This document shows positions 1-33,497 of a stretch of DNA of 33,497 nt, in pieces (position 1 is the first letter of the stretch; each line of letters begins with the position of its first letter). Location: positions 1 through 33,497 of IMG/VR virus record IMGVR_UViG_3300020165_000081; one strand, given 5' to 3'. The translations under genes and the position numbers were made by a program. A model generated the notes under the pieces. It did no database searches. It was given only the letters and a program-made list of their open reading frames with translations, and was not told the origin of the DNA. This DNA is from a virus.

Positions 1-108
1 TTATTTGATGAAGGTAGACTTAAACCAGAGAAGTTATTCTACGGCGATATCGTAGGAAAGACTTGGGAAGAAACAAAACAAAAATATTTAGGAGAAGTTG
101 GAAGATAA
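1..108 (+). CDS. 3' end of an unidentified protein (partial)
   Basis: Frame 1 is open from the first base to a TAA at 106-108 and gives 35 C-terminal residues ending in KYLGEVGR. The piece is hydrophilic, with a run of charged residues (TWEETKQKYL) that is probably helical. There is too little to name a family. It lies just upstream of a strong promoter that starts within four bases of its stop codon, so the gene probably ends the preceding transcription unit. Confidence 0.6.
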   Translation, partial: LFDEGRLKPEKLFYGDIVGKTWEETKQKYLGEVGR

Positions 109-111
109 GTC

Positions 112-140
112 TTGACTTGTATTAAAATATGTTGTATATT
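112..140 (+). promoter_or_regulatory. sigma70-like promoter for the 199-5262 operon
   Basis: A -35 box TTGACT (112-117) and a -10 box TATATT (135-140) are separated by exactly 17 nt. This is one mismatch from consensus in the -35 and two in the -10. The predicted start is near 147, leaving a leader of about 50 nt before the ATG at 199. It is the only good promoter-like sequence before the five-gene run that ends at the terminator at 5269. A host-type promoter suggests early expression, which is inference. Confidence 0.75.
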
Positions 141-184
141 AAGGCATGGATGGAGAGATAAAAATTAACAATTTAAAAATAAAA

Positions 185-196
185 GAGAGAGAGAGA
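185..196 (+). promoter_or_regulatory. (GA)6 ribosome-binding site
   Basis: Six uninterrupted GA dinucleotides end two bases before the ATG at 199. The tract supplies GAGAG as the only Shine-Dalgarno-like sequence for the 630-aa gene. As a simple dinucleotide repeat it could change length by slippage and so alter translation, but nothing in this single sequence shows that it varies. Confidence 0.5.
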
Positions 197-198
197 TA

Positions 199-2091
199 AT
201 GACTTTAGATAATCAAAATAAATACTTACAAGTAGTAAAGAGAGCTGTAACTGATCTTAGTACTTCTACTTTAAAAAGTACTGTTAATAATGGTGTTATA
301 GGTTCAGTAAAGAGAAGAATAGATGTACCACTTGGTTATATTTTATATAATACTCGTAGTGAGGGTTTAGTACCAGGTTTTAAATGTCAACCTTGGGAAA
401 TATTAAATTCTATTTATAATAGAGAACCATTTTTAAATGATGAAAAGACTTTTGTGTCTAAAACAGTTTATTTAATTCGTTATATGTATGGTGTAGCCGA
501 TTTTGGTATATTACCCGTAAGTTTAATATCCAATGGAATTACAAAAACTGAATCAGGAGTTGTAATGAATAATTGTCTTTTAGGAAAAGATCGTGGTCAT
601 TTTATGACAGTTTTTAAATATATGGTTACCGAAGGTATTTCAAAAGATGAAAACTTTTGGAAAAAAGTTGTAAATAAACTAAAAAGTGAAACATCTGATG
701 GAAATGAAACTCCTAAATCTCTTATAACATTTCAAAATAAAGGACTTATGGATAAGTTATATGAACTAAAAGAATTAGGTGTTGATAAATATTCACTTAA
801 AGATTTGATTTCTTCTGAAATTCATAATAGAGTTTATCAAGAAGAAGAAACAGTAGTTATAAGACTTGAAACAATATCAACTCATAAAACAGAAATAAGA
901 AAGATAAATAATGGTGAAAACTCTTGGAAACCTCATAATCACGGTCAAACTGAACTAACTGATTGTTTGGTTTCAAGACCTGAATGGGGGTATAATCAAA
1001 ATAAAGTAGATGAGGTATGTTCTGAAAGTTCTGTAATGAGGGGTGAAAGTGTTTTGTTAAGAAGTCGTAAAGATACTAGTTTTTCAGGTTATTTAACCGA
1101 ACCACTAATGTTATTTGTATCATCGTTAGAGATGGAATGGACACAAAGCTTATATAAGTTTTTGGGTGGTATCGGAACAGAACATAGTTCTTATGTAGAT
1201 TATATAGGAGACAAAAAAGTAACAACTAAAACAATGATAACTTGGTTAAATAGAATAGATAGGATTTCTAAACTAACAGGTACTGATGGAAATAACATTT
1301 GGGTTAGACTTGATGATGTCATTTCATCTCACTATGATACTTGGAAGAAAAATAATAGAAAAGAAGATAATAACTTTAACAAACTTCGGCCATCATCAAT
1401 GGATACTGGATTGTTTTACATAAGAGGTATACACGAGTTTATGACACAGATGGGATTTACTCGTAGTAGAGAAGGAACTTATGACACATTATCCGTTAAG
1501 TTCGTTGAGTATATGGTGGATTTAATTGAAAATAATACTCACAAATATGAGACTTGGATGAGTAACACACCAGCTTCTTGGCAGGGTAGGTTCAAAAAAG
1601 TTTTTAATAAAATATGGAATGATTTTGTAAAGACAGTAAAAAGTGGACAAGGTAAAATAGAATCAGAAAGTGTACTGAAATCACGTAAGTTAAGAGATTT
1701 AAGAAAAACAAATAAACTCCCATGGCAGTTTAAAATGTATGATAGAAGAAGAACTGGTGAATGGGAAATTATAGAAGTAGACTTAGTAACAGGTAAAGGT
1801 CTTCAGTTGTGTCATTATATTTCCGAAACAAATGGTGGTTTTAGAACAGAAGAAAATACTTTTATGGGTCCTGGTTTAGATAACAATGTGGTTGGAAAAG
1901 AAAATTGTCCTAAAGATTACCTAATGGTTGAGATGGCTGTTGAAGAAAATAATTCTAAGTGTGGTGAGTTTTTCAAAACATTTCAAAAAGATATTGATTA
2001 TCCAACTAATCCTTTATCACCTGAGGTGGAATACTATTCAAATACAATTAATTTTTGTTTGATTTCTACAGAAATAAACAATAGTAACTAA
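199..2091 (+). CDS. 630-aa protein of unknown function, possible HNH-like C-terminus
   Basis: First gene of the operon behind the promoter at 112-140. I do not recognise the family. The protein is hydrophilic with no signal peptide or membrane segment, and rich in Lys, Asn and Glu. Near the C-terminus (about residues 535-585) the order LQLCHY, NGG, EENTF, DNNVVGKEN recalls the spacing of HNH endonucleases (His, then a Gly-rich turn, then Asn and N..K), but the usual Asp and Cys pairs are not clear. This is a weak suggestion, not a call. A nuclease or DNA-binding role would suit its place next to a glycosyltransferase with a possible DNA-binding tail. The start at 199 follows the (GA)6 tract, and the stop overlaps the next start (TAATG), so the two genes are probably translationally coupled. 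Confidence 0.85.
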   Translation: MTLDNQNKYLQVVKRAVTDLSTSTLKSTVNNGVIGSVKRRIDVPLGYILYNTRSEGLVPGFKCQPWEILNSIYNREPFLNDEKTFVSKTVYLIRYMYGVADFGILPVSLISNGITKTESGVVMNNCLLGKDRGHFMTVFKYMVTEGISKDENFWKKVVNKLKSETSDGNETPKSLITFQNKGLMDKLYELKELGVDKYSLKDLISSEIHNRVYQEEETVVIRLETISTHKTEIRKINNGENSWKPHNHGQTELTDCLVSRPEWGYNQNKVDEVCSESSVMRGESVLLRSRKDTSFSGYLTEPLMLFVSSLEMEWTQSLYKFLGGIGTEHSSYVDYIGDKKVTTKTMITWLNRIDRISKLTGTDGNNIWVRLDDVISSHYDTWKKNNRKEDNNFNKLRPSSMDTGLFYIRGIHEFMTQMGFTRSREGTYDTLSVKFVEYMVDLIENNTHKYETWMSNTPASWQGRFKKVFNKIWNDFVKTVKSGQGKIESESVLKSRKLRDLRKTNKLPWQFKMYDRRRTGEWEIIEVDLVTGKGLQLCHYISETNGGFRTEENTFMGPGLDNNVVGKENCPKDYLMVEMAVEENNSKCGEFFKTFQKDIDYPTNPLSPEVEYYSNTINFCLISTEINNSN

Positions 2092-3443
2092 TGAGCGTAT
2101 ACCATATTCCAAAATTAGTAGAGGGTGATGATAACACCGTAGAATATAAGTATAAGATTCTTGTATATCCTAACATAACATTTCAGAAGGATTTAGAAAA
2201 GGACTCTTATGTTGTTGTTTTACATAATGTGATTAAGGAACTCAATGATATCCGTGATGATATACATTGGACTATATTGTCACCCTATGAAACTCCAAGC
2301 TTATGCTTTGATAATACAACCCATTTACCATTACCATTACCATCCTATCCAAATGCGATGAGAACTCACTTCGATGCCATATATTTAAAAAAGTTATTGA
2401 ATTGGAAATATAATGATTTTGATGTCGTTTACTCTCATCTGCCTGAACATACATTACAACTTAAAAACTTATTTCTAAATAGCACAAATATAAGTCCTAA
2501 GTTTGTAGGTTATTGCCATTGGTATGAGGTTAATGAAAATACAAACTACGCTGCTAGAATGTTATCAGCTAACTTTAATGGTATGTTAGAGATGGAAGAG
2601 TGTGGTGTGAATAGTATTTGGTTAAAGGAGCTAGTGATTGATAAGGCTAAGGAAATATATAAAGCAAAGGTTATCAATAAATTTAAAAAGATAATCAAAC
2701 CACATTATTTAGGTGTTGATGAGATAGACTTATCTACTACAAAAACCAAAAAGAAAACGATTCTGTTTAATCATAGAAGTAATTTTTACACAGGTTGGAG
2801 TTGGTTTGTAAAGAGAATGGATGAGTTGTATGAACAAAGACAGGACTTTAAGGTGCTTACAACATTAGCTGAATTAGATAGACCTTATGCTAAAAAGGTT
2901 ACCATAAGCAGTAGAAAAGAATATCTTAAATTCATAAAATCGGTTCACTTTGGGGTTGGTACTTTTCAAAAATATTCTGCTTGGTCTATATCGACAACGG
3001 ATTCTTTGAGTATGGGTGTACCCTATATTTTGCCGGAAGAGCTATGTTACCCTGAAATGGTTGGTAATGAATATCCTTTACTTTATAAAGGTAAGGATGA
3101 ATTTTTGAGTAAGGTAAATGGAGCTTTAGATGGTGATGGAAACGTAAAAAAGGCTAAAACATATCTAAAAACCAAAACAAAAGATTTTCCGTGGGCTGAT
3201 AGAATTCCAAATTGGTTTGATGGATGGAGTTTTTTGAATGAAGATTCATTTGATATAATGGGAGATAAGAGCGAATCATATCATAAGATTGTGGATTTCA
3301 TTCACAAAAAGAAATCGGTTACCAAAAAAGAAATATTGGATTTTTTTGGTTGGGGTGTTAGAATACCATTCAGTCGTTACAGAAATAGATTGAGAACAGA
3401 ACCAACAATTAAGTTAACAAATTACGGCTATGGAGTAAAATAA
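2091..3443 (+). CDS. GT-B type glycosyltransferase with C-terminal winged-helix-like domain
   Basis: The 450-aa product has the general form of a family 1/4 (GT-B) glycosyltransferase. An N-terminal Rossmann-like half includes DFDVVYSHLPEH and FVGYCHWYEV. A C-terminal half contains KKKTILFNHR and a donor-binding-like stretch TTDSLSMGVPYILPEE followed by an acidic residue and GNEYPLLY. The last ~56 residues (395-450) are different: predicted helices KIVDFIHKKK and KKEILDFF, then basic SRYRNRLR and a short strand pair, resembling a winged helix. Phage glycosyltransferases can decorate modified DNA bases (as T4 alpha- and beta-glucosyltransferases do), virions or host polymers. The tail suggests DNA as acceptor, but that is inference and no base hydroxymethylase lies in the window. 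It overlaps the upstream stop by 1 nt and the next gene starts immediately after it. Confidence 0.75.
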   Translation: MSVYHIPKLVEGDDNTVEYKYKILVYPNITFQKDLEKDSYVVVLHNVIKELNDIRDDIHWTILSPYETPSLCFDNTTHLPLPLPSYPNAMRTHFDAIYLKKLLNWKYNDFDVVYSHLPEHTLQLKNLFLNSTNISPKFVGYCHWYEVNENTNYAARMLSANFNGMLEMEECGVNSIWLKELVIDKAKEIYKAKVINKFKKIIKPHYLGVDEIDLSTTKTKKKTILFNHRSNFYTGWSWFVKRMDELYEQRQDFKVLTTLAELDRPYAKKVTISSRKEYLKFIKSVHFGVGTFQKYSAWSISTTDSLSMGVPYILPEELCYPEMVGNEYPLLYKGKDEFLSKVNGALDGDGNVKKAKTYLKTKTKDFPWADRIPNWFDGWSFLNEDSFDIMGDKSESYHKIVDFIHKKKSVTKKEILDFFGWGVRIPFSRYRNRLRTEPTIKLTNYGYGVK

Positions 3444-4223
3444 ATGAAACAACTTACAGAAAAACAGATATTAGATAATTGGAATAAGTTAATGAAACTT
3501 ATCGAAGATACATTTGAGGGTGATCGTAAAGATAAGCTATTAAAGATGTATAAGTACTTTGAGGATAGGATGTCGGTGGCACCTGCTAGTGGTAAAGCCG
3601 CTTACCATAACGCTATGGTTGGTGGTTATGTCGAACACGTATTGCATGTAACAAATTGTGCTTTGAAGATTAAGAAGTTATGGGAAGAGGATGGTGCTAA
3701 AATTAATTTTACAGATGAGGAATTAATATTTGCTGCTATGCATCATGACTTAGGTAAGGTAGGAGATTTAACAGAGGATTACTATATACCACAGGACTCA
3801 GAATGGCATCGTAAGAATAGGGGTGAGATATTTAAACATAATCCTAAGTTACAATATATGTCAGTAACAGATAGAGCGATTTATCTACTTAATCATTTTG
3901 GTATTAAGATGACAGAATGGGAATATATCGGTTTGAGATTAACAGATGGATTGTATGAGGAAGCTAATAAGTCTTATCTGATGTCTTACAATCCGGATTG
4001 GTCTTTGAAATCTAATATAGCTTACATATTACATCAAGCAGATATGATGGCTACACACATTGAGTTTGATGAGTGGAATAGACTTGATGAGGAGACTAAC
4101 ACTAAGATAAGCGATAATATTAAGAAAGCGGTTGGTTCTAAAGAAGAAAAACCTAAACCATCACCAAAGCTTAGTCAAAAATCAAATGATTTATTTGAAG
4201 AATTATTTGGAGATAAGAAATGA
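3444..4223 (+). CDS. HD-domain phosphohydrolase, YhaM-like
   Basis: The 259-aa protein carries the HD metal-binding pattern: H55 and H65 in AYHNAMVGGYVEHVLHV, the HD pair in MHHDLGK (H101 D102) and a final Asp in HQADMMA (D200). The phrase with PAS followed by H..MVGGYVEH is like the HD domain of YhaM-type 3'-5' exoribonucleases, but the OB-fold those proteins carry is absent. A nucleotide or RNA phosphohydrolase activity is likely and the substrate unknown. The tail is a Pro/Lys-rich linker (KPKPSPK) followed by SNDLFEELFG, which resembles short peptides that bind sliding clamps. The gene begins right after the glycosyltransferase stop and overlaps the following membrane-protein gene by 4 nt (ATGA), so all are probably co-translated. 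Confidence 0.85.
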   Translation: MKQLTEKQILDNWNKLMKLIEDTFEGDRKDKLLKMYKYFEDRMSVAPASGKAAYHNAMVGGYVEHVLHVTNCALKIKKLWEEDGAKINFTDEELIFAAMHHDLGKVGDLTEDYYIPQDSEWHRKNRGEIFKHNPKLQYMSVTDRAIYLLNHFGIKMTEWEYIGLRLTDGLYEEANKSYLMSYNPDWSLKSNIAYILHQADMMATHIEFDEWNRLDEETNTKISDNIKKAVGSKEEKPKPSPKLSQKSNDLFEELFGDKK

Positions 4224-4480
4224 TTTTAGAAATAAGTCTTGTAATTGTATCACTTTTATTCGTAACTTCTTGTTATGTAATTTGGAATTTAACATCCAAA
4301 GCAGAGTTATTAGAAAGTTGGATAGAGGATTTTATAAATACAATTGAAAAGATAAGTTCTGATTTAAAGAGGGCTGATTACAGAGGTTCGTTTGAGGCTG
4401 ATGATGAGGTAGGATTTATATTTAAGGAAATTAAAAACATAATAAAACAACTAGATAAGTTCAAAGGAGAACAACAATAA
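4220..4480 (+). CDS. small membrane-anchored protein with conserved-looking tail
   Basis: The 86-aa product has one N-terminal hydrophobic segment (about residues 4-23, ISLVIVSLLFVTSCYVIWNL), a coiled-coil-like helix, and then a charged motif, RGSFEADDEVGFIFKEIK, before a basic-acidic tail. The likely topology is an N-terminal anchor with the rest in the cytoplasm, though the Cys at residue 18 leaves a lipobox-like alternative that I consider weak. I recall similar short proteins in marine T4-like phages but know no function for them. It is squeezed between the HD gene (ATGA overlap) and the sigma factor gene (TAATG overlap), and this tight coupling supports real translation. Confidence 0.75.
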   Translation: MILEISLVIVSLLFVTSCYVIWNLTSKAELLESWIEDFINTIEKISSDLKRADYRGSFEADDEVGFIFKEIKNIIKQLDKFKGEQQ

Positions 4481-5262
4481 TGGCAACAGCAGTATCATCA
4501 TCTAAAAGTGAAAAAGTGGTACAAGTAAAACCTAAGAAAAAGAGGGCTAAAAAGAAAAAGAATTATTATTTTCATCAAGGCACAGAAGATGCTATAATTT
4601 TATACAACAAATCAACAGATTATAATGAGAGGAATAAGATATATAATGAACATATCCGAGCCGCTTTTGATAAGTTGGCTGAGAATATCATCCACACCTT
4701 TAAATTTTATTACTTCGATAGTAATTCTATTGAGGTTAAGAATGAGGTGGTTGCTTTCTTAGTTATGAATATCCATAAGTTTAAAGAGGGTAAGGGTAAA
4801 GCATTCTCATACTTTAGCATCGTTGCAAAAAACTATCTTATTCTTAATAACAATAAGAATTATAAGATGGGCAAGATTCACGATAAGATAGATGTTATCG
4901 ATTATAAAAGAAATATAATTGGTGAGGAGAGCGCTAAAAAACGCTCAGAGGTAAACTCCCTTTATACAGATGAGTTGGTTAGATTTTGGGAACATAACCT
5001 AACTAACATATTCCGTAGAACTAAGGATATAAAGGTTGCTGATTCAGTTTTACATTTGTTTCGTATAAAACAGAACTTAGAAAACTTTAATAAGAAAGCT
5101 CTATATATTCTAATCCGTGAGATGACAGGATCTAATACCCAACACATAACTCGCATTGTAAATGTTATGAAAAAGTACAATAGCAGATTATATAATGAGT
5201 TTGATAAAAAAGGTATAGTAGATATTGAATATACCGGCTCTTTAATTAGAGAGGAAAACTAA
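4480..5262 (+). CDS. 55: late-transcription sigma factor (T4 gp55-like)
   Basis: The 260-aa protein opens with a very basic, disordered region (KPKKKRAKKKK, residues 17-27) and continues with a helical domain like sigma region 2 of T4-type gp55. The stretch KGKAFSYFSIVAKNYLI (about 105-121) matches the helix that binds the -10 element and core polymerase, and LAENIIHTFKFYY (about 66-78) precedes it. No full region 4 is apparent, as expected for this minimal sigma family. Its role would be to direct host RNA polymerase to late promoters, with a sliding clamp as activator in the T4 model. An AGGAG lies 11 nt before the ATG, and the start overlaps the previous stop by 1 nt. It is last in its operon and ends 6 nt before a terminator hairpin. 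Confidence 0.75.
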   Translation: MATAVSSSKSEKVVQVKPKKKRAKKKKNYYFHQGTEDAIILYNKSTDYNERNKIYNEHIRAAFDKLAENIIHTFKFYYFDSNSIEVKNEVVAFLVMNIHKFKEGKGKAFSYFSIVAKNYLILNNNKNYKMGKIHDKIDVIDYKRNIIGEESAKKRSEVNSLYTDELVRFWEHNLTNIFRRTKDIKVADSVLHLFRIKQNLENFNKKALYILIREMTGSNTQHITRIVNVMKKYNSRLYNEFDKKGIVDIEYTGSLIREEN

Positions 5263-5263
5263 A

Positions 5264-5299
5264 AAAAAGGGGAGCGAAAGCTCCCCCTTTTTGTTTTTT
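5264..5299. terminator. bidirectional intrinsic terminator
   Basis: A 7-bp perfect stem, GGGGAGC (5269-5275) with GCTCCCC (5280-5286), closes on a GAAA tetraloop. It is followed by TTTTT at 5288-5292 and TTTTTT at 5294-5299 on the + strand, and preceded by eight A (5261-5268) that form a U-tract on the other strand. It therefore suits both the + operon ending at 5262 and the convergent minus-strand gene ending at 5304. This is the clearest intrinsic terminator in the window. Confidence 0.9.
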
Positions 5300-5303
5300 A
5301 GAA

Positions 5304-5525
5304 CTATTTACGGAATAAACCCACCAGCACCAATAAGGCAACAAGCCCTGCAAATCCGGACTGGCCGAATTGGTTTACAATTGATGTCAGGTTACCAATA
5401 ACATTAACGCCAAAGACACCAGTTCCAAAAATTACTTCTGAAATTGCGCCTACAGCTATAAAAGACATCATCAGATGAGCTAGGTCATCGATGTAGCCTT
5501 TTACCATTGTTATTATTTCCTTCAT
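5304..5525 (-). CDS. small two-segment membrane protein, monocistronic
   Basis: The 73-aa protein has a short amphipathic start, a long hydrophobic segment (about residues 17-40, including SFIAVGAISEVIFGTGVFG) and a second one (about 57-71, GLVALLVLVGLF) ending in Arg-Lys. A linker between them contains Asn and Gln. A good AGGAGA sits about 7 nt upstream of the ATG, and a near-consensus promoter lies at 5567-5595. The gene shares the terminator at 5269-5286 with the convergent sigma operon. Function is unknown. The small size and two hydrophobic segments would allow a holin or a membrane protein acting early in infection, but no family motif decides it. The good regulatory signals make it a real gene rather than a shadow. 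Confidence 0.8.
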   Translation of the reverse strand: MKEIITMVKGYIDDLAHLMMSFIAVGAISEVIFGTGVFGVNVIGNLTSIVNQFGQSGFAGLVALLVLVGLFRK

Positions 5526-5566
5526 GTTTAGTCTCCTATTAGTTATTAAAAAAGGGATTTTAACCC

Positions 5567-5595
5567 TATATATAAATATAATATATATTTGTCAA
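5567..5595 (-). promoter_or_regulatory. strong sigma70-like promoter for the minus-strand membrane gene
   Basis: Read on the minus strand, TTGACA (5595-5590, a perfect -35) is followed after exactly 17 nt by TATATA (5572-5567). The predicted start is near 5560, giving a leader of about 35 nt with the ribosome-binding site near its end. It is the best sigma70 match in the window. It overlaps a + strand TATAAATA at 5571-5578, the T4 late -10 consensus, so the two directions might compete. Confidence 0.8.
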
Positions 5596-5622
5596 AAGTT
5601 AAGAATGTAGATATTTATATAT
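5568..5622. repeat. 12-bp inverted repeat in the divergent promoter region
   Basis: ATATATAAATAT (5568-5579) is the exact reverse complement of ATATTTATATAT (5611-5622). The arms are 31 nt apart. One arm covers the minus-strand -10 box and the other lies 32 nt before the ATG at 5655. In AT-rich DNA such repeats arise by chance more easily, but a 12-bp perfect match at a divergent promoter may be a regulatory site. Confidence 0.5.
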
Positions 5623-5623
5623 G
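5611..5623 (+). promoter_or_regulatory. ATATTTATATATG motif, candidate late-promoter element
   Basis: The 13-mer ATATTTATATATG lies 31 nt before the ATG at 5655 and recurs exactly at 19202-19214 before another virion gene. An 11-nt version lies at 7875-7885. The reverse complement contains TATAAATA, the T4 late -10 consensus, so the orientation of any promoter activity is uncertain. Confidence 0.4.
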
Positions 5624-5654
5624 TAACTATTCCCTAATTAATAAGAGGTAAATA

Positions 5655-6047
5655 ATGGCTAGCGATTTTGAAGTGTTTGAGGGTAAGTCATTATCGGACT
5701 TATTCAAAGACATATACGATAATACAACAAGAAATAAAACACAGTTAGAAGTTCTTATGAAAGAGGTAACATCATTTATTAAGGATGGTGATACCGCTGT
5801 GCAGATTATTCCTATGCTCAAAGAGTATTTAGAAATCAATGTAAAGAATGACGATCAATTGGTAAAGGTGGCTGGTATAGTACAACGTATGGTTGCTAAT
5901 GAGTCTAAAGCAAATGATAGCTCGGAATTTGGTTTGAGTGATGCAGAGAAGGAACAGTTAATGTCCGCTGTTGAGGATGTAGCTAACGATGCACAAAAGT
6001 ATTCAGATAAAATTACCAAAGAGTCGGATAATCTATTTGAGGAATAA
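5655..6047 (+). CDS. conserved phage protein of unknown function
   Basis: The 130-aa, acidic, helical protein begins MASDFEVFEGKSLSDLFKDIY and ends in a short peptide, SDNLFEE. I recall proteins with a similar start in marine T4-like phages but know no function. The end resembles the SNDLFEELFG tail of the HD protein at 3444-4223. In T4, the small late-transcription coactivator gp33 uses a hydrophobic/acidic C-terminal peptide to bind the sliding clamp, so a gp33-like role is possible but unproven. Alternatively it is a minor virion or assembly protein, since it leads the run of baseplate genes. GAGG lies 8 nt before the ATG, and the next gene starts 2 nt after the stop. Confidence 0.8.
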   Translation: MASDFEVFEGKSLSDLFKDIYDNTTRNKTQLEVLMKEVTSFIKDGDTAVQIIPMLKEYLEINVKNDDQLVKVAGIVQRMVANESKANDSSEFGLSDAEKEQLMSAVEDVANDAQKYSDKITKESDNLFEE

Positions 6048-6049
6048 CC

Positions 6050-7354
6050 ATGCAACCTGGATATAGAAAAAATACTAAATACATAATTTCTGATAGAAAT
6101 AACACAGGATTTATTAATAGAAATGAGGCTGAAGATTTAATTAAACAGTATGCTAGTTCAGAAGAATTTTATGAGATAGAACCTGCTGAGGTTTTGAAAG
6201 TTCATTTAGAGCCTGAACAAAAATCATTTCCTAAAACTGAACTGTATGGAAAAATTGTTCCTGATTTGAGCTTTTTAGGATCTGTAACAATTCGTTTAAT
6301 ACACACTCAACCAGGTAATGATTATCTAACAGAATTAGTTAAACCGATATCACCACACATAGTTCAATATCCATTAAAAGGAGAGATTGTAAATGTAGCA
6401 AACTATAATGGACAATTATATTATTACAATCCTTTAAACTTAGACAGTAAAATTAATATGAATAAAATTTTTGGTAGAGAGGGTGAAGGTAAGGTATTTC
6501 CAATGTTAACAAAATATAACAGGCCGATTAAAGTAAAGCAGGGAGATACCATTTTTCAGGGTAGATTTGGTCAATCAATTCAATTTAGTAGCGATATTAA
6601 TTTTGTTAGACCAAACATAAAGATGACAATAGGGCAATCTCAAAATATGACAATACTTGGTTCAAAAAGCAGAAATGAATATGAACCTCACCCGGCTGAT
6701 ATTAATTTGGATGATGCTAGCATATATGTTACTACAAATGAACATGTTCCTTTAAAAACCGGAGCTAAGAGTAAAATGAAAACTGCTCTTTTGGGTGGAA
6801 ATCAATCATCTGTTATAGTTACCAATTCTGATTCAGTTGCTTTAAATGCAAAAGAAACTGATGCTCATATATATGCAAGAAGAAATATAAATCTAGCTTC
6901 TCAGAGTTCGATAAATTTAGAAAGTGAATTTGGAGAAATTAATTTAGGTGACGTTGATAGTAATAATCCTGTTGTCAAAGGTAAAGAGCTGAATGATTTT
7001 TTAATGGAGTTGGTTACATCGGTAGAAAGCTATGCTGATGCTATGAAGGTTGCTAAAAAGCAAGAGGATAAGGTATTAGCAAGCGCCGATTTGATGGAGA
7101 GTATGGCTACACTAAAGGAGAGTTTAGGTCAGAATGCTTCATTTTTTAGTAAAAAAGTTTTTATATCTAACGATCATAACCCACCGGTAGTTAATGCTGA
7201 GGGTACTGATAACGCCATATCCAACAGTGGTAATGAAGATGAATTAAATTTAGAAAGTATGTGGGAAGATACTGTATGGAATGAAGTTGAAAATGTTGAA
7301 ACCCAAGAGTATGAAGTTGAAAAAATAACACCTGTAGCAGGAGTAAGAGGATAA
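6050..7354 (+). CDS. 5: baseplate hub / tail-spike protein (T4 gp5-like, no lysozyme domain)
   Basis: The 434-aa protein has an OB-fold-like segment at about 100-128 (PLKGEIVNVANYNGQLYYY), followed by GDTIFQGRFGQSIQF (165-179), a phrase seen in gp5/VgrG-like spike proteins. A strand-rich, beta-helix-like region follows (about 225-300, with NINLASQSSINLESEFGEIN) and then a helical, acidic tail. No lysozyme domain is inserted, unlike T4 gp5 (575 aa). It would sit at the centre of the baseplate and pierce the outer envelope. It begins 2 nt after the previous stop and overlaps the next gene by 1 nt. Its position a little upstream of gp25 and gp6 supports the call. Confidence 0.7.
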   Translation: MQPGYRKNTKYIISDRNNTGFINRNEAEDLIKQYASSEEFYEIEPAEVLKVHLEPEQKSFPKTELYGKIVPDLSFLGSVTIRLIHTQPGNDYLTELVKPISPHIVQYPLKGEIVNVANYNGQLYYYNPLNLDSKINMNKIFGREGEGKVFPMLTKYNRPIKVKQGDTIFQGRFGQSIQFSSDINFVRPNIKMTIGQSQNMTILGSKSRNEYEPHPADINLDDASIYVTTNEHVPLKTGAKSKMKTALLGGNQSSVIVTNSDSVALNAKETDAHIYARRNINLASQSSINLESEFGEINLGDVDSNNPVVKGKELNDFLMELVTSVESYADAMKVAKKQEDKVLASADLMESMATLKESLGQNASFFSKKVFISNDHNPPVVNAEGTDNAISNSGNEDELNLESMWEDTVWNEVENVETQEYEVEKITPVAGVRG

Positions 7355-7863
7355 TGGGATTAGGAGAACAAGTTAGAAAATTAATTTCTGAAAAGATAAA
7401 CGAACCCATAAATTCTAGAAAAGAAAAGGTAAAGAATACCATTAAAAAAATAAGAGAGGGTGGTGGTAGTGAAGAATTAAAAAGAGCTCAAAGTCAAATA
7501 GAAAAAATAAATAAACTACAGGAAGTTCAACAACAATTTGAAAATTATTTTAATCAGGCTAAAACCTTAATATCAGCTTCTACAGCTTTACAAAAAACTG
7601 CTGAGGCTTTAAAAGAAGCTAATAACATAGGATCTGCTCTAAATCCAGCAGCTGCAGCTATAGCGATAGTTCAAGAAAAGTTAGTAGCTAAATTTAAAGA
7701 AGAGATAGAGGATGTAAAGAGTGCTGCTGATGGTATAGGTCCAGCTTTAAATAAATTAAAAAAATCTATTATTCAAATGAAAGATGATTTAAATCAAGCA
7801 ATAAAGGATAGGAAAAAATCCGATGAAGTTAAAGCTGAGAGAGATGCTCAGCTTGGTAAATAA
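7354..7863 (+). CDS. coiled-coil protein between hub and wedge genes, unknown
   Basis: The 169-aa protein is almost wholly helical. A basic N-terminus is followed by a heptad-rich stretch (about 40-75, with QIEKINKLQEVQQQFENYF), an Ala-rich segment (about 75-105, with LNPAAAAIAIVQEKL) and a second coiled coil to the end. No catalytic motif or signal peptide is seen. By position, directly after the hub protein and before the gp25/gp6 wedge genes and sharing a 1-nt overlap with the hub gene, it is likely a baseplate component, a tape-measure-like accessory or an assembly chaperone. I cannot choose between these. Confidence 0.75.
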   Translation: MGLGEQVRKLISEKINEPINSRKEKVKNTIKKIREGGGSEELKRAQSQIEKINKLQEVQQQFENYFNQAKTLISASTALQKTAEALKEANNIGSALNPAAAAIAIVQEKLVAKFKEEIEDVKSAADGIGPALNKLKKSIIQMKDDLNQAIKDRKKSDEVKAERDAQLGK

Positions 7864-7874
7864 ATTAAAGTATT

Positions 7875-7885
7875 ATATTTATATA
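7875..7885 (+). promoter_or_regulatory. ATATTTATATA motif (third copy)
   Basis: An 11-nt match to the motif at 5611 and 19202 sits in the 37-nt gap before the ATG at 7901. Only 15 nt separate it from the start codon. A transcript starting about 6 nt downstream would begin at the AGGAG, so this copy would give an almost leaderless message or is not a promoter. Confidence 0.25.
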
Positions 7886-7900
7886 AAACAGGAGTTAGGT

Positions 7901-8383
7901 ATGGCAAAAACATCAAAATTATTATCATTAATAAAAGAAATAGTGAGACAAGAAGTTAAAAAAGAAGTCCAACAGATATTTATTAGTGAGGGTATAAAAT
8001 CTATGACGAAAAATATTCCTCTTAAAGAAGAGAGTGTTATGGAAGTTTTACCTGAAAGAAAACCTAAACCAAAAAAAGAAGTTCAATACACTAAAAATCC
8101 TATGTTGAATAATATCCTAAATGAAACCGCTAATGGTGGTGAGATGGACGAATATCCAACAATGGGTGGCAAAACATTTGATAGTACAAAGATGGCACAG
8201 GCTATGGGATATGGTGGTATGTTAGGTAGCGCTGAAGAAAAAAGAAAGATGTCAGCTATACAAACAGCACAGGCAGCTGGGGCTGATACCTCAAATCCAG
8301 CGGTGCAAGATGTGATAAGTGATTTAACAAAAGATTATAGGGGTGTGATGAAAGCTTTAGATAAAAAGGATGGTAAAATATAA
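7901..8383 (+). CDS. virion-block protein of unknown function
   Basis: The frame is open from 7823, but the start is placed at 7901: AGGAG lies 6 nt before this ATG, and the upstream part overlaps the previous gene and reads as low-quality sequence. The 160-aa product begins MAKTSKLLSLIKEIVRQEVKKE, a basic amphipathic helix. A Lys/Pro-rich linker (ERKPKPKKE, about 50-58), a Gly/Met-rich middle (GGEMDEY, MAQAMGYGGMLG) and a helical tail (SDLTKDYRGVMKALDKKDGK) follow. No enzyme motif is seen. Its stop overlaps the gp25 start by 1 nt, so it is probably a baseplate or assembly protein. Confidence 0.75.
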   Translation: MAKTSKLLSLIKEIVRQEVKKEVQQIFISEGIKSMTKNIPLKEESVMEVLPERKPKPKKEVQYTKNPMLNNILNETANGGEMDEYPTMGGKTFDSTKMAQAMGYGGMLGSAEEKRKMSAIQTAQAAGADTSNPAVQDVISDLTKDYRGVMKALDKKDGKI

Positions 8384-8832
8384 TGGCTTCAAGAATAGAA
8401 AAGGATTTAAATCCTGATGTTTTTATTGGTATATCATTACCATTAAATTATAATAGTCAAGGATTTTTTAAAAAAACAAAAACTACTTTAGAGCAGACTA
8501 AAAGTAATATTAAAAATCTTTTAATGACTATGAAAGGAGAAAGATTAGGCAATCCTACATTTGGTAGCGATTTGATGAGAATTCTTTTTGAACCAAATAC
8601 AGAGGATTTACAATCAAAAATAGAGGAATCTATTAGATCTTCTATGGATGAATTTTTACCATTTGTAAATGTCAGAGATATAAAAGCTATTCCATCGGAT
8701 AGGCAGCCAAATGTTCTAAATATAAGACTACAATTTTCTATAAATGTAGATCAGACTGTAGAGACTGTAAGTTTAAATTTAGCAGCAGCTGATGAAATTT
8801 ATGCTGATCCTACTATTACAGAAGGCACATAA
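8383..8832 (+). CDS. 25: baseplate wedge protein gp25
   Basis: The 149-aa protein matches the gp25/gpW family. TLEQTKSNIKNLLMTMKGER leads into the typical GERLGNPTFGSDLMRILFEP (about 52-71), and a mixed strand tail follows (NIRLQFSINVDQTVETVSLNL). T4 gp25 is 132 aa, so the length is normal. In the baseplate, gp25 joins wedge and hub and helps trigger sheath contraction, with relatives in other contractile injection systems. The gene overlaps its upstream neighbour by 1 nt, and 11 nt separate it from gp6, the usual partner. Some databases label the family a lysozyme, an error I do not follow. Confidence 0.88.
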   Translation: MASRIEKDLNPDVFIGISLPLNYNSQGFFKKTKTTLEQTKSNIKNLLMTMKGERLGNPTFGSDLMRILFEPNTEDLQSKIEESIRSSMDEFLPFVNVRDIKAIPSDRQPNVLNIRLQFSINVDQTVETVSLNLAAADEIYADPTITEGT

Positions 8833-8843
8833 CGGAGAAAATA

Positions 8844-10829
8844 ATGCCGTATTCAGTTTCTAAAAAATCAGTAAAAGAAGTTAGATATTTAAATAAAGAT
8901 TTTTCCTCATTTAAAGCTAATCTAATTGAATTTGCTAAAGTATATTTTCCAAATACATATAATGATTTTAATGAGGCATCACCTGGTATGATGTTTATTG
9001 AGATGGCATCTTATGTAGGTGATGTTTTATCTTACTACATAGATAATCAATTTAAAGAAAGTTTATTATCTTTTGCTGAAGAAAAAAGAACTGTATATAA
9101 TATGGCTCAATCTTTTGGTTATACGCCAAGATTAGCTTCTCCATCTTTAGGAAGAGTAGATGTTTTTCAAACTGTTCCTGCTATAGCATCAGGAACAGGT
9201 GGTAGTTATACAACTCAAGCTGATTTATCATATGCTATGAAAATAAATGCAGGTATGCGATTATCATCTAATAGTGGGATAAACTTTAGAACTGTGGATG
9301 ATGTTAATTTTAAATTTTCAAGCTCTTATGACCAAATGAGAATAACCGTATATGAAAGCGCTGCAAATGTTCCAGTAACATATTTATTAAAAAAATCTGT
9401 AAAAATAGAGAGCGGTGAAACAGCAACGGAACGCTTTTCATTTGGAGATGCGGAAAAGTTTTCTAGAATTGCATTAGCTAATTCAAATGTAACGGAAATA
9501 ATTTCTTGTACAGATGATGATGGTAATAATTGGTATGAGGTTGATTATTTAGCTCAAGATAGTGTATTCCAAGATATGGAAAATACACCTCTTAGTGATC
9601 CTGATTTAGCAACTTTTTCAGATCAAGCTCCATACTTATTAAAATTATTAAAAACATCAAGAAGATTTACAACTTTTATAAGAACCGATAACAGAACCGA
9701 ATTAAGATTTGGAGCAGGTATATCAGATTCTCCTGATGAGGAAATAGTCCCTAATCCGGACTCTGTTGGTTCTACTTTGCCTGGTTCCCCTACATATCTC
9801 AATACAGCTTTTGATCCCGCTAACTTTTTAAAAACAAGAACCTATGGTCAAGCGCCATCTAATACAACATTGGTAATTACCTACAGATATGGTGGTGGGG
9901 TAGACCATAATGTAACATCAAACTCAGTTAGAAATATAACTTCTTTAACTACAGTTTTAGACGAAACTTCATTAAATGCATCCTTAGTTTCATCGACTAA
10001 AAGTTCATTGACAATTTCAAATCCAAATCCAACATCAGGCGGTAGAGGAGCAGAGAGTGTTATTGAGGTTAAGGAAAACACTTTGGGATATTTTCAAGCT
10101 CAACAAAGAGCTGTGACAAAGGAGGATTATATTACCAGAGTTTATGCCCTACCTCCAAAATTTGGTAACATAGCAAAGGCTTACATAGTTCAAGACTCAC
10201 AGATAGAACCGGGCGCTAGCGTAGCTGATGCGAGTGCCGGTAGAATTTTTAACCCGTTAGCTATGAATTTATACCTGTTAGGATTTAATGCTACTAAAAA
10301 ATTAATGAAAGTTAATCAGGCGGTTAAGGAAAATGTTCAAACATACTTAACTCAATTCAGAATGATTACTGATGCTATAAATATAAAAGATGCATTTGTT
10401 ATTAATATAGGTGTTAAATTTAACTTAATAACAAGAGCAGGATATAATAAAGAACAGGTAGTTTTACAAACTATAGATGTTGTAAAAGCTTATTTTGAAA
10501 TAGATAAGTGGCAGATAGGACAGCCAATTGTGTTATCCGATTTAGCTTATCGGATATCGTTGGTTGATGGTGTAACTGCTGTGGTATCTCCTGAGGATCC
10601 GGAAGAGGATTCAAGCACAAATAATAGACCACCTATTCAAATTGTAAATAAATTTAATACAGGAAATGGTTACTCAGGCAATCTTTATGATATAAAAACC
10701 GCTACAGTAGAGGGTGTTGTTTATCCATCAGCTGATCCAAGCTGCTTTGAACTTAAATATCCTGCAGTTGATATTGAAGGAAAGGTTGTTGGAGATTCTA
10801 TGGGTGGTGCTAATGGAGGATCTTACTAA
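8844..10829 (+). CDS. 6: baseplate wedge protein gp6 (J-like)
   Basis: The 661-aa product, close to the ~660 aa of T4 gp6, starts with the typical wedge N-terminus: VRYLNKDFSSFKANLIEFAK, ASPGMMFIEMASYVGDVLSYYIDNQFKE (two stretches, about 48-75) and FAEEKRTVYNMAQSFGY. The middle is strand-rich. The C-terminal third holds AVTKEDYITRVYALPPKFGNIAKAYIV and a KAYFEIDKWQIGQPIVLSDLAY region like that of P2 gpJ-type proteins. gp6 forms the inner ring of the baseplate. A GGAG lies 6 nt before the ATG. The stop overlaps the next start by 1 nt. Confidence 0.9.
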   Translation: MPYSVSKKSVKEVRYLNKDFSSFKANLIEFAKVYFPNTYNDFNEASPGMMFIEMASYVGDVLSYYIDNQFKESLLSFAEEKRTVYNMAQSFGYTPRLASPSLGRVDVFQTVPAIASGTGGSYTTQADLSYAMKINAGMRLSSNSGINFRTVDDVNFKFSSSYDQMRITVYESAANVPVTYLLKKSVKIESGETATERFSFGDAEKFSRIALANSNVTEIISCTDDDGNNWYEVDYLAQDSVFQDMENTPLSDPDLATFSDQAPYLLKLLKTSRRFTTFIRTDNRTELRFGAGISDSPDEEIVPNPDSVGSTLPGSPTYLNTAFDPANFLKTRTYGQAPSNTTLVITYRYGGGVDHNVTSNSVRNITSLTTVLDETSLNASLVSSTKSSLTISNPNPTSGGRGAESVIEVKENTLGYFQAQQRAVTKEDYITRVYALPPKFGNIAKAYIVQDSQIEPGASVADASAGRIFNPLAMNLYLLGFNATKKLMKVNQAVKENVQTYLTQFRMITDAINIKDAFVINIGVKFNLITRAGYNKEQVVLQTIDVVKAYFEIDKWQIGQPIVLSDLAYRISLVDGVTAVVSPEDPEEDSSTNNRPPIQIVNKFNTGNGYSGNLYDIKTATVEGVVYPSADPSCFELKYPAVDIEGKVVGDSMGGANGGSY

Positions 10830-11968
10830 TGCATTATTTTATTTTTCCTGACATAGACACAACCTTATATTCTGCTTCAGGCAGTAAGAATACAGGTTTG
10901 GATGAAATATTAGAAATAAGAAAAGATCAAAAAAGCGATAATACTTTTATAGGTGTTTCTCGTATATTAATGAAATTTGATTTAGATTACATTTCTTCTC
11001 TTGTGAGTAAAGGCACTATTACAAATCCAAAATATTACTTAAATTTATATGATGCAAACTCAATAGAACTTTCGTATAGTCAATCTCTTTACGCTTATCC
11101 TGTTAGTCAAAGTTGGGTTGTCGGTGAAGGATTTCATGCGGATTCTCCTACTACGCAGCAGGGAGCTAGTTGGGATTTTAGAACAGGATTTAATGAAGAG
11201 GATTATTGGATTAGTGGTTCAGTTTCGTATCAAAGGGGTGGAACTTTTTTTGGTGAGGTTTATGGTTCACAATCTTTTGAGTATAAAACATCAGATATGA
11301 GAATGGATGTTACCCCTATTGTAAATAAGTGGTTAGATGATACCTATCCAAATGAGGGATTTATAATAAAGAGGAGCGGTAGTATAGGAGTAGGAAGTGC
11401 TATAACGGGTTCAGGTGAAGAGGGTGATAGTAGTAGAAGAGGAAACTTTGCTTTCTTTTCCAGCCAAACAAATACTATTTATCCGCCTAAATTAGAGGTT
11501 GAGTGGTATGATACAAAATGGAGTACAGGTAGTTTAGAAGCACTGTCATCAACGGATTTAGAAGATTTAACCTTTTATATGAAAAATCTAAGAACTGAAT
11601 ATAAAGAAACATCAAAAATTAAATTTAGAGTTGTTGGAAGGGGAAGATATCCAACAAAGTCTTACTCAAACACCGCTTCAGAATTCTTAACAGTTAAATA
11701 CCTACCAAGCGGTAGCATCGCAAACATAGGTGGAGATGGTGTTTACTATTCTGTAAAGGACTCGGATACCGGTGAGGTTGTAGTACCATTTGGATCCGGT
11801 TCATTGGTGAGCTGTGATTCTACAGGTAACTACTTTAATCTTTGGTTAAACGCTTTTCAATCAGAAAGGTTTTATGATTTTGAATTTAAAGTAATTAGTG
11901 GAAGTAATACTGATGAAGAAACTATTCAGTATTTTGATGATGGATTTACATTTAAAGTTGTTAAATAG
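10829..11968 (+). CDS. DNRLRE-like beta-sandwich virion protein
   Basis: The 379-aa protein fits the DNRLRE pattern of surface proteins: an early SRILMKFDLD (44-53), a strand with LNLYDANSIEL (71-81), a W-containing loop (WVVGEG, 96-101), DVTPIVNKWLDD (160-171), then FFSSQTNTIYPPKLEVEW (209-226). In DNRLRE domains these correspond to R.L+KFDL, L.LY, W, FDVT..V..WL and S.E....P.L.+.+. The C-terminal ~150 residues are a second strand-rich domain of unknown type. No signal peptide is seen, so it is probably assembled into the baseplate or fibres rather than secreted. GGAGG lies about 9 nt before the ATG, which overlaps the gp6 stop by 1 nt. Confidence 0.7.
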   Translation: MHYFIFPDIDTTLYSASGSKNTGLDEILEIRKDQKSDNTFIGVSRILMKFDLDYISSLVSKGTITNPKYYLNLYDANSIELSYSQSLYAYPVSQSWVVGEGFHADSPTTQQGASWDFRTGFNEEDYWISGSVSYQRGGTFFGEVYGSQSFEYKTSDMRMDVTPIVNKWLDDTYPNEGFIIKRSGSIGVGSAITGSGEEGDSSRRGNFAFFSSQTNTIYPPKLEVEWYDTKWSTGSLEALSSTDLEDLTFYMKNLRTEYKETSKIKFRVVGRGRYPTKSYSNTASEFLTVKYLPSGSIANIGGDGVYYSVKDSDTGEVVVPFGSGSLVSCDSTGNYFNLWLNAFQSERFYDFEFKVISGSNTDEETIQYFDDGFTFKVVK

Positions 11969-11970
11969 AA

Positions 11971-12276
11971 ATGCCGTATACACCAGAAGAATTACAAGAA
12001 TTATCTTTTTATCAAAACTTAATTGATGAGGAAGAACAAAAATACTTAGTAGAAAGAGAAAGGTTGCAGGCATTAGTAGGAATTTCAGGATCTGCTTATG
12101 ATGGAAGCCTACTTGTAAGAAGTGAAACTGGAGCTATAAGGCTTTTTGAAGATCCTTACACAGGAGAAATCTACGATGATGAAACCACAACTCTTTTTGT
12201 TTCTAGAAAAGTAGATCAATTAAAAGATGATGATTCAATAAATGATATAATCGATAGAAATATAACAGAGCTATAA
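11971..12276 (+). CDS. small acidic virion-block protein, unknown
   Basis: The 101-aa, strongly acidic protein has a helical N-terminal half (PEELQELSFYQNLIDEEEQK) and a turn-rich middle with LVRSETGAIRLFEDPYTGEIYDD. The stretch DPYTGEIYDDE looks like a surface loop. No family is recognised. It starts 2 nt after the previous stop and overlaps the 2298-aa gene by 1 nt, so it is likely made with that protein, perhaps as its partner or chaperone. Confidence 0.75.
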   Translation: MPYTPEELQELSFYQNLIDEEEQKYLVERERLQALVGISGSAYDGSLLVRSETGAIRLFEDPYTGEIYDDETTTLFVSRKVDQLKDDDSINDIIDRNITEL

Positions 12277-15200
12277 TGTCAAGTCAATTAAAAACAGAAG
12301 ATAAAGATAAAATAATAAATGGTATTATCAAAAAGGTTGGTGATAAACCCTATGAAAATGGATATTGGGGAGAACAACCTTTACGTGATATAGTCTTAGT
12401 TGAGTTATACGATCAAAGCAATAATCTAATAGATTATAAAAGTCTCTCATTTGAAGAGTCAATGATTGTAATTGATGACGAATACATTCAATTAAAACCA
12501 GGTTTACATTTACAATCGTTTGGATTTAATTCCGGCACATTTAATTTTAAATACAGATTTTTAAGAAACTTAGCAGGTAACGATAAACCTGTTTTACTTT
12601 TCGCTGGTGAGGCTGGAAGCACAATGGAAAATACAGTATATCCATTGTTAGAACAATCCAATTATGACAATCTTTTTATTGCTGAAGATGGTAAGATATT
12701 TACATCATCTCAACGCACCCAGCAATTATTTCTTACAAACTATATGTATGATATTGATAAAATATCTGAATCTAGAAAAGAGGTAAGATTAAAGGCTAAG
12801 AACATAGATGATTTTGCTGAATTATTTAATTTTGAGAGGGTACCTGGATACAGATATGTAGATGATTTTGTAAAATTGCAAGAGAGTGTAAAAAAAGATA
12901 TTATTGAAACTCCTATAGAATTTATTGGACAAGAGGTAACCGATTTTACAAATGCAGGACCAACAGATCCACCAACAATAACTTATGTTTATAATACTTC
13001 AAACACAATACAAATAACTCCTCAAGAAAATGGATTAGTATTTACGCCAAATATGGTGGGTGGAACTATAGAAATACCAAACTTCTTTTTCAATGGAAAT
13101 ATAACAGAATTTGTTAAAACGCAAACTAATATTTTTAATAATCCTGGATTTGAGGATATTGAGATAGATACTAATACAGGTCAACCAGCAATTATAAATG
13201 CTGGATGGGATTCAAGCATACATAATGACACCATAAAGATAAATAATTGGACTAGCGGATTCAATTCATTTGATAATGGAGAGTTTGCTGGAAGCACAGG
13301 GATTGGATATCATGCAAAGTTTGTAAGAAATGAAGGTAAGAGTGGTGGTAACTGTATAAAATTTATAGATCAAAATCAAGTGTATATCGATTATGATAGC
13401 TGGCCTTCTACGAATGGACACAGAGAGTTATCTGTAAAACAACAAATGTTAGAATTACAATCTTTAGGTGCTGGTGTAGGAGATGAAATTAATGTCTCTT
13501 TTGATATGAAAAGCACCGTGGCGGGAAAGGGTGTAGAGATAGAAATTCAGTATCCTAATGATATATTTGTAGAGGAAGTTCCATCTTCACCACCTCCTGG
13601 ATATTATGATCCTAATAATCCTGGACCTACAGAGGAAATACCAGACGCTCCACCAAATGGATATATAGCTAATACCGATTCTAATGCTACTAATGTAGAG
13701 GCTAAACCACCACAGTATGCAGCAAATATAATGTCAACATATGGATTACCATCATTTAACGGACAGATTGGTGATGATACAGAAGAACTTTGGAATGGAG
13801 CCGGAGCTTGGAAAATAACAGACGTACTATCTTCTCCTACCAGATATGTTTGGAGTCCAAATTTAGGAGTGAATTATACACAGGCTGGAACTTTAAGTAC
13901 AGCACAAGATTGGATTTGGAACGTATCAGGACCTGATGGTGCTTGGGGAGAAAATAATCCTAGTTCACCTGAAGCATTGGCTGGAACTGTAAACTCAGGT
14001 GAGTTTCCAACTGCAGTTAATGGAAGCCCATATCAATTTTTTGGACAAGGAAGTCCAAAGTTTTCTAGGGATATCTCTCCAGGAGAAAACACCGGATGGC
14101 AAACAGGAACAGTTGTTGGAAGTAATGGTTTAATATTACTGAAAGATGATTTAATATGGGAGTTAGATGAGCCTGAGTATACAACTAATGCTAGTAAGGT
14201 AACCTTACATAAGTTTGCTGATTATTTTCCAGGAACATTAACCTTTATAATGCCCAATGGTAAAACATTATATGAGGATATATTTGAAAATGGATACATA
14301 CAGAGCATAACGAGAACTAAAGAAACCGGTGGTGGTAGCGGTAATATGGGAATACGAGACAATTGGTATGTAGTATTTTACTCCGATGGTTCTGGTGAAT
14401 TTAATCAAAATAAAGGATTTTTAGCTAAAAAGGGAGAAGATGTTATTGGTAGTGGTTATGGTGATAATGTGGGTGTTAAGGTTATGGCTGAGATTGACGG
14501 TAACTTTAATAATGTTGTAAATGAGAATGGTGGAAAGTTTGAAACCTTATTTGCTAGAAGAACATCAGGAACTTATGCAAATAAATGGCAACATTATTTT
14601 TCTGTTCCAGGTAGCGGCATAATATTTAGAATGACGGATGGAGATGGTGACTTTTTTGAATTAGCACAGGGTGGAGAATTCTTTGATGATTTAAGCGATA
14701 ATAGTTTTGCTAACGCTTTCGGTGGTGGTGAATTGCCTGGCGAATGGGATGTTGCTTTTTCTAAAAACAGAAGTTCTGGTCATTGGTCTACATATAGATG
14801 TATAATTGGCGATTCGGTTTATAATATGAAAAGCCCAGCTAATGAAGGTATTTCAGAAACATTAAATATTGGTGCTTTTGCTTATGGCGCTGGACAATTT
14901 GGTACAGATGGTGAAGAGATAACATTTGGTAGTAGAAATCCAGCGGCTGCTAATTTTGGTATAATAGATGATACAACAGATAGTGGTTTTAAAGAAGATG
15001 GTGAGGGTAATAGGATAGAACCATTGTATGATGATGGTAGTTCTGAGTTTAACTTTCCAACAGCCACCCTTTTAGATGGATTTTTAAGTCCTGCAGGACA
15101 ATGGAAATGGGATGGTGGTTTAGCTGAGTGGATTACGTTGGAAGGAGCTCCAACATATAACTATGAATCTACTACTTTACAAGTATACTCAACCGCTGCT

Positions 15201-18200
15201 GGTCAATGGGGTGCTTACAGTGTAACTATGGATTTACCTGATAATTGGGATGTAACCGCTCCGTGGTATATAAAATTCAATGGTCATAATGCTTACAATG
15301 AACAGGCGGGAACCGGATATGGAATAGTATGGGTTGACAATGTTTTTGCTGATTTTACTTTGGTTAACGAAACAACTACAACTCCTACATATAAAAATTT
15401 TACTGCTCAGATTGATTCTATAACATCAAACGGAACTATAGCCACCTTAAATAGAAATATAGAACAAGCTGCTCTAGCTCTTAGTGAAGAAAATCCAACA
15501 GTAATAGATTATGTTACAGGTGACAATCCAGGAACATTTGACTCATTTAGTGTTTCTTATTTGGTTTACAATCCATATGATTTAAGAACATATCTTAAAA
15601 TGGGAAATAGATTATTTTTAACAACCAATTTTAAAAAGGATGTTATAAGTAATGGATATCCATACTCAGTAGTTTACAAATTATATGAACCATTACCAAA
15701 TGATATTGAAAGATTAGATGAGGTAACTGTTGTAAAAGAGATGATGAATCCTATAGATGAATCTGTTGAAATAGTAGAATTTGTAGATAACGATGTACCA
15801 ACCACAGTTCTTAAATCTCCTGATATTATGAATGTTGAAAGTCCAATTCAGAGAAGAACAATAAACTATAAAAATCAGACAGACATATTATCTTCTGATG
15901 CTTTTATATCCGATGAAATTAAGAATGAATTTTTAAGTCAGAGTATGGATAGTGCCGAAATAAATGTTGATCATTCGGATTTTAAAAATTTTGTTAATTT
16001 TAGTTCAGCTGAAAAAAGAATTAGTAATTTTAAATATAAATTAGAGTTAATAGAATCATACAAAATTACAAGCGCTTCTTATATTGGAGTTAGTGGTTCA
16101 GCCGATGATTTATCTTTACAACACAACAATATAAAAGAGGTTAAAAATAATTTTGATCCATTTGAAAAGTATATGTACTTTCAAAGTTCCTCTTATATTA
16201 GCAGCTCTATTGGAGTTTTTCACGACAATGCATGGCCTAAAACAGGAGGAAGCGGTGCTGTAAATGATGATTATATTTTAGCTCACACAACATCATCGTT
16301 AGCAACAACTTGGTATAATAATCAAATACCAAGCGCATCCCTATACGATACAGAAAATTTAAATAAATTAAGCAATATACTTCCAAATCACATAAAAATA
16401 GATTCTCAGAATCAAACCTATTTGACAATGACGGATATGATGGGACATCACTTTGACAATATTTGGGTTTACATAAAAGCGATGGGAGATACTTACGATA
16501 GGCGGGAAAAATTAAATGAAGGTATATCAAAAGATTTACTGATGAGTGTTGGTAAGTCATTAGGATGGCAATTAAATGATGGTAAGGATACTGTGTCCCT
16601 TGCTAGATATGCTTTAGGAAAAGAGGTTACAGGCTCAGCATTTTCAAACTACTCATCTATTTCAGAAAGAGATGCTTCGAGAGAAGTTTGGAGCAGAATC
16701 ATAAATAACATGCCATACTTCTTAAAGAACAAAGGAACTATTAGAGCTATAAAGGGATTAATAAGTGCTTATGGTATTCCTTCAACTATTTTAAGGGTTA
16801 AGGAATATGGTGGTCCTGATTTACCGGATGATGCTACTCCACAATTTGAAATAAAAAGAAAGTTTACAAAGTCTTTAGATTTCAGAAGTTCTCAATATAT
16901 ACAAACTATTTGGTCTGATGATTCTTCAACCAATAGGAAACCTGATACTATTGAGTTTAGATTTAAATCTCCTACTAGTAGAAACCAAGTATTAGTTGAA
17001 AAAACATCAACAGAAACTAATAATGTATCTTCTAGCTTTTACATAAACTTAAAGGATAACGGTTCTACAGATGATTATGGTTTCGTAGCATTTCAAATAA
17101 GCGGGTCTGATGGAATGAAAGAAATATCATCTTCTAATTTTCCTGTATATGATAACGAATTTCACTCTGTTATGGTTCGTAGAGTATCTGGTAGTGATAA
17201 TAGAAATGTATCCCAATCATTTGAATTGTCAGTTGGAAAATATGATGCTAGTAGAAGCAAAATACATTTATACTCAACATCCACTTTACATACTGATATA
17301 GTTGCTTCCTCATCTTACAATCAAAATTGGGAAAATGATGGAACAATTTCCATAGGAGGAACTGGAACTGTCGGTGGTTATATTCAATTTAGTGGTTCAT
17401 TGATGGAGTATAGACATTGGACTGAGGTTTTGAATACCGGATCATTTAAGAATCATATTGGAAATCCAAAAGCTTTTGATGGAAATACAATTTCATCCTC
17501 ATATAATAATTTAGTATTAAGATATTCTTTTGATGATAATAAAGATCTAAGTACAGATACGGATGGTATTCGTGATGTTAGTGCAAACACAACAAATGCT
17601 TATTCTGGTTCACATCACAACTTTACGGGTAATCTATTTAAAAATGTAACGGATGAAACTAAAACTAACATACCAAGCATCGGTGGATTGCGTAGGGTTA
17701 CAAATAAGGTTAGGATAGAAGAAAACAAAATGTTTCCATTAGCTAATTTGAGTCGTGTAAATAGAGCTACAATTAGCGCTTATGATACTGCCCCTACAGA
17801 TTCAAATAAGGTTGGTGTATTTTTTGCACCAACAGATGTTATAAATAATGACATAATAGAATCGGTAGCTAATTTAAATTTTGATCAGTATTTAGGTGAT
17901 CCAAGGGATTTACAAAAATTAAGTTATCGTGGATTAAAAAATATATCGGATAAATATTGGCAAAAGTATACATCACCAAATAATTTTTGGGATTACATAA
18001 GGTTAATAAAATATTACGATCAATCTTTATTTCCACAGGTTAGGAAAATGATACCTGCTAGAGCAAAACCAAATTTAGGTATTTTAATAGAACCGAATAT
18101 ATTTGAAAGACCAAAAACAATTATTGGTAAAACTCCAACCTTTACGGAACACCATTATAGTTCCTCAATAGATGTTTCTACAGATTTTATTGTAATTACA

Positions 18201-19172
18201 GGATCTTATAACCATGGAAAACATAGAGTTACTAAATTTACATCATATGATGCTAGAATTGATATGTATAGTTACGAAACAGGATCTTCCTTTATTTCTT
18301 CAAGCGGTGAATTTGCAAAAATGAATTTTTCAGCAAGCATAACTGAGGTTTCGGATAGACAAACAGGGTTATCAATCTGGCAAAAATTAAAGCAAAGTGG
18401 GGAATATTCTAATGTTACGATGTCTTTTGGTGATTTTAATTATAATGAAGCATTACAACCTGTAATAAGTGGTTCTAGAATTAGAGGCAATAATCAAAAA
18501 TTAATGAAATTCTATTCAAGCTCTTTTGATGTGTCACTTACATCTCCTGATGAGGCTATTGTAAGTTCTTCACGAGATATATTTTACTCATCTTCTTTTC
18601 ATCATGTAGATATTGATAACCTAGCCTTTGAGAGTCAAGCTTTAACTAATCTATATTATGATGGATGTAAACAAACAATAAAAACAACAACGGATAGATT
18701 GCCGCCGGTTCAGTTTAGATTAACATCCCCAACAAAGCTTGTCAAAAAAGATGTTGGTGATTCTACATTAGATACGGGTGAAGGAAAAGTTGCTAAATTT
18801 AAAACTAAAAATAAGAAGGTAAAGGGTGGTAAGAGTAAAGCTGATGATATAGCTAAGAAAGCTGTTTCTAAAGATGACGCAGTTCAAAAAGCTGTTGATA
18901 TGAAGGGTGGTCCTTTAACAAAGGAAGAATCTGAAAAGGTTATTGGGGCATATGAAAAGGAGTCAGGAACTAAACCAACAACCAGCAAAGGTGGTTATGG
19001 TGGAGGAACTTCTCCTAAAACCTCAGGAAAGGTAGAGCCGGCTGGTAATAAGGATTATTCAGGAAAATCCGGAGTAGATAATGAGGGTGGTGGAAAGGAA
19101 ACCAAAAAAGGTACAGGCGGTACAAAAGGTGGTGATGAAGATAAAGGTGGAAGCAAAGGTGGAGGAAAGTAA
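12276..19172 (+). CDS. 2298-aa multidomain baseplate/tail protein (gp7 / tail-protein-I-like core)
   Basis: The largest complete gene here. The first ~190 residues look like a compact virion-attachment domain. Residues ~285-450 and ~910-1060 hold jelly-roll-like segments (NPGFEDIEID; WKWDGG), possibly carbohydrate-binding. Residues ~1477-1515 contain NNMPYFLKNKGTIRAIKGL and SAYGIPSTILRVKEYGG. This is the KGT..A+K.L...YGI pattern of tail protein I/gp7-like wedge proteins. Residues ~1527-1755 resemble a LamG/concanavalin-like domain (SLDFRSSQYIQT, PDTIEFRFK, DNEFHSVMVRR, LRYSFDD). The last ~130 residues are Lys/Gly/Ser-rich and disordered, ending GGDEDKGGSKGGGK. T4 gp7 has 1032 aa, so the extra length is probably inserted binding modules. 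It would be a peripheral wedge or fibre-bearing protein. Confidence 0.65.
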   Translation: MSSQLKTEDKDKIINGIIKKVGDKPYENGYWGEQPLRDIVLVELYDQSNNLIDYKSLSFEESMIVIDDEYIQLKPGLHLQSFGFNSGTFNFKYRFLRNLAGNDKPVLLFAGEAGSTMENTVYPLLEQSNYDNLFIAEDGKIFTSSQRTQQLFLTNYMYDIDKISESRKEVRLKAKNIDDFAELFNFERVPGYRYVDDFVKLQESVKKDIIETPIEFIGQEVTDFTNAGPTDPPTITYVYNTSNTIQITPQENGLVFTPNMVGGTIEIPNFFFNGNITEFVKTQTNIFNNPGFEDIEIDTNTGQPAIINAGWDSSIHNDTIKINNWTSGFNSFDNGEFAGSTGIGYHAKFVRNEGKSGGNCIKFIDQNQVYIDYDSWPSTNGHRELSVKQQMLELQSLGAGVGDEINVSFDMKSTVAGKGVEIEIQYPNDIFVEEVPSSPPPGYYDPNNPGPTEEIPDAPPNGYIANTDSNATNVEAKPPQYAANIMSTYGLPSFNGQIGDDTEELWNGAGAWKITDVLSSPTRYVWSPNLGVNYTQAGTLSTAQDWIWNVSGPDGAWGENNPSSPEALAGTVNSGEFPTAVNGSPYQFFGQGSPKFSRDISPGENTGWQTGTVVGSNGLILLKDDLIWELDEPEYTTNASKVTLHKFADYFPGTLTFIMPNGKTLYEDIFENGYIQSITRTKETGGGSGNMGIRDNWYVVFYSDGSGEFNQNKGFLAKKGEDVIGSGYGDNVGVKVMAEIDGNFNNVVNENGGKFETLFARRTSGTYANKWQHYFSVPGSGIIFRMTDGDGDFFELAQGGEFFDDLSDNSFANAFGGGELPGEWDVAFSKNRSSGHWSTYRCIIGDSVYNMKSPANEGISETLNIGAFAYGAGQFGTDGEEITFGSRNPAAANFGIIDDTTDSGFKEDGEGNRIEPLYDDGSSEFNFPTATLLDGFLSPAGQWKWDGGLAEWITLEGAPTYNYESTTLQVYSTAAGQWGAYSVTMDLPDNWDVTAPWYIKFNGHNAYNEQAGTGYGIVWVDNVFADFTLVNETTTTPTYKNFTAQIDSITSNGTIATLNRNIEQAALALSEENPTVIDYVTGDNPGTFDSFSVSYLVYNPYDLRTYLKMGNRLFLTTNFKKDVISNGYPYSVVYKLYEPLPNDIERLDEVTVVKEMMNPIDESVEIVEFVDNDVPTTVLKSPDIMNVESPIQRRTINYKNQTDILSSDAFISDEIKNEFLSQSMDSAEINVDHSDFKNFVNFSSAEKRISNFKYKLELIESYKITSASYIGVSGSADDLSLQHNNIKEVKNNFDPFEKYMYFQSSSYISSSIGVFHDNAWPKTGGSGAVNDDYILAHTTSSLATTWYNNQIPSASLYDTENLNKLSNILPNHIKIDSQNQTYLTMTDMMGHHFDNIWVYIKAMGDTYDRREKLNEGISKDLLMSVGKSLGWQLNDGKDTVSLARYALGKEVTGSAFSNYSSISERDASREVWSRIINNMPYFLKNKGTIRAIKGLISAYGIPSTILRVKEYGGPDLPDDATPQFEIKRKFTKSLDFRSSQYIQTIWSDDSSTNRKPDTIEFRFKSPTSRNQVLVEKTSTETNNVSSSFYINLKDNGSTDDYGFVAFQISGSDGMKEISSSNFPVYDNEFHSVMVRRVSGSDNRNVSQSFELSVGKYDASRSKIHLYSTSTLHTDIVASSSYNQNWENDGTISIGGTGTVGGYIQFSGSLMEYRHWTEVLNTGSFKNHIGNPKAFDGNTISSSYNNLVLRYSFDDNKDLSTDTDGIRDVSANTTNAYSGSHHNFTGNLFKNVTDETKTNIPSIGGLRRVTNKVRIEENKMFPLANLSRVNRATISAYDTAPTDSNKVGVFFAPTDVINNDIIESVANLNFDQYLGDPRDLQKLSYRGLKNISDKYWQKYTSPNNFWDYIRLIKYYDQSLFPQVRKMIPARAKPNLGILIEPNIFERPKTIIGKTPTFTEHHYSSSIDVSTDFIVITGSYNHGKHRVTKFTSYDARIDMYSYETGSSFISSSGEFAKMNFSASITEVSDRQTGLSIWQKLKQSGEYSNVTMSFGDFNYNEALQPVISGSRIRGNNQKLMKFYSSSFDVSLTSPDEAIVSSSRDIFYSSSFHHVDIDNLAFESQALTNLYYDGCKQTIKTTTDRLPPVQFRLTSPTKLVKKDVGDSTLDTGEGKVAKFKTKNKKVKGGKSKADDIAKKAVSKDDAVQKAVDMKGGPLTKEESEKVIGAYEKESGTKPTTSKGGYGGGTSPKTSGKVEPAGNKDYSGKSGVDNEGGGKETKKGTGGTKGGDEDKGGSKGGGK

Positions 19173-19187
19173 GAATATTTTAATAAA

Positions 19188-19223
19188 AATTTGATTATTC
19201 TATATTTATATATGAATCAAATT
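19188..19223. repeat. 9-bp inverted repeat around the late motif
   Basis: AATTTGATT (19188-19196) and AATCAAATT (19215-19223) are perfect inverted arms around an 18-nt centre holding ATATTTATATATG. It could form a hairpin or be an operator. It lies between the giant gene's stop (19172) and the ATG at 19258. There is no T-tract after it, so a terminator role is not supported. Confidence 0.55.
19202..19214 (+). promoter_or_regulatory. ATATTTATATATG motif, candidate late-promoter element
   Basis: An exact 13-nt copy of the motif at 5611-5623, 43 nt before the ATG at 19258. The gap from 19173 to 19257 is one of the few non-coding stretches in the virion block. The motif sits in the loop of a 9-bp inverted repeat (19188-19223). 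Confidence 0.4.
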
Positions 19224-19257
19224 ATAAAATCCAAACATATAAATTAGGAGTTATCTT

Positions 19258-19944
19258 ATGGGATTTCTAAATAACACAACAGTAACCGTTGATGCTATTT
19301 TGACTAAAAAGGGTCGAGAGTTATTAGCACAGGGTACTAACGCATTTAATATAACAAAATTTGCACTAGCTGATGATGAAATAGATTATAGATTGTATGA
19401 TACATCACATCCAAATGGTACTGATTTTTATGGGGCAGTTTTAGAAAATATGCCTTTATTAGAAGCTTTTCCTGATGAAAATCATATTATGAGATACAAA
19501 TTAATTACTCTTCCGAAGAGTACACAAAAAATGCCTGTTCTTACAGTGCAGCCGGAATCGGTAACTTTTTCAGCAGGTGGTGGATTGAATCAACCAAGTG
19601 TTACGATAAACCCAACAACTGCTAATATATCGGATACATCTTATACATTTATATTACATAATCAAAGTGTTGCAACGATGACTGTAGCTACACCAGCTGG
19701 TGGTGGTGGAAGCACAGGTGCTACAACACCATTCTTTTTAGGTGAGGATGATGTTCCAAATAGTAAAACATTAGTAGCTGCAAGTGTTAGTGTCGGAGTA
19801 ATTCCATTAGCGGCTAGTGCTACAAGCACAGGAGCTGCCACATCATTAACCATAGTAGGAAATGATACAGGTGCTACGATATCCATAACAGTAACAAACA
19901 ATGTAGTTCTTACAGGATCTTCCGGTGCTGGAAGTAATTTTTAG
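19258..19944 (+). CDS. conserved virion protein with Ig/BACON-like tail
   Basis: The 228-aa protein begins MGFLNNTTVTVDAILTKKGR and continues with KFALADDEIDYRLYDTSHPNG, a combination I recall as conserved in structural proteins of marine T4-like phages, though without a known function. From about residue 94 (VLTVQPESVTFSAGGG) a second, strand-rich domain looks like an Ig/BACON-type domain (TINPTTANISDTSYTF). A Gly-rich linker (AGGGGSTGA, about 146-154) and a Ser/Thr/Ala-rich end follow. Ig-like domains on phages often bind surface glycans. GGAG lies 7 nt before the ATG, and the next gene follows after 12 nt. It may start a new transcript from the motif at 19202. Confidence 0.75.
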   Translation: MGFLNNTTVTVDAILTKKGRELLAQGTNAFNITKFALADDEIDYRLYDTSHPNGTDFYGAVLENMPLLEAFPDENHIMRYKLITLPKSTQKMPVLTVQPESVTFSAGGGLNQPSVTINPTTANISDTSYTFILHNQSVATMTVATPAGGGGSTGATTPFFLGEDDVPNSKTLVAASVSVGVIPLAASATSTGAATSLTIVGNDTGATISITVTNNVVLTGSSGAGSNF

Positions 19945-19956
19945 GAGTAAAATAAT

Positions 19957-21084
19957 ATGGCAATATATAAGCAATTTAACATAGTAGGTCCTGAAAGTCC
20001 GGAATCTAGTGATGTAATAACTAATGTAAAGGATGTAGTCTCATCCGGTATGTGGGCTGATGGAGCTGCTACCTTGACTACCTTTTTTACATCATCGGTA
20101 CAATCTGCTAGTACAGCAGCTCATTACTTAGATGTATATGCTACTAATCCAGCTAGCGATGCGAATGCTAAACCACAATTTTCAGTAACATATGCTCACT
20201 TTTTTGGAAGTGGTTCTCTTGGAACAAAAGGATCAACTGGAAATAGAGCTTCTGCTACTATGTACAGACAACTATCGCAAACTTTATTAGGTCCTAACGA
20301 AGATAGATTTACTTTTGCGGGAAGCGGACCTCACATCACTCCGGATTATGTATATGCTATATCGATAGCTAGACAACAACTTCGTGAAAAAATGGATCCA
20401 GGTAATTGGGAACTACATCTTAGTGGTAGTTTAATTTCATCTTTGGGTGATAATCCTGGTCCTAGTAAGTTTTTAAAATTAATTGACGACAGTGACTCAA
20501 CAACCGATGCAAAGGTGAATCAAGGTGGTAGAGTATTTAATATTGTTAGTGGTTCTATACAAAGTGGGCAGTCTAATATAAAAACAACAGCTGCTTCTCA
20601 GCCAGGTGCTGCTTTTGGATTATTTTATCCTGATTTAGGTATCTTAGTTTTTAACGGACCTATAATGGATGCATCAGCTTCTTTACATCATGGATCAGAT
20701 CAAGGTGCTGCAGCTAATAGAAATGCTAAAAATACAACTTTAACCTCTAATTTAGAGGGAGGTAATACGGGTAAGTTTTTTGGTGCTATAACCGGATCAT
20801 TTAGCCCTTACTTTGCTGCTCGTAGAGAAGAGGTAATTACTTCACAACATTATTTCTGTAGAATACCGAATAAACAATTTAACTTTAGTTCAAATCCATC
20901 CTTTGCTACGTCATCAGATGGCTCTTTTACTCAACCGACTTTCTTTAAAAATCCAAAAACATTTATAACACAAGTTGGATTGTATAATGATGGTGGGGAA
21001 TTGTTAGCAATCGCTAAATTAAGCAAACCTCTATTAAAAAATTATTCAAGAGAAGCTATTATCAAAGTCAAATTAGACTTTTAA
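19957..21084 (+). CDS. virion protein, first of two paralogues
   Basis: The 375-aa strand-rich protein has no signal peptide or catalytic motif. It shares a plan with the next gene: an I.+....E++.P segment (SIARQQLREKMDPGNWELHL), a FNIVSGS strand, YPDLGILVFNG, then HYFCRIPNKQFNFSSNPSF and a C-terminal FITQVGLYNDGGELLAIAKL followed by KV.LDF. This common core suggests tandem duplication and a role as a repeated tail, fibre or baseplate component. AGGAG lies 9 nt before the ATG. Confidence 0.75.
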   Translation: MAIYKQFNIVGPESPESSDVITNVKDVVSSGMWADGAATLTTFFTSSVQSASTAAHYLDVYATNPASDANAKPQFSVTYAHFFGSGSLGTKGSTGNRASATMYRQLSQTLLGPNEDRFTFAGSGPHITPDYVYAISIARQQLREKMDPGNWELHLSGSLISSLGDNPGPSKFLKLIDDSDSTTDAKVNQGGRVFNIVSGSIQSGQSNIKTTAASQPGAAFGLFYPDLGILVFNGPIMDASASLHHGSDQGAAANRNAKNTTLTSNLEGGNTGKFFGAITGSFSPYFAARREEVITSQHYFCRIPNKQFNFSSNPSFATSSDGSFTQPTFFKNPKTFITQVGLYNDGGELLAIAKLSKPLLKNYSREAIIKVKLDF

Positions 21085-21102
21085 CTTTGGGAGATAAAGG
21101 TC

Positions 21103-22206
21103 ATGTTTAAAAGGCTAGACCCAAGTGATGTAGATAAAACACCCTTTAAGGTATATAAGGAGTTTACTGTTACTAATGAGGATAGCGGTAGCGGAATCTA
21201 TAACTTTAGAGCGGTAAGCGGAAGTCATCGAAATTATAACCCCGTAAATGACGCATCAAGCGTTTATCCATCCGCTAGCTTTTTTCATAGACCTGCATGG
21301 TTTCTATTAAATCACAGATATTACAGACAAGCAGGATCGGCTGATGAAAGACCACCTATTTCGCAAGAACCAAAAAATACCTCAGAAGCTGGAGGTCCGT
21401 TAGCTAATGCCGGAAGATCTGATACGAGAGGTCAGACAAGCGGCGGTTCAATGAACACCAATGCTCCGGTAAATCCTTATAATAATTTTGCTTCTAATTC
21501 ACCAAACCAATACAGAAATCTACATGCATCAGCATCTGTGATATCGGTTTCTAAAGATATGTATGGTGAGAGAATAAAACCAAAATCTATACAGATAAAG
21601 GATGATAGCACTTCTACCACTGTAAATATAGTGGATGATGGTAATGGTAATTTGTATGATAGCGAATTATCATCAAGCTTTGCTCAGTTTGCTGCTGGTA
21701 ATTTTGAAGATGTTATGAAATCAACCGGAAGCTTTGCTGGAAACGTGTTTTATGAACAAGGTATATTAGTATTTACAAATACGGGTTCAAAATTTATTGA
21801 TGTGGGAACGGGTGTATCTTCTGATGGTTATGCATTAACATATAAAGCGCAGGTTACGATAAACGAATATTCATACTTTTGTGTTATAGGAGAAAATGAA
21901 TATAATGCTACCACAAACATATCAGCTACATTTGAAAAGAGTGGAAGCATAACTGTTTCTGGTTCTGATGCTTGGAGGTTTTTTCCTCCAGGTGATGCTT
22001 TATATCAATCAGGTTCATATAAACATTACTACCAACAAGCATCCCAATATGAAGATTTTGTAAATGATGCTGATTTTTCTCCCTATGTGACTAAGGTTGG
22101 ATTGTATAACGATTTTAATGAATTATTAGCTGTAGGTCAGTTATCATCTCCTATTAAAAATGATAAAGATTTAGCATTAGGATTTGTAGTGAGGTTTGAC
22201 GCATAA
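21103..22206 (+). CDS. virion protein, second of two paralogues
   Basis: The 367-aa protein is homologous by eye to the preceding one. MYGERIKPKSIQIKDDS matches its E++.P strand, FYEQGILVFTN matches YPDLGILVFNG, YSYFCVIGENEYNATTNIS matches HYFCRIPNKQFNFSSNPS, and the final YVTKVGLYNDFNELLAVGQL with VRFDA matches its end. The N-terminal ~120 residues differ and include a Gly/Asn/Pro-rich stretch (NTNAPVNPYNNFASNSPNQY). The C-terminal module may be the part inserted into the virion, with the N-terminus exposed, but that is inference. GGGAG lies 9 nt before the ATG, and the stop overlaps the metallopeptidase start by 1 nt. Confidence 0.75.
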   Translation: MFKRLDPSDVDKTPFKVYKEFTVTNEDSGSGIYNFRAVSGSHRNYNPVNDASSVYPSASFFHRPAWFLLNHRYYRQAGSADERPPISQEPKNTSEAGGPLANAGRSDTRGQTSGGSMNTNAPVNPYNNFASNSPNQYRNLHASASVISVSKDMYGERIKPKSIQIKDDSTSTTVNIVDDGNGNLYDSELSSSFAQFAAGNFEDVMKSTGSFAGNVFYEQGILVFTNTGSKFIDVGTGVSSDGYALTYKAQVTINEYSYFCVIGENEYNATTNISATFEKSGSITVSGSDAWRFFPPGDALYQSGSYKHYYQQASQYEDFVNDADFSPYVTKVGLYNDFNELLAVGQLSSPIKNDKDLALGFVVRFDA

Positions 22207-22706
22207 TGGGTAAGTTTAAAAAGATGATGGAATCTACTACTACAGGTGGTTCACCTGGTCCTAAGGGTTATACTGCTTTCTTAAAGGAGCCGGATGAATG
22301 GGAAGGTAAGAAAAAAAGTCTAGCTTCCTTTTATAAAAAAGCTATGGGTTATTTGTTGGTTGAAAGAGTTGATTATTATGAGATTGCTTTTAATTTGGTT
22401 AGAAAATATAAATTAAATTCTAAGATTCAGATGGGCAGCGGTAAAAACTTTGGAGAGTATATTCCTGAAAAGGATATCATAACACTAAGACCATCTTATA
22501 AAACCTACAAAGAGTTTTTACTAACCATACTGCATGAAATTAAACATGCATTGGATGCTAAAAGATTAGGTAAAAGAAAATTTATGAAAAAGTATACACA
22601 AGCAGGAACAATGGCTCAATATCAAGGACTTGATCCTCACGATGATAATAAATGGGAAGAAAGCGCTGAAAGGTGGGCTGAAAAAGAAATAAAAAAATAT
22701 ATTTGA
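22206..22706 (+). CDS. HExxH zinc metallopeptidase-like protein
   Basis: The 166-aa protein has LLTILHEIKHALDAKRLG with the HExxH motif (H110, E111, H114) and, about 38 residues on, WEESAERWAEKE. This gives a Glu ligand in an ExxAexxA context, as in ImmA/IrrE-like and related gluzincins. The N-terminus is short and basic with no signal peptide. A protein or peptide substrate is likely, for example a virion maturation target, a host repressor or an envelope protein. Its ATG overlaps the previous virion gene's stop (TAATG), so it is made with late structural proteins. That favours a virion-carried or maturation role. It could instead be a catalytically inactive structural homologue. Confidence 0.75.
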   Translation: MGKFKKMMESTTTGGSPGPKGYTAFLKEPDEWEGKKKSLASFYKKAMGYLLVERVDYYEIAFNLVRKYKLNSKIQMGSGKNFGEYIPEKDIITLRPSYKTYKEFLLTILHEIKHALDAKRLGKRKFMKKYTQAGTMAQYQGLDPHDDNKWEESAERWAEKEIKKYI

Positions 22707-22731
22707 ATAACAGGTTTTAACCTTATATATA
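22703..22731 (+). promoter_or_regulatory. probable sigma70-like promoter for the recombination block
   Basis: TTGAAT (22703-22708) and TATATA (22726-22731) are 17 nt apart. The -35 overlaps the metallopeptidase stop. A TATATT at 22728-22733 gives an alternative with a 19-nt spacer. A start near 22738 would produce a ~140-nt leader that includes the AAGTA repeats. The -35 match is moderate, so the call is less sure than that at 112 or 5567. Confidence 0.5.
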
Positions 22732-22736
22732 TTAAC

Positions 22737-22748
22737 AATGTTAACATT
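22737..22748. repeat. 12-bp perfect palindrome AATGTTAACATT
   Basis: The sequence reads the same on both strands and lies just downstream of the predicted -10 (22726-22731), where a repressor would block transcription. The predicted start point falls within it. Nothing else in the window is an identical copy that I noticed. Confidence 0.5.
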
Positions 22749-22817
22749 CAATTCCATTAAAAAATTCTGATAGATTTTTAATAAAATCTTTATGCCTTGA
22801 ATTTTTAATGTGTAATT

Positions 22818-22875
22818 AAGTATTAACAAGTAACAAGTACAAGTATTAATTAACAAGTATTAAGTATTATAAGTA
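22818..22875 (+). repeat. AAGTA / AAGTATTAA repeat cluster in the leader
   Basis: Seven AAGTA units start at 22818, 22828, 22835, 22841, 22855, 22862 and 22871. Three of them extend to AAGTATTAA (22818, 22841, 22855) and several are preceded by AC. The cluster ends 5 nt before the ATG at 22881, which has no Shine-Dalgarno sequence. Possible roles are an iteron-like binding array, a translational operator or an origin element. The sequence alone does not decide. Confidence 0.6.
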
Positions 22876-22880
22876 AAAAT

Positions 22881-23216
22881 ATGAAATCAAGAAGTGCCAA
22901 AAACAAAGGCAAGAGACTTCAAAACAAAGTCAGAGACCTTTTATTAGAATCCTTTACAGACTTAGAGCCCGATGATGTAAAATCAGCAATTATGGGTGAA
23001 TCAGGCGAAGATATTAAATTATCACCAGCGGCTCGAAAACTAATCCCTTATTCATTTGAATGTAAGAATCAAGAAGCATTGAATATATGGGCATCATTAC
23101 AACAAGCAGAAGAAAATAGTGGTGATTACGACCCTGTTCTGATATTTAAAAGAAACAGAACTAAAACTTATGCTGTTATTAACATAGAGAAATTTATAGA
23201 ACTAATAAATGAGTAA
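22881..23216 (+). CDS. PD-(D/E)XK nuclease-like protein, possible Holliday-junction resolvase type
   Basis: The 111-aa protein begins with a basic helix (SAKNKGKRLQNKVRDLLLES) like that of Hjc/VRR-NUC-type enzymes. It continues with GESGEDIKLSP (E43, D44) and FECKN (E60 and K62, the ExK of the fold), and ends with a strand YAVINIEKFIEL. Such nucleases cut branched or flapped DNA. The neighbouring primase and gp47-gp46 fusion suggest recombination-dependent replication. No Shine-Dalgarno is visible before the ATG. The preceding 58 nt hold AAGTA repeats. The end overlaps the primase start by 8 nt. Confidence 0.7.
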   Translation: MKSRSAKNKGKRLQNKVRDLLLESFTDLEPDDVKSAIMGESGEDIKLSPAARKLIPYSFECKNQEALNIWASLQQAEENSGDYDPVLIFKRNRTKTYAVINIEKFIELINE

Positions 23217-24150
23217 TATTGTAAATCTACTGAATAGGGTGATTGGAAACAGAGGCAGACTCTTGAAGAAAGCCAATGAATATATGTATTGGTCTCCGTT
23301 TACCTCACATCACAAACCCAAACTTCAAATAAACATACAAACACAAAAATGGCATTGTTGGATATCAAACCAAGGTGGTCATAAACTATATCAACTATTT
23401 AAAAAATTAAAAGCTAACAAAGAACAATATGATGAGCTTAAAGATATTGTCGGAGAATCCAAATCACTATCATCATTTAAGTCAAAAGTCAAGGAAAAAA
23501 CATTACATTTACCAAAAGAATTTCATCCACTTTGGAATGGGGGAGATAGCATTATTAAACGCCATGCATTAAGTTATATATCTAAGAGGGGTATGGGTAT
23601 GGCTGACATTATCAGATACAATATAGGGTATTGTTCTGAGGGTTTATACACCAATCGTATTATAGTGCCGTCATATGATTGTGAAGGCAATATTAATTAT
23701 TTTGTTGGTAGAGACATTTACAGCGGTGGAATGAAATATAAGAATCCTCCGATATCTAAGGATGTTATTGGATTTGACTTATTTATCAATTGGGATGAGC
23801 CGATTGTATTATGTGAGGGTGTTTTTGATGCGATGGCTATAAAAAGAAATGCCATTCCATTATTTGGTAAAACAATACCTAAAAAATTAATGAAAAAAAT
23901 ATACGAAAAACAGGTTAGAACTATATATATATTATTAGATAGTGATGCTATTAAGGATGCAATAAAATTAACTGATAAGTTAATGAAAAATGGTATCAAT
24001 GTCTATTTTGTAAAGCTTAAAGACGAGGATCCGTCTGATATGGGATTTAAGAAGGTAATCAATCTTATAAAAAAATCAGAGGAAACCTCCTTTTCTGATT
24101 TAATAAGGATGAGATTAAATGGTAAACAAAGAAAATATTTGGAAATTTAA
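23209..24150 (+). CDS. 61: DNA primase (gp61-like) with degenerate zinc ribbon
   Basis: The 313-aa protein (T4 gp61 is about 342 aa) has a TOPRIM core, with E203 in IVLCEGVFDAMAI and the DxD pair D244/D246 in IYILLDSDAIKDA. The N-terminus aligns with the zinc ribbon of T4-type primases (CPFC...CWVC), but here it reads SPFT (29-32) and CWIS (50-53). Three of four Cys are replaced and only C50 remains, so zinc binding is unlikely. The surrounding fold motifs HHKPKLQINI and WHCWISNQGG are kept. It should make primers for lagging-strand synthesis, perhaps with altered template recognition. It overlaps the nuclease gene by 8 nt and the 72-aa ORF by 32 nt. Confidence 0.8.
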   Translation: MSNIVNLLNRVIGNRGRLLKKANEYMYWSPFTSHHKPKLQINIQTQKWHCWISNQGGHKLYQLFKKLKANKEQYDELKDIVGESKSLSSFKSKVKEKTLHLPKEFHPLWNGGDSIIKRHALSYISKRGMGMADIIRYNIGYCSEGLYTNRIIVPSYDCEGNINYFVGRDIYSGGMKYKNPPISKDVIGFDLFINWDEPIVLCEGVFDAMAIKRNAIPLFGKTIPKKLMKKIYEKQVRTIYILLDSDAIKDAIKLTDKLMKNGINVYFVKLKDEDPSDMGFKKVINLIKKSEETSFSDLIRMRLNGKQRKYLEI

Positions 24151-24337
24151 CGATGAAGAATGGAAGGTTCATGTCGATAATATCTCACTCAGCAAAAAAC
24201 TTAGTAGTAGCTTTGGTTTGGTACGCTCTACTATATACTATGAAAATGGTAGATTGGATGAGGAAACGGCTTGGGATTTCATCGTTCCAAATAAACAAAT
24301 AGACAAGGTAAAGAAATTCTTAAAGGATAATACTTGA
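24119..24337 (+). CDS. small protein of unknown function overlapping the primase
   Basis: The 72-aa protein (NIWKFNDEEWKVHVDNISLS near the start) overlaps the primase gene by 32 nt and the SbcD-SbcC gene by 4 nt (TTGA). The overlap and reading through to a TGA that abuts the next start support translation, as does the purine-rich GGATGAGA just before its ATG. It has no recognisable motif, is acidic and mixed in structure, and ends in a lysine-rich helix (KQIDKVKKFLKD). It may be a partner of its neighbours. Confidence 0.6.
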   Translation: MVNKENIWKFNDEEWKVHVDNISLSKKLSSSFGLVRSTIYYENGRLDEETAWDFIVPNKQIDKVKKFLKDNT

Positions 24338-27300
24338 TAAAAGAAAATGTTGTAAAAGTACCTTTTCGTAAACTAAAGCACATACATCATATTTCTGATA
24401 TTCAAATCAGAAACCTAAAGCGACACGTAGAATATGAAGAAGTGTTTGAACGTACTTACGAAGAAGTAAAAAAACATAAAGACAATGCTGTAGCATATAT
24501 CGGTGGAGATATTGCTCATTCAAAAACTGAGATGTCGCCTGAATTAGTCGATCAGTTGTCTCGCTTATTTAAGAATCTGGCGGATATATGTCCTACGATA
24601 ATTATTGCAGGTAATCACGATTGTAACCTAAATAATCTTTCTCGCATGGATGTTCTTACTCCTATCGTAAATAACTTAAAGCACCCTAATCTACATTATC
24701 TAAAAGATAGTGGGATATACAAGTGTGCTGATGTAAAGTTCGTTGTTTGGGACGTGTGGGAAAAGGAAGATGACTATATTGAAGCCAAAGATTTTGAAGG
24801 TGACACAAAGATAGTTCTCTTTCACGGAACTGTTGATAAATCAGAAACAGATTTAGGTTTCTTTTTACCATCCGATGTTAAGATATCTAAGTTCGGCGGA
24901 TATGACTTAGGCTTGTTAGGAGATATCCACAAGAGGCAACATTTAAATAAGAAAGAGACTATATCCTATTGTGGTTCTTTGGTTCAACAGAATCACGGAG
25001 AAGGACTTTCGCATGGCTATCTATTATGGGATGTTCCAAAAAGAAAATCTAAGTATATAGAAGTCAAAAATGATTATGGTTACTATACATTGGATATAAA
25101 CAAAGGTGAGTTTCCAGATTGTCCTGATATGCCAAGCAAAGCTCGTTTGAGGGTGAGGGTTTCAGACACTACTCCATCCCAACTTAAAAAAGCTATGAGC
25201 GTAATTCATAGTAAGTATAATCTAAAAGAGGTATCCGTAACCAAAACAGATTCATTTGGTTCTATTGAAAAGGTTAGAGGACAGAGAATAGCTGTTGGTA
25301 ATGTAATGGATACGGGCTATCAGTATGGGCTTATAGAAGAATATCTAAAGACTAATCATTTTGTAGATGAGAATACTCTTATAGATATTAAGAAAATAAA
25401 CGAAGAACTTAACGACAGATTGCCTGAGGATAACATCAACAGAGGTGTAACTTGGAAGGTTAAGAAGTTAGAGTTCGACAATATGTTTTCTTACGGAGAA
25501 GATAATGTAGTTGACTTTACTAAGCTAACAGGCATTGTGGGTATATTTGCACCAAACGCAAGTGGAAAATCATCCCTATTAGATGCTCTCTCATTCTGTT
25601 TATTTGATAGATCTTCTCGAGCATATAAAGCTATAAATGTTCTCAATAATAAAAAGACTAATTTTAGCTGCAAGGCTACGATAGAGGTTCAAGGTAAAGA
25701 ATATATTATTGAAAGAAGAGGTAAGAAAGGTAGGGGTGGTCACGTAAAGGTAAATGTAGATTTCTACACATTTGCTGATGATGGTGAAAAGATATCCCTA
25801 AATGGAGACCAAAGAAGAACTACTGATGTAAATATTCGTAAGGTTATTGGAACTTATGATGATTTTATTATGACGGCGCTTTCTCTTCAAACTAACTCAA
25901 CTGTTTTTATTGATAAGACACAGAAGGAAAGAAAAGATTTGCTGGCACAATTTATGGGAATTGGTGTATTTGACCAACTCTATACATTAGCAGCAGATGA
26001 AATACACGATGTAAGTTCTCTTTTAAAATCATTTAAGAAAACTAACTATGATGTTCAGTTAGCAGACATAAAGGATAGTCTTGAAGAGAATAAATCAGAT
26101 TTTAAAAATCTTAGTAGTGTAAAAAGAGAGTTTGTTAAAGATAAGAAAGAAGAAGATAAGAGAATAATAGACCTAACCAAACAACTCAGAAAAGTAGATG
26201 AAACTGCTGATAGCATAAGCGAATTGGAAGAAAGAAAAGCTGAACTAACAAATTCATTGGATAGCATTGATGAAAGGGTTGGTGAGATAGCAACTCTATC
26301 CAAGCAATTCTCTGTAGAAGAAACCGAACTAAATGAGAAAATAAACATCTTTATTGAAAATGAGGTGGATAAAAAATTTGCTCAATTAGAACAATACTCA
26401 GATGAAAAATCAAATAATCAAATTGAAATCGATAAGCTCAAAATAGAGGTTAAGAATAAGTTAGATAAGATTGAAAAGCTTGGTGATTTAGAATACGATC
26501 CTAATTGTAATTTCTGTATGAAAAATCCATTTACCATAGATGCTATGGATACTAAAAAGAAACTAAATGACGATAAGTTATTAGCTAATCAGTTTGTCAA
26601 AAAATCTGATAGTTTGGATACCATAATAAACGGTTTATCTCACATAAAATCACACAAGACTCAGATGGATGAATCAATTCAAAATCTTAGCTTGCTTGCA
26701 ACCAATGTTAGTAAATTAGATAGTGAGCAAAAGCTAACCACAGAAAAAAGAAAAAATCTAATAAGTCAATTAGCTATAATTGAGGATAAAATTAATATCT
26801 ACCACGAACAAAAGAAAGATATTATTTTTAATAAAGTTACTCAAAAAGAAATAGATGATGCACAGAGAGATTCTGGTGATTTAGAAACTAAAATTGATGA
26901 GCTTGATTTAAAGATAAATTCTTTAAATGGTGCGATTAAGGTATTAGAAACCAATCGTGAAAACATAATGGCTAGTATAGATAAGGTTGAGGAGTTAGAG
27001 GATAAACATGCGGCTTATCAGTATTATATGGATGCTATTAAACGTGATGGTGTTCCATATGAATTGATATCTAAAGCACTTCCAACAATTGAGGGTGCTA
27101 TAAATGATATACTTGCTCAGATAGTAGATTTCTCTATGATATTAGAAATGGATGGTAAGAATATTAATTGTTATATAGTATATGATGATGATAATGTCTG
27201 GCCTCTTGAACTGAGTAGTGGTATGGAAAGATTCATATCTTCATTAGCTATGCGTGTAGGATTGATAAATGTATCTAATTTACCAGCTGCTAACTTCTTA

Positions 27301-27489
27301 GCTATTGATGAGGGTTGGGGTACAATGGATTCGGATAATCTAAATTCTGTTTATAATCTATTTCAATATCTAAAATCACAATTTCAATTTACAATGATTG
27401 TTTCTCATATAGATTCTATGAGAGATGCTGTGGATACCCTATTAGAAATTAAGAAAGAGAATAACTTTAGTAATGTTTCTTTTGACTAG
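24334..27489 (+). CDS. fused SbcD-SbcC / gp47-gp46-like recombination nuclease-ATPase
   Basis: Residues 1-~330 are a calcineurin-like phosphoesterase: HISDIQ (D22), GGD (57-59), GNHD (93-96), FHGT (H164) and GDIH (196-199). Residues ~375-1051 are an SMC-type ATPase: Walker A APNASGKSS (406-414), a Q-loop region LSLQTNST, a coiled coil broken by CNFC (C725 and C728, the zinc hook), the signature LSSGMERF (960-967), Walker B AIDEG (990-994) and an H-loop SHID. In T4 and E. coli these are two proteins (gp47/gp46, SbcD/SbcC). Here they are one. It would resect DNA ends for recombination-dependent replication. The start is TTG at 24334, overlapping the 72-aa stop, because motif I lies near residue 20 and no in-frame ATG precedes it. 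The end overlaps the minus-strand gene by 23 nt. Confidence 0.88.
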   Translation: MIKENVVKVPFRKLKHIHHISDIQIRNLKRHVEYEEVFERTYEEVKKHKDNAVAYIGGDIAHSKTEMSPELVDQLSRLFKNLADICPTIIIAGNHDCNLNNLSRMDVLTPIVNNLKHPNLHYLKDSGIYKCADVKFVVWDVWEKEDDYIEAKDFEGDTKIVLFHGTVDKSETDLGFFLPSDVKISKFGGYDLGLLGDIHKRQHLNKKETISYCGSLVQQNHGEGLSHGYLLWDVPKRKSKYIEVKNDYGYYTLDINKGEFPDCPDMPSKARLRVRVSDTTPSQLKKAMSVIHSKYNLKEVSVTKTDSFGSIEKVRGQRIAVGNVMDTGYQYGLIEEYLKTNHFVDENTLIDIKKINEELNDRLPEDNINRGVTWKVKKLEFDNMFSYGEDNVVDFTKLTGIVGIFAPNASGKSSLLDALSFCLFDRSSRAYKAINVLNNKKTNFSCKATIEVQGKEYIIERRGKKGRGGHVKVNVDFYTFADDGEKISLNGDQRRTTDVNIRKVIGTYDDFIMTALSLQTNSTVFIDKTQKERKDLLAQFMGIGVFDQLYTLAADEIHDVSSLLKSFKKTNYDVQLADIKDSLEENKSDFKNLSSVKREFVKDKKEEDKRIIDLTKQLRKVDETADSISELEERKAELTNSLDSIDERVGEIATLSKQFSVEETELNEKINIFIENEVDKKFAQLEQYSDEKSNNQIEIDKLKIEVKNKLDKIEKLGDLEYDPNCNFCMKNPFTIDAMDTKKKLNDDKLLANQFVKKSDSLDTIINGLSHIKSHKTQMDESIQNLSLLATNVSKLDSEQKLTTEKRKNLISQLAIIEDKINIYHEQKKDIIFNKVTQKEIDDAQRDSGDLETKIDELDLKINSLNGAIKVLETNRENIMASIDKVEELEDKHAAYQYYMDAIKRDGVPYELISKALPTIEGAINDILAQIVDFSMILEMDGKNINCYIVYDDDNVWPLELSSGMERFISSLAMRVGLINVSNLPAANFLAIDEGWGTMDSDNLNSVYNLFQYLKSQFQFTMIVSHIDSMRDAVDTLLEIKKENNFSNVSFD

Positions 27490-27640
27490 AAAGTAAATTT
27501 TTAGGCTTTCTAACCTCTCTTTTTAATTTTAAAATATGTTGATTAAGCACCGCTGACATTGTGGTGCTTTCTTCATTTACATAATTTCTAAACCATTTTA
27601 TTAAATTCTCATCAATTGTGAAAGAAACTTTCTTTTTCAT
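27467..27640 (-). CDS. ribbon-helix-helix DNA-binding protein
   Basis: The 57-aa protein has a short strand (KKVSFTID), helix A (ENLIKWFRNYV) and helix B (MSAVLNQHILKLKRE), with a basic tail. It matches the Arc/MetJ-type RHH fold, in which dimers insert the strand pair into the DNA major groove. The first ATG of the frame is at 27655, but GGAGAT (27653-27648 on the minus strand) lies before the ATG at 27640, so that start is chosen. A TATAAT-like -10 (about 27661-27656 on the minus strand) is just upstream with no clear -35. It is probably a transcription repressor, perhaps of itself or a neighbour. Its 3' end overlaps the SbcD-SbcC gene by 23 nt, tail to tail. Confidence 0.75.
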   Translation of the reverse strand: MKKKVSFTIDENLIKWFRNYVNEESTTMSAVLNQHILKLKREVRKPKNLLSSQKKHY

Positions 27641-27727
27641 ACCGATAATCTCCATACATTATATATATTAAATATACAAAAAATGTTATTTTTTAATATT
27701 TATTAAAGAATAATCTAAAGGAAAATT

Positions 27728-30700
27728 ATGGCGATAGTCAAAAAATTTAATGAATTATTAGATTTAGAAGAAATAGATGTTCTGATTGATGAAACAGGCG
27801 AATCCAGACACATAACAATATCAGATTTACCTGAGAGCGTTCCTCAAGGTAGAAGTTCATTTTTGGTAGAAACTTCACCTTATATGAAAGAAGGAACGGA
27901 ACTTCAAATGGATTTTATAGACTCTGAGGGTGAGAGTATATACTTAGAGCCTGTATCTGATTATTTAGAAGGAACTGCTAGAAGAGTATCGATGGAAATA
28001 TATGAAGATACTGCGCCTGGAATTGCTACACTAATTATAGTAGGTGAATTAGAAAGCGTACCTGATGGTCCTAGTATATTCGCCGATTCTACACCCGTTC
28101 CTACAGAATTTGAAGGGCATTATAATTTAAGATTAACCAAACAGGTTATAATAAATTCAACAGCAGTAAATACACAACCAATTAAATTTTTTACACAACC
28201 TAGAATAAGAGTTTTTGAAGATAGAAAAGGAACTATGAGTCAAACAGCACTCACTGCAGTAAGCGGTGGTTTTGTTACTAGTTCTAGATTTAATGTTGAG
28301 GGTCTTTCAATAGATCAAAACTTACTATTTCAACCATATGGTGAAATAGATGAAGAGCTTACACAAGGTAGTTTATCTGATGATGGTCAAGAAGCACCTA
28401 AGCCATCTAAAAAGAAAAATGTACAAGCTTATGTTGAAAGTAAAAAAGTAAAAAATAAAAAAGGATTAAGAAAAAATAGTGCAGAAAAAAGATCTGGTAT
28501 TGTAACTAAAAAAAATTCACCAATAAGTTTTCCATATCAATTAAAAATCGCAGATTTTGATGGAGATGAAACTTTTAGATTTAACACAAAGCATATAGGT
28601 GGAACAGTACACTTTTACACAGCATCATCTGCCGGTAATATTACAACTGTGGATGGGGATGGTAATACTGTAGGGCAAAATCTTTTTAGTAATTCCAATT
28701 TTTATCCGGAAGAGGCTATGCAAATCGCCGGTTTAAACGAAACTCCAACATTTGACACCACAAAAGAAATAGGATTAGAAAATCAATCACCTACCCATTA
28801 CACAGCTTCTATTGTAGATTTAGTAAATGAACAAACTGCTTTGGTAGAATTACCATTTACAAATAAAAATGAAAATGGTGATAATATTATTTTACCAATA
28901 TTTGGACAGGGAGAAATATTTTTCGAATCACTACCAACCGGTTCGTATTCAAATAGTAATCTAATATCATATGCTGATGTCAGGTTGAGCTTAATGAGAA
29001 CATTTTCAGGCGATGTTCATAAGGTAAAGGTTTATGCAAAGAGTGAGGGTGGATTTGATGACTATTCTTTACTAGCAGAAGTTCCTTTAGAGGGAAAGGA
29101 ATTATTAGTAGACGATGCATCGGTTGGTATGGGTGAGAGAACAGGTTATGTAATAAAACAATCTGAAATAAATCAATATTGGCATTGTTCGGGAAGTGGA
29201 AATGGAATATTAGGACCTTCGGATGGTGATTTTTCCGCTACAGCATCGTATAACAATTCAGTATTATTAGATGCTATACAACTATCAGGTAGTAACAGAG
29301 CTATTGATCCTCAAAATCACATAAAATTTCAATTAAGAGATGAATATGACTTTGATATGAAACCAGGAATAGATTATACTCTATCAGCCAATATTGTCGG
29401 TGATGTTGCATTATCCGATGGCGCTCTCCTTATGGTTTACATTTCAGGCTCATCAATGAATCAAAAAAGCGATTTACATCACAATAAATTTACGGATGCA
29501 GATATTGAAGAACCGAATATTTATGGGAAAAGATTAGGGATATTAGAGGTAGATCCAGCTGATGAGAATCAAACTGATTTTGGTTTGGTTACATCAAATT
29601 TTACTCCTGATATTAGTGGTAGCGGTGTTTTACAATTTAGAGCGGTTTCAGGTAAATGGTATATCTCTGATATGTCAATCCAACCAGCATCGGATACAGG
29701 TTTTTCACCTAATTTTTTTGAATTTAGACAAGAGATGCCTTCTCATCTACAACAAAAAAGACCCGATACATTTGAATTTTTAGTTGAATTTTATGATATA
29801 AATAATAATATATCCGATACTGTTGTTTATCAACCAGGAGTTACATTTCAAGGAACTAACTTAACGATAACAGGTGCTGATAATAATATTTCAGGTGATA
29901 TTTTTATTGGTGGAGAAAGCACCTCTAGCGGAATACATATAGGCGGGGTTGAATCAACATTACCTGAAACAGGTGAGGCTGGTGCTGAAGGGTCTGGCTT
30001 TATAAGATCGGTGGGTTATATGGGATTCACAAGCGCATCAGGACATGGTGGAACTCAACCGGTTAGTGGTTCACCTGGCTTTATGTTCTTTAGCGGCTCT
30101 GTTTTACCCAATAGTGGAGATGATTACAAAGGTATAGGTTTTGAGATAGCAGGACCCAGCGGTTCATTTAAATTTAGAACGGATCCGAATGTCTTTGAGG
30201 TAAAAGCTGACACTTTTTTTGTAGGTAAAGAATCACAAGATCCAGCCAAACCAGGTCAATTTATAAGTGGTTCTAAGGGAAATATAGAGATAAGTTCTTC
30301 ATTGTTTCATTTAGATCCTGGATTTAATGATGGCGCCGGAAGGTTGATAATCGGTGCGGGGACTCAGATAAACGCGACCTTATCCGTAAATAGATTACTT
30401 CTTCCAGCTTCGATTATGGGTAATGCTTCCAGCGGTAGTGGTGCAAACACAAATGCATCAGCATCCATAGATGAAGGAGGATTTGCTAAGTTTACATCAG
30501 CTTCAATTGGTGGTTTGGTAGTTGATGAGGTTGGTATACACAGTAGTACAAAATCTCTTGTAATTAGCCAATCAGGACAATTTACAGGATCTGCTATATT
30601 ATTAGGTGATAAGGCTAACAATAAATACTTACAATTTGCTGATAACACATTGACTGTCAGAGGAGACTTAGGTGTAGATCAACTTCTTTTACCGGCAACA

Positions 30701-33497
30701 ATAGGGGGAAATCCAGCTAGTGGAAGTGGTGCAAATACAAACGCATCATCAAGCCTTGATAGTTCAGGATATCTAAAAACAGTCTCAGCTTCAATTGGCG
30801 GTTGGTTGGTAGGAGAGGATGAAATAAGAGGTGGAAATCTTATATTAGGTAAGAGTGGCTTTATACAATCATCCGATTACGCTTTTGAAAGGTCTGGGTT
30901 TATAATAACAAATGCTCTAAACGGATATGCCGAGTTTGAAAACGCAAGAATAAGGGGAACTTTAGCAACAACTACCTTTGAAAAAGAAAGTGTTAATGCT
31001 GTCGGTGGTCAGATGTTTGTTGCAAATTCAACAGCACTTAGTGGTTCAGAGGTTAGGTCATCAGAAGTTTCTATGTCATTAAAAAATGTCAGCGGATTTA
31101 CAAAAGATGAGATACTTTTAATTAAAAAGGTTAGCGACACAGGATTTAATACAGAGTATGCTAAGGTTATATCATCATCTAGATTTGCGGGTGGTGGGGA
31201 TAGTGATCCTGATGGATTAGCTGGTAATTTATTTTTACAGAGAGGTCATGGATTTTACACAAGATCAAGTAGTATTTACTATGGTGGTCAGGGAGAAGGC
31301 GCTTCTGCTAACACATTACAGACTTGGCAAAATAAACCAAGCGGTGAACTACTTCCTTTAAAATTTTCTACGGGAAGTAGATATGGTGTTTCTTCTTTTA
31401 GATTAGGAAATACAGGTTACCTTTATTCTACCGGATCAGATTCATCCGGATCTCTTGTTGTAGGAAACCAATCTGTTTCAGCATCTTTACACGTTCACCT
31501 AACCGGCTCTGTTATTCAGGTTGGAGATGGAACGAGCTTGTCGTTACGGATGTTTCCTCATCATAACTCATCATCAGCTTTATTAGAGGAACATCCATTT
31601 TGGAAAACTGCTAATGGAGCTGTAAAAATTGATCGTGACTTTTACTTTACATCCTCTGCTGCTAATTTTACGGGAGCCGGTGAAAAAAGGGGTAAGAGGG
31701 TAGGTTTAGGAATTTTTGGAGTAACCGATAGTACAAATGATAGTCAATTAAGATTAAGGGTAACCGCTTCAGTTGACCGTGCTACGATTGAAAGCGTACA
31801 ATTAGGAGCTAGTGGTTCTGTTGGAGATCCGATAGGAGGACCTGATGAATATAAAGAGGGGCAGGTTGTTGTTAGTACCGGTAGGTATATTAGCGGAACA
31901 GGTAGTGATACTGTAGGAAGCGGTTACATAAGACTGAATGCTAATCCAAAAAATGCTGCGACACCTTATATGGACATTGTTGAGAGGACTGGTAGCGGTA
32001 TATACGATGTTGATTTAAAGGTTAGGTTAGGAGACTTAACAGGCCTAACAACCGCTGAGGTTGGTGATAATCCTAGATTTGGATTATTTACGGAAAACGC
32101 ATTCCTAACAAATCAGGTTGTTGTGGGAACACTAGCAACCGAACACATTAAGATAGATGGCACTAGTATGTTATTTAAGGATGGTAGCAACACACAGGCT
32201 GAACTAAGAGGAACTACCTGGACTTTGGGTGGGGCGCATGGCACCACAGATGATGTGGTTGTAATAGCACCAACCGCCGGCGTAAAGATACACGATAGTT
32301 CAACAAACTTTGTGCAGGTTGATTCCAATGGATTATTCATACACTCAGGAAACGCTTCCAATCCATCGGCGCACTTTAGCGGTGAGGTAGAATTATACGC
32401 TAATGGTGGAACTGATAGAACAGTTCATATAACTCAACACGGAATAAACATAGGACCCTCAGCCACAGGTCCGAGCTCAGCTAACACTCCGAACGCAGTT
32501 GCTGGAAATATCAGCGCTCATGCACAGGGTGTTAGGATATACGGAACTGCAACAGATGATTATGTGGATGTTAAATCCGATGGTTTTGATGTTGTGGCCG
32601 CAAACAAAACTCAAGCCTCATTCGGCGCAACGACAAAGATAGGTGTTGATGAGAATGATTCAACCTTTGTTCAGATAGACAGCGATTCGGTTGATATAAT
32701 AGAGGATGTAGGTGGAACGAATGCTACAGTAGCATCATTTGGAGTCACAACTGTTATCGGAGAGGTTGGAAGCAGTAAGAATAACATTCAACTTACATCT
32801 GGTGCTATTAATTTTAGAAACAATACCGATACTCTTCTTACAATATCTGCAGATGGTCAGAGTATATCAGGTGAGAACTTCATAATTCAAAAAACATCAG
32901 TATTTGGAAGCGGTTTAGACCAACATCCCTCAGGCACAATAACTCTCAGCACCGGAACAGGTGGTTCAGCAATAACATCGAATTTTGATTCTAATATAAC
33001 TCTAATAACCAACACAGGCGCTGATACTTGGACACTCCAAACAGATGCTCATATGAGAAATCTTACAATTCCAGATACCGTAACCCTCAAAACAAATGGT
33101 TTTAGGTTATTTGTAAAGGATACATTAACGGTTGCTGATGGTGGAACTATTGATAATGGTGGTTCTGTTGGTTCGAATGGTACTATAGGAAATTTCTCGG
33201 GCGGTAATGTTGCAGGCGGAGCTGGTGGAGCTGGGGGAGCTGGTAATAATCTCTCAGCTGGAACTACTGGTCAAGCCGGTGCTAATGGTTCAAACAGCGG
33301 TGCTTCCAATCAACCGGAGGGCGGCGGCGGAGGCGGCGGCGGAGGCGGAGGTGGAATAGTTTTTATATCCGCAAGGGTTATCACCGGTGATGGAGATATA
33401 TTTGCAAAGGGTGGTAATGGTGGTACTGGTGGAGCCGGAGTATACAAAAATCAAGTAACGAATGCTGCTGGTGGAGCTGGCGGTACGCTTGCAACTT
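27728..33497 (+). CDS. giant tail-fibre/adhesin protein, partial (3' end outside window)
   Basis: The frame is open from ATG 27728 to the window end, 1923 codons with no stop. An AAAGGA ribosome-binding site lies 5 nt before the start. Residues 1-~200 look like a virion-attachment domain. Residues ~228-265 are Lys-rich. Most of the rest is strand-rich, Gly/Ser/Thr-rich repeat sequence. Two 48-residue modules (890-937 and 986-1033) share SGSGANTNAS and SASIGG. Residues ~1077-1095 hold GTLATTTFEKESVNAVGGQ, a phrase typical of tail-tip/central-fibre proteins. The end (from about 1790) has NLTIPDTVTLKTNGF, then Gly-rich repeats with a run of 12 Gly (1865-1876). It should bind the host surface. 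The end and any chaperone gene are missing. Confidence 0.85.
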   Translation, partial: MAIVKKFNELLDLEEIDVLIDETGESRHITISDLPESVPQGRSSFLVETSPYMKEGTELQMDFIDSEGESIYLEPVSDYLEGTARRVSMEIYEDTAPGIATLIIVGELESVPDGPSIFADSTPVPTEFEGHYNLRLTKQVIINSTAVNTQPIKFFTQPRIRVFEDRKGTMSQTALTAVSGGFVTSSRFNVEGLSIDQNLLFQPYGEIDEELTQGSLSDDGQEAPKPSKKKNVQAYVESKKVKNKKGLRKNSAEKRSGIVTKKNSPISFPYQLKIADFDGDETFRFNTKHIGGTVHFYTASSAGNITTVDGDGNTVGQNLFSNSNFYPEEAMQIAGLNETPTFDTTKEIGLENQSPTHYTASIVDLVNEQTALVELPFTNKNENGDNIILPIFGQGEIFFESLPTGSYSNSNLISYADVRLSLMRTFSGDVHKVKVYAKSEGGFDDYSLLAEVPLEGKELLVDDASVGMGERTGYVIKQSEINQYWHCSGSGNGILGPSDGDFSATASYNNSVLLDAIQLSGSNRAIDPQNHIKFQLRDEYDFDMKPGIDYTLSANIVGDVALSDGALLMVYISGSSMNQKSDLHHNKFTDADIEEPNIYGKRLGILEVDPADENQTDFGLVTSNFTPDISGSGVLQFRAVSGKWYISDMSIQPASDTGFSPNFFEFRQEMPSHLQQKRPDTFEFLVEFYDINNNISDTVVYQPGVTFQGTNLTITGADNNISGDIFIGGESTSSGIHIGGVESTLPETGEAGAEGSGFIRSVGYMGFTSASGHGGTQPVSGSPGFMFFSGSVLPNSGDDYKGIGFEIAGPSGSFKFRTDPNVFEVKADTFFVGKESQDPAKPGQFISGSKGNIEISSSLFHLDPGFNDGAGRLIIGAGTQINATLSVNRLLLPASIMGNASSGSGANTNASASIDEGGFAKFTSASIGGLVVDEVGIHSSTKSLVISQSGQFTGSAILLGDKANNKYLQFADNTLTVRGDLGVDQLLLPATIGGNPASGSGANTNASSSLDSSGYLKTVSASIGGWLVGEDEIRGGNLILGKSGFIQSSDYAFERSGFIITNALNGYAEFENARIRGTLATTTFEKESVNAVGGQMFVANSTALSGSEVRSSEVSMSLKNVSGFTKDEILLIKKVSDTGFNTEYAKVISSSRFAGGGDSDPDGLAGNLFLQRGHGFYTRSSSIYYGGQGEGASANTLQTWQNKPSGELLPLKFSTGSRYGVSSFRLGNTGYLYSTGSDSSGSLVVGNQSVSASLHVHLTGSVIQVGDGTSLSLRMFPHHNSSSALLEEHPFWKTANGAVKIDRDFYFTSSAANFTGAGEKRGKRVGLGIFGVTDSTNDSQLRLRVTASVDRATIESVQLGASGSVGDPIGGPDEYKEGQVVVSTGRYISGTGSDTVGSGYIRLNANPKNAATPYMDIVERTGSGIYDVDLKVRLGDLTGLTTAEVGDNPRFGLFTENAFLTNQVVVGTLATEHIKIDGTSMLFKDGSNTQAELRGTTWTLGGAHGTTDDVVVIAPTAGVKIHDSSTNFVQVDSNGLFIHSGNASNPSAHFSGEVELYANGGTDRTVHITQHGINIGPSATGPSSANTPNAVAGNISAHAQGVRIYGTATDDYVDVKSDGFDVVAANKTQASFGATTKIGVDENDSTFVQIDSDSVDIIEDVGGTNATVASFGVTTVIGEVGSSKNNIQLTSGAINFRNNTDTLLTISADGQSISGENFIIQKTSVFGSGLDQHPSGTITLSTGTGGSAITSNFDSNITLITNTGADTWTLQTDAHMRNLTIPDTVTLKTNGFRLFVKDTLTVADGGTIDNGGSVGSNGTIGNFSGGNVAGGAGGAGGAGNNLSAGTTGQAGANGSNSGASNQPEGGGGGGGGGGGGIVFISARVITGDGDIFAKGGNGGTGGAGVYKNQVTNAAGGAGGTLAT
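30395..30538 (+). repeat. tail-fibre module, copy 1
   Basis: A 48-codon unit of the fibre gene, starting LLLPASI and ending near GGLVVDEVGI. It matches copy 2 (30683-30826) closely at LLLPA, SGSGANTNAS and SASIGG. The copies start 288 nt (96 codons) apart, so they are an internal duplication with a different segment between them. Confidence 0.8.
30683..30826 (+). repeat. tail-fibre module, copy 2
   Basis: A 48-codon unit starting LLLPATI and ending near GGWLVGEDEI, paired with copy 1 at 30395-30538. The nucleotide sequences differ enough that the duplication is not recent. Confidence 0.8.
33320..33355 (+). repeat. polyglycine-coding GC-rich tract
   Basis: Twelve consecutive Gly codons, mostly GGC and GGA, in an otherwise AT-rich genome. 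The stretch lies within a Gly-rich region (about 33130 to the end), as in adhesin tips. Because GGN repeats slip easily, its length may vary between relatives. Confidence 0.85.

Follow-up and report, generated by a model that had tools for sequence, protein, structure and literature searches.

In the leader of T4 gene 32, a folded RNA is followed by UUAAA repeats, rich in A+U, that cover the start region, and gp32 nucleates on the fold and spreads over the repeats (PMC535899, PMC3014915). gp32 occludes 7 nt (PMC10484735). In 2010, the gene 32 pseudoknot was described as possibly the sole viral example in translational autoregulation (PMC3014915). Separately, weakly structured mRNAs can be translated without a Shine-Dalgarno (SD) sequence (PMC3121790). 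We analysed a leader with likenesses to both of these systems in an uncultured marine T4-like virus. The window, i.e., the whole stretch of DNA analysed, is the 33,497-base record of this virus, whose T4-like genes include a baseplate wedge gene and a gp46/47-type fusion.

The leader and its relatives

The 174-nt gap at 22707-22880 is flanked on the left by a zincin-like gene (22206-22706), the last of a run of structural genes, and on the right by a gene encoding a PDDEXK/RusA-like nuclease. The gap divides the structural run from a nuclease-primase-gp46/47 operon, in which a 72-aa gene sits between the primase gene and the gp47/46-type fusion. Features of the gap and the surrounding genes are summarized in Table 1.

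Table 1. Features of the leader and neighbouring genes, in window coordinates
Feature	Position	Strand	Basis or occurrence
-35-like box TTGAAT, which overlaps the upstream gene's stop codon	22703-22708	+	TTGTAT/TTGAAT conserved in leaders of the clade; the box also precedes gp32 in a related contig
-10-like element TATATATATTA	22724-22734	+	Conserved across the clade; in related contigs, likewise precedes gp32 and a small number of further genes
Perfect 12-bp palindrome AATGTTAACATT at the expected transcription start	22737-22748	+	Palindrome of at least 10 bp here in most long leaders, in about nine sequences
Predicted RNA domain: helix P1 (22755-22767 with 22799-22810) enclosing hairpin P2 (22772-22778 with 22783-22789)	22755-22810	+	Fold z -2.2 for the window copy; co-variation of P1 arms
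Conserved motif GCCTTG, 3' side of internal loop	22794-22799	+	Alignment
Seven AAGTA units	22818-22875	+	In relatives, AAGTA or AAGC arrays according to lineage
Operon gene 1: 111-aa PDDEXK/RusA-like nuclease, without SD	22881-23216	+	PHROG 244, Pfam PDDEXK_15
Operon gene 2: DnaG-type primase	23209-24150	+	
gp47/gp46 (SbcD/SbcC-like) fusion, further along the same gene run	24334-27489	+	
Arc-like ribbon-helix-helix (RHH) gene	27467-27640	-	

A sequence-only reading of the window had proposed that the gap is a regulatory leader. Relatives of the locus were obtained from two protein searches of IMG/VR, which yielded overlapping sets of 55 and 80 loci. The resulting comparison set comprised about 40 distinct leaders, every leader-bearing record being from the uncultured viruses of IMG/VR; the permutation and shuffle counts reported below only partly remove the relatedness among these sequences. 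The comparison supported the proposal. The relatives contain a four-part leader, comprising a promoter, a palindrome, a closing RNA helix and an AAGT/AAGC array, in which the layout is kept and the letters change.

The leader is ∼160-200 nt long in most of the nearer relatives, precedes the same nuclease gene and is confined to related phages. More distant relatives have gaps of 29-80 nt without the leader. The boundary between long and short leaders is not a clean cut in identity: phages at 72-76% nuclease identity can have long leaders of a second kind, type II, and short gaps are found at identities of up to 80%. The type II leaders (L102, L107, L111-L113, L115 and L133) have their own fold and palindrome, the other long leaders being of the window type. 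The relatives with short gaps often have a promoter-like TTATANTTAT immediately 5' of the ATG; in L035, L046 and L131, for example, it is so near the start codon that transcripts may have almost no leader.

In annotated and cultured phages, a DNA-level search for the leader returned short, chance-level matches only, and no comparable leader. In the five cultured relatives examined, the nuclease gene adjoins nrdB, endolysin or tail-fibre genes instead. A search of Rfam yielded no family match, the single hit being at chance level and inside a coding region.

Promoter and palindrome

The possible promoter noted in the earlier reading was borne out: -35-like and -10-like boxes precede the palindrome and are conserved in relatives. 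A consensus promoter scan of the window missed both boxes. In a related 164.8-kb contig, G001, promoters of this class occur at 98000 and 5' of both gp32 and the nuclease operon.

The window holds 16 perfect palindromes of at least 12 bp, AATGTTAACATT among them. Taken alone, the palindrome at the expected start point is therefore as unremarkable as the others, and it is noteworthy only through comparison. A perfect palindrome of 10-14 bp lies immediately 3' of the -10 element in 33 of the 40 long leaders, versus 11% of mononucleotide shuffles, where the counts include related sequences. The palindrome differs by lineage, the changes being two-sided. Its versions are AATGTTAACATT, AATACTAGTATT and TATGTTAACATA, among which there are double compensating changes; TAACTATAGTTA, TAACTTAAGTTA and ATAACAATTGTTAT, which constitute a second type with swapped centres; and TAATAATATTATTA, GTAACGTTAC and AAGTATACTT. 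In most versions, the central four bases are themselves palindromic (TTAA, CTAG, TATA or AATT). The centre is broken in six leaders (GTTGAC), and an outer pair is broken in a few. A symmetry that extends to the centre suggests a dimeric protein that binds DNA as the putative reader, and the palindrome is probably an operator for a homodimeric protein that controls transcription.

The sequence-only reading had likewise interpreted the palindrome as the operator of a repressor, and the retention of symmetry through changes of letters is in keeping with this idea. Its candidate reader, the Arc-like RHH protein, gained no support and was rejected. More specifically, the predicted DNA-contact strand of this protein, KKYSFTI, is constant in phages with GTTAAC and with ACTAGT palindromes, such that there is no co-variation between the two. 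Moreover, related RHH genes are present where the palindrome is absent (L033, L035 and L045). The likely start of the RHH gene of the window is MKKK at 27640, because GGAG falls inside the longer ORF.

A different role for the palindrome, compatible with the rest of the model presented below, is that of a short 5'-terminal RNA hairpin which stabilizes the transcript. The palindrome sits at the expected first nucleotides, and the gp32 promoter of the related contig has a true inverted repeat at this place, GTTACA(GAATGA)TGTAAC. However, the stems would be just 3-5 bp, and a hairpin loop does not need the palindromic central four bases found in most versions. We consider the hairpin improbable and favour the DNA operator. 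We also rejected a leader peptide, for which the palindrome's ATG would open the reading frame: judged by reading the leaders, indels break the frame and the ATG is absent in the ACTAGT versions.

The folded domain and the AAGY array

Downstream of the palindrome, GGTTNTAAAAAA comes first and its complementary segment last; between them are an A/U-rich hairpin region and then GCCYTG. The N of the 5' segment and its partner change together, as A-U, G-C or U-A. The predicted P1 arms of each leader paired with a mean energy of -6.8 kcal/mol, versus -5.2 kcal/mol with the arms of other phages (z 5.3; none of 5000 permutations was as low). In a sham control using 14 segment pairs, z was at most 1.4. 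Pairing in P1 was also better in plus-strand RNA than in the minus strand (-6.8 vs -5.0 kcal/mol), indicating G-U pairs on the transcript side. The P2 hairpin folds in most leaders and had no detectable co-variation (z 1.1). RNAalifold found no pairs in a MAFFT alignment of the leaders, probably because the P1 arms slip in the alignment; the registers of the arms could be brought into line only by forcing. The whole-leader fold of the window copy was no better than that of shuffles (z -0.46). The evidence for a fold is therefore the P1 arm test.

By eye, complementary segments in the order of an H-type pseudoknot were seen in type II leaders (L102-L133; AAGGTT/AACCTT with AGAAAAAT/ATTTTTCT) and, in a sequence differing from that of type II, in L085 and L093 (TTTCTG/CAGAAA). 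In the same type of reading, an H-type pseudoknot was not evident in the window leader.

The seven AAGTA units before an SD-less ATG, described in the earlier reading, were confirmed. They start at 22818, 22828, 22835, 22841, 22855, 22862 and 22871, with an uneven spacing of 10, 7, 6, 14, 7 and 9 nt, and the final unit ends 5 nt before the ATG at 22881. The same strand of the window contains 48 AAGTA and no second cluster of at least three in 70 nt; when the gap was shuffled 5000 times by mononucleotide, no stretch had more than three units. In the two contigs scanned, the AAGY array occurs once per genome. GGAG or AGGAG stands before many other genes of the window, and in two related contigs about two thirds of the plus-strand genes predicted by crude ORF calling have an SD-like motif. 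Among the 31 listed window-type leaders, an SD match is absent in all except L080.

Similar repeats were also observed elsewhere. Unrelated viral contigs, including L214, L227, L142, L189 and L212, have at least two AACAAGTA-like units directly before an SD-less ATG. Many unrelated contigs among the matches listed carry AACAAGTAACAAGTA, and the AAGTA repeat pattern alone is therefore not diagnostic.

Within the last 55 nt before the ATG of 26 window-type leaders, AAGT/AAGC contains 130 of the 145 G's, as compared to 14.8 ± 3.7 in shuffles (maximum 29). The sequence-only reading had looked to conservation of the units and their spacing in close relatives. The nearest relatives do carry 6-8 AAGTA, but some with a 93% identical resolvase carry AAGC units, and the spacing in window-type leaders, modally 7 nt, varies from 4 to 22 nt. 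When mapped on a nuclease+primase tree, AAGTA and AAGC labels change about four times, at least two of these changes being forced by well-supported branches. Across the leaders compared, the array turns over fast as a whole while AAG is kept. Given that several type II leaders have one AAG only, the array also appears not to be essential everywhere.

The main rival to an operator role of the repeats is that they arose as by-products when replication slipped in an A/T-rich spacer of little function and under little selection. The conserved functions would then reside in promoter, palindrome and folded domain, with the start codon being used by virtue of its weakly structured surroundings, a mode of SD-less translation for which there is precedent (PMC3121790). 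Consistent with slippage, L007 and L008 differ by a single 16-nt unit, and one of the unit-type switches separates L063 (AAGC) from L073 (AAGTA), whose proteins are near-identical. The absence of an array from some type II leaders is equally in line with this account, as is the structure of the array, which matches that of its own shuffles (0.54 vs 0.52 unpaired); on the latter basis, selection for an unstructured array gained no support. By contrast, free slippage would spread other units too, yet AAG outlasts every change from AAGTA to AAGC, the G's are concentrated in AAGY as described above, and all window-type leaders have some AAGY repeats. We regard slippage as possible rather than probable, and a putative translational operator as the best surviving reading of the repeats.

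The repeats had also been suggested to be iterons or to mark an origin near the primase gene. In such a promoter-primed (R-loop) or iteron-type origin, the array would provide iterons or an unwinding element. T4 origins comprise a promoter plus an unwinding element, a layout that the A/T-rich leader resembles; the primase gene is close by, and the promoter-palindrome pattern and the array are single-copy in the scanned contigs that have them. However, neither the unit sequence, AAGTA or AAGC according to lineage, nor the spacing is conserved, and the region is missing from the more distant relatives. In addition, GC skew kept a single sign along the whole of two related contigs (164.8 and 125.6 kb), with no change at the leader, and the co-variation of P1 favours the transcript strand. 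Overall, these data make an origin very unlikely.

Proposed model and relation to known systems

In the model that we favour, the nuclease-primase-gp46/47 operon has its promoter and 5' untranslated leader in the gap. Transcription would be controlled by a homodimeric protein that binds the palindrome at the transcription start. The transcript would fold into a closed domain in which helix P1 encloses an A/U-rich hairpin, and from this domain a tract of AAGU or AAGC, ∼7 nt apart, would extend to the start codon. This tract may stand in for the SD sequence as the ribosome entry region. A single-strand-binding protein, of which a gp32-like protein is the first candidate, would spread from the fold over the tract and stop translation once there is a surplus of replication proteins. 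Comparison of the leaders shows the promoter class, the palindromic symmetry, the P1 co-variation, the AAGY array and the absence of an SD sequence; we infer all of the binding and the direction in which control acts. Taken in its entirety, we give the model an even chance of being correct.

In G001, the gp32 gene lies behind the same promoter class, and its leader (116888-116956) has the inverted repeat described above and an A-rich stretch. This leader retains an SD sequence, and the AAGY array is absent from it. gp32 therefore need not read AAGY. The match between the modal 7-nt spacing of the arrays and the occlusion of gp32 is suggestive only, as plain slippage of a 7-nt unit would give the same result. 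A narrower proposal is that the leader is an operator of gene 32 architecture outside gene 32, with one AAGY contact per ∼7-nt footprint, U/C letters that switch in concert and an SD-less operon switched by a cooperatively spreading single-strand-binding protein. We consider this proposal doubtful. If a spreading protein does read the tract, gene 32-type autoregulation would extend to another operon and to an SD-less start. Irrespective of the reader, the ∼40 leaders represent a natural series with changing letters but constant symmetry and pairing, allowing the contributions of the DNA-binding dimer, the RNA fold and the repeat tract to be separated.

Among known systems, iteron-type origins share with the leader a repeat-containing, A/T-rich DNA close to a replication gene, but the leader differs from them in its unconserved unit and spacing, its absence in more distant relatives and the unchanged skew. 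As in the SD-less starts of weakly structured mRNAs (PMC3121790), the ATG lies in an A/T-rich region; unlike them, the leader has an AAGY array, and the related contigs otherwise use SD sequences widely. T4 RegA operators are also A+U-rich, unstructured and located around the start codon, but are not arrays; a search for RegA in four related contigs, run without a positive control, returned zero matches. With respect to the gene 32 operator of T4, the downstream gene encodes a PDDEXK/RusA-like nuclease and not a single-strand-binding protein, the repeats are AAGY and not UUAAA, the SD sequence is absent and a palindrome is added at the start site. The fold here is a P1/hairpin predicted from sequences alone, versus a pseudoknot in gene 32. 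Nevertheless, the leader resembles the gene 32 operators of T4 and RB69 in having a folded 5' RNA and short repeats that run to the start region of a DNA-replication gene, and in the divergence of these sequences between relatives (PMC535899, PMC3014915).
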